Assembly (NCBI GenBank): GCA_020072565.1
Contig: JAIQGI010000006.1
Location: forward strand, 62,001 to 126,000
Reading direction: 5' to 3'
Source of the DNA: Terriglobia bacterium
GTDB taxonomy: Bacteria > Acidobacteriota > UBA6911
DNA length: 64,000 nt
In this document: one piece after another, positions 1-64,000 of the stretch
How the letters are laid out: every line of letters starts with the position of its first letter
Numbering within the stretch: the first letter of the stretch is position 1
Notes under the pieces: model-generated
The model's input: only the letters and a program-made list of their open reading frames with translations
Databases searched by the model: none
What the model was told of the DNA's origin: nothing
Program-made: the position numbers and the translations under genes

Positions 1-1016
1 AGCATCGCTCACGCGCACGACCCTTGCATCCTGTCCTAGTTTCCGCGATCAATTGATCGCGGCCCCATTGAAGCGGTGTACTTGAATGGGGCGTAATCCG
101 AACCTTCCTCGTTTCCGCGATCAATTGATCGCGGCCCCATTGAAGCTTGAGATAAGTCGCGGCAAACTCAGGGAATCTCATTGTTTCCGCGATCAATTGA
201 TCGCGGCCCCATTGAAGCGTCGTCTCTGAAAGGGTTTCTCCGGCAGCTTTGATCGTGTTTCCGCGATCAATTGATCGCGGCCCCATTGAAGCAAACTCGG
301 ACAACTGCACTTTCCCGGGCTTAACTGGTTTCCGCGATCAATTGATCGCGGCCCCATTGAAGCCCCTTTTCGTTTAACTCTTTTCTGTGGAGTTTGCGGA
401 GTTTCCGCGATCAATTGATCGCGGCCCCATTGAAGCGCCGTCTTCTTCGGCTTGCGCGTGCGCGTGCGGCGGGTTTCCGCGATCAATTGATCGCGGCCCC
501 ATTGAAGCCAAATAAGGAGTAAACGTCATGAAGATGCATTCCAGAGTTTCCGCGATCAATTGATCGCGGCCCCATTGAAGCGCCCAAGGTGGCGCCGCCC
601 ATGTCACCGGCGTCGACAGTTTCCGCGATCAATTGATCGCGGCCCCATTGAAGCCGCGTGCCGCCACACAAGATCGGGGATCTGGAGCGTGTTTCCGCGA
701 TCAATTGATCGCGGCCCCATTGAAGCAAGTAAGTCCGCCGTACCCGCACTTCGCGCCGGGACGTTTCCGCGATCAATTGATCGCGGCCCCATTGAAGCCT
801 CGCTGATGTTCACGATTCCGTCACTTTCTGGGCAAGTTTCCGCGATCAATTGATCGCGGCCCCATTGAAGCCTGAACCGCGGTATTTCCCGCGCCGGCGC
901 CCGGTGGTTTCCGCGATCAATTGATCGCGGCCCCATTGAAGCTCTTAGCCACTTCCTGCTCCTTCCTTTTTTAATTGCGCGTTTCCGCGATCAATTGATC
1001 GCGGCCCCATTGAAGC

Positions 1017-1164
1017 GTCTTGCGGTCACTGGCGGTATAGTCCTCAAATCGGATGTTTCCGCGATCAATTGATCGCGGCCCCATTGAAGCGTCTTGCGGT
1101 CACTGGCGGTATAGTCCTCAAATCGGATGTTTCCGCGATCAATTGATCGCGGCCCCATTGAAGC
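1017..1164 (+). repeat. Duplicated CRISPR spacer-repeat unit
   Basis: The spacers at 1017-1054 and 1091-1128 are identical over 38 nt, and each is followed by an identical repeat. This is a perfect 74-bp tandem duplication inside the array, best explained by homologous recombination or slippage between repeats. Confidence 0.95.
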
Positions 1165-1346
1165 TGCGTAGAATGAAATCGCTTGGTTCTATTACACTTG
1201 TTTCCGCGATCAATTGATCGCGGCCCCATTGAAGCACCTTAGTCGTGGCGTAGTCCTCACCGTAACGCTCCAGTTTCCGCGATCAATTGATCGCGGCCCC
1301 ATTGAAGCACCTCATGCTCCGCTTCGGCCGCCAGGATCGGATGCTC

Positions 1347-1379
1347 GTTTCCGCGATCATGCGATCCGTCAACTCCCGC
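1347..1379 (+). repeat. Truncated CRISPR repeat-spacer unit
   Basis: Only the first 13 nt of the repeat (1347-1359) remain, followed by 20 nt of apparent spacer before the next repeat at 1380. About 39 bp are missing relative to a normal unit. The repeat at 1380 also has a C-to-T change at 1406. Decay of this sort is typical of the old, leader-distal end of an array and supports left-to-right polarity. Confidence 0.85.
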
Positions 1380-1561
1380 GTTTCCGCGATCAATTGATCG
1401 CGGCCTCATTGAAGCGACCCGCAGCGAGATTGAGTACGCGACGGCGCATGGCAAGTTTCCGCGATCAATTGATCGCGGCCCCATTGAAGCCCGGCCATTT
1501 CCGAGGAGAGCAAGCCCCATATCCTGGTTTCCGCGATCAATTGATCGCGGCCCCATTGAAG

Positions 1562-1702
1562 CATCTGCACGTTCACCTGGCCTGCGCGCTTCTCTGGCAG
1601 GACTTTCTGACTGAGCCCGTAACGCTGGCAACATTTGATCGGGGTGTGTGGGCCGCGGCGGGTCGGGCAGGCCTTCGTGTCTGGCCTCCCTCCGTTGAGT
1701 AG
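1562..1702 (+). pseudogene. 3' stump of a VapC-type PIN-domain toxin gene
   Basis: Immediately after the last CRISPR repeat an open frame reads ALLWQDFLTEPVTLATFDRG, then VWAAAGRAGLRVWPPSVE and a stop at 1700-1702. This matches the C-terminal third of PIN-domain ribonucleases: a helix preceding the last strand, a TFDR-type final acidic motif, and a terminal AGLRVWP strand. The N-terminal catalytic half is absent and the homology begins at the repeat boundary. The array end therefore sits inside a former toxin gene. Family assignment is by motif reading only. Confidence 0.7.
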
Positions 1703-2019
1703 CAACTGCGCGGAAACCGACCCACATTGCCTGCCTCGTGGCGCCAGATCAATCTTGAGCAGTTTCAGGACATTCCATTTCCCGGGACATGCTAAAAACG
1801 CTGCGCACCATGCCTTGAGTCCGCGATCGCCTTGGCAAAGATGCGCATTTTGACCTAAAGTGTGGTTATCAAAATGGCTTGCTCGCGGTTTCCGCATATC
1901 GATGTCAACCGATGGGAGCGCTGTCGCGTACCATGCGCCGAGGGATTGATTTTTCAATCAGAATCCGGAAGATTCATGTTCGCTCACTCGATCGCTCAGC
2001 AGGCCGGTGGCCGCTCCTT

Positions 2020-2098
2020 AGGGCAGATGAGCATCGAGAAGATCGAGATCGACACGCCCATGGACGACAGCATTTTCAAGATGCCAGTGAAAAAGTGA
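2020..2098 (+). pseudogene. C-terminal gene remnant upstream of the sortilin-like gene
   Basis: The end of an open frame (which could start at 1862) reads SIEKIEIDTPMDDSIFKMP and stops at 2098, eight bases before the next start codon. The pattern of alternating charges followed by DDSIFKMP resembles the C-termini of secreted proteins of the outer-membrane lipoprotein-sorting type. The upstream part shows no recognisable domain. I read it as a stump rather than a functional 78-residue gene. The rest of 1703-2019 shows nothing I can support. Confidence 0.4.
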
Positions 2099-2105
2099 GG
2101 TCTTC

Positions 2106-5100
2106 ATGCACTTCCGACATGCGTTCCCCGGGAGCCTGGTCCTGCTGGCTCTCGCCGCGCTGAGCCTGCCCGCCCAGGTCAAGATCGACTCCAGCACCTT
2201 TGGGGCTCTGGAAGCCCGCGCCCTCGGCCCCGCCGCAATGAGCGGCCGCATCGCCGCCATCGACGGCAACCCGCGCGACGGCCGGGTCGTCTACGTCGGC
2301 GCAGCCGGAGGCGGCGTCTGGAAATCCGCCAACGGCGGTATCACTTTCAAACCCGTCTTCGACAGGTACAACCAATCCATCGGCGCTATCGCGGTCGACC
2401 CATCCAACCCCGAGACCGTCTGGGTCGGCACCGGCGAATCCTGGGTGCGCAACAGCGTCTCGATCGGCTCGGGCATCTACAGGACCACTGACGGCGGTGA
2501 AAGCTGGCAGTTCATGGGTTTGCCCGATTCCGAACGTATCGCGCGCATTGTCGTCGACCCCAAAGATTCCAAGACCGTCTATGTCGCCGCCCTCGGCCAT
2601 CTCTGGGACGCGAACGAAGAGCGCGGCCTCTTTAAGACCACCGACAGCGGCAAAACCTGGAAACGCATTCTTTACGTAGATTCCGACACCGGATGCTCCG
2701 ACATCGCCATCGATCCGCAGGAAACCCAGGTCCTGTACGCCGGCATGTGGCAGTTCCGCCGCCGGCCCTGGTTCTTCAAGTCCGGCGGCCCCGGCAGCGG
2801 TCTTTATCGCAGCAGCGATGCCGGCAAGACCTGGGATCGCATCAAGGACGGCATGCCTGAAGGGGAACTCGGCCGCATCGCCGTGGCCGTCTCTCCGGCG
2901 CGCCCCTCCACAGTCTGGGCTCTGATGGAAGCCAAGAAGACCGCCCTGCTCCGAAGCGATGATATGGGCCGCACCTGGATCACCGTCAGCACCGCCGCCG
3001 CCGTCACCGCCCGTCCTTTTTACTTCAGCTTGATTGTCCCCGATCCGAAGGATTATAAGCGCCTCTACAAGCCCGGCCTCATGCTGAGCTTCTCCGACGA
3101 CGGCGGCAAGAGCTTCGTTGTGCGCGGCGTAGGTCTCGGCTCCGTTTCTTACCACCCGGACCTGCACGCCCTGTGGATTGATCCCGCCAACCCGGCTACC
3201 CTCTACCTTGGCACCGACGGGGGCGTCTATAAGTCTTCAGATGCCGGCGCCAGCTGGAATTTCCTCAGGAACCTCCCGGTCTCACAGTTCTACCACGTCT
3301 CCTATGACATGGAGATTCCTTACAACGTCTACGGCGGCCTCCAGGATAACGGCAGCTGGATGGGTCCTAGCGAGGCGCCCGGCGGTGTGCAGAACAAGGA
3401 TTGGCGTTCCGTAGGCATCGGCGACGGCTTCTACGTCTTCCCCCATCCCACCGACAAGAACGTTCTCTACTCCCAATACCAGGGCGGCCGCATCCTGCGC
3501 TTCCATAAGAAAACCGGCGAGATCAAGTCGATCATGCCCCAGCCGGCTGCGGGCGATCCGAAGTTCAGATTCAACTGGAACGCCGCCGCCGCGCTGAGTC
3601 CTGCCAATCCCGACACGCTCTACCTGGGCGGCCAGTTCCTTTTCCGCTCCCGAAACCGGGGCGAAAGCTGGGAAAAGATCTCGCCCGATCTCACCACCAA
3701 CAACCCTGAAAAACAGAAGCAGCAGGAGTCCGGCGGCCTGACCGCCGACAATTCCTCCGCCGAGAACCACTGCACCATTTACGCCATTGCCGAGTCGCCC
3801 AGGGATCCGAACATTATCTGGGCCGGCACAGACGACGGCAACCTCCAGCTCACCCGCGACGGCGGAAAGACCTGGAAAAATCTCGTGGTCAACGTGCCGG
3901 GTGTTCCCCAATGCACCCAGGTCTCGAGCATCGAAGCCAGCCGGCACGCACCGGGCACGGCCTACGTCTCTTTCGACGGCCATATGCTCGGCGACAGCAA
4001 GACATACGTCTTCAGGACGGCCGACTTCGGAGCGACCTGGACTCCGATCATGACCGGGGACATCAAAGGCTACGCCCACGTTGTCCGGGAAGACACGGTC
4101 AAGCCCGATGTGCTGTTTGTCGGGACCGAGTTCGGGCTTTTCCTCACCGTCGACGGCGGAAAACAGTGGGCGCAATTCACCGGCGGCCTGCCCAATGTGG
4201 CCGTGCGCGACCTTGCAATTCACCGGCGCGATGATGCCCTCATCATCGCCACTCATGGCCGCGGCATCTATGTGGTCGATGACATTACCCCTATCCGCCA
4301 GATCACGCAGGAGGTGCTTGAGTCGAAGATCACGATTCTCAACAACAAGCCGTCGCCCGTGCGCCTCGTCTCGCGCGTGCAGGCTTTCGGCGGCAACGAC
4401 GAGTTTGTCGGCCAGAATCCGCAGGAAGTCGCCTGGATTACCTACTACCTCAAAGAACGCCACGTGATCGGCGAGTTCAATATCGAGATTTATGACAGCC
4501 AGGGCAACATGGTAACAAAGCTCGCGGCTGGCACGCGCCGCGGTATCAACCGCGTTGCCTGGCCCATGCGCCTGAAGCCGCCGCGTGTGGCCACGGCGGC
4601 CACCCTCGAAGGCAATTCGATGCTCGGCCCCTCCGCGCCGGAAGGGAATTACACCGCCAGACTCATCATGGACGGCGAAACCTTCACCGCGCCCATCAGG
4701 CTCGTGGCCGATCCCGCTTCGCCTCATTCGGAGGAAGACCGCAAGCTGCAGCAACAGACCGTGCTGCGCCTCTACCGGCTCATCGAGCGCATCGCTTTCG
4801 TGTCGGCCTCGATCGCCGAGGCACGGGATCAGGCTCGCGACCGCGCCAAACAGGTCCGGGCCGTCACCGGCACCAAGACCATTGACGAAGGGCTGGCCAA
4901 AGGCCTCGATGCCTTCGCCGACGAACTCGACAAGCAGATTGCCGCCATCGCCGCGCAAAAACAGGAAGGCACGCCGGGCGCCGCATTCCCCGAAGCCAGG
5001 CTGCGGGAGATGGCCGGCGAGCTGTATGGCGACGTTTCCGGCTACGGGGGGCGGCCCAGCCAGTCCCAGCTCGAACGCGCCGGCGTCCTTGAACAGGAAG

Positions 5101-5234
5101 CCGAGAAGGTGAACTCCGGTCTGGAGCGCCTGCTCGCCCGGGACCTTGAACCGCTCAATGCGAAGCTCAAAGCCTCAAATCTTGCCCCCATCGCCCGCCT
5201 TACTAAAGAGGAGTTCGACAAGCGCCAGAGGTGA
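2106..5234 (+). CDS. Secreted sortilin/VPS10-like beta-propeller protein
   Basis: 1042 residues starting MHFRHAFPGS, with a signal peptide (hydrophobic stretch LVLLALAALSLPAQ) and a GAGG ribosome site six bases upstream. The body carries many BNR/Asp-box-like repeats of the form S.DGG.TW (for example TTDGGESW, SSDAGKTW, TRDGGKTW), the signature of the sortilin N-terminal ten-bladed propeller. The last 300 residues are a beta domain followed by a helical tail (about 860-1040). Proteins of this family are often annotated as glycosyl hydrolase or xyloglucanase-like, but no catalytic pair is evident, so an exported binding or scaffold role is the safer call. A paralogue of similar architecture lies at 20478-23885. 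Confidence 0.9.
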   Translation: MHFRHAFPGSLVLLALAALSLPAQVKIDSSTFGALEARALGPAAMSGRIAAIDGNPRDGRVVYVGAAGGGVWKSANGGITFKPVFDRYNQSIGAIAVDPSNPETVWVGTGESWVRNSVSIGSGIYRTTDGGESWQFMGLPDSERIARIVVDPKDSKTVYVAALGHLWDANEERGLFKTTDSGKTWKRILYVDSDTGCSDIAIDPQETQVLYAGMWQFRRRPWFFKSGGPGSGLYRSSDAGKTWDRIKDGMPEGELGRIAVAVSPARPSTVWALMEAKKTALLRSDDMGRTWITVSTAAAVTARPFYFSLIVPDPKDYKRLYKPGLMLSFSDDGGKSFVVRGVGLGSVSYHPDLHALWIDPANPATLYLGTDGGVYKSSDAGASWNFLRNLPVSQFYHVSYDMEIPYNVYGGLQDNGSWMGPSEAPGGVQNKDWRSVGIGDGFYVFPHPTDKNVLYSQYQGGRILRFHKKTGEIKSIMPQPAAGDPKFRFNWNAAAALSPANPDTLYLGGQFLFRSRNRGESWEKISPDLTTNNPEKQKQQESGGLTADNSSAENHCTIYAIAESPRDPNIIWAGTDDGNLQLTRDGGKTWKNLVVNVPGVPQCTQVSSIEASRHAPGTAYVSFDGHMLGDSKTYVFRTADFGATWTPIMTGDIKGYAHVVREDTVKPDVLFVGTEFGLFLTVDGGKQWAQFTGGLPNVAVRDLAIHRRDDALIIATHGRGIYVVDDITPIRQITQEVLESKITILNNKPSPVRLVSRVQAFGGNDEFVGQNPQEVAWITYYLKERHVIGEFNIEIYDSQGNMVTKLAAGTRRGINRVAWPMRLKPPRVATAATLEGNSMLGPSAPEGNYTARLIMDGETFTAPIRLVADPASPHSEEDRKLQQQTVLRLYRLIERIAFVSASIAEARDQARDRAKQVRAVTGTKTIDEGLAKGLDAFADELDKQIAAIAAQKQEGTPGAAFPEARLREMAGELYGDVSGYGGRPSQSQLERAGVLEQEAEKVNSGLERLLARDLEPLNAKLKASNLAPIARLTKEEFDKRQR

Positions 5235-5625
5235 GAGGCCGGCAGGATCGCGGCCGCAAAGCGACGAAACCACCAAACACGAAACCCTCTTGTGTGTTTT
5301 GGTTCCAGAGCGTTGAGTAGAATTCGCGCGCGGTCATGTTCTCAAAACCGATCAGGTACACCCTCAGGCATGCCAATGCGTGCAGCACCTCCGTCGCTTT
5401 TTCCGCACTCTGCTGCTCATCCAGTTTCTCAGGCAGCGGCAGATCCAGTCCGCGTTCCTGCAGTCCCTCGAACAGGCTGGTTCCCGACCCGACTGACTCA
5501 AAAGCAAGGATGTCTTCCAAGTTGGACTCCCGGATCTGGGCAGGGCAATTCCTCGATGTCCAGAGGTTTGTCGCGCCGCAGGCGCCAGCGCTTATCCGGG
5601 CCCGAGCGGCAGACCCGCATCCCAA
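5203..5625 (-). CDS. Conserved hypothetical protein, possibly degraded
   Basis: Antisense to the end of the sortilin-like gene and the following gap, this frame has a plausible protein-like core: LPLPEKLDEQQSAEKATEVL, then LRVYLIGFENMTAREFYSTLWN. It resembles short proteins with an LPxPE...L...LYxxLW layout that I recall only as uncharacterised. The first 40 and last 25 residues look like out-of-frame sequence, so the start is unclear and the gene may be frameshifted. Without it, 5235-5724 would be an unexplained gap. Function unknown. Confidence 0.45.
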   Translation of the reverse strand: MGCGSAARARISAGACGATNLWTSRNCPAQIRESNLEDILAFESVGSGTSLFEGLQERGLDLPLPEKLDEQQSAEKATEVLHALACLRVYLIGFENMTAREFYSTLWNQNTQEGFVFGGFVALRPRSCRPLTSGACRTPL

Positions 5626-5724
5626 GGCGCACGTTTGACTTCCGCTTTTCCTTCACCTATGATCTCCCCATTGGACTGCTACCGAATAGACGTTCAGAGT
5701 TCCAGTTGAGCGAGAGGAGGCGTG

Positions 5725-6210
5725 ATGACCAATCTCGAGTTTTGCATTGCCCGTCGCAAAGCCGAGCAGCCCGCGTTCATCCGTGTGATCAAGGCAATCC
5801 CTCAGGGGCGACTCGAATACAGACCCGATCCGAAGTCGCGCACGGCTGCTGAACTGGCCTGGCTGCTGGCGACTGAGGAAGCGGCCCTGATCAGTCTTCT
5901 TGATGCCGGTGTCGTCGAATGGAAGGAGTCGGCCCCGCCAGCGCGTATCGATAGGATCCTGGCGAATTTCGAGCGCGACTCCGCCGAGGTCAACGAACGG
6001 CTGGGGCGTCTCGATGAGACGGCGTGGGAGAAGAAGGTCCGCTTGCTGATGGGCGGCGGCGGCGCCTGGGAGGACACACTCTCCCAGATGGTGTGGGGAT
6101 TTCTGTTCGACGCCATCCACCATCGCGGGCAACTCAGCACGTATCTGCGCCCGATGGGAGGGAAGGTGCCTTCGATCTACGGTCCGTCCGCAGACGATCC
6201 CGGGCAGTAG
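5725..6210 (+). CDS. DinB-like protein
   Basis: 161 residues from ATG 5725, with a GAGAGGAGG ribosome site just upstream that favours this ATG over the GTG at 5722. The four-helix layout and the C-terminal DAIHHRGQLSTYLR motif are characteristic of the DinB/YfiT metal-binding fold, where a histidine triad binds a divalent metal. In this superfamily members act as thiol-dependent S-transferases or remain uncharacterised. It stands alone between convergent neighbours, 22 bp from the stop of the response regulator gene. The substrate cannot be inferred. Confidence 0.85.
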   Translation: MTNLEFCIARRKAEQPAFIRVIKAIPQGRLEYRPDPKSRTAAELAWLLATEEAALISLLDAGVVEWKESAPPARIDRILANFERDSAEVNERLGRLDETAWEKKVRLLMGGGGAWEDTLSQMVWGFLFDAIHHRGQLSTYLRPMGGKVPSIYGPSADDPGQ

Positions 6211-6232
6211 GGGTGCAGGTGGGTAGTTCAGG

Positions 6233-7594
<1,362 letters not shown>

Positions 7595-7617
7595 AGGTGC
7601 TCTACCTCGCGGTAAGG

Positions 7618-9381
7618 TTATCCGGGCAGCTCGATATGAAAAGTCGTGCCTTGCCCGGGGCTGCTCTCCACCCCGATCTTGCCCGTATGATCGCTGACGA
7701 CAGACTGCACAATCGCCAGACCAAGCCCGGTGCCATGCTGCTTGGTCGTGTAGTAAGGAGTAAACAGCCTTTCACACTCCTCCCGGGTCAATCCTGCGCC
7801 CGTGTCTGAGACCTCGATGTGCACCCCGTCCTGCCGCCAGCTGCGCACAGTCAGCCGGCCGCCTTCGGGCATGGCGTCGACGGCGTTAAGAAAGAGATTC
7901 TGAAACGCGCGGTTTAACAGCTCCGGATCAGCCTGAACCACTCCTACGTCCGGATTGAGTTGGAGCTCCGTGGCAATCGGCGGCCGCCCGGGCATATGGA
8001 GCTGAGCCTCAACCAGCTTGAGACCATGGCTCAGGATTTCGTTTAATTGCACGGGCTCGATTTGCGGCTGCGGCATCTTGGCAAAGCCGCTGAAGCGGCC
8101 GATGATCGCCTTCAGGTTCTCCAATTCCGCGAGCAGTGTGGCAGTGCTCTCCTCGAACACCTCGTCGTATTGCTCGGGCGCCTGCTTCCTGGCGCGCCGC
8201 AGGTTTTCGACCGTGATCTGCAGGGGGAAGAGTGGATTCTTTAATTCATGCGCCAGCCGCCGCGCGAGCTCGCGCCAGGCCGCGACTCGTTCGGCCTGGA
8301 GCAGACGGTCACGCTGATCGATCAGCTGTCGTGTCATGGAGTTGAATGCGCCTTCCAGTTGGCCGACCTCGCCCGTGGAGACGACATCGACCCTGGTGTT
8401 CCAGTTTCCTCCGGCAACGGCGCGCGCACCTTCCGCCAGACGCTCGATCGGCCGCGTAAAACGCGCGGCGACCGGATAACTCAGTATCACACCGATGAGA
8501 ATGCCCAGCCCACCGAGCAAGGCTCCGGCCCACCGAATCCTTGCGGTCAGCCTTGCCAGTTCACGTTTGGAGCTGCCCACCATCAGCACACCCAGAAGCT
8601 TGTTTTCCCGGCCCATGAGGGGAATGCCGTGGAGAGCTTCCGGGCCATCGGCCCAATCAATCGTCTGGGAGGCTTCCCGGCCGGCCAGAATCACCTGCGT
8701 GACCAGCGGCTTCAATTCCGCTCCCGGAACCGGCTTCCCCGTGGCGTCGATGACATTCTGCGGCGAGAAGCTGTCACCGAAATTCTGATAGAGCAACACG
8801 CGCATTCCTTCCGGCAGTACCAGGGATGCCAGGAATTTCTGATCGAGCCGCATGCCTCCAGTGATGTACAGATACTGGTTTCCCGCCGGCACGGTGCGGA
8901 TCGCGACCAGCGCCAGTGCCATCCCTGTGGCCAGTTCCTCGCTCCTCAGAAACGGACCCTCCTTCTGCCAATCCACCTCTTGCAGAATCCAGCTTTCCTT
9001 GTAGCCGAACCGTGCGGGCCATTGGGCAGAGGAAACGATGGTTCCGTCATGAGCGATCAGCTCGAGGAAGTCGAGCCCGTGGGCTTCTGCGAATGCAGAG
9101 GCTTCGTTCACCCAGGGGGCGTAATCGGCATTGGGCCGGCTCAGTTCGATCGCAATCCGCAGCAAGGACTCTGACCCGGCGATGCCTTCCACACGCCGCA
9201 CGATCTCCTCGCCGCGGCGGTTGAACTCGGTTCGCAACTGGGCCAGGAGTGCCGAAGTGCGCTGGGTGTCGAGCTCCTCGAATGAGCGCCGGGTTGAGGC
9301 CACTACGATCCAGGTAACCAGCGCAACGGTCAGGGCCACGGTGATGGCTACCAGGATGAGCAACCTCGTGCGCAGCTTCAT
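7618..9381 (-). CDS. NtrY-like membrane sensor histidine kinase
   Basis: 587 residues from ATG 9381; an in-frame extension to 9453 lies inside the upstream gene and is rejected. This ATG overlaps the stop of the upstream gene as ATGA, implying translational coupling. Order: TM helix (LLILVAITVALTVALVTWIV), extracytoplasmic sensor of about 240 residues, second TM helix, HAMP linker (RFTRPIERLAEGARAVAGG), phospho-histidine motif ARRLAHELKNPLFPLQ, then the ATPase with the N box (FLNAVDAMPEGG), DTGAGL and GTGLGLAIV. The ELKNPLFPLQ wording is typical of NtrY. Its cognate regulator is the next gene. The neighbouring solute-binding protein could feed the sensor a ligand signal, which is inference. 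Confidence 0.92.
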   Translation of the reverse strand: MKLRTRLLILVAITVALTVALVTWIVVASTRRSFEELDTQRTSALLAQLRTEFNRRGEEIVRRVEGIAGSESLLRIAIELSRPNADYAPWVNEASAFAEAHGLDFLELIAHDGTIVSSAQWPARFGYKESWILQEVDWQKEGPFLRSEELATGMALALVAIRTVPAGNQYLYITGGMRLDQKFLASLVLPEGMRVLLYQNFGDSFSPQNVIDATGKPVPGAELKPLVTQVILAGREASQTIDWADGPEALHGIPLMGRENKLLGVLMVGSSKRELARLTARIRWAGALLGGLGILIGVILSYPVAARFTRPIERLAEGARAVAGGNWNTRVDVVSTGEVGQLEGAFNSMTRQLIDQRDRLLQAERVAAWRELARRLAHELKNPLFPLQITVENLRRARKQAPEQYDEVFEESTATLLAELENLKAIIGRFSGFAKMPQPQIEPVQLNEILSHGLKLVEAQLHMPGRPPIATELQLNPDVGVVQADPELLNRAFQNLFLNAVDAMPEGGRLTVRSWRQDGVHIEVSDTGAGLTREECERLFTPYYTTKQHGTGLGLAIVQSVVSDHTGKIGVESSPGQGTTFHIELPG

Positions 9382-10793
9382 GGTTTCTCCGGGAACAGCC
9401 ACACGTCTTCGAATCGCCATTCTCCGGTGCGGAGCACGGCCGGCGTGTTCCACGATCGAACGCGTTGGCTCACGGCGTAGGTCTCCGGCAAATGCAGAAG
9501 CGGTATCACGACATAGTCCTCCAGCACGGACCGTTCCGAAGCATAGACGGCCTGGAGCGATGCCGGCGCCGGTTCAAGCCGGTAGTCGTTCAGCCCGAGT
9601 GCGGCGATCAGTTCCGAAAGAGCCGTTGCCGCCGTGGCCGGCCTGATCTTTGCGCGTTCGAGGCGGAGATCCGCAGTCCCCGGTTTTGTCGCGCCGCCTT
9701 TTCCCGCCAACTGGATCACAATGCCGGCCGTACGAGCATCGACGGCAATCCTCTCGGCGATGACTTTGGCCAGCGGGTCCGTGGCATCGAAAGACAGCTC
9801 GAGCGCGGCTGCCCCGGCGGCTATGGAGGAGGCCGGATGCGGCGCCTGGCCGGGCGCGCGCCCCCCCGAGAACAGGAAGGCATATCCGCTCAACCAGGCC
9901 GGCAGGAGGCTTTCAGCCGGTTCCCCTCGTCTCTGCAGCAATACCGTGTGTATGGCGGATCGATCAATGGAGAGTGCGAGCGCTTTGCGCGTCTTGATAT
10001 CAATGGAGTTCGCGCGGCCGCGATCAAACACCAGCGCCACGAGTTCAACCGGCGCCGAAGACCAGACCATCGCAGGCCGCGATGATGTTCGCCGTGTCTC
10101 CTGCGGCGGAAGTTCTACGAAATCGGCCTTGTCGAGTTCCAGATCGAGAAGCTGGTCGCGGGGGCTGCGTCCCATTTCCAGATTGACGCTGTCCAGAAAA
10201 GGACGTCCCCCCCAGTATTCTTCATTGGCCGTAAAGCGCGCACGACGGCCCGCCTCCCACTCTGCAATCCGGAAGGGACCGGTGCCAACCGGGGCGCCGC
10301 CGGCGCCGCGGAGCACGATGGCAAGGGAAGGGTCGGCAAGATCCCAGGGAAGCTGGGGCATCGGGTGTTCCGACTCGATGACAACGGCATCTCTTGCTTC
10401 AGTCACCTGCCAGCCCCGGTTCGCAACGCCGAGAGCAGCAACCGCCAGGCCGGGCGTCAGCGCGGTTCCGTCCTGGAACCTCACACCCGTGCGTAGCCGG
10501 AATTCCCAGCGCTGCAAGCGGCTGTCCGGCTGCCAGGAGCTTGCGAGCAGCGGTTCCGGGCGGCCTTCTTCGTCGAAACGCACCAGGGTTTCAAAAACCA
10601 GCGGCAGCAGCTTTGCCCTGGCGGCCCGGCTTTCGGATTCCACTGTGGCTGCGGCTGGATCCAGGTCGCGTATTGCCGCGCGCATCTCCACCCTCAGCGC
10701 CCCGCCATAGTGTGGGCGCGTGGCGGCCAGGATTGTGCTCGCGGCCGCCAATAAGCTAGCGGTCGCAAGAAACAGAGACTTGGAAGGCTTCAT
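9378..10793 (-). CDS. ABC-type extracellular solute-binding protein, family 5
   Basis: 471 residues with a signal peptide (SLFLATASLLAAASTILAAT). Typical features of dipeptide/oligopeptide binding proteins (SBP_bac_5) follow: the N-terminal YGGALRVE strand, FETLVRFDEEGRPEPLLASSW, WEFRLRTGVRFQDGT, and GTGPFRIAEW...NEEYWGG. No permease or ATPase genes are nearby. Its gene overlaps the kinase gene by 4 bp and the upstream gene by 38 bp, so it lies within a sensor operon. It may act as a periplasmic ligand receptor for the NtrY-like kinase rather than as part of a transporter; that is inference. Confidence 0.88.
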   Translation of the reverse strand: MKPSKSLFLATASLLAAASTILAATRPHYGGALRVEMRAAIRDLDPAAATVESESRAARAKLLPLVFETLVRFDEEGRPEPLLASSWQPDSRLQRWEFRLRTGVRFQDGTALTPGLAVAALGVANRGWQVTEARDAVVIESEHPMPQLPWDLADPSLAIVLRGAGGAPVGTGPFRIAEWEAGRRARFTANEEYWGGRPFLDSVNLEMGRSPRDQLLDLELDKADFVELPPQETRRTSSRPAMVWSSAPVELVALVFDRGRANSIDIKTRKALALSIDRSAIHTVLLQRRGEPAESLLPAWLSGYAFLFSGGRAPGQAPHPASSIAAGAAALELSFDATDPLAKVIAERIAVDARTAGIVIQLAGKGGATKPGTADLRLERAKIRPATAATALSELIAALGLNDYRLEPAPASLQAVYASERSVLEDYVVIPLLHLPETYAVSQRVRSWNTPAVLRTGEWRFEDVWLFPEKP

Positions 10794-11937
10794 ACCGCTT
10801 TGCCTGCGAATTGTGGCAGACCAGCACGGCCGCGGCGCCGCCGGCAGCAGGCCACAGTGCGGTCACAGTACCGGGCAGCTGCGCCGGCATGCCGGCAGGT
10901 GCCGCCCGCCGATCGGCCAGTTTGAAAACCTGAATGGAATCCGGCTGGTCGTTTTCACCGGGAAGAACGGCCAGCACAAGCGTGCTCTCGCCGCAGCCTG
11001 GCCGAAACACTGCCAGATCGCTCCCCCAGCCATCAAAGATCGCCAGCACCTCGCGTGCCTGACTGTAAAGATAGGCTTTCCCATCCAAAGCCGTAATCAA
11101 TGAGCGCGGATCTGGCTGGGAACCATCGCGCACTGCCGAGAAGAATGGGGGCAGGCCCGCGGATCTGAAATAATTTCTCCCTTCCGCGAGTTTGGAGTCC
11201 GGCAGATCCAATGGCCATGCCGCGTCAGTGTCCGTGCAGTCCACGCTGGACCGGTCCGTAGATCCCCTGCAAACGACTCCCGGGAGATACGCCAGCATCG
11301 TGGATCCTTCGACGATCAACCTCCCCCTTGGATCCCGCGGCCAGGGGCGGGGATGCACCAATGGCGCAGACCGGCGGATTTGCCAACCCTCACCCCAGTG
11401 GTAAGTGGAAATGCTGTAGGGATCAAGAACGATCAGCTCGCTATCCCGGCGGATCAAGTCGAGGATAGGCTGCTTCTGCTCGAAGACAGGACGAACCTGC
11501 AGTACCGGTGAGAGCGAATCCTTTTCCGCGGCGGGCGATGGCAGTGCCGAGGAAACCATCGCGACATTGCGGCCCTCACCTTTGCTGATTTCTGCGATCC
11601 ATACGGAACCCTGGAAGTTTTCCGACATAGTCACAACCACCTCGGCCGTTCCTTCCGATGCCGGCCCAAGCCGGATGCCGAGACTCTTGAGCGCGTTTTC
11701 CAGTTCTCGTTGAAATGCCGCCGCCGCTTCCGATCCGCCCCGCCCTTTGTTCTGCACCACGACATGGATGCTCTCCGCTGAGCCGGTGAATTCAAGAATC
11801 TTGGCGGCCAGTTCGCGCGCCGGACCCTGGGATGGCTCCTGCAGCATGGAGGTGCCTGTGCGCGCGAGAGCGAGGATGAGCCAGAACAGGAGTGGCATCG
11901 CCAAAAACCGGCAATGAAAAGGGGTCGAAATCTTCAC
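10756..11937 (-). CDS. Secreted protein of unknown function, first gene of the NtrYX operon
   Basis: 393 residues with an N-terminal hydrophobic segment (MPLLFWLILALARTG) that could be a signal peptide or anchor. I recognise no family. The N-terminal 120 residues, with VVVTMSENFQGSVWIAEISK, look like an alpha/beta domain. The remainder has repeated short beta stretches (LIVLDPYSISTYHW, GKAYLYSQAREVLAIFDGWG) resembling a propeller or PQQ-like repeat. Its 3' end overlaps the solute-binding protein gene by 38 bp. Co-occurrence with that gene and the two-component pair suggests a role in the same extracytoplasmic sensing unit. Confidence 0.75.
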   Translation of the reverse strand: MKISTPFHCRFLAMPLLFWLILALARTGTSMLQEPSQGPARELAAKILEFTGSAESIHVVVQNKGRGGSEAAAAFQRELENALKSLGIRLGPASEGTAEVVVTMSENFQGSVWIAEISKGEGRNVAMVSSALPSPAAEKDSLSPVLQVRPVFEQKQPILDLIRRDSELIVLDPYSISTYHWGEGWQIRRSAPLVHPRPWPRDPRGRLIVEGSTMLAYLPGVVCRGSTDRSSVDCTDTDAAWPLDLPDSKLAEGRNYFRSAGLPPFFSAVRDGSQPDPRSLITALDGKAYLYSQAREVLAIFDGWGSDLAVFRPGCGESTLVLAVLPGENDQPDSIQVFKLADRRAAPAGMPAQLPGTVTALWPAAGGAAAVLVCHNSQAKRYEAFQVSVSCDR

Positions 11938-12024
11938 AGCGCGGCATCATATCACACCTTCCGTCGGCCTCACACTTAGCGGCAGAGACCGGTACTGCAG
12001 ATTGCGTCAGCGCTTCAAAAACCG

Positions 12025-12074
12025 TGAAACACACGAAAATCGCGAAGCCGGTTTCGTTTTTTTCGTGTGTTTCA
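12025..12074. terminator. 15-bp inverted repeat, probable terminator or dispersed element
   Basis: TGAAACACACGAAAA (12025-12039) is repeated inverted at 12060-12074 with a 20-nt loop. It lies between the stop of the SPFH gene at 12209 and the start of the next leftward gene at 11937, where a terminator would be expected. The A/T runs sit at the stem base rather than in a clean U-tract, so a dispersed palindromic element is the alternative. Confidence 0.5.
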
Positions 12075-12208
12075 TGTTACTGACCATCAGGTCCTTGCCC
12101 GGTGGGCAAGAACATCGGATGTTCTGCGGTCTCAGCGAACTCTGCATTAAGAATTGTTGGGTGCGGGTGAGCCACGCCGTGTATTTCATGGTTCCGTTCG
12201 CGGACCGG

Positions 12209-13486
12209 CTACTTCTGAACCGGGACACCAAGGGGCATCGGATTTGTGCGCAGAACATCATTGGCAAAGAAGAACTTGCCGTCCATAGGTACCATCATGA
12301 TCTGCACCTTGTCGGACAACCTCTCAGCAATGATCTTCTGAATCAGAAGGGGGTTGTCTTTGAGGACCTGGGCTTCAGACTTCATGCGTTCCGCGTCGGC
12401 GCTCGCCATGAGCCGCACCCGGTGCTCCTCGGCCTCGGCCAGCAGTCTCTGCCGCTCCAATTCCGCACGGCTGTCGATTACTTTGGCCTGGGCCGCGGCC
12501 TCGGCATTCATCACGGTGGCTTCCTTGCGCGCCTCGGCTTCCAGGCGCGTCTGCTGTATCTGCTTCTCTTTGAGCGGGAGAGTGTGCTGCATGGCATCCG
12601 CCTGGGCCTTGGCCTCGATTACAGTCGTCTGCGCGCGCGCCTCGGCGCGCTTTACTTCGCGGGCCTTGTCCGCCTCAGCTTCCAGCTCTGCTGTGTGCAC
12701 TTGCTTCTGCTTGACCTCCAGCTCGATCCCCATTCTTTCGTTTTCCTGCTCCTTGAGAAGCAGCCCTTCGAGCCCCCTCGCATATTCCGGCGGCAGGATG
12801 ATGTCGCGGAGCATGACCTCCTTCACCAGAATCCCGTCCGCCGCCAGCCTGCGCACGATCGCCTCGGTCGAGCTGCGTTGCACCTCGGCTCGCCTGGTCG
12901 AGAAAACCTCGCGCACCATGTAGTTGGGAACGACCTCGCGGAAGGTGCTGGCTACCACCGGCGGTATGAGTTCTGAATCCACCGGGTGCGGCAGGTTGTC
13001 ATGGATGTAGTCAAGTCGCCTCGGGTCAAGGCGGTAGCGGACGGCTATCACCAGTCCCAGGCTCAGTCCTTCCCTGCTCTGAACTCGGAGGCTGCCGTCC
13101 TCTTTTTTCGGGTCCGGTGCGCTGGTGGTAAACAAGCGGTCGCGGACATTATAGGTCTCAACGTGCTGGATGAGTGGAAGCACCAGGTGCGTACCCGGAT
13201 AGAGGGTCCCAGGCCTGGAGCCTGAGAACTGGCTGATCCTGATGCCTGCCATACCAGTCGGCACCACTACGATGCTCAGGCTCGCCGCCAGCATCAGGCA
13301 GGCAAGCCCTGCAAGCTGTCCGGCCATGCGCCAGTTCAGCAATCCGAACGGCAGCGTGATTTTCTCCGCTTCCGGCTTGGTGCGCATCTCTCTGTAGATC
13401 CTGTAAAGGTCATACAGCAGCACCGCAGCTGACGAAACAAACAAGCCGATTGCCAGTGTGAGTAGTGTGTACTTTAGCGAAAGCAT
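12209..13486 (-). CDS. SPFH/band-7 (prohibitin/stomatin-like) membrane protein
   Basis: 425 residues starting at ATG 13486 behind AAGGAGAGG. Two hydrophobic segments occur near residues 5-25 and 58-78. The SPFH domain follows (VVVPTGMAGIRISQFSGSRP, then LYPGTHLVLPLIQHVETYNV). A long charged coiled coil rich in Ala and Glu runs from about 235 to 385. SPFH proteins form membrane rings that organise microdomains or regulate proteases such as FtsH. No NfeD or protease gene is adjacent, so the client is unknown. It appears to be monocistronic. Confidence 0.9.
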   Translation of the reverse strand: MLSLKYTLLTLAIGLFVSSAAVLLYDLYRIYREMRTKPEAEKITLPFGLLNWRMAGQLAGLACLMLAASLSIVVVPTGMAGIRISQFSGSRPGTLYPGTHLVLPLIQHVETYNVRDRLFTTSAPDPKKEDGSLRVQSREGLSLGLVIAVRYRLDPRRLDYIHDNLPHPVDSELIPPVVASTFREVVPNYMVREVFSTRRAEVQRSSTEAIVRRLAADGILVKEVMLRDIILPPEYARGLEGLLLKEQENERMGIELEVKQKQVHTAELEAEADKAREVKRAEARAQTTVIEAKAQADAMQHTLPLKEKQIQQTRLEAEARKEATVMNAEAAAQAKVIDSRAELERQRLLAEAEEHRVRLMASADAERMKSEAQVLKDNPLLIQKIIAERLSDKVQIMMVPMDGKFFFANDVLRTNPMPLGVPVQK

Positions 13487-13549
13487 GATCCTCTCCTTGA
13501 AAGGTGAACGTTGATTTTTCTGCGCCTTCCGCGCCTCTGCGGCGGAAGC

Positions 13550-13681
13550 CTACTTTGCTGATCTCTTCATCCAATGCAGCAGTCCGGCCAGAAGCAGCCA
13601 CGAAACGAGCAACGCAAACAGAATGGAGATCAAGACCGCTGCGGAAACCTGGATGAACGCCGCCGATTGCACGAGTGTCAT
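13550..13681 (-). CDS. 43-residue single-pass membrane protein
   Basis: A short frame from ATG 13681 with an AAGGAG site seven bases upstream. Its sequence is dominated by one hydrophobic helix (VSAAVLISILFALLVSWLLL) followed by a positively charged tail, HWMKRSAK. It begins 19 bp after the stop of the L,D-transpeptidase gene on the same strand, suggesting co-expression. The good ribosome site and hydrophobic pattern make it more than chance. Function unknown. Confidence 0.6.
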   Translation of the reverse strand: MTLVQSAAFIQVSAAVLISILFALLVSWLLLAGLLHWMKRSAK

Positions 13682-13700
13682 GACACGACTCCTTTCCAGA

Positions 13701-14291
13701 TCAGCGAACTGTTGATTCACGAGCCGCCACGTTTTGAGATGGTCGCCCGGGAGGCGTGTTCCGGCCTGCTGCGAATAGGCGCTCCAGTTCGTCGTTCCGT
13801 TCTGCGTGCAGTTCCACGACATCGCCCGGCCTGACAATCTCGAATAGTTCCTCGACATCGTGGTTGCGAAGCCGAATGCAACCGTGCGATTCCGCCCGGC
13901 CGATCGACTTGGGACGATTGGTGCCATGGATGCCGAAGCCCTTGAGGCTGAGCCCGATCCACCGTGTGCCCAGAGGGTTTTCCGCACCCGGCGGGATGAC
14001 CTTGCCGGGCGCGTAGTAGGTGGGAAGCACAATGCGGTTCGCGATCTGGAATGTGCCGGCAGGACTCGGACTCTTGGGGGCGCCGACAGCGGTGTTATAG
14101 ATCTTAACAACGGCGCCATTTTCGAGTACCGCCAGCTTTCGATCCGTTAGACTGACGACAATGCGGCGTACCGGCGCCGTTGCAGGATTTCCTGCCGCCA
14201 AAGCCGGATTTTCCGCGGTTCTGACTTTCCCGGCGAGAAGCATCAGCGCAACCGCTACCCTTGTTGCCGTTCTTCCTGCTGCTTGCCTCAT
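13701..14291 (-). CDS. L,D-transpeptidase (YkuD domain)
   Basis: 196 residues when started at ATG 14291, which has the site AAGGAGG six bases upstream; the longer frame to 14336 has no such site. A signal peptide is followed by a YkuD domain: VVSLTDRKLAVLENG strand, SPSPAGTFQI, GFGIHGTN (His122) and the catalytic SHGCIRLRN motif (His136, Cys138). Such enzymes form 3-3 peptidoglycan cross-links or attach proteins to peptidoglycan. The domain is complete. A tiny membrane protein gene follows directly. Confidence 0.92.
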   Translation of the reverse strand: MRQAAGRTATRVAVALMLLAGKVRTAENPALAAGNPATAPVRRIVVSLTDRKLAVLENGAVVKIYNTAVGAPKSPSPAGTFQIANRIVLPTYYAPGKVIPPGAENPLGTRWIGLSLKGFGIHGTNRPKSIGRAESHGCIRLRNHDVEELFEIVRPGDVVELHAERNDELERLFAAGRNTPPGRPSQNVAARESTVR

Positions 14292-14530
14292 GACCGCCTC
14301 CTTGTTCAGCATGGTCATGTGCAAACAGCAGGCCAACCATTAATTAGTTGATAATAAAGATGTTAGAGAACAATAGGACATCGTCGGGCGTGTACCGTTT
14401 GACACAGCGTGTCGCGGAAGACACGAGGAACGGGGTTCAGAAGCCGGTTTCAGTAAGGAGACATGGCGTAGGTCTGCAGGATTCGCACCGAATCTTCATC
14501 ATCTGGCGTTTGGTGCCGGTTAAGAGCAGC

Positions 14531-14558
14531 TTGACATCTATACATCGCGCTGTATAAT
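14531..14558 (+). promoter_or_regulatory. Promoter with overlapping operator of vapBC
   Basis: TTGACA (14531-14536) and TATAAT (14553-14558) are separated by 16 bp, a near-consensus housekeeping promoter. Between and overlapping them, TATACA (14539-14544) and TGTATA (14551-14556) form an inverted repeat around a GC-rich centre. A dimeric ribbon-helix-helix antitoxin binding there would block RNA polymerase, as expected for autoregulation of the downstream pair. Confidence 0.75.
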
Positions 14559-14582
14559 TAAATCGGCAGTGGAGTTGCGAAA

Positions 14583-14819
14583 GTGCACAGAACACAGGTT
14601 TATTTGGACCAGGGCCAATACGAACTGCTGAAAGCGCGGGCCAGACGTGAGGGAAGGTCCCTGGCGGCGGTGATCCGGGACAGCATCGACGCCTACTTCG
14701 GTGGGTCGGCAACCCTGACGGCTCAGGACCCGTTCCGACGCGTCATCGGCATCGGATCGGGCGACGGCAGCGCAGTGGCCGAAAACTATGAAGACTTCCT
14801 GTATGGAGAAAAGAATTGA
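14583..14819 (+). CDS. VapB-type ribbon-helix-helix antitoxin
   Basis: 78 residues starting at GTG 14583 behind a GGAG site. The first 45 residues fit a ribbon-helix-helix fold: strand HRTQVYLD, then helices QYELLKARARREG and SLAAVIRDSIDAYF. The disordered acidic tail (ENYEDFLYGE) would wrap the toxin active site. The stop overlaps the TTG start of the PIN toxin by four bases. Autoregulation through the upstream inverted repeat is likely. Confidence 0.85.
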   Translation: MHRTQVYLDQGQYELLKARARREGRSLAAVIRDSIDAYFGGSATLTAQDPFRRVIGIGSGDGSAVAENYEDFLYGEKN

Positions 14820-15217
14820 GGCTTGTCTTCGTGGACACGGGTGCGTTTTATGCGTTGGCGGACCGACGTGACCCGGCACACAGCCGTGCGGCGCATTTCC
14901 TCGAGGGATTCAACGCTGTCATGCTGACAACGGACTTTATATTTGCGGAAACAATGTCCTTGCTGACCAAGCGGCTTGGTAAAGAGGTCGCAGTTACCTT
15001 TGGACACGGATTGCGGACCAGCCCCTCAATCCGAATCGAAGAAGCCACACCAATCATGCGCGAGGAAGCCTGGAGCCTGTTCTCTCGCCATCGCGATAAA
15101 GATTACGACCTGATCGACTGCATTTCGTTTTCGATGATGGAGTCCTTTGGCATCCGCGAAGCATTTGGCTTTGATCGACACTTCGTTCAGTATGGATTCC
15201 GCGTGCTCCCCGATTAA
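14816..15217 (+). CDS. VapC-type PIN-domain ribonuclease toxin
   Basis: 133 residues from a TTG codon overlapping the antitoxin stop. Acidic PIN residues are present: D7 (FVDTGA), E44 (FAETMS), D97/D100 (YDLIDC) and D119 (GFDRHF), which would coordinate Mg2+ for RNA cleavage. The length matches the family. A nearly identical stretch of its 3' end recurs as a stump at 20398-20474. The RNA target is unknown. Confidence 0.9.
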   Translation: MRLVFVDTGAFYALADRRDPAHSRAAHFLEGFNAVMLTTDFIFAETMSLLTKRLGKEVAVTFGHGLRTSPSIRIEEATPIMREEAWSLFSRHRDKDYDLIDCISFSMMESFGIREAFGFDRHFVQYGFRVLPD

Positions 15218-15384
15218 GGTACGGAGAAAAACGGGGGCATCCGTTTGACGATCTGACAGCCTGATCTGCTGATAGCAACGGAAAACAACAAACAGCTGGG
15301 ACATCCATGATTTTCAGGTTTTTGTCCCGCATTTCATCATTATTGTTGTGGTTTCCCATGCGTGGTGGGGCATAATCCCATTCT

Positions 15385-16296
15385 ATGAGATTCAGATCGA
15401 ATGACAGATTTGGCATCAGTGTAATCCGGGAAACGGCCGAGCGGCTGACCCTGATTCCGGAATTGATGACTGCAAGCGGTGTGCTTTTCAATTGTGACTG
15501 CATGCTCCTCTTCTCAGGAATTCGAAGCGAGAGCGTGGATCTCATCTTCGCGGATCCTCCCTTTAATCTGGGAAAGGACTATGGAACCTCCAGGTTTCAC
15601 GATGCTCAACCGGATAAGCACTATTTGGAATGGTCAAAGACATGGCTCGCGGAGTGTGTAAGAGTATTGAAGCCCGGTGGTAGCCTGTTCGTCTACAACA
15701 TTCCTAAATGGCTGATTCCGATCGGTGCCTATTTGAATGAGTTATTAGAATTTCGCCATTGGATTGCCATCACGATGAAGAACAACTATCCCAGGGGCAA
15801 CCGCCTTTACCCGGCACATTATGGATTGTTGTACTACGTCAAAGGGAAGAGTTTCAAATTCAACCGGCTCCGTGTTCCGGTGCCCAGCTGTAGACATTGC
15901 GGAAAAGACCTAAGAGACTACGGCGGGCATCGCGACAAACTGAATCCGGCCGGCCTCAATCTCACTGACTTCTGGGATGACACTTCGCCTGTAAGGCATT
16001 CGAAGTTCAAGAAGCGCGCTTCCAATGAGCTCAAGCCCCTCATCCCTCGCCGCGCCATCCTGATTGCCAGTAGCGAGGGGGACATCGTATGCGATCCTTT
16101 TGGAGGAGGAGGCTCCACCTTCGAGGAAGCCGAGAAAAACGGCCGCCTTTGGGTGGGGTCTGAGATCGGCGACTGCACGCCGATTCGAGAGCGATTTTGT
16201 GAGCGCCTCCCTTTTGAAGGACTCCAGCCAAACTCCAGGCTGGTGGACATCTTTGTTGAACCCTCTCAAACGCTTGTTGCGCGAAGGATCTCTTAG
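15385..16296 (+). CDS. Site-specific DNA methyltransferase (amino-methyltransferase, probable type II)
   Basis: 303 residues. Catalytic motif IV DPPFNLG lies near residue 57 and the AdoMet-binding motif I DPFGGGGSTFEEAEKNGR near residue 236. Motif IV before motif I is the beta-class order of N6-adenine or N4-cytosine methyltransferases. A Cys pair (SCRHCGK, about 172-177) sits in the target-recognition region. The gene is followed 65 bp later by a BglII-like endonuclease, so it should protect that enzyme's site. Lower GC and a looser codon pattern than the neighbours, plus an adjacent toxin-antitoxin pair, suggest horizontal acquisition. Confidence 0.88.
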   Translation: MRFRSNDRFGISVIRETAERLTLIPELMTASGVLFNCDCMLLFSGIRSESVDLIFADPPFNLGKDYGTSRFHDAQPDKHYLEWSKTWLAECVRVLKPGGSLFVYNIPKWLIPIGAYLNELLEFRHWIAITMKNNYPRGNRLYPAHYGLLYYVKGKSFKFNRLRVPVPSCRHCGKDLRDYGGHRDKLNPAGLNLTDFWDDTSPVRHSKFKKRASNELKPLIPRRAILIASSEGDIVCDPFGGGGSTFEEAEKNGRLWVGSEIGDCTPIRERFCERLPFEGLQPNSRLVDIFVEPSQTLVARRIS

Positions 16297-16361
16297 TCAC
16301 CGCATGTACCGGCTACGAAGCGTTGCCGTGAATCAGGCCGAATCAGGAACGTCCCGCGATT

Positions 16362-16916
16362 ATGCCAAGAATAATGAACGAGATCCCATACGACGGAGCA
16401 TTGGAGCGAATCGAACGGCTTGGCCTCAATCCTATTCTTGATCAAGTGCGCTCGCTTCTTACCGATTTTACCCTCCTGGTCAAGGAAGAACGTGACGCTA
16501 ATGGTGGCGCTGCGGTTAGAAAGTTGATTGATGCACAATTTGAGCGAGCCGGCGGCTGGACCAAGAAGCAGACAGGCGGTGTGGATTGGACAAAGTGCCT
16601 GGAGATCAATGGAGCCAAGGTTTGTGTTGGGGTGGAAGTTCAGTTCTCAGCAAGAAGTGATCTGGTAGTTGTCGACCTGATCCATCTGAGAAAGAGTGTT
16701 GTCGACGGTAAGATTGATGTCGGCATTCTTATCGTTCCCGATGACCAATTGGGAGTCTTCTTGACTGACAGAGGGCCAAATCTCGCAGATGCCTTAAAAC
16801 ATATCGTTGAGGCACGGGTCGAGGATCTACCCTTAATCGTCATCGCTCTCAGACACGACGGCGCAGGACCATCTTTGGCCAAGCAGCCGAAAAATCGGAA
16901 AAAGGCCGAGCCGTAA
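16362..16916 (+). CDS. Type II restriction endonuclease, BglII/BstYI-like
   Basis: 184 residues (an in-frame ATG at 16374 is an alternative start). The segment VCVGVEVQFSARSDLVVVDL contains an E-V-Q motif (E92, Q94), the unusual E-x-Q active-site form known in the BglII family. A conserved-looking GGVDWTK precedes it (D75) and a DVGILIVP strand follows. The distance from D75 to E92 is longer than I expect for BglII, so the first catalytic acid is uncertain. Pairing with the upstream methyltransferase supports a complete restriction-modification unit. If the family call is right, the target is a GATC-centred hexamer. Confidence 0.75.
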   Translation: MPRIMNEIPYDGALERIERLGLNPILDQVRSLLTDFTLLVKEERDANGGAAVRKLIDAQFERAGGWTKKQTGGVDWTKCLEINGAKVCVGVEVQFSARSDLVVVDLIHLRKSVVDGKIDVGILIVPDDQLGVFLTDRGPNLADALKHIVEARVEDLPLIVIALRHDGAGPSLAKQPKNRKKAEP

Positions 16917-17036
16917 GACAAGCAAGAGGGTCGTATCCGGTTGTCGCGGAGCACGGAGGAAAGCGTCCGGAATTCTCCCGGAGTGCCGCTGGGAAGGGGC
17001 TGGCGCACCTGGCATTGACCTGAAACCCGAAATCGG

Positions 17037-17072
17037 GGGGGAGCGGTTTCCGACATCGGAAACCGCTCCCCC
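17037..17072. repeat. Perfect 17-bp hairpin
   Basis: GGGGGAGCGGTTTCCGA (17037-17053) pairs perfectly with 17056-17072 across a 2-nt loop. It follows the restriction endonuclease gene but lacks a U-tract on either side, so it may be a rho-independent-like terminator or the end of a mobile element. The rest of 16917-17227 contains only a short + frame at about 17150-17200 (RLLGVSSSRIYQWAE) resembling a helix-turn-helix stump. Confidence 0.7.
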
Positions 17073-17227
17073 TCCCCATCGGCACCTTCTTCAACTCATA
17101 CCTTTCCTTAATGCCGCGACCCCTGGGGTTGAACCGTCGCGATTCATGGAAGAAGGAAGGCTCCTGGGAGTCTCAAGCTCTCGGATCTATCAATGGGCGG
17201 AGGCCGTCGAAGTCAATAACCTCAGTG

Positions 17228-17560
17228 TCATTCGGGCAAAACCAGTCCATCCGTGACCAGACTATGAAGATGAGGATGAAACCGTGTGGGATCGTCACCG
17301 TAGCTCTGCAACGAGGCGATCATGCCGGGCAGCGAGCGGCGATCGCCGGCTGCATCCTGAAAGAGCTCCTTGACCGAGGCGTAGAAACACTGGCTCAACA
17401 GGCCGAGCAGCTTGCGGTCGTACTTGAAGCAGAGGCGCAGCATTTTGGGAATCGTGACGACGTACTGGCGTACGGGGAGATCGCCCAAAAGGTCTTCGTC
17501 GACGTGCTCGGCAAAGAGCAGGGCGCGCTTCTGATGGCATGAAGGGCAGAAACACCTTCG
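17228..17560 (-). pseudogene. IS91-like transposase fragment (N-terminal part with HUH motif)
   Basis: The minus frame shows a zinc-finger-like CPSCHQKRALLFAEH, then LPVRQYVVTIPKMLRLCFKY and FHPHLHSLVTDG. These are the N-terminal ribbon and the HUH motif (HPHLH) of IS91-family (Y2) rolling-circle transposases. The frame ends a few residues later, so the tyrosine-containing half is missing and the fragment is inactive. It abuts a protein kinase fragment. A C-terminal fragment of the same family lies at 19879-20240. Confidence 0.8.
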
Positions 17561-17567
17561 GCGGCGA

Positions 17568-17789
17568 CTATAGGGACGCTGCAGCAACTGGCGCAATCGC
17601 TTCGCGGTCTTCCCGGCCCCGCTTCGTGACAAAGATATTGGCTGGTTTAATATCCCGATGAATAAGTCGCTCGGCGTGGGCGGCGTCCAATCCATCCGCA
17701 ATCTGCATTGCCAGGTCGAGAATCTCGTCTGTATGGAGCGGCTGAGTTGAGACAGCTTCCAACCCGGCCAGATCCCCTGCACCGAGCTC
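17568..17789 (-). pseudogene. Ser/Thr protein kinase fragment
   Basis: The minus frame reads [20 protein letters not shown] then [17 protein letters not shown], the alphaE helix and catalytic loop of Hanks-type kinases (catalytic Asp in HRD, Asn in PAN). Homology stops just after the loop. The N-lobe, DFG motif and C-lobe are absent, so this is an internal scrap, truncated on one side at the transposase fragment and on the other at the DUF1579 gene. Confidence 0.8.
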
Positions 17790-18338
17790 CTACTTCGGCG
17801 ATGATTTCGCCTTCGTAAACTTGCCCTCAAAAATCGGCGTCCACGTCTTGCCATCGACAGATATCTCGTTCTTTGAGACATCACTCATTAAGTCAGGGGC
17901 GAATACAATAGTGCCTCTGATTCTGTACTGCTTCGCTCCGATGATCTGGGTTCCCGAGTAGGTCACCGTGTTGCCTGCGAAGGTATATGTGACCGCTTGG
18001 CTGCTACCATTGCTGTCAAAACCGATCCAGGTGTAGTTCTTGGCCACCGGATCGTAACCATCGATCTCATGGTATTGTACGGTTCCTGCGGTTCCTTTCT
18101 CCTCTGATCGAAACTCAACGAAATAGCCGCCTAGTATTGGTCTGACGCTCAGTTTTCCGGTGCACTTTCCAGCGGGTCCGTATGGAGTCGCATAGTACTC
18201 CCCCTCATAGGTCCAATCCCCGACCCAGATTTCCAGCTTCTTCTGCTCCGGTCCGGGTTTCGGAGCTGGAGCCTGTGCCTGCGATGCAACTGCACCGAGC
18301 AACATCACCAACACAACAGTAATGAGGATTCGTTTCAT
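17790..18338 (-). CDS. Secreted DUF1579-like protein
   Basis: 182 residues with a clear signal peptide (MKRILITVVLVMLLGAVASQ). The mature part starts PEQKKLEIWVGDWTYEGEY and continues with GKLSVRPILGGYFVEFRSEE and YDPVAKNYTWIGFDSNG, the wording of DUF1579-type lipocalin-like proteins. These are exported beta-barrel proteins of unknown ligand. The gene is complete and preceded by GGAG. Confidence 0.8.
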   Translation of the reverse strand: MKRILITVVLVMLLGAVASQAQAPAPKPGPEQKKLEIWVGDWTYEGEYYATPYGPAGKCTGKLSVRPILGGYFVEFRSEEKGTAGTVQYHEIDGYDPVAKNYTWIGFDSNGSSQAVTYTFAGNTVTYSGTQIIGAKQYRIRGTIVFAPDLMSDVSKNEISVDGKTWTPIFEGKFTKAKSSPK

Positions 18339-18493
18339 AAAGTCCTCCTTGAAGGATGGAAGGAAACCAACAGACGGATTTGCAGTGCCTACTATTGCCT
18401 CTCAGCGAATCCGGTAAGTCAGTGAAACGCAAAAAAAACGTCAACGTAGGCATGAATCCTCAGATAGAGCGCCAATCTGAGGCTGATCTGAGA

Positions 18494-19342
18494 CTACTGC
18501 ATCTTCGTTGAATAAGTCGTTGCGGCCTGCCAGCGCCCATCGCGCTTAATAAAAGTGTCGGTATAGCGGTAGGTGCCGCTTGTGTCCTTGCCATTGAGGG
18601 TACTTTTCTCATTCCACAGGCCATGGACAACCGCTGTTTCACCAAAAACCAGCACTTTCATTTCGCCAGCAGCTGCGGATGCGACCTTGGATGCACCGTT
18701 TCTCATGTTTGCCAAAGCCTGTTTCTTGGTCGTAATCAGTCCATCGGTGTTGTTCGCATATTCAGCAGCGAGTATCTTGTCAATCGCCGCCGAGTCGTTT
18801 TTCGCGTTCGCTGCCGCCCAATCACGTTCGATTTGCATGAGAGCCTGCTCTTCCACCCCCGGGGTTAGAGAGTCAGCTATGGGCAGGTCGCTGTTGTAAA
18901 TATCGCAGAAGGCTTTCCAAGATCCGTCCGGTTGACGCTGAAAAGCTGTTATCCATTTGGACTTAAATTGGGCGGAATAACCACCCGCCTTAAGGCTCGA
19001 CTTGCCTTCAGTCGTTCCCCTTGCGACTGCTAAATCTCCCGAGACGCGGACATCTTCCACAACGGAGCGGCCCTCGTCGCTGAACTGGTCGAAGGCTTTT
19101 TGGAGCGCAGACCGAATGGCCTCTTTACCCACGTTAGGAGGCTGGTATGGATCCATTGTGACCGCATCGTCCGTATAGTATCCCGATGCAAGGGCTTCGG
19201 TGTTCCCAGCATTATAGGCTTTGTCCCATGCCGACCCTGTATCTTTAATCGCCTGTATGTCGGCAGGGTCATTGACCTTCTGAGCACAAGCAGAAAGCAG
19301 CAAAAGCAACACACAAAGGATTGCCGCATAGATTGTCTTCAT
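18494..19342 (-). CDS. Lipoprotein with two SnoaL/DUF4440-like domains
   Basis: 282 residues from ATG 19342; the longer frame to 19597 lacks coding character and the lipoprotein signal (LLLLLSACAQK, lipid-modified Cys at LSAC) starts here. Two tandem cone-shaped NTF2-like domains follow. The first runs about 25-145 (AWDKAYNAGNTEALASGYYT, then VEDVRVSGDLAVARGT) and the second about 155-280 (RDWAAANAKNDSAAIDKIL, then FGETAVVHGLW and RDGRWQAATTYS). DUF4440 proteins resemble ketosteroid isomerase. No ligand can be named. Confidence 0.85.
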   Translation of the reverse strand: MKTIYAAILCVLLLLLSACAQKVNDPADIQAIKDTGSAWDKAYNAGNTEALASGYYTDDAVTMDPYQPPNVGKEAIRSALQKAFDQFSDEGRSVVEDVRVSGDLAVARGTTEGKSSLKAGGYSAQFKSKWITAFQRQPDGSWKAFCDIYNSDLPIADSLTPGVEEQALMQIERDWAAANAKNDSAAIDKILAAEYANNTDGLITTKKQALANMRNGASKVASAAAGEMKVLVFGETAVVHGLWNEKSTLNGKDTSGTYRYTDTFIKRDGRWQAATTYSTKMQ

Positions 19343-19878
19343 GGCATGAACTCCAAGTGAATTATTGGTCGGTGAGGAGCGTGTGTCTTGCCGATCTCGG
19401 GCATGTGGCCCTCTGGCACGGCACGTCAGGGTGTGATGCAATGTGGTGCGGCTATTATAGGATGCTAATGCGGTTTCAAGAAAGAAAAAGAGAGCCCTGG
19501 GAATGGCCCAGGTCAACCTCAGGCGCTCAATCGGCGAGGTTCTCCACTCGGCGGTTGATGCCGAAATGCTGAGCGGTCCACTCGCATCCCTATTCATGAA
19601 ACCAGCGGAAGGATACGAATAGGTAAACCCCCGCCAAAAGATAAAGTAGAAGCCTCTGCCACCAGTCCGTGTGTTCTAAGGGCAGGCTCACAATAAACGC
19701 GCATACAACAAAAACTTCAACCGCGCGGTGGCGTTCAGCCGCTGTGGTCCAGAAATGGCAAACGGCTTTTCTACCGATGGCAGGATCAAGTGTGGGCGGC
19801 GAATGTCCAGGCGGGCGGCGGCTTCGCGGCCAGCAAGCCGCGCCTGCTTTTTGAGAAACCCGGCTACTCGAGCGGAAT

Positions 19879-20240
19879 CAATATACGCAGCTATGACCTA
19901 TCCCTCGAATGATAGGGAATTGTTTTGGAGCGGGTCGGTTGGGATGGTCCACCTGGCCTGGAAGCATCTCGAAAATATCCCCGATTGCGGATGGGAAGCA
20001 GCTGCCGCGTCCTTGAAAGGGGGCCCCAGGAGGGGAGACGGGGAGGGGGCGCGGCGGCGGACGCTCGGGCCGGTGCCACAGCTTCAGGTGGCGCAGGATC
20101 CTTTCAATCACCGGGCCGTCGCCGATCAGGCTGATGATCTTAAGGGCGCCGGAGCAGCGGGCAAACCAGAGAATCCGCTTAGTACACCTTCTTGATCAGC
20201 CAAGCCCAGGATCTCTTGAGCCGGCGCGCGAGATGATCGG
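19879..20240 (-). pseudogene. IS91-like transposase C-terminal fragment, frameshifted
   Basis: Minus-strand frames read LARRLKRSWAWLIKKVY then a stop, and in the next frame CSGALKIISLIGDGPVIERI then LRHLKLWHRPERPPPRP. Together these match the C-terminal end of IS91-like transposases (a helical Arg/Lys-rich stretch, a degraded Cys-rich region, ERILRHLKLW and a Pro-rich tail). The stop and frame change show decay. Because this C-terminal piece lies at a higher coordinate than the N-terminal piece at 17228 on the same strand, the two come from separate or rearranged insertions. The rest of 19343-19878 shows nothing I can support. Confidence 0.65.
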
Positions 20241-20397
20241 CGCGACCGGGATGTTGCGCCCCCCACAATGGGGCTAATTATTCCCGTAAGCTGTCGTCTG
20301 TTCTAAGCAGAAGCCAAAATCGCCAGAGGGGAAAACATCGGCCGGAGGCAAACAGATTGTCCGGCAAGGAGCCAGGAATGCTCATGATATACAGACG

Positions 20398-20474
20398 CTG
20401 ACCTGATCGACGGCATTTCATTTTCAATGATGGAGTCCGTTCACCTTCCTGAAGTCTTCGGCTTCCGCCTCTGA
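20398..20474 (+). pseudogene. PIN-toxin 3' remnant, copy of the VapC gene at 14816
   Basis: The frame reads ADLIDGISFSMMESVHLPEV, then FGFRL and a stop. It closely copies DLIDCISFSMMESF... of the VapC encoded at 14816-15217. Over the first 39 bases of the match only three differ. This indicates a second, now deleted copy of that toxin-antitoxin locus next to the transposase remnant. Confidence 0.75.
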
Positions 20475-20477
20475 CCC

Positions 20478-23400
20478 TTATTTGACCTCGATCGGGGGGA
20501 GGTTGGCCTGCTTTAGCTGGGCGTTCAGGGCCGGGAGGTCCACGGTCTTGAGCGCGGTCCAGCGCGCTTTCAGGGCTGCAAGAGCCTTGAGACCTGTGTT
20601 GATCGAATTCAGCGTCTGGGCTGTCGGCGTGGCCTCGGCAGCCTGCAATGGGCTGATGAGCGAGCTGAGCGCCGGACCGATGCCCGACAGCGTGTCCGGC
20701 GGGCCGGCGGGGCCGGCACCTCTGCCTCCGGCAGCCCCTCTGCCCCCGGCGGCTCCAGTGCCGGCGGCACCTCTCGCGGCAGTACCCTGGGGAGGAGTGC
20801 CAGCGGCGGCCTGAGGAGGAGTGCCGCCGGCGCCTCCTCTCGCACCCGGTCCGAGGTATGCTGTAGCTGTGGTAAATCCTTCAGGGGGCGCAGCCCCCGC
20901 ACCCCGACCGCCGCGGCCGCCGCCGCTTGGCGTACCCTGGAGTGCCACTGCCTTCTGGTCGAATGCGTCCAGCGCCTTCACCACGGCGCCGTGCCCGCCG
21001 GCCTTCTCCTGGAGCGATTTTACCTGATCCCGCATCGATTGCAGCTGCGGCAGCGCCGTCTGCGCGTAGAGCACGCCATCATACAGCTGCTTCGACAGCG
21101 ATGCGATGTTTGCGATCTCGAGGGCCGACAGCCGTACGCGGGGATCCATTTTCACCGTGATCGGCTGCGAGTACGTCTTGCCGCCGACGGTCAGCTTGAC
21201 GGTGTATTGCCCGGGCGCGACCCAGGGAGCGTTGGATGCCGGAGCCGTGTCGTGAGCGATGGCCTGCATCGGAAGGCCGCCACCGCGTCCGCCACCGCCG
21301 CCGGGCAGGGCCTGGTAGCGCATATCCCAGAAGAATCGGTGCATGCCGGCCTCCGCCGACAGCACCCGCGGCGGCCGGTACCAGTACAGCGGCACCGAAG
21401 CAGTCGCGTTATCCGGCATTACGGCCGGATCGGTGCTGGAATAGCGGCGCACGAACTTGCCCGCGGCATCAAAGAGCTCGAGCGTGATGGGCTCCAGGGA
21501 AGCCGACTTCAGATAGTAATTGATGATGGCCCCTTCGGGCGGATTCTGCCCGGCCGGCTCGTCGGGCGGCAGCGGCGTATCGGTGTTCATATTCCAGCGC
21601 ACCCGAATCGCGGTTGTCGGACGGAACAGGAAGGCATCCGCCACTGCGACCTTGGCATCGATCTGGCGCAACGGTGTGATGTCATCGAGGATCCAGAATC
21701 CACGCCCGTGAGTCGCGACCGCCAGATCGTCATCCTTGACGATCAGGTCGCGGACTGACGACGGCGCCATGTTCAACCTCAATGACTGCCAGTGGTCGCC
21801 GTCATCGAAGGAAACGTAGACTTCGCGCTCTGTTCCTGCATACAGGAGGCCCTTGCGTTTTGGATCCTCACGCACGACATTGACCGTACCCCCGTCGGGG
21901 ATGCCGTTGGTAATATGAGTCCAGGTCTTGCCGCCGTCGTGAGTGCGGTAGATATGCGGGCGCATGTCGTCCAATCGGATAGTGTTGATGGCCGCATAGG
22001 CAGTCAGCGGATCGAAGCGGCCGGCGTCCATGATCGAGACCTTGGCCCAGGGTTTGAGATCCGGCGGCGTCACATCCGTCCAGTTGACACCGCCATCCAC
22101 GGTAACATGAATGAGACCATCGTCGGTTCCAACCCAGATGCGATTGACGTCGAAGTACGATGGCGCCACGGCATAGATGACTCCGCTCTGTGACGGCTGC
22201 ACATTATCCCTATATTTGCCGACGCTTGCCGGGACTTCCCAGGTTTTTCGCGCGAGGTTGGGGCTGATCTGCTGCCATGAATGCCCGCCGTCACCGGTCT
22301 TCCACAGTGTGTCCCCGCTAAAATAGAGGATGTGAGGATCCACCGGCGAGAAAACCACCGGCGCGGTGCGTCTTGCGCGTACGCCTGGAGGTCCGACGGA
22401 TTGCACCTGGCCTGTACGCCTGTCGTAGCGCGTTACGCCGCTCCTGCTGCCGCCATAGACAATATCGAGATTGAGCGGATCGGGGGCGGCGGTTGCATAC
22501 TCCTGAGCGCCCGCCGGATGCCACTCGCGGAAGGTGATCTGCCCGTCATTGCCGCGGCTGGACACGCAGGCCGATCCGCTCTCCTGCTGTCCGCTGCAGA
22601 GGCGGTACGGAAAAGCGTTATCGGCAGCGACGTGGTACAACTGCGCACTCGGCTGGTTGTACCATGAGCTCCAGGTCTCGCCGCCGTTGACGGTGATGAT
22701 TGCACCCTGGTCCGCAGCGATGAGGATGACACCCGGGTTGTTCGGATTGATCCAGATGCGCTGGTAGTCGTCGCCGCCGGGCGCGCCGCGGAAGCCGATC
22801 CAGGTCTTGCCGCCGTCGGTCGATTTCCAGGTCACCGTGCTCGCCACATAGACGATGTCGGGATTCTTCGGATCGACCGCGGGTACGGACTGATCGCCGC
22901 CGCCGATGCGCGCAGCGGGACGGCCATCGGTCGTGGCACGCACCCATGTTTCGCCTGCGTCATCTGAGCGATAAATGCCGCTTGGGGTTGCCGGTCCTCC
23001 AGCAGGGCCGATCCCGGTTGCACCCCCGCCGCCGCCACGGCCACCTCCGCCAGACGGGGCGGTCACCGAGGCGTAAATGCGCTTCGGATTGCTCGGCGCA
23101 ATGGCCAATTCCGCTTGCGAGACGCTTATGCCGTTGGTCAGCTGCTTCCAGGTCGCGCCACCGTCGGTTGATTTGAAGATGCCTCCGTTGGTGCCTGACC
23201 ACGAGCCATCTTCCCAGGGACCTTGCCGCTGCTCCCATAGCGTCGAATAGATGATGTTGGGATCGGATGGATCCAGATCGACATCATAGGCGCCGGTGTT
23301 CTCGTCCTTATAGAGGACCCTTTCGAACGTCCGGCCGCCGTCGATCGAGCGGAATATGCCGCGTTCTTGATTCGGACCATATGGATGCCCAAGAACGGCG

Positions 23401-23885
23401 ACGAAAACGCGGTTCGGGTTGCGCGGATCCACGACTATCTGCGGGATCTGCTGGCCGTCGCGCAGGCCAAGATGTGTCCACGTCTTCCCGGCGTCCGTCG
23501 ATTTATATATGCCGTCGCCGGTCGAGAGGTCGGGCCGCGGCAAGCCCTCGCCGCTGCCGACGTAGACGATGTTCGGGTCCGAGGGGGCGACGGCAATCGA
23601 GCCGATCGAGCCGGTCGGTTGGTCGTCGAATATCGGCTTCCAGGTTCGCCCATAGTCGTTCGTTTTCCAGACACCGCCGTTGCAGACGCCGATATAGAAG
23701 ACGTTCGGCTGGCTGGGAACCCCGGCCACGGCCTTGGTGCGTCCGCCCCGGTACGGGCCGATCGAGCGCCAGCGCATCTCACCAAAGAGCCTGGTGTCGT
23801 ACTGCTGGGCGGCAACAAATGAAACGGCGGTGATCAGCAGCGGCACCGCCAGTACGATTGCGAAGATGTGGCACCTGAGTCTCAT
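20478..23885 (-). CDS. Secreted sortilin/VPS10-like propeller protein with Gly/Ala-rich segment
   Basis: 1135 residues from ATG 23885, chosen because GGAGGA lies six bases upstream; longer starts would leave no spacing. The signal peptide (FAIVLAVPLLITAVSFVAA) precedes RWRSIGPYRGGRTKAVAGV and many Asp-box repeats (STDAGKTW, STDGGKTW, TVDGGVNW, THDGGKTW), as in the paralogue at 2106. Two low-complexity stretches are present: GGGGRGGGGGATG around residue 310 and a longer Gly/Ala/Pro/Arg-rich linker near residues 1000-1070. The latter is absent from the paralogue. An extracellular binding or processing role is likely; no catalytic residues are evident. Confidence 0.9.
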   Translation of the reverse strand: MRLRCHIFAIVLAVPLLITAVSFVAAQQYDTRLFGEMRWRSIGPYRGGRTKAVAGVPSQPNVFYIGVCNGGVWKTNDYGRTWKPIFDDQPTGSIGSIAVAPSDPNIVYVGSGEGLPRPDLSTGDGIYKSTDAGKTWTHLGLRDGQQIPQIVVDPRNPNRVFVAVLGHPYGPNQERGIFRSIDGGRTFERVLYKDENTGAYDVDLDPSDPNIIYSTLWEQRQGPWEDGSWSGTNGGIFKSTDGGATWKQLTNGISVSQAELAIAPSNPKRIYASVTAPSGGGGRGGGGGATGIGPAGGPATPSGIYRSDDAGETWVRATTDGRPAARIGGGDQSVPAVDPKNPDIVYVASTVTWKSTDGGKTWIGFRGAPGGDDYQRIWINPNNPGVILIAADQGAIITVNGGETWSSWYNQPSAQLYHVAADNAFPYRLCSGQQESGSACVSSRGNDGQITFREWHPAGAQEYATAAPDPLNLDIVYGGSRSGVTRYDRRTGQVQSVGPPGVRARRTAPVVFSPVDPHILYFSGDTLWKTGDGGHSWQQISPNLARKTWEVPASVGKYRDNVQPSQSGVIYAVAPSYFDVNRIWVGTDDGLIHVTVDGGVNWTDVTPPDLKPWAKVSIMDAGRFDPLTAYAAINTIRLDDMRPHIYRTHDGGKTWTHITNGIPDGGTVNVVREDPKRKGLLYAGTEREVYVSFDDGDHWQSLRLNMAPSSVRDLIVKDDDLAVATHGRGFWILDDITPLRQIDAKVAVADAFLFRPTTAIRVRWNMNTDTPLPPDEPAGQNPPEGAIINYYLKSASLEPITLELFDAAGKFVRRYSSTDPAVMPDNATASVPLYWYRPPRVLSAEAGMHRFFWDMRYQALPGGGGGRGGGLPMQAIAHDTAPASNAPWVAPGQYTVKLTVGGKTYSQPITVKMDPRVRLSALEIANIASLSKQLYDGVLYAQTALPQLQSMRDQVKSLQEKAGGHGAVVKALDAFDQKAVALQGTPSGGGRGGRGAGAAPPEGFTTATAYLGPGARGGAGGTPPQAAAGTPPQGTAARGAAGTGAAGGRGAAGGRGAGPAGPPDTLSGIGPALSSLISPLQAAEATPTAQTLNSINTGLKALAALKARWTALKTVDLPALNAQLKQANLPPIEVK

Positions 23886-24095
23886 GGTCATTCCTCCGCG
23901 CAGAGAAGTGAGAATTGGAGCCAAGTGTACACAATCCCGCCCCACGAGTCTGCAGAAATTCCGTTCATGACGTGAGCGCAATCCTCGAACCCAATCGTGA
24001 GGTTTTTCCGGCTTCTCTCCAGCGCCAACTGGAGGTGGTGTGCGAGCACTCACGAAGCCTGCGGCGAGATCGAGAGCTGTCCTTTTACGATGGTT

Positions 24096-25133
24096 TCATT
24101 TGGCTGGCAGCTGCATCAGCCAGATGTTGGAGGTCATGTCCCCCACATACCAGATGAGCTTGTCCTTCGCCACCCCCATGGCCCTCGGCCCTTTCGGTGC
24201 ATAGAGAGGAATCGAGTAGCGCGCCCGATGCTCGTGAGCCACGCCAAAGGGCTGACCCACGGGTTTTTTGGTCCTGGCGTCCAGGCGCTGTGCCCAGACG
24301 CAGCAATGACCATCCCTTTCAGACAGAAAATACAGCAGGTTTCCGTCCGGCGAAAATCTCGGCGAACCCAGGTAACGGGCGTCCTCCGCGATCGCTGCTA
24401 TCCTGGGTGATGACGCGCGGCTCTCCGGAAACCTTTCCCGCGTTGGCATCGAGAGCCATGGTGGCGAGGTTCATTGCTATGTTGCAGCTTGGGAATAGCA
24501 CATGCCCATCGGCCGCCATGGCAGCGCTGATCCGCAACCCGGGTCCCGACGTGAGTTGCCGGGACTGATCCGAGAATTTCCATTTGCCTGGCGACAGGGT
24601 TGTCCGGTACAGATTAATACCCTCTACCGCAGCAGGCGACCGCTGCGAACCGGAGCCGGACGCTCTGCGCCGGAGAGTTTTCCGGAATCCGATTCCTCCT
24701 TCAGGTCCTGCAGGACGGTCATCAGATCGGCCATGTTCTGCCAGCGCCGCTGCGGATCCTTGCGCAGGCAGCGCATGACGGCGCGCTCGATCTCCTGGGG
24801 CAAATCCTCGATCGGTTCCCTGGGCGGCCGCGGCTCCTCGCGGATGATCGAGGCGAGGGTAGACGCCTTCGTCTCTCCCTGGAAAGCGCGCCGACCGGTG
24901 AGCATTTCGTACAGCACCGATCCAAACGAGAAAATGTCCGAGCGGGTGTCGATCTTCCTGGCCTCGGCCTGCTCCGGCGACATGTAAGCCACCGTCCCGA
25001 CAATCGCGCCATTCTCCGTGCGCTCGGTAGCCGTAGCGGCGGATTCAGCAGTTGCTGCGGATTCCATGAGCTTGGCCAGGCCAAAGTCGAGAATCTTCGC
25101 CGTCCCGCCTTCGGTCACCATGATGTTCTCTGA
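24096..25133 (-). pseudogene. Broken Ser/Thr kinase with TolB/PD40-like propeller
   Basis: Minus frames show a kinase C-lobe beginning at ENIMVTEGG and continuing AKILDFGLAKLM, VGTVAYMSPEQAEARKIDTR, SDIFSFGSVLYEMLTGRRAF and LRKDPQRRWQNMADL. After a frame break come propeller pieces: ALDANAGKVSGEPRVITQD in one frame and RFSPDGNLLYFLSERDG in another. The ATP-binding N-lobe and HRD loop are missing at the 5' end, most of the linker and propeller is deleted, and at least two frameshifts occur. This was a PknB-type kinase-propeller protein, now non-functional. It is distinct from the scrap at 17568. Confidence 0.8.
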
Positions 25134-25230
25134 ATTGCATTTCTGGAAAATTGCAGGTACGACACTGCATCCGCATTATGGTAATTTGATGCGATTGGCC
25201 GGTCGAACAGGCTAAGGGATGTAGATTCTT

Positions 25231-26097
25231 ATGAAAACAGGAGTGCCCGGAACTCGCCTGAAACTCGGGATTCGCACCCCGATCGCAGCAGTGCTCGCAG
25301 CCTTCATCATGATTGCGCCGGCTTGGGCTCAAGAAGGTCTCGGCCAGGCGCCGGAGCACGCCGCTCTGGCTGTGCCGCAGAGCGACTGGCAACCGCCTGA
25401 GAAAAAGCCGGCAGATGCCAACCCATGCCCCAGGGTAGTCTCGGAGAAAGCCTTCCTCAAAAATCTCTGGTGCGATCAAAAGGTGATCTGGACTGCCCCG
25501 TTGCGCGCGCCGAGGCGCCTGCGCTTTGTTCTCCCCTTCGCTGGGGCAACGGCTGTTTTGATTGCAACCGATAAATTCGCTGCCCGTGAAATCAGCGAAC
25601 GTCCGCCAGGTGGGGGCTTCAATGCCAGCAGGTACATCTCGTACATGGGATCTCCGGCGAGCACCATCGGCTTTGCCGGCGCCTTCTACGGCGTATCCCG
25701 GCTTACCCGCAACGAGGGCATGCGGGAGACCGCGTTGCTTTCCTTCGAAGTGCTGGCGGATGCAGGAATCGTACAGGGGGTGCTGAAAATTGCGACCCAG
25801 CGCGAGCGGCCGACTCAGGATAATGGCCGGCTTCGGCTGGACGACGCGCGAGGAAAGTTCTGGGCCGGCGGGAGTTCCTTTCCTTCCGGGCACTCAATCA
25901 GCGTCTGGGCACTGGCCTCCTTCTTCGCTTCCCGATATCCCGACAAACCAGTCGTCAAATATACCGCTTATGGGTTGGCCGTAGCGGTCAGCGTATCGCG
26001 CCTCACATCCAGACAGCACTTTCCCTCCGACGTGCTGGTCGGGAGCGTCTTCGGCTACCTCATTGGTCATTACGTCACTCGCGCCCATACCAGGTAA
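25231..26097 (+). CDS. PAP2-family phosphatase, exported or membrane-bound
   Basis: 288 residues with an N-terminal signal-like segment (AAVLAAFIMIAPAWAQ). All three motifs of the acid phosphatase/PAP2 superfamily are present: KIATQRERP (KX6RP), SSFPSGHS (PSGH) and SRLTSRQHFPSD (SRX5HX3D). Hydrophobic stretches around 105-125, 150-170 and 240-275 suggest partial membrane association. Likely substrates are lipid phosphates such as undecaprenyl pyrophosphate or phosphatidic acid. It starts just beyond the broken kinase gene and is followed 47 bp later by the prolyl oligopeptidase. Confidence 0.9.
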   Translation: MKTGVPGTRLKLGIRTPIAAVLAAFIMIAPAWAQEGLGQAPEHAALAVPQSDWQPPEKKPADANPCPRVVSEKAFLKNLWCDQKVIWTAPLRAPRRLRFVLPFAGATAVLIATDKFAAREISERPPGGGFNASRYISYMGSPASTIGFAGAFYGVSRLTRNEGMRETALLSFEVLADAGIVQGVLKIATQRERPTQDNGRLRLDDARGKFWAGGSSFPSGHSISVWALASFFASRYPDKPVVKYTAYGLAVAVSVSRLTSRQHFPSDVLVGSVFGYLIGHYVTRAHTR

Positions 26098-26144
26098 GGT
26101 AACATAAGCGGATGATGACCATATCGTTGACTGGAGGAATCACG

Positions 26145-28310
26145 ATGCCCGCATCCTGGAATGTGCCGGAGCACGCTCTGTCGCTCGCGATTGCAATCGC
26201 GATGTCCGTGATCTTCGCGGGTTGCCTGAAGAGCCCGACGTCGTTCCCGCCGACCGAAAGAAAGCCAGTGACGGAGGAATACTTCGGGATAAAGGTCGTC
26301 GACAACTATCGCTGGCTTGACAATCTCGACGATCCGTCCGTGCGGGCGTGGAACGATGCCCAGAACTTATATTCGCGCGCCTACCTTGACCAGATCCCGT
26401 TCCAGGACCAGATATACCGACGCCTCAAGGGCATCCATGAAGAGGAGAGCACTCGCTACTACGGACTGGTCTACAAGAAGAAGCTCTTCGCGATGAAATC
26501 GCAACCGTCGAAAAACCAGCCGTTCCTGGTTGTGCTCCAGTCAGCAGAGGATGCCGGCTCGGAGCGGGTCGTGGTCGATCCAAACGAGTTGAATCCGAAG
26601 GGGACTACGGCGATCGACTGGTTCGTCCCGTCCCACGATGGGCGTCTGGTCGCCGTGTCACTCTCCGAGAACGGGAGCGAGGATGGATCGGTCAGCGTGT
26701 TTGAAGTGGAGAGCGGAAGGAGACTGGCGGATATCGTGCCGCGGGTTCAATTCCCTACCGGAGGAGGCGATGTCGATTGGAATCGCGAGTCCACCGGCTT
26801 TTATTACACCCGCTACCCCCAGGGAAATGAGAGGCCTGCGGAAGACATCAACTTCTTCCAGCAGATCTATTTTCACAGACTCGGCACCCCGTCCTTCGAA
26901 GATGTTTACGTGATCGGCAGGGAGTTTCCGAAAATCGCCGAATGCAAAATCTCCTCGACAGAAGATGGTAAGTACGTGCTCATCACGGTGGCGAACGGGG
27001 ATGGAGGAGAGTTCGCCCATTATCTGAAGGCCCCCTCGGGCAAGTGGGCGCAAATCACGCAGTTCCCGGATAAGGTGGTTTCGGCGCAGTTCGGGCCCGA
27101 CAATGCGCTCTACCTGCTCACGAGGAAAGATACGCCCAACGGCAGGATTCTCGCGGTCCAGCCTTCGAGCCCGAAACTCGACAAGGCTAAACTTGTCGTA
27201 TCCGAGAGTGACGTTTCGATCAGCGGATTCGTGCCGGCCAGGACGCGTCTCTTTGTTACCGATGTCGTGGGCGGGCCGCACAGAATCCGCGTCTTCGATC
27301 TTACCGGCAAGGAGCAGCAACCCATCCCTCTCAAGCCGGTTTCCGCAGTCAGCGGTGTGCTCCGTCTTGAAGGCGATCAGATTCTCTATGGCGCGCAGAG
27401 CTACGTGGATCCTCCCGGATGGTATCGCTATGATCCCGCGACTCTGGAATCAACGAAGACGGCGCTTTCGAGCTCTTCATCAGTGGACTTGAGTAATATT
27501 GAGGTGAGCCGCGACTTCGCCACTTCCCGGGACGGCACCAAAGTCCCGGTAAACATCCTGATGCAGAAAGGAACTCCCCGTAACGGGCAGAATCCCACGA
27601 TCCTTTACGGCTACGGCGGCTTCGGGATCAGCGAGTCGCCCTCTTTCGACCCGGTGAAGCGGGTCTGGCTGGAGCAGGGAGGAATCTATGCCATTGCCAA
27701 TCTGCGCGGCGGCGGGGAGTTCGGCGAGGCGTGGCACGAGGCCGGAAAACTCACAAAAAAGCAGAATGTCTTTGACGACTTCGCAGCATGCGTCCGGTTC
27801 CTGATCGACAAGAAGTACACGAACCCGGCGCGCCTCGCCATCGAAGGCGGGAGCAACGGCGGGCTCCTCATGGGTGCAGTGCTGACCCAGCACCCGGAAC
27901 TCTTTCGCGCGGCCGTGAGCTATGTGGGGATCTATGACATGCTCCGATTCGAGAATTTCCCCAACGGCGTTTTCAACGTCACGGAGTATGGAACCGTCAA
28001 GGACCGCGAGCAGTTCAAGGCGCTCTATGCCTACTCGCCGTATCACCATGTAGAGGATGGCATGGCCTATCCTGCGGTGATATTCCTGACCGGCGATCAC
28101 GATGGGCGTGTGGACCCGGCCAACTCGCGCAAGATGACCGCCCGCCTCCAGGCGGCGACCAGCTCGGGACTGCCGGTCTTGCTGAGAACCAACCCGAAGG
28201 CCGGGCACGGCATCGGCACCGGCCTCAGCGACAGAATCAGCCAGGAAGCTGATGTCTATGCCTTCCTGTTCGATCAGCTGGGAGTGGCGTATAAACTGGC
28301 AGGAAAGTAG
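26145..28310 (+). CDS. Prolyl oligopeptidase (S9A) lipoprotein
   Basis: 721 residues from ATG 26145 with GGAGGA six bases upstream; the in-frame ATG at 26112 has no such site. The signal ends in VIFAGCLKS, a lipobox, so the enzyme is probably periplasmic and lipid-anchored. The N-terminal seven-bladed propeller (about 60-420) begins EYFGIKVVDNYRWLDNLDD. The alpha/beta-hydrolase domain has the nucleophile in GGSNGG (Ser570), Asp653 in GDHDGRVDP and His688 in KAGHG. It should cleave short proline-containing peptides. The family is normally about 700 residues, so it is complete. Confidence 0.95.
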   Translation: MPASWNVPEHALSLAIAIAMSVIFAGCLKSPTSFPPTERKPVTEEYFGIKVVDNYRWLDNLDDPSVRAWNDAQNLYSRAYLDQIPFQDQIYRRLKGIHEEESTRYYGLVYKKKLFAMKSQPSKNQPFLVVLQSAEDAGSERVVVDPNELNPKGTTAIDWFVPSHDGRLVAVSLSENGSEDGSVSVFEVESGRRLADIVPRVQFPTGGGDVDWNRESTGFYYTRYPQGNERPAEDINFFQQIYFHRLGTPSFEDVYVIGREFPKIAECKISSTEDGKYVLITVANGDGGEFAHYLKAPSGKWAQITQFPDKVVSAQFGPDNALYLLTRKDTPNGRILAVQPSSPKLDKAKLVVSESDVSISGFVPARTRLFVTDVVGGPHRIRVFDLTGKEQQPIPLKPVSAVSGVLRLEGDQILYGAQSYVDPPGWYRYDPATLESTKTALSSSSSVDLSNIEVSRDFATSRDGTKVPVNILMQKGTPRNGQNPTILYGYGGFGISESPSFDPVKRVWLEQGGIYAIANLRGGGEFGEAWHEAGKLTKKQNVFDDFAACVRFLIDKKYTNPARLAIEGGSNGGLLMGAVLTQHPELFRAAVSYVGIYDMLRFENFPNGVFNVTEYGTVKDREQFKALYAYSPYHHVEDGMAYPAVIFLTGDHDGRVDPANSRKMTARLQAATSSGLPVLLRTNPKAGHGIGTGLSDRISQEADVYAFLFDQLGVAYKLAGK

Positions 28311-28329
28311 AAAGAGGATTTTTTAAACC

Positions 28330-28743
28330 TCAACGCAGAGGAAGCTGAGGGCGCAGGGAAGATGGATGTTTTGGCTGCAGGGCTGCCAGCAGATCAAAGT
28401 GAGCGTCATCGTGTTCGATTTCCAGGCCGTGATGCCAGGCGCAGGCTGCGATCGCTATGTCATGAGGCGGCGCGGTCCTGCCGGCGCGACGGCAGCGGTC
28501 GGCCAGTTCGCAGGCTTTCTGCCAGACTTCGTCCGTAATGCACACTTCCGGGACGCGCTGCTGGTAATCGCGCAGCAGTGTCCGGTCAGTATCGCTCCCC
28601 ACGCCCGCCCACAATTCAAGGCGCACAATGGGGCACCAGGCCGCCTCGCCGGTGCGGAGCAGCTGTTCCACACGCGCCCGGATGGTCGGATCGCCCCGGC
28701 GTCTGATCTGGTGCACCCAGCTCGATGTGTCCACCAGCTTCAT
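28330..28743 (-). CDS. VapC-type PIN-domain ribonuclease toxin
   Basis: 137 residues starting MKLVDTSSWV. PIN residues are D5, E43 (RLELWAG), D95 (PPHDIAIA) and a late acid cluster (D112, D113, D117), giving the four-acid Mg2+ site. The ATG overlaps the antitoxin stop as ATGA. The last 15 residues (KHPSSLRPQLPLR) run into the dispersed repeat at 28325-28340 and may not be original, but the catalytic domain is complete. Confidence 0.9.
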   Translation of the reverse strand: MKLVDTSSWVHQIRRRGDPTIRARVEQLLRTGEAAWCPIVRLELWAGVGSDTDRTLLRDYQQRVPEVCITDEVWQKACELADRCRRAGRTAPPHDIAIAACAWHHGLEIEHDDAHFDLLAALQPKHPSSLRPQLPLR

Positions 28744-28988
28744 GACCGGCGCCCCCGGCGTCGCGGCTTGCTTTTATCGGTTTGGGAATCATTTTCATCC
28801 AGAGCTTCGATCTCAGGATTGCTCATGAGAGTGTCCGAAGAGCCGGAGTATTTTATCAAGTCCGCCATGCGCTGCCGGCGATTGTAGTCCACCACGGCCG
28901 TCACAACGGCGTCGCGCTTGGTCTTCGCCCTGGCGTATTTGATAGCATCCCTTAGCTCATTCTCTGGAATATCAATCGTCGTTTTCAT
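28740..28988 (-). CDS. VapB-type antitoxin
   Basis: 82 residues from ATG 28988; the longer frame to 29138 is rejected because the conserved start MKTTIDIPENELRDAIKYA begins here. The N-terminus fits a DNA-binding ribbon-helix-helix fold. RDAVVTAVVDYNRRQRMADL followed by an acidic middle and a very basic tail (KSKPRRRGRRS) is typical of VapB proteins. It overlaps vapC by four bases, so the two are co-translated. Confidence 0.85.
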   Translation of the reverse strand: MKTTIDIPENELRDAIKYARAKTKRDAVVTAVVDYNRRQRMADLIKYSGSSDTLMSNPEIEALDENDSQTDKSKPRRRGRRS

Positions 28989-29307
28989 GAAGCTATAATA
29001 GCTCCCATGGGATTCCCGATCAACCAAGATCGGAAGACAACCGAAGGCCTGAAAGATTTCTCCTTTCGGTATTGTTCCACCGGTGTCATGGGAGCCCAAA
29101 ACTGGATCTTCCAGGCGTGACTCCGGATTCCTGGCCAATCCCTAAGGCTGGCGTGGGCGAAGCCTCTGCAGCGCGCAGGCTTGCTTGCGCCTTCATCATC
29201 CGGGGAATGCGTCGTGTACGAGAGTTCGGCTTATCCGGAAGGGGCAGCAAGCTGCCGCACTCCAAGGGACTTTCGGTCCGGCACCAATCACCGAAAGGCC
29301 CTTCTTG
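28989..29307. other. Gap with short palindromes, no gene
   Basis: No coding frame is convincing here. GGCAGCAAGCTGCC followed by GCACTCCAAGG (29243-29267) belongs to the dispersed palindrome family also seen at 45483, 48561 and 62345. CTTTCGGT and ACCGAAAG form a further small inverted repeat around 29272-29298. The vapBC promoter presumably lies near 29000-29060. Confidence 0.5.
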
Positions 29308-29324
29308 CTCTGCGTTGAGGTTTT

Positions 29325-30314
29325 TCACCGCGCGGCTTTGGCGGCGGCTTCGAGGTTGGCGCGCGGGGTTTGCGGCGGGATCGAGCAGCCGGGGGCTACC
29401 AGCACGCGCCGGCCGCCGGTTTGCTCGATGGCTCTCGACACTTCGGCGGCTACTTGTTCCGGTGTGCCGTCGGGCAGCGTGGTCTTTTCGCTGACTCCGC
29501 CCATGACGGCCTTGCGCGTGCGCCGCTGTCCCTCGGCCAGCGTCGGGTTGCCCGGCAGGGTGGCAGCCCAGCTGATGGCTGCCACGGGATAATCCGCCAG
29601 CAGATCGAAGTGGATGTTGCTGCCGCAGTTGTGCAATACATGAAAAGGGGCTTTTCCGGCGACCGCCTCGAGCACGCGCAGATCGTACGGCACCCCGAAG
29701 GTGCGATACTCATCCTCGCGCAGCCGGTCGCGGCTGGCCCAGCCGGTGGTCGCGAAGTAGATCCCGCTAGCCCCGGCTTCGAGGCAGGCCTGCGCGAACT
29801 CGGCGAAAACGCGCGTAATCGTATCCAGCGCCGCCTCGATTGCTTTGCGGTGCCCGGCGATCGATTCTTTGACAGGTTCGCTGCGGTGTCCCGCCAGATA
29901 TTCGGCTACCGAGAGCGGAGAAAAGATCGTCTGGACAAAGTGCGCGTCGCCTTCCAGGCCGGCGCGGATCAAGCGCAAGGCAGCCAGCTGCTCACCCAGG
30001 ACGCCGCGGTCCGGCTCGAGCGGGCGCAGGTTTCGCCAGTCCTCCGGATACCTCACGGGCGCCTGCGTGAACTTTGGGCCGTGGACGGGATCTCGAGAGC
30101 GTTCGAGCACAGCGCCCCAGTCTTCCACATGATAGCTGGCGCGCGGATTCACCTTCATGAAGTCCCAATCGTAAGTGCGGTAGTTTTCGAGCATGGCTTC
30201 TGCCAGCTCCTCGGCGCTCCACTCCCGGAGATAGCTGTGGCCCCAGAAGCTGATCGGCACCCGGTCCACCTCGGCACCGCGCAGTGCCGCCTCGACGCGT
30301 TCACGCTTGTTCAT
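29325..30314 (-). CDS. Uroporphyrinogen decarboxylase-family protein (UroD/MtaA-like)
   Basis: 329 residues from ATG 30314, which has GGGGGA upstream; the longer frame to 30557 is not supported. The sequence starts MNKRERVEAALRGAEVDRVP, the standard opening of the UROD superfamily, followed by a TIM-barrel pattern with DWDFMKVNPRASYHVEDWG, IFSPLSVAEYLAG, FHVLHNCGSNIHFDLLADYP and VMGGVSEKTTLPDGTPEQV. Family members include HemE and corrinoid methyltransferases such as MtaA/MtbA. It lacks an obvious HemE N-terminal signature and is not near haem genes, so a methyl transfer or other role is possible. Substrate unassigned. Confidence 0.85.
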   Translation of the reverse strand: MNKRERVEAALRGAEVDRVPISFWGHSYLREWSAEELAEAMLENYRTYDWDFMKVNPRASYHVEDWGAVLERSRDPVHGPKFTQAPVRYPEDWRNLRPLEPDRGVLGEQLAALRLIRAGLEGDAHFVQTIFSPLSVAEYLAGHRSEPVKESIAGHRKAIEAALDTITRVFAEFAQACLEAGASGIYFATTGWASRDRLREDEYRTFGVPYDLRVLEAVAGKAPFHVLHNCGSNIHFDLLADYPVAAISWAATLPGNPTLAEGQRRTRKAVMGGVSEKTTLPDGTPEQVAAEVSRAIEQTGGRRVLVAPGCSIPPQTPRANLEAAAKAAR

Positions 30315-30586
30315 AATTCCCCCTTTGTGAAAAAGGGACATCCCGATTATCCATCGTCTCTCTTGCAGCCATCCTGGGAGCGGGGAGGAAAACAGGAATG
30401 CCCCCTTTCTCCATCCGGGAATGAGTTGCCCCCCGACATACAACTTGCCATGAATCGCGCATTGTTCACAGAGTATTTTGTCCGCCTCCACGCCGATTTG
30501 CTTTGTGAAATTCGTGCAATTCCCGGCTAAGTCTCTTAAAATGCGGGTGTGTTGCACAGCAACTCGCTTATTTCTGGAGATTCAAT

Positions 30587-31090
30587 ATGGCCACGACCGA
30601 AAGCAATTTGAAGGATGCATTTGCAGGAGAGAGTCAGGCGAACCGGAAGTATCTGGCTTTCGCCCGGAAAGCGGAACAGGAAGGATTTATCAATGTAGCG
30701 CGCCTGTTCCGGACGGCTGCCGAGGCCGAGACCATTCACGCGCTGGGGCACCTGAACGCCATGAGCGGCGTCGCTTCCACCGCCGACAACCTGCGCGCCG
30801 CCGTCGCGGGGGAGACCTACGAATACACCGAAATGTATCCGCCGATGTTGAAGCAGGCGGAAGCCGAAGACCACAAGGCCAAGCGCATGTTCGGATTTGC
30901 CGCGAAAGCCGAGGCCGTCCATGCCCGGCTTTACCAGGTGGCCTTGGATGCCGTAGCCCAGGGCAAGGATCTGGCCGAAACCAGTTTCTATCTTTGTCCG
31001 GTCTGCGGTCATATTGAGGTGGGCCAGCCGACTTCGGCGTGCCCGATTTGCGGAACGCCGGCTGCGAGGTTCCAGAAGGTAGCAGTCTAA
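30587..31090 (+). CDS. Rubrerythrin
   Basis: 167 residues. The four-helix diiron domain has the expected glutamate motifs: AFAGESQANRKY, AEAETIHAL, AGETYEYTEMYP and KAEAVHARLY. The C-terminal rubredoxin-like domain has two Cys pairs, CPVCGH and CPICG, for one Fe(SCys)4 centre. Rubrerythrins reduce hydrogen peroxide in anaerobes and microaerophiles using electrons from rubredoxin-like donors. The length is slightly below the usual 190. It is divergent from the UroD gene and followed by a small membrane protein gene. Confidence 0.95.
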   Translation: MATTESNLKDAFAGESQANRKYLAFARKAEQEGFINVARLFRTAAEAETIHALGHLNAMSGVASTADNLRAAVAGETYEYTEMYPPMLKQAEAEDHKAKRMFGFAAKAEAVHARLYQVALDAVAQGKDLAETSFYLCPVCGHIEVGQPTSACPICGTPAARFQKVAV

Positions 31091-31109
31091 TCCGCACTGT
31101 GATCAGCAC

Positions 31110-31457
31110 ATGAAACCAAGACCGGAAATCCAGCAGGACGAGGATTTGGACAACCTGATCCTCAACGAGGCCCAGCTGCTCCTGTCGGAGAAGCGGACCT
31201 CGTTGTCGACCCTGCGCACCGGCATCGCCATCCTCGCCCTGCCGCTGTCGGTATTGAGCGTGTTGATTGCCACATCCCGCTTTTACGACGCCTTGAAAGT
31301 CGTGAATCTGCTGGTCCCGCTCATCCTCCTGACCGCGGCGCTTGTGGTCCTTGCCGTGTGGCTGATTATCGCGGCCATGCGGCGGTTGTATCGATACGAT
31401 CGCCACATCCTCGCCCTGAAACGCAAACACAGCAAGCTGGCCGAGTTCCTAGACTGA
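31110..31457 (+). CDS. Small two-helix membrane protein (DUF202/YidH-like)
   Basis: 115 residues. Two TM helices (LRTGIAILALPLSVLSVLI and VNLLVPLILLTAALVVLAVW) follow an N-terminal acidic segment with LLSEKRTSLSTLRTG, similar to the ExRTxLAxxRTxLA opening of DUF202 proteins, and a basic C-terminal tail follows. Function unknown. It lies 19 bp downstream of rubrerythrin and is probably co-transcribed with it. Confidence 0.75.
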   Translation: MKPRPEIQQDEDLDNLILNEAQLLLSEKRTSLSTLRTGIAILALPLSVLSVLIATSRFYDALKVVNLLVPLILLTAALVVLAVWLIIAAMRRLYRYDRHILALKRKHSKLAEFLD

Positions 31458-31473
31458 AACGTGGGTTGGGTCG

Positions 31474-32955
31474 TCAGCTTTTCCGGGGGTGGCGTGCAAA
31501 ACGGCGGAGATCAGCAAGGGCGAGGACAAGCCGCATCAACGTCTTTGTTCTGCGGGAATTGGAGTACAAGTCGTTGACCGTGCCGAAAATGTCGAGCTTT
31601 TTTCTGGAGTAGGGAAACCACCACAGCTTCGACCTGGACAGCCTTTGACGTTCGGCGCTGATCACTTTGATGTTTGTGAGCTCGATCAGCCCGTAGCGGG
31701 AAAACATCCTTCCCCAACCGCTTTGCTTCCTGCCGCCCCACGGAAATTGGGGCAGGCCGACGCTGCTGTCGTTGATCCAGACCATTCCGGCCTGGATCTT
31801 TTGAGCCGTGAGGCGGGCATGGTTCAAGTTCCTGCTCCACACCGATGCTCCCAGTCCGGCGGCTGATTGATTTGCCTCCTGCAAGGCCTGTTCATCACCG
31901 CTCACCTCGCGAACGGCGACCAACGGCAACTGAGGCTCTTCCTGCATGACGCGCATGCCGGGTGACGCCGCCGCGACGATGAACGGCGCGCCGAAGCCGG
32001 CTGCGTCGAGATCGCGGAGTGGCCCCGCGGGCGACCAGACTCGCGCTCCCTTGCTGATCGCATCCCGGAGCAATTCACGCGCCCTCGCGGCGGCCGTGCC
32101 CCCTGAAAAAGTGCCGACTTCGGTGGCCGGATCCCACGGATCGCCGACGTTGATTGCGGCAACCTCGTTTGTCAGCAGGTCCAGAAACATGCGGCTTACA
32201 CTCTTGTGAACAAAGACTCGCTTGGTTCCGACACAGCTGCGCCCGTCGGCATAGAACGCGCTCCAGGCAATTCCCCGGGCGGCTAAAGAAAGGTCGGCAT
32301 CCGCGCAAATGATGGCCGAACTGCCGCCGCCGAGTTCAAGGACGCACGGCTTGAAATAAAGGGCGCACGCTTCCGCAACCTTGCGCCCGGTTTCACAGCC
32401 TCCGGTGAAAATGACCTTTTGAACGTCCGTGCGCGCGATGAGTCGTTCCGCGACGTCAGGCCCGCCTTCAACCACTTCGACGGCGCCTGCCGGAAGACGG
32501 GCCGCCACGAACAGTTCACCTATCAAGGATCCGGTTCGCGGGCAGCGTTCGGAGGGTTTTATGACAACGCAGTTGCCGCAGAGCAGCGCTGCGCACGCCT
32601 GCATGACCGGAAGCGAGAAGGGAAAGTTGGACGGCCCGATTATAAGGACGACTCCCAGCGGTTCGAAACGAACGGTGTTGGATTTTGCCCAAAATCCAGG
32701 ACGCCAATATCGGAACCGCTCGTCCCGAAGCCAGCGTGGAGCCATTTTTGCGGAAAATCGCAGCATTTCCAGCGCACCGGTCAGTTCCTGGTTGACTACT
32801 TCCGTGATCGGCCTTCCGGTCTCCTCCGTGACGGCATGCGCGATCTCCCGGTGACGCAGGGCGATGAGCTTTCCCAGATGCGCGATGCGGCTCCGGCGCG
32901 CGCGCAGGGTGAGATCGGGCCAGGACGATAAGGTCGGCTTGGAGATCGCCTTCAT
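31474..32955 (-). CDS. NAD(P)-dependent aldehyde dehydrogenase
   Basis: 493 residues of the ALDH superfamily. IGPSNFPFSLPVMQACAAL and VIKPSERCP mark the Rossmann fold, FTGGCETGRKV the cofactor loop. The general base is Glu207 (LELGGGSS) and the nucleophile Cys241 (GRSCVGTK), spaced 34 residues as usual. The canonical ELGGKSP lysine is replaced by Gly. The last 60 residues (from about 430) extend past the usual end with a basic helical tail. The gene is the last of a tight leftward operon and overlaps the PLP decarboxylase gene by four bases (ATGA), so it may oxidise an amino-aldehyde or fatty aldehyde made there. Substrate is inference. Confidence 0.92.
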   Translation of the reverse strand: MKAISKPTLSSWPDLTLRARRSRIAHLGKLIALRHREIAHAVTEETGRPITEVVNQELTGALEMLRFSAKMAPRWLRDERFRYWRPGFWAKSNTVRFEPLGVVLIIGPSNFPFSLPVMQACAALLCGNCVVIKPSERCPRTGSLIGELFVAARLPAGAVEVVEGGPDVAERLIARTDVQKVIFTGGCETGRKVAEACALYFKPCVLELGGGSSAIICADADLSLAARGIAWSAFYADGRSCVGTKRVFVHKSVSRMFLDLLTNEVAAINVGDPWDPATEVGTFSGGTAAARARELLRDAISKGARVWSPAGPLRDLDAAGFGAPFIVAAASPGMRVMQEEPQLPLVAVREVSGDEQALQEANQSAAGLGASVWSRNLNHARLTAQKIQAGMVWINDSSVGLPQFPWGGRKQSGWGRMFSRYGLIELTNIKVISAERQRLSRSKLWWFPYSRKKLDIFGTVNDLYSNSRRTKTLMRLVLALADLRRFARHPRKS

Positions 32956-34361
32956 CGGGCCTCCTCGTTCAGTTCGCGGCCGATCCTCGTCGAGACATCT
33001 CTGGACACCACATCTTCAAACGTCTCGCGCCTGCGCGCGAGTCTCGGCATGCCTTTTTCGATCATCACGATTGCGGGTCGCGGCCCGGCAAAGTTGTTCC
33101 CGAGCGCCGTGAAGTAGGCGCCGGCATCCATGACTGCGATGATATCGCCGGCCTCGAGGACTGGGAGATCCTGTTTCATGGCGACCAGATCGAGCGGTGC
33201 CGGAAGATTGCCCACGAGGTCGTATCTTGCGGTCCGCCCACCTTCGGACTTGTTCGCAATCAGCACTGCATGGCGCTCACCGAGCAGGAGCGGCGAAAGA
33301 CTCATCGCGCCGGCATCACAAACAGCGACCTCCGTGCGGTTCGTCCTCTTTTTCAGAAGAACGACTTTCATGAGCAGAAGCTGTGAGGAAGCCACCAGCG
33401 CGCGCCCCGGCTCGACATAAATGGCCGGCATACCGACTCCATGCCTGCGCGCGAAGCCGTGCAGAGTCGCCGAGAGCGCGCCGGCGATCTCCTTCAGAAG
33501 GGTGTCCTGTGTGTATCTGTCCGGCTGCCTGGGGGGGCGGCCCCAGCCGAAGAAGCGAATCGCTTCCCACAGATCGAACTCCTTAAGCGTAGGCGTGCTG
33601 AAGCCTCCGCCTATGTCCAGGATCGCGGGCTGAAATCCTCTGTCGTTCACCTCCATCCACATTTTGAGGGCGGTCTTCAGGGCTGCTTCATAAGGCCGGG
33701 CAGAGCGTACACCCGAACCGATGTGAAAATGCAATCCCCTGAGCCTGAGCAAAGGGTCCCCGTGCAAAATGCGCAGGGCTTCTTTCCAGTCGCCCGCCTC
33801 CGAGGTAAAACCGATGTGGCTCTGCCGCGAGCCGGCGGAAAGGGTGAAATCGAAACGACTCTTCGACAGACAGGGGTTGATGCGCAGGCCTACATTCACG
33901 GGTCTTTCCTGCCCAGCGGCAATCTGCCGCAGGCTGCGGAGCTCCTCCACGCTCTCCACATTGATCAGCGCCACATCCTGCAGGACCGCCTGACGCAGAA
34001 GTTCCGGCGATTTCACCGACCCATTCACAATCATGTTGCGGCCGGCGACGCCGATCCCCCTGGCCAGCCAGAATTCGAACTCCGAAATGACCTCGGCGCC
34101 GCATCCCAATGCGGCGATAGATCGCAGAAGGTCGGGAACCGGATTGGTTTTATAAGAAAAGAAGAGCCTGGCCTCGAGGCCTTCAGCCCGAAAGGCTCCC
34201 AGCAGGGCCTCATGAGATTGTTCAAGGAGAGCCGCATTGACAACATACAAAGGCGTGCCGTGCGTTCGGGCGAGCGCGGTCAGGCTGCAGCCGTTCCAGA
34301 ACAGCTCCAGCCCACGGCGTTCAAGATTCCATGGTGAGATGTCGCGCATCATGCCCTTCAT
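32952..34361 (-). CDS. Type III PLP-dependent decarboxylase (LysA/ornithine decarboxylase-like)
   Basis: 469 residues from ATG 34361, chosen because it overlaps the upstream stop as ATGA; ATG 34352 is a possible alternative. The alanine-racemase-type barrel has the PLP lysine in FFSYKTNPVP, the phosphate and substrate loop LHFHIGSGV, ILDIGGGFS, the EPGR motif (YVEPGRALV), and in the C-terminal beta domain CDAGAM and MDAGAYFTALGNNF. These fit decarboxylases for diaminopimelate, ornithine, carboxynorspermidine or carrier-bound amino acids. The SYKTN form of the lysine motif differs from the AxKAN of true LysA, so a secondary-metabolite or lipid-linked substrate is more likely. No lysine or polyamine genes are nearby. 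Confidence 0.88.
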   Translation of the reverse strand: MKGMMRDISPWNLERRGLELFWNGCSLTALARTHGTPLYVVNAALLEQSHEALLGAFRAEGLEARLFFSYKTNPVPDLLRSIAALGCGAEVISEFEFWLARGIGVAGRNMIVNGSVKSPELLRQAVLQDVALINVESVEELRSLRQIAAGQERPVNVGLRINPCLSKSRFDFTLSAGSRQSHIGFTSEAGDWKEALRILHGDPLLRLRGLHFHIGSGVRSARPYEAALKTALKMWMEVNDRGFQPAILDIGGGFSTPTLKEFDLWEAIRFFGWGRPPRQPDRYTQDTLLKEIAGALSATLHGFARRHGVGMPAIYVEPGRALVASSQLLLMKVVLLKKRTNRTEVAVCDAGAMSLSPLLLGERHAVLIANKSEGGRTARYDLVGNLPAPLDLVAMKQDLPVLEAGDIIAVMDAGAYFTALGNNFAGPRPAIVMIEKGMPRLARRRETFEDVVSRDVSTRIGRELNEEAR

Positions 34362-35794
34362 CGTCGAAACGCGAAAAAGGCCGTTAGAAAGATGGCAATG
34401 ACGACAAACAGCGCCGACTTGTGCACCATCCGTCGGAATGCAACCACTGCCCCGGAGCCTGCTTCTAGCCACCGGGGATAAAAAAAGCCTGCCACGATCC
34501 ACGAAGCAACTGCCCATAGGATTCCCGCAACCACATCTGCCACGATATGCTGCTTCACGAACACGGTAGACAGCGTGATGAGTGAGGCCGCAAGAAACAA
34601 TGAAAAATCAGCGACCCTGGTCAGCCCCTGTTTCCTGCATATGAAGTAGACCAACCACGGGAAAATGACGTGCAGGCTTGGCAAATTGTTGGCTCCGGGA
34701 TGGAAATCGATCACATATTCAAGCTCGAGAGCACGTTCGGAGATGCTCCTGCCGAGTTCGGGTTTGGGAAACGCGACCGGAAAAGCTGCGTACACCACGA
34801 ACGCTGTCAGGTTGGCAAACAGCAGGCTCAGCAGCCCGCGATTGACGCGATGCCAGTCTCTCGCGATAAAAGCAACCAGGAAGGGAAAAACATAGCAAAA
34901 CAGATAGGGCCAGATAAACGCCGGGATCAGGGGGATCATCCGATCCAGCGAACCTGTCAGATCGTGGGTTGGAAGCGTCGCTGTATAGCGGCCAATCGCT
35001 TCAAACGCGATGATCCACAGAAGGTACAGCAAAAGACCCAACTTGATGTAAAATCCCCGCTCGTTGCTTGCCGCTGCATCGCGAGGCGGTTCAAACCGCG
35101 AAGTGTGTGTTGGAGAATCCTCTCCTGCATCCTGTTTTTTCTCATCCGCCGCCTGCCGCCCCCCGTCCCGCACATTTCGTCTGCCGAGTAATCGGAGAAG
35201 GCCGGCAACGACGGACTGCGTCACCCGGGCAACCGGTCGCGATAGGGCCTTCGGCAGCCATATGGGCGTGGCGCTACGATAGTCCCGGTAGCGGCTGCCG
35301 AACCGGTCGATCAGAAGCGGCTCTTCATAGAACAACGCATAGGCGGTCCAGCCGATCAAAAGAAGCGGACCGCTGAAGGCGAGCGACCAGAAGGAATTCA
35401 TAAGGAGGGCCGCACCGGCAAACACTGCATTGTAGCCGACATAGATCGGGTGCCGCAGGTACCTGTAGCAGCCGCCGGTTACGAATTTGGTGGGTGGCAA
35501 GTGAGAAATCGGCAGCCCTTTACCGCGCGACCATAGCTGCGCCATGGCAAGGATCATAAGCAGGAAACCGGAGAGGGCCAGGCAACAGCCGACGGCTCTC
35601 ATGATCGTGTTCTCAGCCAGAGAAACCGGCAAGAGCACGTCGAGCCGGAATCCTGTCGTGAAGAGAAGCACAGGCAGCAGCACCCAGAAGACCGCGACAT
35701 AGGCAACTATGGTGAAAGCCGTGCGCACCGCGCGCCCGGTTATCACGCTCTTCTGTGCCGGCAGAGCCGAATGCGACATGTCGCCGTCTTTCAA
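34358..35794 (-). CDS. Fusion of isoprenylcysteine carboxyl methyltransferase-like and PAP2 domains
   Basis: 478 residues, almost entirely membrane-embedded. Residues 1-200 have four TM helices with the ICMT/phospholipid methyltransferase signature GGCYRYLRHPIYVGYN and the later FYEEPLLIDRFGSRYRDY. A hydrophilic linker (about 205-240) follows. Residues 245-470 form a PAP2-type domain with NNLPSLHVIFPWLVYF and STVFVKQHIVADVVAG, which match the PSLH and HxxxD active-site motifs of Aur1/inositol-phosphotransferase-like PAP2 proteins. Such a protein could methylate one lipid and move a phospho-headgroup on the same or another. The gene starts 9 bp after the CrtC-like gene and overlaps the decarboxylase gene by four bases. 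Confidence 0.88.
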   Translation of the reverse strand: MKDGDMSHSALPAQKSVITGRAVRTAFTIVAYVAVFWVLLPVLLFTTGFRLDVLLPVSLAENTIMRAVGCCLALSGFLLMILAMAQLWSRGKGLPISHLPPTKFVTGGCYRYLRHPIYVGYNAVFAGAALLMNSFWSLAFSGPLLLIGWTAYALFYEEPLLIDRFGSRYRDYRSATPIWLPKALSRPVARVTQSVVAGLLRLLGRRNVRDGGRQAADEKKQDAGEDSPTHTSRFEPPRDAAASNERGFYIKLGLLLYLLWIIAFEAIGRYTATLPTHDLTGSLDRMIPLIPAFIWPYLFCYVFPFLVAFIARDWHRVNRGLLSLLFANLTAFVVYAAFPVAFPKPELGRSISERALELEYVIDFHPGANNLPSLHVIFPWLVYFICRKQGLTRVADFSLFLAASLITLSTVFVKQHIVADVVAGILWAVASWIVAGFFYPRWLEAGSGAVVAFRRMVHKSALFVVIAIFLTAFFAFRR

Positions 35795-35803
35795 AATTCC
35801 TGC

Positions 35804-36700
35804 CTACGCCCAACGCCACGAAACTCGTTCATGAATTGCCCAGCCTCTGAAGACGCCCCCGCCGATACTCAATTCCGCTTCGGCGGCCATTTTCTTCTCG
35901 ATGGGATTGCCCGACGATCTTGCCAGACACTTCGCAAGCAAGCGGGATTTTATCTCCCCTCCGGCGGCAATCGCCCCTTGTTCGAGTATATGCCTCTGCG
36001 CGAGGTGCAACGTGAAGCTCTCGTGCCGGAGTACGGTTATTGGATCACTCTTATCAGGTTCGATGGCAAACTCCTGGAATTCCTCCGTCGCAGGGTCGGC
36101 AATCCCCCTCCGCAACATGGCAAATTGGAGGCAGGTGCCATCGATCATGCGCATGCGATCAAACACCACCGTGTGGCCGCCGCAGTGGGCGCGGCCCCAG
36201 GCGAGTTCGGCAATCGGCAGCCGCCAGGGTGGCAGCGTCATCTCCACTATATCCTGATAGCCCGTTCCCCTCACGTGCCACTCCTGCCGATCGGATCGAA
36301 TCACGCCTTCGGCGGCCGCCGCCGGCGCAGGCACGTTCCATGAGAGACATTGTCCGTTCCTGCGCAAGAGCACCCCGTCCTCTCCGGGAGCCCAGGATTC
36401 CCCCGCTGATTGGTACCGGAGATCGATCTCGAGTTGCGGGAGTTCAAGATGGACGTGTGAGCCACCGCTCTCATTGGCTAAAAAGCTGCGTCCACACGCG
36501 GCGCTTCGGCTCGAATCAAGCAGCGCGACTCTGCGGTTGATCGAAGAGCGAATTGATTTGCCGTCCGCCGGTGTAAGGTGCGCCGAGACATTCCCCCAGC
36601 GTATGCCGGCGATTCTGGCCGCAATGAAATAGATGTAGAGTATGACGCCGTCATCACTGATGAGATCGAGATACCACTTCTTGAGATAGAAGGGAATCAT
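35804..36700 (-). CDS. CrtC/AttH-like lipocalin protein (carotenoid 1,2-hydratase-like)
   Basis: 298 residues without a signal peptide. The opening YLKKWYLDLISDDGVILYIY, the central CLSWNVPAPAA and GTGYQDIVEMTLPPW, and LPIAELAWGRAHCGGHTVVF follow the layout of the hydroxyneurosporene synthase CrtC/AttH family, two stacked lipocalin-like domains that bind hydrophobic substrates. The usual GTGYHDHxWG histidine is replaced (GYQDIVE), so hydratase activity is doubtful. Its ATG overlaps the stop of an upstream truncated frame. No carotenoid genes are nearby. A role in binding or modifying a lipid or isoprenoid intermediate for the operon is inference. Confidence 0.7.
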   Translation of the reverse strand: MIPFYLKKWYLDLISDDGVILYIYFIAARIAGIRWGNVSAHLTPADGKSIRSSINRRVALLDSSRSAACGRSFLANESGGSHVHLELPQLEIDLRYQSAGESWAPGEDGVLLRRNGQCLSWNVPAPAAAAEGVIRSDRQEWHVRGTGYQDIVEMTLPPWRLPIAELAWGRAHCGGHTVVFDRMRMIDGTCLQFAMLRRGIADPATEEFQEFAIEPDKSDPITVLRHESFTLHLAQRHILEQGAIAAGGEIKSRLLAKCLARSSGNPIEKKMAAEAELSIGGGVFRGWAIHERVSWRWA

Positions 36701-36882
36701 GGTTTCTCAGGCATCTCAGAGATTTGGAGCACACCCCGGCCGCCGGATGTACCGAACGACGGCAGGTCGAGATCCTTATAGGGCAGCCTTGGCTGGAAGT
36801 CAATGTGGTGCCGCAGATGGCCACTCTCAACCCGATGCCGCCCCGCCGGTCGCCGATTGCGACCGTTTGCGCCCAGAATCGA
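36697..36882 (-). pseudogene. 3' stump of the former first gene of the operon
   Basis: An open frame lacking any start codon near its beginning ends HHIDFQPRLPYKDLDLPSFG, then TSGGRGVLQISEMPEKP and a stop that overlaps the next ATG as ATGA. The coupling overlap and protein-like sequence imply the real 3' end of a gene whose remainder was lost; the frame is closed by a TGA just upstream. The family is not recognised. The rest of the gap, 36883-37166, shows nothing I can support. Confidence 0.5.
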
Positions 36883-37166
36883 AGATCAGGCCCGGGCACG
36901 ATAATCTATTTTGAGGGTGGACGTAAGGTGCTTTTCTCACAGTGGGTTCCTCGTTATGGCCTGCTCGCCGGATTTCCGAAACATCTGCCGGGTCTCGCCT
37001 GTGTGTTGTCCCAGTGCATCCCTGTTTAAGTATCCGCGAAACTTTTTTCCCGATCCTCCAACTTAATAGCTGGTGGCTTGGGGAGGCCCAGTGCCGTCTG
37101 GCTGATTCTGAGTTGCGGGCGGGTGGGCCAACAGCCCGGGAATTGGTCTGAGAGGCACTGTCCGAG

Positions 37167-37529
37167 ATGAGAAGTCAGGCTACACTCGTATGGGCAGTTA
37201 TCGCGAGCTTCCTTTATTGTGCCGTCTGCCTCCCGCTGGGTCACGTATGTCTTGATCAGTATGCAGATAGCTGGCATTCGGCGGCAGCGTATGTGGCGCC
37301 GGGGGTGATGGCAGATCACGACCCGAAGCAGACACCCGACCAAAGAAACGCCGTTTGTCAGGCCTGCCTCTGGTCCCAGACACTTTATCCGAGCCACATA
37401 ACCGTGGAATTGGCCGTCGAACGCACGGTTACGCCCTCCGCGATTCTCATCCATGCTCCCATAAGGACGCTCACGGACTTCTTCCAGTCCACCGCCAAGC
37501 GTGGTCCCCCCTTGTCTTCCGCAATCTAA
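37167..37529 (+). CDS. Small exported Cys-containing protein ahead of the efflux operon
   Basis: 120 residues with a signal peptide (TLVWAVIASFLYCAVCLPLG), then a His/Asp-containing stretch (ADSWHSAAAY, MADHDPKQ) and VCQACLWSQT with a Cys pair. The short, exported, CxxC-bearing form next to a metal-type RND operon recalls DUF2946-like proteins, some of which are linked to copper or metal handling. The assignment to that family is tentative. It is 119 bp upstream of the TolC-like gene on the same strand and may be co-transcribed. The ribosome site is weak. Confidence 0.6.
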   Translation: MRSQATLVWAVIASFLYCAVCLPLGHVCLDQYADSWHSAAAYVAPGVMADHDPKQTPDQRNAVCQACLWSQTLYPSHITVELAVERTVTPSAILIHAPIRTLTDFFQSTAKRGPPLSSAI

Positions 37530-37648
37530 GCCCTTTTTGCTTTTGGTCCCGGCAGCTTTCCCAAGCTGCCCTGCATCGCGCGCGGCTTCCATTTACCCTG
37601 TGCTGCATGGACCACGCGACGGCATTTATTGAGTCGAGGATAACCTCC

Positions 37649-38953
37649 ATGACTTCAGTCTCTATCGGGTTCGCCGCCTTATCGATCTTCCTCGTTTTGA
37701 CTGCCTCTGCCGGGGAGGCCCGATGCGACCAGGTTTCGCCTCCGCAAGGAAGCGCGCAAACGGCATCGAGGCTCACCCTGGAGGACGCGACCCGACTGGC
37801 ACTCGAACATAATCAATCTCTGCGCGCACAACGCCTTGCCATTGACCAGGCCAAGGCCAATGAAATCACCGCGGCACTCAAACCGAATCCCGTTTTTACC
37901 GACCTGAATGAGGATTTTCAGATCTTCAGTCCGAGCAACCTCACTTTGCAGAACCTCAGAACCAACCAGGAGTTCACCAGCTCGGTCACCTACACCATTG
38001 AGCGCGGCGGAAAGAGGCTGAAAAGGGTGCAGGTCGCGGAAGACACGACCGACGTCACGATCAAGGCCATCGCCGACAGTGAACGCCAGCTGAGATTTCA
38101 GGTGGCCCAGGCGTTCATAAACGTGCTGCTGGCCAAATCGAATCTCGCTTTCGCGCAGGAAGACCTGAAAGACTTCTCGCAGGTAGTGGACATCAACAGA
38201 CGACGCATGCAGGCGGGGGATATTTCTGAGGCGGATTATCTGAAGATCACGCTGCAACAGCTTCAGTTCGAGCAGGACGTTTCCGCGGCACAGGTGGCTC
38301 TGGTGCAGGGCAAGGCCGCATTGCGGCAACTGGTCGGATACGATACCGTCCCCGAGGACTTCGACCTCGACGGAGAACTCAAGCACACCAGGTACAACAT
38401 TGCCCAGGGAGATCTCGAAAAGGAGGCCCTGCTCTCGCGCCCGGATTTCCTGGCGGCGCAGAGCGCAGTCAAGCTCGCTGATGACGCGGTGACGCTGGCC
38501 TACGGAAACCGCGCCCGGGACCTCACTGTGGAATCAGAATACAAACGAAACGGCACCATCAACGGCATAGGAGTCGGCCTTTCAATCGAGATTCCCATTC
38601 ACGACCGGAATCAGGGTGAAATCGCACGCAGCCGGGCGGCCGCCGGCCAGGCGGTGGAAGCCGCCGAGGCAACGCGCGTCGGCGTTCTGACCGATGTCCG
38701 GAGCGGCTACGCGGGCTATAAGACCAGCGAAGAGGTGGCCGCGCTCTATGAGTCAGGCTATCTGAGCCAGGCGACACAATCCCGCGAAATCAGCAATTAT
38801 GCATATCAGCGGGGCGCGGCGAGCCTGCTGGATCTGCTCGATGCCGAACGGAGTTACCGGGCGACGCAGCTTGCCTACCGCCAGGCGCTGGCCGCCTTCA
38901 TGGTCAGCGTTGAACAAATCAACCTTGCGGTTGGAAGGAAGGTGATGCAATGA
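37649..38953 (+). CDS. TolC/CusC-family outer-membrane efflux protein
   Basis: 434 residues from ATG 37649; an upstream in-frame extension to 37355 overlaps the preceding gene and has no signal peptide. The signal peptide (FAALSIFLVLTASAGEA) is followed by the two outer-membrane efflux repeats: LTLEDATRLALEHNQSLRAQ and LRFQVAQAFINVLLAKSNLAF in the first half, LSRPDFLAAQSAVKLADDAV and IEIPIHDRNQGEIARSRAA in the second. It should form the trimeric outer-membrane channel of the efflux pump encoded by the next two genes. Its stop overlaps the adaptor ATG by four bases. Confidence 0.92.
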   Translation: MTSVSIGFAALSIFLVLTASAGEARCDQVSPPQGSAQTASRLTLEDATRLALEHNQSLRAQRLAIDQAKANEITAALKPNPVFTDLNEDFQIFSPSNLTLQNLRTNQEFTSSVTYTIERGGKRLKRVQVAEDTTDVTIKAIADSERQLRFQVAQAFINVLLAKSNLAFAQEDLKDFSQVVDINRRRMQAGDISEADYLKITLQQLQFEQDVSAAQVALVQGKAALRQLVGYDTVPEDFDLDGELKHTRYNIAQGDLEKEALLSRPDFLAAQSAVKLADDAVTLAYGNRARDLTVESEYKRNGTINGIGVGLSIEIPIHDRNQGEIARSRAAAGQAVEAAEATRVGVLTDVRSGYAGYKTSEEVAALYESGYLSQATQSREISNYAYQRGAASLLDLLDAERSYRATQLAYRQALAAFMVSVEQINLAVGRKVMQ

Positions 38954-40125
38954 GAATCCGAAGGCCGGTTCGAAATTGGATGCTGCTGGCGCTTGCTCCG
39001 GCAATGGCAATGGGCTCCAGTTCCTGTTCCAGTCCGGGCGCCAGGGCGAGCGCAGCAGCGCAGGAATATCAGACCACGCAGCCGACCCTGTTTACGGTGC
39101 CGGAAAATCAGCTGGCGCACCTGCAAATCAATCCGCTGCGGAAAGTGAACTGGCCGATCACGGTGCACACTACCGGGACGGTCGACTGGGACGCCGACCA
39201 CACTACACAAGCGATCGCGCAGGTCAGTGGACCCATCACCAGGATCCTGGTCGACACCGGATCCTCCGTGCAGGCAAACGATCCGCTGCTTTCCGTCTCC
39301 AGCCCCGACATCACCAATGCCATCGCTGCCTATCGAAAGGCCCGCAACCGCATGGACTTCCAGACCCGCACGCTGGATCGCAGCAAAGATCTGCTCGATC
39401 ACCGGGCCATAGCTCAAAAAGATCTCGAAAGCGCCCAGGCCGACTACAACGACGCTTCGACCGACCTCCAGAACTCCCTGCAGGCTCTGCGAATACTCGG
39501 AATCACCTCGAACGAGATCGATGCAGCGGAACATCAGGGAGTGCCGATCAATCCGGAGCTTGCCGTGCGCTCTCCCATCAGAGGGATGGTGGTGCAAAAG
39601 CTTGTTTTTCCGGGCCAGCTGATACAGGCGGGCGCCACCACCTGTTTCCTGATCAGCGATCCGTCGACAGTCTGGGTGCAGGGCCACATCTACGAGAAAG
39701 ACCTGACGTCCCTGCGCCTGGGCGATCCCGTCGAGGTGAGCAACGCATCTCTTCCGGGAATTCTGCACGGCGTCATCTCCAACATCGGAGCGATGGTCGA
39801 TCCCGCAACCCGCACCACCCCGGTTCGCATTGCAACCGCGAATCCAAAGGGGCTCCTGAAGAAAGATCTCTTTGTCGACATCGTCATTCACACGAGAACA
39901 AAGCGGGACATCCTGGCAGTGCCGACGTCGGCGGTTCTTTACGACGCCAGCAACCTTCCCTTCGTCTATGTCCAGACGGACGGCGGCAGATTTGCACAAC
40001 GCCAGATAACCACGGGAGCACAGAGAGACAGCGAGTTCGAGGTTTTGACTGGGCTCAAAGTGGGCGAAAAGGTGGTCTCCGAAGGAGCCGTCTTCTTGCA
40101 GTTCGCCAACACATTCCAAAAGTAG
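38950..40125 (+). CDS. RND efflux periplasmic adaptor (HlyD/CusB-type)
   Basis: 391 residues. An N-terminal hydrophobic signal ends near SSSCSS, possibly a lipobox. The membrane-fusion layout follows: a beta-barrel start (ITVHTTGTVDWDADHTTQ), a lipoyl half-motif (VSGPITRILVDTGSSVQAND), a coiled-coil hairpin (about 125-185), the second lipoyl half (VRSPIRGMVVQKLVFPGQLI) and the C-terminal membrane-proximal domain (LTGLKVGEKVVSEGAVFLQF). It bridges the outer-membrane channel and the RND pump. No Met-rich N-terminal copper-binding segment is visible. Confidence 0.93.
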   Translation: MRIRRPVRNWMLLALAPAMAMGSSSCSSPGARASAAAQEYQTTQPTLFTVPENQLAHLQINPLRKVNWPITVHTTGTVDWDADHTTQAIAQVSGPITRILVDTGSSVQANDPLLSVSSPDITNAIAAYRKARNRMDFQTRTLDRSKDLLDHRAIAQKDLESAQADYNDASTDLQNSLQALRILGITSNEIDAAEHQGVPINPELAVRSPIRGMVVQKLVFPGQLIQAGATTCFLISDPSTVWVQGHIYEKDLTSLRLGDPVEVSNASLPGILHGVISNIGAMVDPATRTTPVRIATANPKGLLKKDLFVDIVIHTRTKRDILAVPTSAVLYDASNLPFVYVQTDGGRFAQRQITTGAQRDSEFEVLTGLKVGEKVVSEGAVFLQFANTFQK

Positions 40126-40354
40126 CGGGCAGTTCGCTGGAACCGGGGTAATGAAAGTAACAGGAAACCAGGAGTCAGAAGAAAAGGCGGCGCTTGACCC
40201 GGATTATTCATGAATGTGCGACGAAAATTCAGTTTTGGAGGGGAAAAACGCCGACCGACGCCGACCGTTCGGTCTTGGTCGGCATGCAGGAGCCTTTGCC
40301 GCGCCGCAGGCGCCCCACTGTCTGCGTGCTGGCTCCTGACTCGCTAAGGTCTGT

Positions 40355-43300
40355 ATGATCCATCGAATCGTTTCCTTCGCACTTGCGCAGCGTTTCCTGG
40401 TCATCATGACGATGCTGTTCCTGATGATCTGGGGAGTTTATTCCTTTCAGAAGCTTCCCATCGACGCCTACCCCGACCTGTCGCCGCCGCACGTGGAGAT
40501 TATCACGCAATGGCCCGGGCACGCAGCCGAAGAGGTCGAGCGCCTGATCACGATTCCGATGGAAATCGAAATGAACGGCATTCCCGATATGGAGGCGCTG
40601 CGCTCCATATCGCTCTATGGCCTGTCTTCGGTTCAGATGAACTTCGGCTATGACGTCGATCCGTACTTCGTGCGCGCGCAGGCGCACGAGCGCATGGCCG
40701 ACGCGGCGGTGCCGGAGGGCGTAAGCCCGTCGCTTTCTCCCCTCTTCAGCCCGAGCGGCTTGATCTATCGTTATGTTCTGCAGAGCCCCGACCTGTCGCC
40801 CCAGGAACTCAAGACCATCCAGGATTGGGTGATCCAGCGCCGCTACCGCGCCGTCGACGGTGTGGCGGACGAATCGAGCCTGGGCGGCACCACGATGCAG
40901 TATCAGGTCCTGCTGGATCCGACCAGGCTGTTTTCCTACGGAGTCACGGTGCCGCAGGTCTTCCAGCAGCTGAGCAACAACAACGCCAACGCCGGCGGCG
41001 GATTCTACTCGCAGGGAGGGCAGTTCTACTACATCCGGGGGCTGGGGCTGGTGCGCAACCTGCAGGACATCGGCAACATCGTCCTTGCCGCCCACAACGG
41101 GATTCCCACCTATGTGCGCGACATCGCCAAAGTGGAAATCGGGCATGCCCCGCGCCTCGGGCAGTTTGGCTATATGTACCAGGATGATGCCGTGGAGGGC
41201 GTGATCCTGATGCGGGTCGGCCAGCAGGCGCAGATTGTTCTGAATAAGGTGGAAAAGGTCACCGAGGATCTCAACAAGCATGTGCTGCCGCCGAATGTAA
41301 AAGTGGTCCCTTTTTATGACCGGCATCAGCTGATTGCCGAGACTACCAAGACGGTGGAGCGCAATCTCCTGCGCGGCATGTTGCTGGTTCTGATCATCCT
41401 GGGTCTTCTACTGTTCAGCGCCCGGACGGCCCTGATCGTGGCCGTAACCATACCCTTCTCGCTGCTGTTTGCCTTCATCTGCCTCGACTGGAGGAACATT
41501 CCCGCCAACCTGCTTTCCATTGGCGCCATCGACTTCGGCATCATCGTCGACGGCGCGGTTGTGATGGTGGAAAACATTTTCCGCGAGCTGGCGCAACGCC
41601 ATGGCCAGAAATTCAGCGTCATCGATGTGATTCGGACCGCGGCCGGCGATGTGGAACGCCCGATATTCTACGCGATCGCCGTAATCATCGCGGGCTATTT
41701 GCCGATCTACGCCTTAACCGGCCCGTCGGGCCGGCTGTTCGATCCCATGGCCGACACGATGTCGTTTGCACTCCTGGGCTCGCTCCTGTGCTCGCTGACC
41801 CTGCTCCCGGTGCTTTGCGCATACTTCCTGCGCAGGCACATTAAGGAGCCGCGCATTCCCCTCTACGAGAGGGTCCGGGCCATGTACGGCTTTCTCCTCG
41901 GCTGGTGCCTCCGGCATCGCCTGATCACCCTGACAGTCTGCCTGAGCATCTTCGGCGCCTCGCTCCTGCTGATCCCCACCATCGGCGCGGAGTTCATGCC
42001 CCACCTCGATGAGGGCGCTCTCTGGGTGCGCGCCACGACGCCCTACACGATCTCATTCGATGAGGCTGCCAAGCTGGCGCCCGAGATCCGGCAAGTGCTG
42101 ATGAGCTTCCCCCAGACGACCGTGGTAGGCAACGAGCTGGGCAGGCCCGACGATGGCACCGATCCCACAGGATTTTTCAACGATGAGTTCTACGTCGGGC
42201 TGAAACCCTACGACGATCCTGCCTGGAAGGGGGAGATTCGCACCAAGCCGCAGCTCATCGATGCCATACAGCAGAAGCTCTCGGCATTCCCCGGCATCAT
42301 ATTCAACTACACACAGCCTGCGGAGGATGCCGTAGACGAAGCGGAGACCGGCTTGAAAAGCTCTCTGGCCGTCAAGATCTTCGGTCCGGATCTTGCGACT
42401 CTCGAGGGAAAGGCGAAGGAAGTCAAGAAAGTGATCTCCAATGTTCTCGGGATCACGCACATCACCATCGTTCAAGAGCTCGGCCAGCCCAGTTTGACTA
42501 TTGTGCCCAACCGCGACAAGATCGCTCAGTACGGCCTCAACGTCTCCGACATCAACACGCTGATCGAGACCGCGGTGGGGGGCAAAGCGGCAACCCAGGT
42601 CATCCAGGGAGAGCGCCAGTTCGATCTCATCGTCAGGATGCAGGAGCCTTACCGGCAGAATATGGATGCCATCAAAAACCTCCTGATTGCCACACCGGAT
42701 GGCCAGCATCTGCCCTTGAGCCAGTTTGCCGACATCCAGGTGACTAACGGCGCATCGTTCATTTATCGGGAGGCCAACTCGCGCTATATCGGAGTTCAGT
42801 TCAGTGTGGAAGGCCGCGACCTGGCCAGCGCCATCGGCGAGGCGCGCCGCGCCGTGGACGCACAGGTCAAACTCCCGATCGGATACACGCTGGACTGGGG
42901 CGGCGAGTACAAGGATTATCTGGCCGCCATCGCTCAGCTCAAGATCATCATGCCGCTGACCGTGCTCCTGATCATGCTGATCCTTTTCGCGCTTTACGGG
43001 AATCTGAAGTTCCCTCTGCTCATCATCTTCAGCGTTCTGGTCACGGTGCCCGTCGGCGGCCTGCTTGCGCTCAGGCTCACGCACACGACCTTCAGCGTCT
43101 CCTCGGGGCTTGGATTCGTGGCATTGATGGGAGTGACGGTCCAGACGAGCGTGATTCTCTACTCGTTCATCAACAAGCTTCGCCTGGAGGGGAAGGACAT
43201 CCTGATTGCCACGTACGAGGCATCGCTGCTGCGCCTGCGCCCCATTCTCATGACCGCACTCGTGGCCTGCCTCGGCCTGCTGCCCGCGGCCATGTCGACG

Positions 43301-43438
43301 GGGATCGGCAGCGACTCGCAGAAGCCGTTCGCCATCGTAATCGTCGGCGGACTGCTTTCCCGCCTGCTGCTCTCGATATTCCTGGCGCCCGCCCTCTACG
43401 CGCTCGTCGCCCGCAAAAGCGATGTCCTGAAAGTGTAG
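40355..43438 (+). CDS. RND efflux pump, CusA/CzcA family
   Basis: 1027 residues of the heavy-metal-efflux RND type. The N-terminus SFALAQRFLVIMTMLFLMIW is TM1, followed by YPDLSPPHVEIITQWPGHAA. TM4 carries DFGIIVDGAVVMVEN, the proton-relay motif of CzcA/CusA proteins. Two large periplasmic loops and the second TM bundle (MPLTVLLIMLILFALYGN onward) are complete. It exports substrates from the periplasm using the proton gradient, with the adaptor and channel encoded just upstream. Metal specificity cannot be read reliably; the family handles Cu/Ag or Co/Zn/Cd. The final 78 bp are duplicated at 45403-45480. The 229-bp gap before it contains an imperfect GCCGACC/GGTCGGC hairpin. Confidence 0.95.
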   Translation: MIHRIVSFALAQRFLVIMTMLFLMIWGVYSFQKLPIDAYPDLSPPHVEIITQWPGHAAEEVERLITIPMEIEMNGIPDMEALRSISLYGLSSVQMNFGYDVDPYFVRAQAHERMADAAVPEGVSPSLSPLFSPSGLIYRYVLQSPDLSPQELKTIQDWVIQRRYRAVDGVADESSLGGTTMQYQVLLDPTRLFSYGVTVPQVFQQLSNNNANAGGGFYSQGGQFYYIRGLGLVRNLQDIGNIVLAAHNGIPTYVRDIAKVEIGHAPRLGQFGYMYQDDAVEGVILMRVGQQAQIVLNKVEKVTEDLNKHVLPPNVKVVPFYDRHQLIAETTKTVERNLLRGMLLVLIILGLLLFSARTALIVAVTIPFSLLFAFICLDWRNIPANLLSIGAIDFGIIVDGAVVMVENIFRELAQRHGQKFSVIDVIRTAAGDVERPIFYAIAVIIAGYLPIYALTGPSGRLFDPMADTMSFALLGSLLCSLTLLPVLCAYFLRRHIKEPRIPLYERVRAMYGFLLGWCLRHRLITLTVCLSIFGASLLLIPTIGAEFMPHLDEGALWVRATTPYTISFDEAAKLAPEIRQVLMSFPQTTVVGNELGRPDDGTDPTGFFNDEFYVGLKPYDDPAWKGEIRTKPQLIDAIQQKLSAFPGIIFNYTQPAEDAVDEAETGLKSSLAVKIFGPDLATLEGKAKEVKKVISNVLGITHITIVQELGQPSLTIVPNRDKIAQYGLNVSDINTLIETAVGGKAATQVIQGERQFDLIVRMQEPYRQNMDAIKNLLIATPDGQHLPLSQFADIQVTNGASFIYREANSRYIGVQFSVEGRDLASAIGEARRAVDAQVKLPIGYTLDWGGEYKDYLAAIAQLKIIMPLTVLLIMLILFALYGNLKFPLLIIFSVLVTVPVGGLLALRLTHTTFSVSSGLGFVALMGVTVQTSVILYSFINKLRLEGKDILIATYEASLLRLRPILMTALVACLGLLPAAMSTGIGSDSQKPFAIVIVGGLLSRLLLSIFLAPALYALVARKSDVLKV

Positions 43439-43641
43439 AGTGGCTGCTTGTTGCCTTCGACGACCCCGGCCCGTTGACAGATCCAAGAGCTCGAAGAATG
43501 CCTCGATCCAGCTCGGCTGATCTGGAACCACAACCTGCGCGTATGGTTCGCGGACAGTCCCGACGCTCGCGCTACTCGCGCCGGATTATCTGGATCGGAT
43601 TTACACGAGTAGCAATGTAGGAGCGATCGACTTTATGGCGG

Positions 43642-43683
43642 TTGACGCACCGGCAATCCCGGGTTAGAATCTTACTGGTAAGA
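43642..43683 (+). promoter_or_regulatory. Promoter and operator of the third vapBC locus
   Basis: TTGACG (43642-43647) and TAGAAT (43665-43670) are separated by 17 bp. The last -10 base starts the inverted repeat TCTTAC-TG-GTAAGA (43670-43683), a good binding site for the dimeric AbrB-type antitoxin encoded next, so autoregulation is likely. Confidence 0.7.
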
Positions 43684-43711
43684 GTAATACATTGGCGAGG
43701 AGGGGGCAATC

Positions 43712-43942
43712 ATGCGCATTACCAGCAAAGGCCAGGTGACCATCCCTATGGCGGTGCGACAGGCGACCGGTCTGCTGCCCAACTGCGAGGTGGAATTCAA
43801 GGTCAAAGGCAACCAGGCAATCCTGCGCAAGGCTTCCCGGCAGCCGCTCCGGGGAGAACGCGCGATCCAGCGCCTGCGCGGCCGGGGCAGCGTCAAAATG
43901 AGCACGGATGAGATCATGGCGCTCACGCGAGGCGAACGATGA
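43712..43942 (+). CDS. AbrB/SpoVT-type antitoxin (VapB-like)
   Basis: 76 residues. The N-terminal MRITSKGQVTIPMAVRQATG is the swapped-hairpin AbrB DNA-binding fold, and the C-terminal half (RLRGRGSVKMSTDEIMALTR) is the toxin-binding tail typical of PIN partners. GGAGG precedes the start, and the stop overlaps the toxin ATG as ATGA. Confidence 0.9.
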   Translation: MRITSKGQVTIPMAVRQATGLLPNCEVEFKVKGNQAILRKASRQPLRGERAIQRLRGRGSVKMSTDEIMALTRGER

Positions 43943-44358
43943 ACGGCGTCCTGATCGACAGCAATGTTCTCCTCGACGTCATGACCGAAGATCCGCGGTG
44001 GTTCGATTGGTCGTCCGAGGCTCTCGTGCGGTGCGCGGATGATTCCATGTTGGTCATCAATCCCATTGTTTATGCGGAGGTCTCCATTCGCTTCAAGACG
44101 ATCGAGGAGTTGGAGGACGCCTTGCCGAAAGGGATGTTCGAACGGCGCGATATTCCCTGGGAGGCGGCATTTCTGGCGGGTAAGTGCTTCGTGAAGTATC
44201 GTCGCGTGGGCGGGACCAGGACCGCGCCCTTGCCTGATTTTTTCATTGGGGCTCACGCGGCCGTGGAGAAATTGGATCTGCTTACGCGCGATTCTTCTCG
44301 ATACCGTGCCTATTTTCCAACCGTGAGGATCATTGCTCCTGATCTGGGAAATCCGTAA
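43939..44358 (+). CDS. VapC-type PIN-domain ribonuclease toxin
   Basis: 139 residues with the PIN residues D7 (LIDSNVLLD), E47 (VYAEVSI), D100 (PLPDFFIGAHA) and D118 (LTRDSS). The sequence FIGAHAAVEKLDLLTRDSSR and a terminal YFPTVRIIAP strand are canonical. Overlaps its antitoxin gene by four bases. It belongs to a different PIN subgroup from the toxins at 14816 and 28330. Confidence 0.9.
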   Translation: MNGVLIDSNVLLDVMTEDPRWFDWSSEALVRCADDSMLVINPIVYAEVSIRFKTIEELEDALPKGMFERRDIPWEAAFLAGKCFVKYRRVGGTRTAPLPDFFIGAHAAVEKLDLLTRDSSRYRAYFPTVRIIAPDLGNP

Positions 44359-44592
44359 ATTCATCAAGAAATTCCTCAGCTGCAGCATATTCTGCCGCGA
44401 GTCTGGCTTCATGATCATCAGTTCTCAGGGAGACGCACTGATTGATGTCAGCGCGTACCACGACAGCCTCTGATGCAGCATAGCTTTCCCGATCCGCTGT
44501 TCAAATCGGAGGGTGTCTGATGGGCGTGAGATCGCCCTGAGGGCGGGGCCGAAGGTGTGCGCGCAGGGTAACGGACGTTTCCTTTCGATTAG

Positions 44593-45100
44593 CTACTCAT
44601 GGCGAACCGCCACCATCGGGTCGATTCTCGAAGCTCGGCGAGCAGGCAGATAGCCGGCAACCAATCCTGCTAGAAGCAGGATTGTGACGGAGGCCGTTAT
44701 GGATACCGGATCATTTGGCTGAATCGCAAACAAAAACGATTTGACGGCGCGCGTTCCGGCCAGCACAGCAGGAACTCCGATCGCCAATCCTGCCAAAGCG
44801 AGAGCAAAGACCTCGCGCATCACCATCCAGATAATCCCGGCAGCCTGTGCACCGAGTGCCACACGGATGCCGATCTCGCTGGTCCGACGCTCGATATTAA
44901 ACGCGACAGTTCCATACAAACCCACGCACGCAATCAACAGCGCCAGTACGGCAAACGCCGTACAAAGCCGGGCAAGCGTGATCTCCTGACTGATCGCCTG
45001 GTCGATATGCGCCACTTGCGTTTCCAGTCCATAGATCGCCAGGTGTGAATCAACCTGCCGCACAATCTGGCGCACGGTATTGGCTTGTCTCAGCGGTCAA
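44593..45100 (-). pseudogene. MacB/FtsX-type ABC permease, C-terminal fragment
   Basis: The minus frame holds the C-terminal FtsX domain: ITLARLCTAFAVLALLIACV, GLYGTVAFNIERRTSEIGIR, VALGAQAAGIIWMVMREVF and YLPARRASRIDPMVAVRHE. This wording is characteristic of the duplicated permeases abundant in Acidobacteriota, which are normally about 800 residues. Homology begins abruptly near RQANTVRQIVRQVD at about 45100, so the N-terminal permease half and periplasmic domain are gone. Confidence 0.85.
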
Positions 45101-45393
45101 AATATCAGATCACCAAAGCGATGAATGCGGGCAACCCTGCCTTTGGGAGGGGGAAATGGGCGGAATCGGCAGGGCTCGCCACTGTAAGAAATGTGTCGCA
45201 ACAGACAGGAGGACGCTCGGCGGTCTATGAAGATATCGGCAAGGCGTTGGCTCGAACCGAGGGGGCGACGCGTGTCGAGTATCTCCTGGGCTATTACCCG
45301 AGGGATGACAACTGGGATGGAAAATATCGGCATATTGAAGTAAAGGTCGACCGGCCTGGAGTAAAGGTTTCCTTGCTGACAAGAATCAAATAG
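45099..45393 (+). pseudogene. VWA-domain protein, C-terminal fragment
   Basis: The + frame from about 45120 reads NPAFGRGKWAESAGLATVRN, then SQQTGGRSAVYEDIGKALAR and TRVEYLLGYYPRDDNWDGKY ending VKVSLLTRIK. This is the end of VWFA-related exported proteins common in Acidobacteriota. The VWA core with its metal-site motif is missing and the upstream junction coincides with the permease fragment, so both were cut by the same rearrangement. Confidence 0.75.
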
Positions 45394-45402
45394 ACTTCGT
45401 CG

Positions 45403-45480
45403 CGCCTGCTGCTCTCGATATTCCTGGCGCCCGTCCTCTACGCGCTCGTCGCCCGCAAAAGCGATGTCCTGAAAGTGTAG
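45403..45480 (+). repeat. 78-bp copy of the 3' end of the RND pump gene
   Basis: 45403-45480 matches 43361-43438 with one mismatch and encodes RLLLSIFLAPVLYALVARKS plus DVLKV and the stop. The rest of the second pump gene is absent; it is fused directly behind the VWA remnant. It marks a past duplication of the efflux locus followed by deletion. Confidence 0.95.
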
Positions 45481-45482
45481 AT

Positions 45483-45518
45483 CCTTGGAGTGCGGCAGCA
45501 AGCTGCTGCACTCCAAGG
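45483..45518. repeat. Dispersed GGAGTGCGGCAGC palindrome
   Basis: CCTTGGAGTGCGGCAGC (45483-45499) pairs with 45502-45518 across two bases with one G/T-tolerant mismatch. It lies between the pump-gene copy and the stop of the DUF5107 gene, where it could also act as a transcription terminator. Related copies are at 29243, 48561-48773 and 62345. Confidence 0.8.
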
Positions 45519-45532
45519 GAGCCCTTGGCGGT

Positions 45533-48493
45533 TCAACGCAAGGCGGTCAGCAGCTCAGACTTCCAGGAGTTGGATCGCTTCAGGACGGCTCTGAGTTTCT
45601 CGATCGCACCGCGATCCGGGGCCAGGGCGGCTTCCCTGCCCAGCTTTTTGTAGCAGTAGTCTTCCATGACCGCCTGCAGGCCCTCGTCCGGGTCGTAAGG
45701 CCGCCCGACGCCGAGATGTTCGGGCCACTCCTTCGATTTGGCGATGTGGGCCAGTGCCTCCTCGTATTTTTTGTTCCGGATGTTCTCGCCGGCCAGAAGC
45801 AGGTGTGCCTTCTCGTAGAGCACCCGGCCTTCGGAGGCATTCTCATAGGGAAGCACGACCAGCCGATCCAGGACTTCCAAAGCTGCCTGATACTGCTTCG
45901 TGTCGATCAGGGCCTTTGCGTATTCCATGCCGAGCACGAAGTTTTCGGGGAACTTGTCGAATCCCTTCCTGGCGGTGTCCAGGGCTTCGTCGAATGAAGA
46001 GGATCCCGATTGCCAACGGGCCAGGGCAAGCCACGAGCGCCACTCTTGAGGAGCCAGATCGAGGGCTCTCTGGTAGTCTTCAATCGGCGCGTCCGGCGAG
46101 GTTTTTCTGAGAAGTTCCGCCCGCGTGAGGTAGAAGGGGCCATATTCGGGATTCGCCGCACATTCGTTCAGCAGGCCGGCCGCGTCATCGTAGCGCCCCT
46201 TGCTCCAGTAGATCAGGGCAAGATAGTAGAGAGTTTTCCAGTTGCGGCTCCGGCCTGAAGCCCAATGAAGCACCGGCAGGGTTTCGTCCCGGAAGGGAAA
46301 AACCAGCCGGGGAGAGGCCTGAGCCGCTTTTTCCAGGAGGCGCTTGCTCTCGGCAGGCGAATCATCCCTGGTCAAGTATGCGAGCCAATAATCAACGATC
46401 GGATAAGGAGGTGACAGCCGGAGGATCTGAACCGCCTCCCGCGTCATGCCCATTCCCGCATAATACAAAGCCAGCTCCAGGTATGACTCGTGCGGGAGTT
46501 CGGACCTGATGGAGGAACTGAGTTGATTCCGGGCCCGCTCAGAAGCAGTGGTAAACCACGCTTCCGCCAGCGCCAGGTGGCTCAACGGATCAATCTCCAG
46601 GATGTCGCGCTGAGCCCGCGTCGCCTCCTCCCAGCGGCCCAGCAGTCGTTGCGCTATGGCCAGGGCACTCAGAGCCGGAATATCGTATCGGTTGAAATCC
46701 AGTGCCCGGCGGGAATACTCCACGGCTTCCTCGAGGTGTTTCTCCGTGAGATGAATTTCAGCGATCATGGTGTAAGCCGCAGAACGATATTCCGGTGAAC
46801 GGGCCGCCCAGCTCAATGTTTCTCTGGCGGCAGTCAAATTCCCGACTTTCTTCAGGACTGCGCCGCAGACAAAATTGGCTGCAGGATCATAAGTGTCGAT
46901 CGCGAGGGCTCTGCCAGCCCAGACCCGAGCCCGGTCATATTCGGCCCGGCGGTAATGGATCTCTGCCAGGCGGACCATGGCAGCAACATGGAGTGGATCG
47001 CTCCTGACGCAGTCACCATAGAACTCGAGTGCCCTGGGGTAGTCGCGCAACAATTCCTGCTGCCGGCCCAGGAGATAAGCTTTCTCCGCTGTGGTGCCCG
47101 CTTTTTCGGGGGGCGAAATAACAGGCCGCGAAAACGCAGGCACATGCTCAAAGCCGGAATGCCAGAGCATCTGGTCTCCCAGGGCAACTTTGACGTCCTG
47201 TTCTGAAGCAGGAATCTTAACCTCGCGCTCGAACACCTGCATCGGCCCCAGTCTCAAGGGCACCCGGAGAACCGTTCTGTCACCGGCAGTGACGACCAGG
47301 TCCGAATGAATCGGCCTGAGCGCGTTGAATGCGATTCGAGTTTTGTCCGCATCCCGGGAGACATTCAGGGCTCCGTCGGGATTGGCGCCGGCCAATCCTC
47401 CGATCTGCTTGACGGGGAACCAGACTTCCTTCCAGGTGTCCGCGGCATAGGGAAGGAATGCCGCCTGCGTGAACGGGGTGTCGCTGCCGCTGGAGAGCTG
47501 GGCCTGCGAGAACTGCCGTCCCGCCTGAACCTCGACATACTGTCCATTGCGATCAGTCAGCAGATCCTCCCAGATTGCGCCCGAGCGCGAGAGCGACCAG
47601 ATCCATATTTTCCGGCCAGGCATGTCGTCATATTTCGACCAGTGGCCGAAGCCGAATCCGAGGTCGTGCCAGTAGCCGCCGGAAAAGTCGGAGTACCTCC
47701 CGAGCACGTGGAGGGACTTGTGGCCCCCAAAGTAGTGGTTCTTATATAGCGACAGGTCGATCCCCTTTTCGTTGACCGGCCAGGGGTGAGCGTCTCCGCC
47801 GTGACCTATGTAATATTGCCCGGGGTAATAGAACTGCAGGTCGTCGCGCGCATGCACGGCGGCGTTCATCCAGTGATAATAGGGTTGGGTCAAAGGCGTG
47901 GGATTGTACCAGAAACTGGTGGTCTCGAATTCTGCCGCGTCCCCGGGCAAACGGATCTGCACGCGCCACTGGGTTCTGCTGGGAAGGTCCATCCCTCCGA
48001 CAGTGCAGCTCACACTGCCATCGTCATGCTCCTTCATAACATAATCCACCGGAGTCGCAGTCGAAGGTGTGTGTCCGATCAAACCGAAATTGAATTCGAT
48101 CCCACCCGAAGTCCACGGGCCGCGCATCGCGACGTCGCGGAACTTCATGACCTCGTTGAGGTAGATGAAGTCCTTCCCAGTCGACTTCTCGACGGCGCCC
48201 CAGATCTTGCCGCCTGCCTGGGGCAGGACATAGACCTTGATGAATGCGTTCTCCAGGCGCACGACCTTCCATTCCTGATCCCGGCCCGCGCTTGAAAATC
48301 CGTCAAATCTGAAGTAGGGGTAGGTGGCCGCATTCCTGCTTCTGGCCAGGATCGGTACCGGATCCGGGTCACTGAACGGGTAAGTCTTGATGATCCGATT
48401 CTCTTCGGTGATCGTCGCCTTAGGCATCACCAAGTTGCAGGAAGTGGCCATGAGAGAAATAATGAAGATCTGAAACACCAGTATTTGTTTCAT
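45533..48493 (-). CDS. DUF5107-TPR lipoprotein
   Basis: 986 residues with a lipoprotein signal (IFIISLMATSCNLVM, Cys19). Residues about 60-330 form a DUF5107 beta domain: VVRLENAFIKVYVLPQAGGK, IWGAVEKSTGKDFIYLNEV, GPWTSGGIEFNFG and QPYYHWMNAAVHA. The fold resembles aldose-epimerase and family-31-like sugar-binding sandwiches. From about 480 to 960 at least ten TPR-like helix pairs follow (ALEFYGDCVRSDPLHVAAMV, AVEYSRRALDFNRYDIPALS). Proteins with this pairing are often found in glycan-degradation loci. The adjacent DUF6067 protein and GH127 stump support a sugar-related extracytoplasmic role. Catalytic activity is not established. Confidence 0.85.
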   Translation of the reverse strand: MKQILVFQIFIISLMATSCNLVMPKATITEENRIIKTYPFSDPDPVPILARSRNAATYPYFRFDGFSSAGRDQEWKVVRLENAFIKVYVLPQAGGKIWGAVEKSTGKDFIYLNEVMKFRDVAMRGPWTSGGIEFNFGLIGHTPSTATPVDYVMKEHDDGSVSCTVGGMDLPSRTQWRVQIRLPGDAAEFETTSFWYNPTPLTQPYYHWMNAAVHARDDLQFYYPGQYYIGHGGDAHPWPVNEKGIDLSLYKNHYFGGHKSLHVLGRYSDFSGGYWHDLGFGFGHWSKYDDMPGRKIWIWSLSRSGAIWEDLLTDRNGQYVEVQAGRQFSQAQLSSGSDTPFTQAAFLPYAADTWKEVWFPVKQIGGLAGANPDGALNVSRDADKTRIAFNALRPIHSDLVVTAGDRTVLRVPLRLGPMQVFEREVKIPASEQDVKVALGDQMLWHSGFEHVPAFSRPVISPPEKAGTTAEKAYLLGRQQELLRDYPRALEFYGDCVRSDPLHVAAMVRLAEIHYRRAEYDRARVWAGRALAIDTYDPAANFVCGAVLKKVGNLTAARETLSWAARSPEYRSAAYTMIAEIHLTEKHLEEAVEYSRRALDFNRYDIPALSALAIAQRLLGRWEEATRAQRDILEIDPLSHLALAEAWFTTASERARNQLSSSIRSELPHESYLELALYYAGMGMTREAVQILRLSPPYPIVDYWLAYLTRDDSPAESKRLLEKAAQASPRLVFPFRDETLPVLHWASGRSRNWKTLYYLALIYWSKGRYDDAAGLLNECAANPEYGPFYLTRAELLRKTSPDAPIEDYQRALDLAPQEWRSWLALARWQSGSSSFDEALDTARKGFDKFPENFVLGMEYAKALIDTKQYQAALEVLDRLVVLPYENASEGRVLYEKAHLLLAGENIRNKKYEEALAHIAKSKEWPEHLGVGRPYDPDEGLQAVMEDYCYKKLGREAALAPDRGAIEKLRAVLKRSNSWKSELLTALR

Positions 48494-48560
48494 CTCATCT
48501 CCTCAGCGTGCCTCGTGGGTCGCGTCCGTCGACGCGACCCAGCGCGGGCGTTCCGCCCGT

Positions 48561-48773
48561 GCCTTGGAGTGCGGTGGCTTGCCACCGCTTTGCCAGCCAA
48601 AACTTGGCCCTGGAGCGGCGGCTTGCCGCCGGTTTCAAGAGTCCACGCCTAAATACTACAGACCACAAGAATTTCTCGACGCGCTAGTAAGCGTAGTCGG
48701 GACAGGGCGGCATGCCGCCGGATCCGGCAATATTCGGCCGCAAAAGCGGTGGGAAGCCACCGCACTCCAAGGC
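48561..48773. repeat. MITE-like segment bounded by 20-bp inverted repeats
   Basis: GCCTTGGAGTGCGGTGGCTT at 48561-48580 occurs perfectly inverted at 48754-48773. The interior holds further small palindromes (GGCGGCTTGCCGCC near 48617, GGCGGCATGCCGCC near 48710) and no gene. It fills most of the 349-bp gap between the DUF5107 and DUF6067 genes. It may be a small non-autonomous element or a pair of REP-like repeats. Confidence 0.75.
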
Positions 48774-48842
48774 CGCTTCGCGGCCCCGAATACACGGTTG
48801 GAAAGGCTTAAATTCCAGGGGTCGCAGCCGGGGCCCACTTGA

Positions 48843-51800
48843 TCATGAAATGATCAGCAGCCAGCCTTTGCCCTTCGAGACCGGAATCGGATCGTTGGGG
48901 CTGAATCTGGCGGCAGACTGGAAATCCTTGACCTCCACGGCGGTGATACTTGCCCCGGCAGGATCGATGCCCAAGGCGCGCCAATCGATGGCCAGCCGGA
49001 CATCGACATCTTCCGGCGCCCAGCTAGCTATCGCGACCAGCGTTGCCTTACCCTGCCTCACATAGGCAGTTGCCGGAACATCCTTGTTGTCGGTTTTCAC
49101 CGGGCATCGCGGTGACCAGTAGCCGATCATGTCGCTGTCCTGAATCCTGAAATCGTCCCAGACTTTCCAGATCGGCGACGGATCGTTGCCATCGTAGGGC
49201 ATGCGGCTGGTCATGCCGTACAGCATCCCGCGCCATCTGTTTCCGCCGTCCTGCAGCATTTCCCCCATCAGCCCATAGGGGATGCCCGACATTTCGATAA
49301 ACCAGAAGTCCGGCGGCGAATTCGGGTCGAAATATTCCCCGAACCACAGCCGGTTTATGTAGGGGAAGTGCTCGAGGTAGAGGTTGGCGCTGTTGGTGAA
49401 TCCGTCGCGGGGGTTGTACTGGTTGGCGGAATGCAGATCAATAATGGCCGCGGGCCGGCCCCGGTCGAGGACCTTGCGCACACGTTTCATCGTGATGCGG
49501 TCAAAAGCGACATCGTCAATGTACAGCCCGTCAATCTGCATCTTCTTTACCAGCCAGTTCAGCCCCTCAATGTAGTAATTGTGCCAGCGCGACATGCCGC
49601 TGTTGATGATGGCGGCGTCTTTCAGCTGGGGGACGAACCAGGCGGCAATGTAGTCGGATCCCAGATGCTCCTGGAGCCAGGAGAAGCCGCCGCCGGGCCC
49701 TGCCGAAAAAATCTCATTGCCCAAGCTGCGCAGGGCAAAAAGTTCCGGCGCGCGGTTCGACAGTTCCCGAATCGTATTGTAGATCTTTACCTTGACTCCC
49801 TTCTGATGCGCCTCGTCAATGTAGGCCTTCATCTGCTCCTGATGGAGGAAGGGATAATTAATGTACGGGTTCACGTCGTTGGCGTGGTGAACGTTGATGG
49901 TATTGGCGCCGGAGCGGATTGCGTCATCGACCGGTTTGAAGGCATGGAAGAACCGGGTACTCCACTGGAATTGTGTATCCAACGGCTTGAAGGGCGTCAA
50001 AAGCAGGTTGAAATCAAAATGCAGATCCTGCCCGGGCCGCAGTGTCCGGTTCCCTCCAGAGCAGCTGATGAGCACCGTCTCGTTGTCGGCCTCGCGAATC
50101 ATGATGCTCCCCTTGCCGGCGTTGAACCATGAAGGAGGCATGTTAAGAGGCTTGGATTGGTAGAAATTGGTGTTCAGCGGGCGCGAGTAATTCTCGGCTC
50201 GCAGGCTGAATTGCAGGCCGGCATTGGCGTCACCCAGCCAGGCGCCGTCCTGATTCTTTTTGACGTCCCAAGTCCAATCATAGCTCGAGGGACGGTATCC
50301 ACCTTTGAGTCCCAGACCCATCATGTATTTAGCGGCAACTTTCACCAGCGGAATCACGAGCCGGACATCACGGACATCGACGGGCTTCGAAGCACTGAGA
50401 TTGACTTTGAACTGTACAAAGCCATCAAACTCCATCCCTGCGCTGACATCCATTTTGAGCGGCCCGGAAGTGCCGCCCGCCTTCCATTCAGCGATGCCAT
50501 TGTTCTGTCTGGTGAACTTGGGCGCGCCCACGGCCCATTTCAGACGCCGGCCGGCGGAATCTTCCACGATCAGCTCCATCGGGGCCGAAAGGATCGGTCT
50601 GGCGGTTTCCTGGATGCGTGTAACCTCGGGCGAATAGAAACTTTCAATTTGCGCCGGGAGACCGGAGGCACCCAGGGTGAGTCGCCGGCCGAGAATTCCA
50701 ATCGTATTTTGCCAGACCCGGACCGGAGTGAAGGGGCGGACGATTTCGTCATCGAAGGCAAGCATGGAATCCAGCCAGCGCAGCCTCGAGTGGCGCCACG
50801 GCTCGTCGTCCCCGGAGTCGGCGATGACAGTCTGACTCACTGTTAGGTCGAGATCGACGGATTGCACCGGCATGCCGGACGGCTCGATGCTCACCCGCCC
50901 CCGGTATTCTCCGGCCACAGCGTCCTGCGGAATCTCGACGCCGAACCAGAGTGCCTGGACCTGGCCCTTTTTGACCGCAACGGTCTTCTTGAATTGCGCG
51001 CCGTCCCAATTGATTCCGCCCGTGTTGATGCAGCGCAAAGCGGAGGATGGGATGGAGCGGCTGCCGCCACGGAGGTCGCTGAATCGTACGGTGATGTCCT
51101 GGATGTCGGCAGCACTCGCGTACAGGCCCACCTGGAATGCGTAGAATTCTCCACGTGCGGCATTGCCGGTCAGCTCCGGTCTCGGCCCCTCGGTTATCCA
51201 TTTTTGAGGCAGATCTCCGGTCATCCGTATCGGGCGGGAGCGGTCTTCCGGAAAGAGGAGGAATTTTTTGCCCGACTGGGCGGTGAGAAGTCCCTTCAAT
51301 TCCTCGGGCGTGGCGATGACTTCCATCGGGTAAAAGCTGTCGAATTCGTCGATCGCCTGGATCTCAACCAGCAGCGCTTGGGGAAAGTGCATGTCCGATC
51401 GCAGCAAAGAAGCCTCGATGCTCTTTGACCACACTGGATCGGCGCTATCCTGCGGTGCCTGATAGGTGACTACGGGATAGTTTCGTCCCTTGGAACTGTA
51501 AGGCAGATAGTAAACATCATAAGTCCCGGGATTCAGCGCCTGAAACACAATGTCCCCGTAAGACCTGTTTACATTGATGCGCCGGAGATTCGCCACTTTT
51601 TTGCCGGTGTTTTCTTCGATCACGATGATGTTTTTCTTCTCCGGCTCCGCATCGCGGCGGCGCCAGGGGATGTGCGCCCAGACAGCGGCGGCTTTCTCGG
51701 CCACCTTCAGCACCGCCCTGTGATTCCCGAGCGTTTCTGCGTCCCAGGTGCCGGTCCCATAGCGCACCTGTTGCGCGCACAGTGGGGCGGCGAAGGCGGG

Positions 51801-51848
51801 TAACAGCGAAATAAGGCACAGGCTGAATGTGAGCGTTCCTGGTCTCAT
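48843..51848 (-). CDS. Exported DUF6067/GH123-like glycoside-hydrolase-domain protein
   Basis: 1001 residues with a signal peptide (LTFSLCLISLLPAFAAPLCA). An N-terminal beta region (about 30-340) includes GEFYAFQVGLYASAADIQDI, a galactose-binding-like strand pattern. The centre (about 490-620) has KYMMGLGLKGGYRP and WDVKKNQDGAWLGDANAGLQ, which I associate with DUF6067. Residues about 640-900 look like a TIM barrel with MKAYIDEAHQKGVKVKIYNT, QIDGLYIDDVAFDR and IPYGLMGEMLQDGGNRWRG. IDDVAFD is a plausible acid-containing active-site strand. Likely an extracytoplasmic glycosidase of unknown specificity. It is 349 bp upstream of the DUF5107 gene in the same direction. Confidence 0.8.
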   Translation of the reverse strand: MRPGTLTFSLCLISLLPAFAAPLCAQQVRYGTGTWDAETLGNHRAVLKVAEKAAAVWAHIPWRRRDAEPEKKNIIVIEENTGKKVANLRRINVNRSYGDIVFQALNPGTYDVYYLPYSSKGRNYPVVTYQAPQDSADPVWSKSIEASLLRSDMHFPQALLVEIQAIDEFDSFYPMEVIATPEELKGLLTAQSGKKFLLFPEDRSRPIRMTGDLPQKWITEGPRPELTGNAARGEFYAFQVGLYASAADIQDITVRFSDLRGGSRSIPSSALRCINTGGINWDGAQFKKTVAVKKGQVQALWFGVEIPQDAVAGEYRGRVSIEPSGMPVQSVDLDLTVSQTVIADSGDDEPWRHSRLRWLDSMLAFDDEIVRPFTPVRVWQNTIGILGRRLTLGASGLPAQIESFYSPEVTRIQETARPILSAPMELIVEDSAGRRLKWAVGAPKFTRQNNGIAEWKAGGTSGPLKMDVSAGMEFDGFVQFKVNLSASKPVDVRDVRLVIPLVKVAAKYMMGLGLKGGYRPSSYDWTWDVKKNQDGAWLGDANAGLQFSLRAENYSRPLNTNFYQSKPLNMPPSWFNAGKGSIMIREADNETVLISCSGGNRTLRPGQDLHFDFNLLLTPFKPLDTQFQWSTRFFHAFKPVDDAIRSGANTINVHHANDVNPYINYPFLHQEQMKAYIDEAHQKGVKVKIYNTIRELSNRAPELFALRSLGNEIFSAGPGGGFSWLQEHLGSDYIAAWFVPQLKDAAIINSGMSRWHNYYIEGLNWLVKKMQIDGLYIDDVAFDRITMKRVRKVLDRGRPAAIIDLHSANQYNPRDGFTNSANLYLEHFPYINRLWFGEYFDPNSPPDFWFIEMSGIPYGLMGEMLQDGGNRWRGMLYGMTSRMPYDGNDPSPIWKVWDDFRIQDSDMIGYWSPRCPVKTDNKDVPATAYVRQGKATLVAIASWAPEDVDVRLAIDWRALGIDPAGASITAVEVKDFQSAARFSPNDPIPVSKGKGWLLIIS

Positions 51849-51960
51849 GGCCGCATCCTGTCAATAACGATGGAGAAGTAGCCCCATACTAACTCAAATC
51901 AGGGCGCCGATAAAAGCGGATGACGACGGTCGAAGTCCGCGTCCGTGCGCGGTTTTCCTG

Positions 51961-52038
51961 GTTTTCAGCATGATCCCGTACTATGCCTGGGCGCACCGGG
52001 GCAACGGCGAGATGGCGGTCTGGCTCGCGCGCGAATAG
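51961..52038 (+). pseudogene. C-terminal stump of a GH127 (DUF1680) glycoside hydrolase
   Basis: The frame reads VFSMIPYYAWAHRGNGEMAV then WLARE and a stop. IPYYAWxNRGxGEMxVW is the characteristic C-terminus of GH127 beta-L-arabinofuranosidase-like proteins. The rest of the gene is absent; upstream lies the divergent DUF6067 gene. The remaining bases of 51849-52182 show only a small GGGTT/AACCC repeat at about 52093 and no gene. Confidence 0.65.
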
Positions 52039-52182
52039 TGAGGTACGGCCAAGGCCCGTACACTCTGTCAGATGCACGCATGGCCGCATCCTTGGGTTGA
52101 AATATAACCCGGAATCGTGCTAAGTCTTACTTTTCATACAATCGTCGGCAGAGTTCAGCATCTGAAATTCAGGCATTGATCC

Positions 52183-53757
52183 ATGGCTTACGCGTTTGGC
52201 GAACGGTCTCCTCTTTCCTTATTGGCCGAACTTCATACCCTGAAAGCAATCATCCAGGACCTCGCCGACGGTGTGATTGTCGCCGATCGAGACGGCAAGT
52301 TCCTCTACTTCAATCGGATAGCTCAGTCAATCCTCGGCATCGGCTTGACGGCTGCGGCGCCGGAGGACTGGTCCGGAGTCTACGGCTGCTTCCGGCCCGA
52401 CGGCGTGACGCCCTACCCGGCCCAGGAACTCCCCCTGGCGCAAGCCATCTCCGGCCAGAACGTAGGTGAAACTGAAATTTTTATTCGAAATTCGGCGCGG
52501 CCCGGCGGCGTCTGGATTCTGGCGCAGGCGACCCCTCTTCGCGACGAAAAGGGGGACTTGTGCGGCGGAGTCGTGGTGTTCTGCGACGTCACGAAAAAGA
52601 AGGAGACCGAGACGAAGGTCCGGACGCTCACCAGCGCCGTGGAGCAGACCGCCGACACCATCCTGATCACAGACAAAGACGGGCTGGTGGAGTACGTCAA
52701 TCCGGCATTTGAGCAGACCACGGGTTATGCGCGCGACGAAATCCTGGGGCGCAACCCGCGCATGCTCAAGTCGGGCGTCCACGACGCGGCGTTCTACCAG
52801 CAGCTGTGGGCCACGATTCAATCCGGAAGAGTCTTCCGGGCAACCATCGCCAACCGGAAGAAAAACGGCGAAATCTACTTTGCCGAGCAAACCATCACGC
52901 CCATGCGGGATCCCGCCGGCCAGATCTCTCATTACGTTACCGTAGTCAAGGATGTCACGGAGCAGCGGAGACTTCAGGAACAGGAATACCAGATGAAACT
53001 GGCCCGGGCGGTGCAGCAGCAGTTCTACCGGATTGCGCCGCTCGAGGTCAACGGCTTTGATATCGCCGGCGCCGCCTTTCCGGCCGACGCGACCGGGGGG
53101 GATTACTTTGATTTCGTGCCCTTGCCGAAGGGCTGCATCGGCGTTTCCATCGGCGACGTCTGCGGGCACGGTGTCGCTTCCGCTTTGTTGATGGTCGAGC
53201 TGCGGGCCTGCCTGAGGGCCTTTGCCCGGAAGAGCCTGAACGTCGGGGAGATCTTCACCCTGATAAACAGTGCGCTGGTCTCCGATCTGGAGCAGGAGCG
53301 ATATGCCACGCTGTTGTTCTGTCGCCTGCACCCGCCGTCGCGATCCCTGCTCTACGCCAGTGCCGGCCACGTGCCGGGATACATCCTCGATGCCCAGGGC
53401 GGCATCAAACAGATCCTCCCCAGCACGGACATTCCCCTGGGACTCCTGCCTGGACGGGTATTCACCAGCAGCGATGAAGTTTTGCTGGAGCCGGGCGAGA
53501 TTTTGGCTTTGCTCACCGACGGCATCACGGAAGCCGAGAGGCCCGACCAGACTCCATTCGGGGTTGACCGTGCGCTCGATTTCATCCGGCAGCACCGCCA
53601 GGAAGGCGCGCGGCAAATCGTCGATGGCCTCTACCAGGCAGTCCGGGAGTTCTCCGATGGCCTTCCGCAGGTCGACGACATCACCGCCGTAATCTGCAAA
53701 TCCATCATCAGGTCCGGCCGGTCCCGGAAACGAAAAACTCTCAGTCACGAAAAGTAG
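52183..53757 (+). CDS. PAS-PAS-PP2C (SpoIIE/RsbU-type) serine phosphatase
   Basis: 524 residues, cytosolic. PAS1 (about 18-140: LADGVIVADRDGKFLYFNRI) and PAS2 (about 150-265: SAVEQTADTILITDKDGLVE, TTGYARDEILGRNPRML) precede a SpoIIE-type PP2C domain (about 285-515). Metal-site motifs are ATGGDYFDF, SIGDVCGHGVASALLM, ALLTDGITEAE and VDDITAVI. Such proteins dephosphorylate anti-sigma-factor antagonists in partner-switching cascades or other Ser-phosphorylated regulators. No anti-sigma or STAS gene is nearby, so the target is unknown. The signal sensed by the PAS domains is not evident. Confidence 0.92.
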   Translation: MAYAFGERSPLSLLAELHTLKAIIQDLADGVIVADRDGKFLYFNRIAQSILGIGLTAAAPEDWSGVYGCFRPDGVTPYPAQELPLAQAISGQNVGETEIFIRNSARPGGVWILAQATPLRDEKGDLCGGVVVFCDVTKKKETETKVRTLTSAVEQTADTILITDKDGLVEYVNPAFEQTTGYARDEILGRNPRMLKSGVHDAAFYQQLWATIQSGRVFRATIANRKKNGEIYFAEQTITPMRDPAGQISHYVTVVKDVTEQRRLQEQEYQMKLARAVQQQFYRIAPLEVNGFDIAGAAFPADATGGDYFDFVPLPKGCIGVSIGDVCGHGVASALLMVELRACLRAFARKSLNVGEIFTLINSALVSDLEQERYATLLFCRLHPPSRSLLYASAGHVPGYILDAQGGIKQILPSTDIPLGLLPGRVFTSSDEVLLEPGEILALLTDGITEAERPDQTPFGVDRALDFIRQHRQEGARQIVDGLYQAVREFSDGLPQVDDITAVICKSIIRSGRSRKRKTLSHEK

Positions 53758-53789
53758 AGCTCGCCGGACCCAGGACGAGAGGAGCGGCC

Positions 53790-54971
53790 ATGGAATCGAT
53801 CAAGACGCAGAGAATCCCGAATTCTGCAATCCGGCTGATGGTAGAAGCCGCCGAGAGAATGGAGCGGGAAGGCCGGGAAGTCGTTCATCTCGAAATCGGC
53901 AGGCCGGACTTCAACACTCCAGCGCACGTAGTCGAGGCTTGCGTGGAAGCCCTGAGGGCAGGCAGGCACCACTACTGCCCCAATGCCGGCATTCCCGAAC
54001 TGCGCCGGGCGATCGTGCGCAAATTTGCCGATGAGTACCGCCTCGAATACGACCCGGCGTCCGGTGTGATCGTTACCAACGGGGTGGCCGAGGCCGTTTA
54101 TCTGGCGATGAATGCGCTGTTGAATCCGGGCGATCAGATCCTGATCCCCGATCCGGGCTGGCTGAACTACGAGGTTGACGCAGTCTGTGCGTACGCGGAG
54201 CCGATCGGCTACACGCTCTCCGCAGAGAACGGCTACCAGCCCGATGTCGAAGAAATCGCAGACAAGATCACGCCACGAACCAGGATGATCATGCTCGTCA
54301 GCCCCTCGAATCCCGTCGGGTCGGTCACGAGGCCCGAAGTCCTCGAGGGCATCGCCGCCCTGGCGCAAAAGCACAATCTGATTGTGGTCAGCGATGAGAT
54401 ATACGAGAAGATCATCTATCCGCCGGCCCGGCACCACAGCATTGCCTGCCTGCCCGGAATGAAGGAAAGGACGCTCCTGCTGAACGGCTTTTCCAAATTC
54501 TGGTCGATGACCGGCTGGCGCCTGGGCTACGTCCTTGGACCGCAGCAGATGATCGATCCCATGCTGCGCTACCACCTGTATCTGCTCACTTCGGTCGCCA
54601 CCTTCACCCAATATGGTGCGCTGGCGGCGTTGACCGGAGACCAGGGCCCATCCAACAGCATGGTCGCCGAATTGAAGAGGCGGAGGGATTACCTGGCCCC
54701 GGCAGTCAATCAGATTCCCGGCTTTTCCTGCCTGATGCCGGAGGGCGCCTTTTATGTGTTCGTCGACGCGCGCGCCACAGGCCTGGACGGTTACAGGCTG
54801 GCGGACGTGCTGCTGCAGAAGGCCGGTGTCGTAACCGTCGCAGGCGAGTGCTTCGGCAAAAACGGCGCCGGGCACATCCGGCTGGCGCTGACCAGCCCGC
54901 TGGAAAAGCTGCACAAGGCGGTCGCCAACATGGACCGCGTCATGAGGGAATTAATGCGCCCGAAAGCATAA
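53790..54971 (+). CDS. Class I/II PLP aminotransferase (aspartate aminotransferase-like)
   Basis: 393 residues of fold-type I. The start has VVHLEIGRPDFNTPAHVVEA, then HHYCPNAGIPELRRAI, NGVAEAVYLAMNALLNPGDQ, SPSNPVGSVT, VVSDEIYEKI and the PLP-lysine motif LLNGFSKFWSMTGWRLGY with Lys236. The C-terminal GHIRLALTSPLEKL carries the substrate-carboxylate Arg. It should transfer an amino group between an amino acid and 2-oxoglutarate. It lies 32 bp downstream of the phosphatase gene and may be co-transcribed, though no functional tie is evident. Confidence 0.93.
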   Translation: MESIKTQRIPNSAIRLMVEAAERMEREGREVVHLEIGRPDFNTPAHVVEACVEALRAGRHHYCPNAGIPELRRAIVRKFADEYRLEYDPASGVIVTNGVAEAVYLAMNALLNPGDQILIPDPGWLNYEVDAVCAYAEPIGYTLSAENGYQPDVEEIADKITPRTRMIMLVSPSNPVGSVTRPEVLEGIAALAQKHNLIVVSDEIYEKIIYPPARHHSIACLPGMKERTLLLNGFSKFWSMTGWRLGYVLGPQQMIDPMLRYHLYLLTSVATFTQYGALAALTGDQGPSNSMVAELKRRRDYLAPAVNQIPGFSCLMPEGAFYVFVDARATGLDGYRLADVLLQKAGVVTVAGECFGKNGAGHIRLALTSPLEKLHKAVANMDRVMRELMRPKA

Positions 54972-54979
54972 CCTCCAGG

Positions 54980-55038
54980 ACTCAAAGACTCGAAGACTCC
55001 AAAACAATCATCTTGGAGCCTTCGAGTCTTTGAGTTTT
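54980..55038. terminator. Bidirectional terminator-like hairpin
   Basis: A 23-nt arm from ACTCAAAGACTCGAAG (54980-55002) pairs with 55013-55035 with one small mismatch, and a T-run follows on the + strand (55035-55038). It lies between the convergent aminotransferase and OPT genes and can terminate + transcription. The minus side has an A/T loop but no clear tract. Confidence 0.8.
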
Positions 55039-56932
55039 AGAGGTTGTTGTTTGCCCGCGCCACACTCAGGGCGCCGCGGTAGAGGAAGAGGCCGATCAGC
55101 AGCAGAGCCGCGACTGCGAGCAGTGCTCCCGCAAGGCCGGGGATGCGCGGATCCATCGATTTGGAAGCGACATTGGCCGCGACCAGCCCTGCGATAAAGA
55201 CGCCAGCCAATCCTTCGCCCGCAACCAGGCCGGAAGCAGCCAGGACCCCGGGATCGCTTTCATTTTTGGCCGCGCCTTTCCGGCGGCGATCCACGAGCGC
55301 GCGCACGCAGCCGCCCACGTAAATCGATGCCATGGTCGAAAGGGGCAGATAGACGCCGATGGCAAACGCGAGCCCGGACACTCCGCACAAAATTCCTGAG
55401 AGCGCCACCCCGCCGCCTGAGAGCACGAGGCCCCACGGAAGCTGGCCGGCGAGCACTCCTTCCACGATGGTTTTCATTAGAGTGGCCTGGGGTGCGGCCA
55501 GATCCCGGGATCCGAATGTATAAGCCGTTCCCAGAAGGAGCACTGTGCCGGCCACTGCCCAACACGCAAAGGATGCGCCGATAACCTGTCCGAATTGCTG
55601 GCGCGCCGGCGTTGCGCCGACCAGATATCCCGTCTTCAGATCCTGGGAGATATCCCCGGCCTTGGAAGCGGCAATCGCGACAATCGTGCCGACGGTCAAC
55701 ACTGCGGCTCGCGCCGCCCCGCTCGTCCAGCCGGCGGCGGCAAACACCGATGCGACACCAAGAAGGGTGATCAGCGCGATGCCCGAAGTCGGTTGCGAGG
55801 TTACACCTACGATGCCTACGATGCGCGCCGCAACCGCAACAAACAGCATGCCGAAAATGCCGACACCTAACGCACAGATCGTACGCGGCAACAGTCCCAT
55901 CCCTCCGGCAAAGATCCCGGGCACAAGCGCGGCGACCGCCACAACGGTGACGATCGTACCGATCACGAAGCTTCCCGGCAGGTCGCGTTCCGTGCTGGGT
56001 ACGATGCCGGCAGCCACTGAGCTGCCGGCCCTCCGGATGCCGCGCACCACTGCTGCGAATGCACCCACCATGGTCGGAAGACCGCGAAGCACGGTGAGAA
56101 TCCCCGCGGTGGCTACGGCACCCGCACCGATGTATCGCACATAGCGCGCCCAGATGTCATTCGTGGTCATTGCCGAGATAAGCCGCTGGGTTTCCGGATA
56201 CAGCGGCGCCGCCAGCCCGCTGCCGATCCACGAGATCAGCGGGATCAGAACCAGCGATGACACCAGGGAGCCGGCCACAAGCACTCCTGACTGCCGATAG
56301 CCCAGGATGAATCCGACGCCCAGGAGCGCAGGCGCCAGTTCGAGAGCAAGCTCGGCGTGCGGCAGCACGGGAATGGCAACGCTGACAGCATTGGGGAGCA
56401 GGAATGCGAGCGAGACGAGGATCTTGATGAGTGCGCCCACAGCCATGCCCCGGAAAATCCAGGCGCTCCCGGAGGCGCCTGCCGTTGTCGCCCTCAGGAC
56501 GACTGCGCACGCGGTCCCTTCCGGGTAGGGCAATTCATCGTGTGCTTCCACGATGAGCAGCCGCCGCAATGGGATCATGGCCGCCAGCCCGAGAACGCCG
56601 CCCAGGAAGCAAAGCGCGACCATCTCGAAATAGGGGGGGATCATGCCCCAGAGGAAAAGGGCAGGGATGGTGTAGATCGTGCCGGTGGCGAGCGCCGTCG
56701 ATGCCGAGCCGATGGTCTGCGAGATGTTGGCTTCGAGTATGGTACCCCTGGCGCCAAAAAGCTTGAAGATCGCCACAGTCATGACGGCAGCCGGAATCGA
56801 TGCCGAGACCGTCAGGCCGACACGCAATCCGAGATAGGCGTTGGCGGCGCCAAATACGATCCCGAGCACAATCCCGGCCAAAACGGCCTTCAGAGTGAAT
56901 TCCGCCAGAGGCTGAGGACTGGTAGAGGCCAT
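55037..56932 (-). CDS. OPT-family oligopeptide/metal-chelate transporter
   Basis: 631 residues from ATG 56932 (AAGGAG eight bases upstream; ATG 56938 is an alternative with too short a spacing). About 14-16 TM helices are visible. Signatures of the OPT family include AVLAGIVLGIVFGAANAYLG, LRVGLTVSASIPAAVMTVAI, EANISQTIGSASTALATGTI, DELPYPEGTACA and SKAGDISQDLKTGYLVGATP. OPT proteins import peptides or metal-chelate complexes by proton symport. It is convergent with the aminotransferase gene and lies downstream of the cytochrome c maturation genes but separated from them by a repeat-containing gap, so probably not part of that operon. Confidence 0.92.
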   Translation of the reverse strand: MASTSPQPLAEFTLKAVLAGIVLGIVFGAANAYLGLRVGLTVSASIPAAVMTVAIFKLFGARGTILEANISQTIGSASTALATGTIYTIPALFLWGMIPPYFEMVALCFLGGVLGLAAMIPLRRLLIVEAHDELPYPEGTACAVVLRATTAGASGSAWIFRGMAVGALIKILVSLAFLLPNAVSVAIPVLPHAELALELAPALLGVGFILGYRQSGVLVAGSLVSSLVLIPLISWIGSGLAAPLYPETQRLISAMTTNDIWARYVRYIGAGAVATAGILTVLRGLPTMVGAFAAVVRGIRRAGSSVAAGIVPSTERDLPGSFVIGTIVTVVAVAALVPGIFAGGMGLLPRTICALGVGIFGMLFVAVAARIVGIVGVTSQPTSGIALITLLGVASVFAAAGWTSGAARAAVLTVGTIVAIAASKAGDISQDLKTGYLVGATPARQQFGQVIGASFACWAVAGTVLLLGTAYTFGSRDLAAPQATLMKTIVEGVLAGQLPWGLVLSGGGVALSGILCGVSGLAFAIGVYLPLSTMASIYVGGCVRALVDRRRKGAAKNESDPGVLAASGLVAGEGLAGVFIAGLVAANVASKSMDPRIPGLAGALLAVAALLLIGLFLYRGALSVARANNNL

Positions 56933-57054
56933 CAGCATTGCTCCTTATGTAAGGAAAGATTATGCGCGCAGCGGCCTCCAACTTGGCATACGTGTCCGCC
57001 GGCTTTCAAGCAGAACTTTCAATTTGGGATTGCCGAATTCAGCGGAGCATCAAA

Positions 57055-57157
57055 TCTCGGCGCGGAGGGCACAGGGGGCGCGGAGGAAAAAACAAAGGCA
57101 CATACACCCGGGCCCTGTTCTTGTCTGCGACCTCCGCGTCCTCTGCATTGAGATTCT
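57055..57157. repeat. Imperfect inverted repeat of the CGCAGAGG family
   Basis: AATCTCGGCGCGGAGGGCACAG (starting near 57052) and CCTCCGCGTCCTCTGCATTG followed by AGATT (57131-57155) are imperfect inverted copies around a 35-base interior. Related sequence occurs near 13515-13550, 28325 and 29308. It lies in the gap between ccmD and the OPT gene, so it may also end transcription of the ccm operon. Confidence 0.55.
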
Positions 57158-57172
57158 TTGCAGCTCGCGGAC

Positions 57173-57337
57173 TTATCGCTTGCCTGCCGACTGCCGCTCC
57201 ACGAGCTCGCGCAAGCTCTGGAGTTCTGCGCGCAGCTGCTTTTCCCGGGACTGGATCGAGAAGAGGTAGACGGCGAGAATGATCCAGATGGCCGTGTAGG
57301 CCGCAAAGAGGTAATTCATGGTGTTGACTGTTCCCAT
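57173..57337 (-). CDS. ccmD: CcmD-like small haem-exporter subunit
   Basis: 54 residues from ATG 57337: MGTVNTMNYLFAAYTAIWII, then LAVYLFSIQSREKQLRAELQ and a Lys/Arg/Glu-rich C-terminal helix. One TM helix followed by a charged coiled coil, and placement 25 bp after ccmC, fit CcmD, which links CcmABC to the haem chaperone CcmE. Small and easily missed by gene callers. An internal ATG at 57319 is an alternative start. Confidence 0.85.
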   Translation of the reverse strand: MGTVNTMNYLFAAYTAIWIILAVYLFSIQSREKQLRAELQSLRELVERQSAGKR

Positions 57338-57362
57338 AGTGATTCGGTCCCTTTCTTGATAC

Positions 57363-58076
57363 TCAGCGTGCCAGGTTCGCCATGCGTTCGAGCCGCTCCG
57401 CCTCCAGGCGCGCCGACTCCAGGAAGAAGCGACGGCGAATCAGGTACACGAGCAGTATCGCAAAGGCTGCGAGGCACGTCAGAAACGCTGGCCACATGGC
57501 ACGATCCAGCCCTCCTGTCTCCAACATCGCCTCCGGGTGTGAACCGCGAAACTTGGGATTGGTTGCCGCCCAACGGATGGAAAACCAGACGATTGGGGCG
57601 TCGAGAAAGGCAATAATCCCGAAGATCGCCGAAATCATCGCTCTTCTCTCGGGATCCGAAAGATAACTGCGCAATAGCATGTAAGCAAGATAGAGGATCC
57701 AGAGAACCAGCGACGAGGTCAATCGCGGCTGCCACGTCCACCAGCGAAGCCAGGCAGGCTTGGCCCAGATCGGCCCGGTCACCAGGACAATGGTGAAGAA
57801 CATCACTCCGATTTCCGCCGCCGAGAGTGCAAGGCTGTCCCACTTGCGGTCCTTCCTGATCAGGTACATCAGGGAAGCGACGAAATTCACCGCGAATGCG
57901 GTCAACCCCATAATCCCCGACGGAACATGAAAGTAGAAAATGCGCTGGAGATCCCACAGTGCTTTCGCGTCCGCGCGTGGCGCTCCAATCAATGCCATAT
58001 AGAGAGCCAGGGTCATGCTGATCAGGAGGAGTGCCCATAAGGCGGCATCGAAATGCCCGTGTCTTGGCTGATTCAT
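57363..58076 (-). CDS. ccmC: CcmC-type haem-handling membrane protein
   Basis: 237 residues with six TM helices. The tryptophan-rich motif WWTWQPRLTSSLVLW, the conserved IFYFHVPSGIMGL (haem-ligand His) and APIVWFSIRWAATNP (with the later His in SHPEAM) identify CcmC, which binds haem at the periplasmic face and hands it to CcmE. The start has GGAGG upstream and lies three bases after the ccmB stop. The C-terminal RFFLESARLEAERLERMAN is a basic helix. Confidence 0.93.
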   Translation of the reverse strand: MNQPRHGHFDAALWALLLISMTLALYMALIGAPRADAKALWDLQRIFYFHVPSGIMGLTAFAVNFVASLMYLIRKDRKWDSLALSAAEIGVMFFTIVLVTGPIWAKPAWLRWWTWQPRLTSSLVLWILYLAYMLLRSYLSDPERRAMISAIFGIIAFLDAPIVWFSIRWAATNPKFRGSHPEAMLETGGLDRAMWPAFLTCLAAFAILLVYLIRRRFFLESARLEAERLERMANLAR

Positions 58077-58079
58077 TAC

Positions 58080-58751
58080 TTAATCCTCCAGAACAAAATC
58101 GAAAAGCAGATACGCAAGTGTACCAAATATGATCGTGAAGGCGGACATGAACGTCAGGGGGAGCTTCAAAGCCCGATAATCCCCAGTATTGAGAATGACG
58201 TTTGTCGCCTCGACCGCATTAATGAGGATGGGCAGGACCACCGGAAAGAGGATTAGAGGAAGCAACACTTCCCGCAGTTTGGTATTAACCGCAATCGCCG
58301 ACAAGAGGGTTCCCACCCCCGTAAAACCGAGAGTACCAATAAAGAATACCAGAATGAGATAGGGGATCTCAGCCCATACGGTCAGATTGAAGAAAATCAG
58401 GGCAAACATGAAGATAACAACCTCCGCAATCAACATGAAGACCACGGACGCCAGCATCTTCCCAAGATAGATGATCCCGCGATCCATCGGCACCATCAGT
58501 AATCCCTGCAGGCAGCTGTTTTCTTTTTCCGAGGCAAACATTCGATTTAGCCCGAGAGTTCCCGAAAAAACGAAGGCCACCCAAAGCACGCCCGGCACCG
58601 CATCGCGGATCGAGTCGCTTGCCGCCTCGAGCGCGAAGTTGAAGACCACCAGGACCACGATGCCGAAGAACAGCATGGCATTGAGCGAGTCCTTCGTCCG
58701 CAACTCGATGAGTAGGTCCTTGCGGAAGACCGCCCAGACTTTGCCCAGCAT
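58080..58751 (-). CDS. ccmB: CcmB-type haem ABC exporter permease
   Basis: 223 residues from ATG 58751; a frame extension to 58838 runs into ccmA and is rejected. KVWAVFRKDLLIELRTKDSL, NAMLFFGIVVLVVFNFALEA, FSGTLGLNRMFASEKENSCL and GFTGVGTLLSAIAVNTKLRE are typical of CcmB, with six TM helices. With CcmA it forms the ABC module that releases holo-CcmE from CcmC. One base separates it from ccmA. Confidence 0.94.
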   Translation of the reverse strand: MLGKVWAVFRKDLLIELRTKDSLNAMLFFGIVVLVVFNFALEAASDSIRDAVPGVLWVAFVFSGTLGLNRMFASEKENSCLQGLLMVPMDRGIIYLGKMLASVVFMLIAEVVIFMFALIFFNLTVWAEIPYLILVFFIGTLGFTGVGTLLSAIAVNTKLREVLLPLILFPVVLPILINAVEATNVILNTGDYRALKLPLTFMSAFTIIFGTLAYLLFDFVLED

Positions 58752-58752
58752 C

Positions 58753-59457
58753 TCAGCGCCCCTCCGTGAGTGCCCGGTAGTGATTTTGGAACTCATCGAG
58801 ACTGCCGGACTGCCGGGGCAGATCCAGCGCCACCACACCCTTTTCGATCACGACCAGACGGTCCGCCAAAGCATAGCCAAGGGGAGCATCGTGGATGGCC
58901 ATGAGGCAAGTCTTGCCGCGCGTGCGGGCTTCACTCAAGTAGGTTCTCAAAAATTCGGTCCCCTCACGGTCCAAGCCGGTGAACGGCTCATCCAGCAGCA
59001 GGACGCCGGGATCGTGCAGGAATGCACGCGCGATCGCCAGGCGCTGTTGCATACCGCGTGAGTAGTTGCGCACAGGCTCGCGCGCGCGCCCGGCCAGCCC
59101 CACGCGCGCGATGCGCTCTTCCAGGTCCGCGTCGTTGCTGGCGAGGTCGAGGAGTCGGGCGTAGAAGCGCAGGTTTTCGAGTGCCGTCAGATCCAGATAG
59201 AGTGCGGTGTTGTGCGAGAGATAGCCGGTGATTCCGCGTGCACCCTGGCTGCCGGGCCTGGCCGCTTGAATTTTGACCGAGCCTGCCGAGGCGCGGGACA
59301 GCCCCGCCAGGATTCTGAGGAATGTGGTCTTGCCGGCACCGTTGCGGCCGAATAGCGCGATGAATTGCCCCTGGGAAACGGTGATGGACAAATCACGCAG
59401 GGCCGAGAAGCGCCCGAAATATTTCGCCAACCCCCGCACTTCAATCATTTCAGCCAT
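58753..59457 (-). CDS. ccmA: CcmA-type ABC ATPase
   Basis: 234 residues. Walker A GRNGAGKTTFLRIL, signature YSRGMQQRLAIARA, Walker B VLLLDEPFTGLD and switch His in MAIHDAPLG are complete. The length is slightly above the usual 205-220. Position immediately before ccmB and upstream of ccmC/ccmD supports the haem-maturation role rather than a generic transporter. Confidence 0.93.
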   Translation of the reverse strand: MAEMIEVRGLAKYFGRFSALRDLSITVSQGQFIALFGRNGAGKTTFLRILAGLSRASAGSVKIQAARPGSQGARGITGYLSHNTALYLDLTALENLRFYARLLDLASNDADLEERIARVGLAGRAREPVRNYSRGMQQRLAIARAFLHDPGVLLLDEPFTGLDREGTEFLRTYLSEARTRGKTCLMAIHDAPLGYALADRLVVIEKGVVALDLPRQSGSLDEFQNHYRALTEGR

Positions 59458-59485
59458 CGGACCTCAGGAAAGAAGAAGTCGGGGG

Positions 59486-60742
59486 TTATGAGTTCGCTTT
59501 TCGCCTGACTTCCGACTCCTGACTCCCGACTCCTGTTTTCGCGAGCAGCGTGGCGATGCGGCGCAGATGGCGCTTGCTTTGCTCGCGCAACCGCAGGTAC
59601 GCGCGCTGATCCAAGGCATGGCTCTCGAACTGCGCATCCAGGGAGGCAACGTAGTTCAACAGCTGTTCGCGGCGCTCCCGCAATTCCCGGGTACGCGCCT
59701 CCTTACCATTCGCAGCCGCGGGGATAACGCGCTTGTGCGCATACCAGAGTATCATGATGAGGCCGATCAACAGCAGCGGGCCGATGGTCAGCGCGTTCTG
59801 CCCCACCAGTGTGGGCATGGGCCGAACCGCCGGGCCTGCCTCCGGCTCCGGCGCGGGGACCGGGGCTTCCACCACAGGCGTGCCCCCCGAAAGGGTCCAG
59901 ACCACTTCCGTGCCCGCTTTGATGGGACCTGCGGAATAGACGGCGAAGTTTTGCGCCGCGTCGGTCTGCACCTTCGCCAGCCCTTCCCCCGACACCCTCA
60001 AGTCCTGAGGGATGACACCGATCTTCAAGGAGGTTGCATCCTGGAAGAACTTCTTGCGATAGCTGTAGCTGCCATTCTGATAGGGAAGCATCTGCGCGAC
60101 ATCGAAAGTCGTAATGCCCGGCCGCAGCGCATACCGGCTGTAATAGCTCTGGCCGTCCGCGCTTTCCAGCGGAGACTGCGTCACCGGCATGCTCGCTCCG
60201 GGGCCCGTTACGTCGAGGCGCGGAGGCTCGGTGATTCCGGGCGCCTTGGAGAAACGGAAACTGCCGTCTTCCCGCATGAAGCTGCGCGGGGGTTTGGTTT
60301 CGTTGTTGAAGGTGTAGGATTCGAGGGAACTCAGGCCGGTGCCGGTCAGTTTGAACGCGATCCGGACGCTCTCGAGCCGGATCCCCTGCGCAGATGTGGT
60401 CTCATCGAACACCTGGATCTCAAGATGCGCCTTTCCCCCGGCGTCGAGGTTGACCTGGCCGTAGTAGTAGACTCCCTTGTAGTCGGCGCGGATCAGGAGC
60501 GGCGTATTGGTCGGCAATCCGTCGATGCGAAACCTGCCTGCCGAGTCCGTGACCGACGATTTCAGTACGTTCATCCCACCCGCCAGTCCGATAACATCCA
60601 GCGCCACTCCCGAAGGCGTGTTCGCGGCGGCCGTTGCGTTCACGAGCCGGCCATCCAGGACGCCTTGCCCTTGCGGCCAGGCTGGGAGCACGAGCAGAAC
60701 AGCCGCCGGCACCAGCAATAACGCCCTTCTGACAAGAGTCAT
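59486..60742 (-). CDS. Membrane-anchored protein with carboxypeptidase-regulatory-like domain, in ccm cluster
   Basis: 418 residues from ATG 60742, chosen because a signal peptide (RALLLVPAAVLLVLPAWPQG) starts here; upstream in-frame sequence to 60859 overlaps a repeat. A CarboxypepD_reg-like beta domain follows (GRFRIDGLPTNTPLLIRADY, KGVYYYGQVNLDAGGKAHLE) and then beta-rich sequence to about 325. After a Pro/Glu-rich linker come a C-terminal TM helix (TIGPLLLIGLIMILWYA) and a cytoplasmic coiled coil. Its gene sits between ccmA and the CcmH/zinc-ribbon pair, 28 bp before ccmA, so it is probably co-expressed. Function in cytochrome assembly is plausible but unproven. Confidence 0.75.
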   Translation of the reverse strand: MTLVRRALLLVPAAVLLVLPAWPQGQGVLDGRLVNATAAANTPSGVALDVIGLAGGMNVLKSSVTDSAGRFRIDGLPTNTPLLIRADYKGVYYYGQVNLDAGGKAHLEIQVFDETTSAQGIRLESVRIAFKLTGTGLSSLESYTFNNETKPPRSFMREDGSFRFSKAPGITEPPRLDVTGPGASMPVTQSPLESADGQSYYSRYALRPGITTFDVAQMLPYQNGSYSYRKKFFQDATSLKIGVIPQDLRVSGEGLAKVQTDAAQNFAVYSAGPIKAGTEVVWTLSGGTPVVEAPVPAPEPEAGPAVRPMPTLVGQNALTIGPLLLIGLIMILWYAHKRVIPAAANGKEARTRELRERREQLLNYVASLDAQFESHALDQRAYLRLREQSKRHLRRIATLLAKTGVGSQESEVRRKANS

Positions 60743-60845
60743 GCGGGCAAACTTAATCCATAAGTGCTTGGAATCAAAGACTTCTTTCATGAGAATCACT
60801 TTTTTAGAAACATCACCGCAGCGACCGCCGAGAATGGCGCGTAAC

Positions 60846-60922
60846 GAGTGATGAGTCATGATTGATGAGTAACCAAGCCCGGATTATTGTCGTTCTTGCT
60901 CATCACTCATGACTCATCACTC
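60846..60922. repeat. 24-bp near-perfect inverted repeat
   Basis: A 24-nt arm from GAGTGATGAGTCATGATTGA (60846-60869) pairs with 60899-60922 with one mismatch and a 29-nt loop. The GATGAGTCATGA-type sequence suggests a dispersed intergenic element. It falls in the 633-bp gap 60743-61375. Confidence 0.75.
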
Positions 60923-61132
60923 ATGAATAATCGACCACGCCTGGAGTACGTGGCTTTGGCTGGCCCCGCAAAACGGGGCGAGCTACATATCAGAAAGCTG
61001 CGTTGGGGCCGTTCAGACTGTAAATCACCGCATCCCCAGCCAATCGTCTTCTCATCAGTTCCACGCCCCTTCACCCAGCCCCGCGCCCCCAGCATCTTCA
61101 CCCCGCCCCGCAGCGGCGATCGCAGCCAACAG

Positions 61133-61365
61133 CCCAGGGCGCAAGCCCTGGGTCCGGGCGATCGCAAAAAAGGAGCCCTGAAGGGGCGATGCAACTCACC
61201 CGCTTTTTCTGTGTCGCCCTGTCAGCTCATCCTCTGGACTCTGGTCGAATCCCAGGCCTTGCGGCCTGGGTTGTAAACTGCGGACGCCCCTGCGGGGCTA
61301 ATAGCAGTCCACGGCTCGCCGGAACGGCTGAGCCTGCCAGGGTCGCACGGCGAGAGGCCGTGGGC
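61133..61365. repeat. Cluster of GC-rich hairpins in a gene-free gap
   Basis: CCCAGGGC-gcaa-GCCCTGGG (61133-61152) and CCCAGGCC-ttgc-GGCCTGGG (61251-61270) are perfect 8-bp hairpins with 4-base loops. A looser pair, CCACGGCTCGCC (61308) with GGCGAGAGGCCGTGG (61349), follows. No gene is visible here. The repeated design suggests REP-type elements, but no associated transposase is in view. Confidence 0.6.
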
Positions 61366-61375
61366 TAAGCACGCA

Positions 61376-61810
61376 CTAAAGACGGCGGCCGCAGTCGGCG
61401 CAGAACTGCTTGCCGGGAGCGACTTCGGAACCGCAGGCAGGACAAGCCCTGGGCTCCTGCCCCCGCCCGGATGTGAGCTTCGCTTTGCGCGCGGCGATGG
61501 CCTGCTCGAGGCCTTCATCGAGGTTTTCCTCGACTCCCAAATGATCGAGCTTTTGCAGGATCTCGGCCGCCTCCGCCTTGAAGCCGGCTTCGAGCCTGTG
61601 GAAGTCCGCATCGCCGAGGCGGCCCATTTTGTATTCGAACTCCAGATCCTTGATATTGCTGTAGACGACCGCCTTTCGATTCAGCAGCCGGTCCAGCTCC
61701 GTCTCCGCCAGCAGTTCGACCTCGAGGTTTCCCTTCGGCTCCTTGAATAGAGGCATAAGGACGTAGATGGCCATCAATACCGTCAGGATTGTTCCCGCCA
61801 GGAATGTCAT
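61376..61810 (-). CDS. CcmI-position membrane protein with C-terminal zinc ribbon
   Basis: 144 residues from ATG 61810, whose first base is the last base of the ccmH stop (TGATG overlap). One N-terminal TM helix (FLAGTILTVLMAIYVLMPLF), a helical middle (LLNRKAVVYSNIKDLEFEYK, GRLGDADFHRLEAGFKAEAA) resembling the CcmI/CycH N-terminus, and a C-terminal zinc ribbon CPACGSEVAPGKQFCADCGR. True CcmI has a TPR domain in place of the ribbon. It could be a shortened apocytochrome-handling partner of CcmH. Confidence 0.75.
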   Translation of the reverse strand: MTFLAGTILTVLMAIYVLMPLFKEPKGNLEVELLAETELDRLLNRKAVVYSNIKDLEFEYKMGRLGDADFHRLEAGFKAEAAEILQKLDHLGVEENLDEGLEQAIAARKAKLTSGRGQEPRACPACGSEVAPGKQFCADCGRRL

Positions 61811-62274
61811 CAACTCTCCTCTTCAAAATCCTTGAGTTCCTGCTCGACCCTGGGGTCGACCGCAAGGGGGGCCTGTTCCGTAGCCGGAATGGGCCTCACC
61901 ATGCGCACGACAATCCGGCTCACCACGACGATGCCCAGGCAAAAGATCAGAAATGGCATGATCCAGGCCGTGATGTCGAAGCCCTTCATCGTGGGGGCCG
62001 AAAGCACTTTCTTGCCATAACGGGCGACGAAGCTTTCCACAATGGCGTCCACGCGTTCACCCTTCAGCAGCCGGCCGCGGACCTCGGCGCGCATCGGGGT
62101 GGCCGAGCTGCAGTTCTGCATGGCGCAGACACTGAGCTGCTCATTGCAGCCGCACTGGCAGACGAGCCGGTCGCAGGCTTCCTTGTACTCCTTGCTTATG
62201 TCTCTCGGCGCCTGCGCCCAAAGCGGCAAGACCAGGAGACCAAGCAGCAGGAACGTGCTTGCCGTCCTTTTCAT
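61810..62274 (-). CDS. ccmH: CcmH-type apocytochrome thioreductase subunit
   Basis: 154 residues from ATG 62274; the longer frame to 62364 is rejected because the signal peptide (STFLLLGLLVLPLWAQAP) starts here. The motif RLVCQCGCNEQLSVCAMQNC contains the conserved Cys pair for reducing apocytochrome haem-binding thiols. RLLKGERVDAIVESFVARYG and a TM helix (MPFLIFCLGIVVVSRIVVR) complete the CcmH fold. Additional cysteines are present around the active site. Confidence 0.9.
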   Translation of the reverse strand: MKRTASTFLLLGLLVLPLWAQAPRDISKEYKEACDRLVCQCGCNEQLSVCAMQNCSSATPMRAEVRGRLLKGERVDAIVESFVARYGKKVLSAPTMKGFDITAWIMPFLIFCLGIVVVSRIVVRMVRPIPATEQAPLAVDPRVEQELKDFEEES

Positions 62275-62380
62275 ATCTTGTTCAATCCGAAATGAGATCC
62301 CTGAAATGCACCAGCTTGCTTGCGCCTTGGCCCGTGACCGAAAGGCGGCGCCAGGCTGCCGCACTCCAGGGATCTCTGCC

Positions 62381-64000
62381 CTACTTCAGCTTCATGCTCT
62401 CTTCGAAGGCCGCGCTCCGGCCCAGAGAGAGCTGCGGCGTGCCAAATGCGCCTTTGCGGTCGGGAAGCAGCGTTATCAGCGTGCCGAAAACCATCACCGC
62501 CGACCCGAACCAGACCCAGAAGACGAGCGGATTGACGTGCGCCTTGATTTCATACCCGCGGCCGTCGTTGGAGACGCCGTTGAACACGGTGTACAAATCC
62601 TCTTTGGGCGTGCTCCGCAGCGACACCTCGGTTGTGGTCTGCCCCTCACCGGTCTTGTAGGAACGCTTCTCCGGCTTCATGGTGCGCAGGAACTTCCCGT
62701 CCTTGTACGCATCCAGCATCGTCACGCCGTACACATAATTCGGGGTTTCGCCCTCTTTATAGCCGGTCAGCTTCAACGTGTAGTCGCCGATCTTCAATTC
62801 GTCACCAGGGATCATCGTCTGGCTGACCTCCCGGTTGAACGCGTTGCCGGCGAGGCCAATGAAGGTAAGTACGACGCCGAAGTGAACGACATAGCCGCCG
62901 TAACGCCTCTTGTTCTTCAGCGTGAGCCGGGTGATGGCGACGAGAAAGTTCTCGCCCTTAATCCTGGCGCGGATGCGGGTGGCCTTGTAGAACTCCTCGA
63001 AGATAGTCACCGTCACAAATACGCAGAGCGTGAAACAGCCCACCGTGTAGAATTCGCGCATCCCCGCCGCCAGCAGCGCCGCACAGGATGCAGCCGACAG
63101 GATTCCGGGCCAGAAAAAAGCCTTCTTCAGGCTCTCGATCGATGTCTTGCGCCAGGCGAAGAGTGGTCCTACGCCCGTCAGGAACAGCAGGAACAGTCCG
63201 ATCGGAATGTTCACCCTGTTGAAGAACGGCGGCCCCACAGTAATCTTGCTGCCCTGTAGCAACTCCGAGAGAACCGGGAACATTGTTCCCCACAGCACAG
63301 TGAGGCATGCCACGACGAGAATGAGATTGTTGAACAGGAAGGCGCTCTCGCGCGAGAGCACGGAGTCGAGGGGCCGCTCGCTCTTGAGGTAAGGGAGACG
63401 ATCGATGATCAGACAGAGAGTGCCCAGCGCCACCAGGCCCATGTAGAGGACGAAGTACCGGCCCAAAGACGAGTCCGCAAAGGCGTGGACCGAACTCACA
63501 ACGCCGCTGCGGGTAATGAAGGTGCCAAAGACACCCAGCAGATAGCACATCAACACCAGGATCATGTTCCAGACCTTCAGCATCCCCTTGCGCTCCTGGA
63601 TGATCACCGAGTGCAGGAAGGCCGTCGCGATCAGCCAGGGCATGAGAGAGGAGTTCTCAACCGGATCCCATCCCCAGTATCCCCCCCATCCGAGCACCAC
63701 GTAAGCCCACTTGGCCCCAAGAATGAGGCCGGTTCCCAGGAACAGCCAGGTGAGCAAAGTCCAGCGCCGGGTCGTGCGGATCCAGGAATCGCCAAGCTGG
63801 CGGGTGATCAGCGCTGCCGAGGCAAAGGCGAACGGCACGACGAAGCCGATGAACCCCAGATACAGGATCGGCGGGTGAATCACCATCGCCCAGTATTGCA
63901 GCAGAGGATTGAGCCCCCGGCCGTCGGCTGGAATGTATCTGAACATGCTGCCGTCGGCGTTGACCTGCATGAGCTGGTTGAAGGGATTGGACAGGAAGAG
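62381..64000 (-). CDS. ccmF: CcmF-type cytochrome c haem lyase subunit, partial
   Basis: The gene runs off the right edge; about 539 C-terminal residues are visible. The tryptophan-rich haem motif WGGYWGWDPVENSSLMPW, the upstream WAMVIHPPILYLGFIGFVVP, GVFGTFITRSGVVSSVHAFA, and the late GGYVVHFGVVLTFIGLAGNA are diagnostic for CcmF/CcsA-type proteins. CcmF takes haem from CcmE and ligates it to the CxxCH site of apocytochromes together with CcmH. Stop at 62381, 106 bp before the ccmH start. No ccmE is in the window; it may lie further right. Confidence 0.95.
   Translation of the reverse strand, partial: LFLSNPFNQLMQVNADGSMFRYIPADGRGLNPLLQYWAMVIHPPILYLGFIGFVVPFAFASAALITRQLGDSWIRTTRRWTLLTWLFLGTGLILGAKWAYVVLGWGGYWGWDPVENSSLMPWLIATAFLHSVIIQERKGMLKVWNMILVLMCYLLGVFGTFITRSGVVSSVHAFADSSLGRYFVLYMGLVALGTLCLIIDRLPYLKSERPLDSVLSRESAFLFNNLILVVACLTVLWGTMFPVLSELLQGSKITVGPPFFNRVNIPIGLFLLFLTGVGPLFAWRKTSIESLKKAFFWPGILSAASCAALLAAGMREFYTVGCFTLCVFVTVTIFEEFYKATRIRARIKGENFLVAITRLTLKNKRRYGGYVVHFGVVLTFIGLAGNAFNREVSQTMIPGDELKIGDYTLKLTGYKEGETPNYVYGVTMLDAYKDGKFLRTMKPEKRSYKTGEGQTTTEVSLRSTPKEDLYTVFNGVSNDGRGYEIKAHVNPLVFWVWFGSAVMVFGTLITLLPDRKGAFGTPQLSLGRSAAFEESMKLK

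Follow-up and report, generated by a model that had tools for sequence, protein, structure and literature searches.

What common task could join a lipocalin, a two-domain membrane methyltransferase, a pyridoxal phosphate (PLP) decarboxylase and an aldehyde dehydrogenase is the question raised by an operon of a Terriglobia bacterium (Acidobacteriota), whose genome has a size of 7.46 Mb and a completeness of 98%. The operon is located in a 64,000-nucleotide stretch of DNA, hereafter the window, and consists of four leftward genes (positions 31474–36700, minus strand): LIP (35804–36700), the first gene, encoding a 298-aa lipocalin of the CrtC/AttH fold; FUS (34358–35779), encoding a fusion of a membrane methyltransferase (PEMT/ICMT) and a PAP2_3 domain; DEC (32952–34361), encoding a fold-III PLP decarboxylase in which the active-site cysteine is replaced by proline; and ALDH (31474–32955), encoding an aldehyde dehydrogenase with a short N-terminus. 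The initial annotation described these genes as packed with ATGA overlaps or a 9-bp gap, and this is borne out: the start codons at the FUS/DEC and DEC/ALDH junctions form ATGA overlaps, and LIP and FUS are separated by 9 bp with the alternative TTG start of FUS at 35794 or by 24 bp with the ATG start at 35779. A truncated fifth gene had also been placed upstream, with the suggestion that the locus may be decaying here. The frame concerned is a start-less stretch of 62 codons (36697–36885, minus strand), the stop codon of which overlaps the start of LIP. Pfam does not match it, the loci of the relatives contain nothing equivalent, and against 60 related genomes it gave a single match at E 0.008 and none better; it is probably not a gene. 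The truncated gene is rejected, and the decay that it had suggested is not supported. On the same side, a heavy-metal-type RND efflux operon (37355–43438, plus strand) adjoins the cassette divergently, and in another Acidobacteriota genome a broken LIP homologue (L185:621–7564) lies near genes that are CusA/CopA-like by eye; the vicinity of RND/CusA-type genes to LIP in these two genomes is possibly a coincidence.

LIP has no match in Pfam and NCBIfam, and four of its relatives have none in Pfam. Its AlphaFold model (pLDDT 78, pTM 0.79) is matched most closely by AttH (2ICH, E 9e-12; Foldseek), followed by Diels-Alderases, kievitone hydratase and 25-phosphosteroid lyase; all of its best 24 Foldseek matches belong to the CrtC/AttH-fold class (E 9e-12 to 3e-8, TM about 0.55), and profile-profile comparison links LIP to DA_N-type proteins (96.8%), so that the label of CrtC/AttH-like lipocalin under which the protein was first described is correct. 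With the lipocalins of this class, including AttH, carotenoid 1,2-hydratase, kievitone hydratase, the Diels-Alderases Fsa2, CghA and Phm7 and 25-phosphosteroid lyase, LIP shares its predicted fold and the motifs GYxD/E and WGR; it differs from them in lacking a Pfam family match, in being shorter than most and in the position of its gene, which adjoins those of membrane lipid enzymes. Since several members of the class are enzymes, LIP may be catalytic, beyond a mere carrier role.

FUS combines a PEMT domain (Pfam, 8e-13) and a PAP2_3 domain (1.8e-8; 34.9 bits, cut-off 27) in a single protein, as expected from the ICMT-PAP2 fusion originally recognised here. The model of its N-terminal domain resembles ICMT (5v7p) with a probability of 1.00 but an E of 0.013; past this domain the structure model is too poor for a fold assignment, and the PAP2 domain is assigned from sequence. 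The methyltransferase motifs RHPIYVGYN and EEPLL..FGSRYRDY (of the RHPxYxG and EE..L..FG..Y types) are present together with the PAP2 motifs PSLH and KQH..AD (His/His/Asp). Above-cut-off Pfam matches, catalytic motifs and an ICMT-like N-terminal model are shared with ICMT/PEMT methyltransferases and with PAP2_3 proteins of the Aur1/IPC-synthase type, from which FUS is distinguished by the presence of both domains in one protein and by its pairing with a lipocalin.

DEC contains the two domains of Orn/DAP/Arg decarboxylases (PF02784, 2e-35; PF00278, 2e-10) and keeps the PLP-binding lysine and the HIGSG, EPGR and GAY motifs; its fold-III domains and PLP-binding motifs are those of the diaminopimelate/ornithine-type enzymes LysA, DokD and BtrK. 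It differs from these in its sub-cut-off LysA score (252.2 bits against TIGR01048, cut-off 297.9), in the loss of the cysteine with the rest of CESGD and in its linkage to a lipocalin and PEMT fusions. In particular, the position of CE(S/T)GD reads PAPLD in an alignment to solved diaminopimelate decarboxylases that is ungapped at the active-site cysteine, and CESGD is retained by a further decarboxylase that the genome encodes (L002). The low score and the lost motif uphold the earlier view of DEC as a non-LysA enzyme, and on the same grounds its identification with LysA for lysine synthesis is rejected. Among 94 decarboxylases, 88 have cysteine at the active-site position, 5 have proline (the window protein and those of L095–L098) and 1 has glycine; the change to proline is confined to the LIP-linked enzymes. 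The glycine belongs to a protein of Myxococcaceae (L139:3828–5168) outside the LIP group and represents a separate loss. The loss of the cysteine in DEC could mean inactivity.

A first genome-wide scan with a single decarboxylase as the query gave no result; when the species genomes were scanned with a decarboxylase alignment, L095–L098 came top, at 38–41% identity. In these four genomes, two of Gemmatimonadota (L095, L096) and two of Myxococcota (L097, L098), LIP, DEC and a PEMT domain are adjacent. This first form of the cassette has the PEMT domain fused to a PlsC-type acyltransferase and not to PAP2 (read from the sequence in L096 and L098), its order and strand vary, with LIP divergent in L097 and last in L098, and an ABC ATPase and an ABC-2 permease follow it in L095 and apparently also in L096. 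In a second form, devoid of DEC, the gene next after LIP encodes a PEMT-PAP2-LGT fusion; this arrangement occurs in L184 (Acidobacteriota) and in six loci of Gemmatimonadota (L214–L218 and L220, with the contig ending inside the fusion in L214 and L217), and an eighth locus is inferred in G035, where one contig ends in LIP and another starts with a LIP-like tail and the fusion. The LIP homologues in L185, L219, L221 and L223 were left out of the cassette count, their neighbours being cut off or different. The window mixes the PEMT-PAP2 of the second form with the DEC of the first. Radical SAM proteins are encoded beside DEC in L098 (6754–7980) and beside LIP in L222 (809–2035), with 46% identity between them, and a distant radical SAM gene lies two genes from LIP in L050.

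Three traits co-segregate among these loci: the presence of DEC, intact PEMT motifs (in all five loci with DEC; degenerate in the seven readable loci without it) and the GYxD form of the LIP motif (again 5/5 with DEC, GYxE being found in all the PEMT-PAP2-LGT loci). GYxD is also present in two more LIPs without a visible partner. The sequences are related, and the three traits may reflect one ancestral split. Within the phylum, LIP is matched in 9 of 297 genomes, strongly in only 4, and at the thresholds used none of LIP, FUS and DEC is matched in the only other genome of the genus examined; the distribution is patchy, with horizontal transfer as a likely but hypothetical cause. The initial annotation took the four genes as probably one unit, to be checked by their co-location in other genomes, and named as contrary evidence a gene order conserved nowhere or relatives acting in unrelated known pathways. 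LIP, the methyltransferase fusion and DEC do recur jointly, in two other phyla with two genomes each, and nothing of the contrary kind occurred for these three genes; ALDH is in no relative's cassette. The gene set is beyond chance, its neighbourhood being conserved in three phyla with the exception of ALDH.

The nature of the substrate is suggested by the fusion partners of PEMT, which across loci are PAP2, PAP2-LGT, PlsC or BtaA, without exception enzymes of lipids or lipid phosphates, and by the decarboxylase tree. Here the LIP-cassette members are placed together (88/73; 100/99 with only the BtaA group for comparison), the window DEC being on a long branch with moderate support, and are adjoined by a BtaA-operon group (88/82). 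The operon of these nearest decarboxylases is long and conserved; it comprises DAGK, a PEMT-DUF3419 (BtaA) fusion, a protein of unassigned family (GNAT-like by eye, with no clear Pfam match), the decarboxylase, an aldolase-II protein and a MacB-like ABC transporter, the last being present where read. A decarboxylated homoserine lipid is its possible product. Loci of this type are spread over many phyla (L086, L088, L089, L108–L113, L118, L122, L125, L127, L130, L132, L134, L137, L138 and L144); in Methylomirabilota (L099:6587–12333) a decarboxylase is accompanied by a GNAT-like protein, BtaA and proteins that are desaturase-like and CarS-like by eye. In L090, a decarboxylase 42% identical to the window DEC over the C-terminal half is followed by a 528-aa protein (931–2517), LuxE/PaaK-like by eye and with no Pfam match. 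Betaine-lipid synthesis by BtaA/BtaB is thus connected with the locus through the sister decarboxylases, which adjoin PEMT-BtaA fusions, and is separated from it by the window genome, in which no match to BtaA/DUF3419 was found at 98% completeness; a BtaA-made homoserine lipid is therefore rejected as the substrate in this organism, and a search of seven cassette genomes found BtaA in just one. Synthesis by BtaA/BtaB, as described, is not known to include a decarboxylation.

The reading tentatively preferred here, with somewhat less than even confidence, is that a recurrent lipid-tailoring module, of which the operon represents one form, decarboxylates and methylates an amino acid headgroup linked to a lipid; the genes, their coupling and conservation, the folds and the motif states are observed, and we infer the substrate, the order of the steps, the chemistry and the role of ALDH. 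LIP would bind or chemically prime the hydrophobic substrate for the membrane-embedded methyltransferase, whose partner would be a lipid-phosphate enzyme (PAP2, handling the lipid phosphate, in the window; PlsC or PAP2-LGT in the relatives), DEC would take the carboxyl group off the headgroup, and the PEMT domain would methylate the product. A lipid-bound amino acid is proposed mainly because the LIP and BtaA groups both pair a decarboxylase with a fusion of PEMT and a lipid enzyme. Since the cysteine that normally helps to protonate the carbanion is proline in DEC, its product may be an aldehyde and not an amine, and the additional ALDH of the window would oxidise this aldehyde. In a eukaryotic ornithine decarboxylase mutant without this cysteine, the reaction is reported to be diverted to an aldehyde. 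PLP decarboxylases can perform decarboxylation-dependent transamination or oxidative deamination with the formation of aldehydes (PMC7497351). The lipid-tailoring reading is favoured by the four genomes with LIP, DEC and PEMT, by the eight loci with LIP and PEMT-PAP2-LGT, by the fusion partners of PEMT, by the BtaA sister group, by the states of the PEMT and LIP motifs that go with DEC and by the restriction of the change to proline to LIP-linked enzymes. Against it count the lack of BtaA in the window genome, the confinement of ALDH to the window, the long branch of the window DEC, the possible inactivity of an enzyme without the cysteine and the possible origin of the three traits in one split; moreover, no amino-acid lipid synthase is linked to the cassette, and, because the eight LGT-type loci are without DEC, the step shared by the module need not be decarboxylation. 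A route to a modified amine-containing lipid or isoprenoid had been guessed at the outset; a unit acting on a lipid is supported by the recurring LIP/PEMT-fusion loci and the BtaA-linked sister decarboxylases, and an amine-containing lipid is a hypothetical product.

An isoprenoid target (carotenoid, hopanoid or polyprenyl phosphate) is unlikely; in that case LIP would be a phosphate lyase or a hydratase resembling CrtC, PAP2 would serve as polyprenyl phosphatase, and the methyltransferase would act on the isoprenoid or on an attached group. The fold matches of LIP with kievitone hydratase and 25-phosphosteroid lyase agree with such a target, as do the two squalene/phytoene-synthase genes of the window genome and, 5–7 kb off the cassette, a squalene/phytoene-synthase-type gene in L098 and an amine-oxidase-type FAD enzyme in L097. 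The GYxD residue of LIP presumably maps onto the acidic aspartate of the CrtC hydratases. The motif resembles the acidic-Asp logic of these enzymes (PMC6013536); however, no isoprenoid gene is conserved within the cassettes, and glycerolipids are indicated by the fusions to PlsC and LGT and by the BtaA sister operons.

ALDH, found in a cassette only in the window, is an aldehyde dehydrogenase (Pfam Aldedh, 1e-110) that begins at profile position 41 and keeps the catalytic Cys and Glu motifs. Among the 25 NCBIfam matches listed it is below every equivalog cut-off, the top-scoring neighbours being aminobutyraldehyde and succinic semialdehyde dehydrogenases, and the relatives have no equivalent within their cassettes; an ALDH-like gene of L095 was not counted, as it lies more than 3 kb from DEC, past an opposite-strand gene, and has 26% identity. 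These neighbours, the overlap of the DEC and ALDH genes and the eight loci that have LIP-FUS without DEC would be consistent with two functions on one transcript, namely a LIP-FUS lipid module and an ordinary amino-acid or amine pathway in which decarboxylation by DEC is followed by aldehyde oxidation. This is nevertheless unlikely: DEC adjoins LIP and PEMT in four genomes without such an ALDH, its cysteine is lost only in the LIP-linked context, and a normal decarboxylase leading to an ALDH would also need an amine oxidase or a transaminase. Somewhat less likely still is an exported lipid-like small molecule, made as a specialised metabolite in place of a bulk membrane lipid, given that no core synthase (NRPS, PKS or terpene cyclase) is conserved in the cassettes and no transporter of the kind following those of L095 and apparently L096 adjoins that of the window, even though this transporter, the related radical SAM genes of L098 and L222 and the patchy distribution of the module would suit it.

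Another candidate, the myxobacterial elb ether-lipid operon, is also a bacterial lipid operon with an acyltransferase domain and is found in Myxococcota. It comprises genes for a HAD hydrolase, an ACS/FAR/ACP/AT multidomain protein and an epimerase, with no lipocalin, PLP decarboxylase or PEMT named, and is rejected since the composition of elbA-E differs from that of the window genes (PMC9131029). In fact, no named pathway matches the set, as was held from the beginning, and a literature search of partial coverage retrieved no paper describing it. The protein families are all known; their combination, the decarboxylase subgroup devoid of the cysteine and the link to a CrtC-fold lipocalin appear undescribed.

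A bolder extension of the lipid-tailoring reading, doubtful at present, is that the module makes an unrecognised class of bacterial lipids. The PLP enzyme, changed by the missing cysteine, would form an aldehyde from a lipid-bound amino acid by decarboxylative transamination or oxidation, the CrtC-fold lipocalin would be an obligate partner of the methyltransferase, and a second lipid of this kind, a decarboxylated homoserine lipid, would come from the BtaA-linked sister operons, which are seen in several phyla. Many uncultured bacteria have lipids without assigned genes, and the module represents a small, defined and testable set in three phyla; it also offers a natural fold-III decarboxylase without the usual active-site cysteine and connects lipocalins of the CrtC fold with enzymes of membrane lipids.
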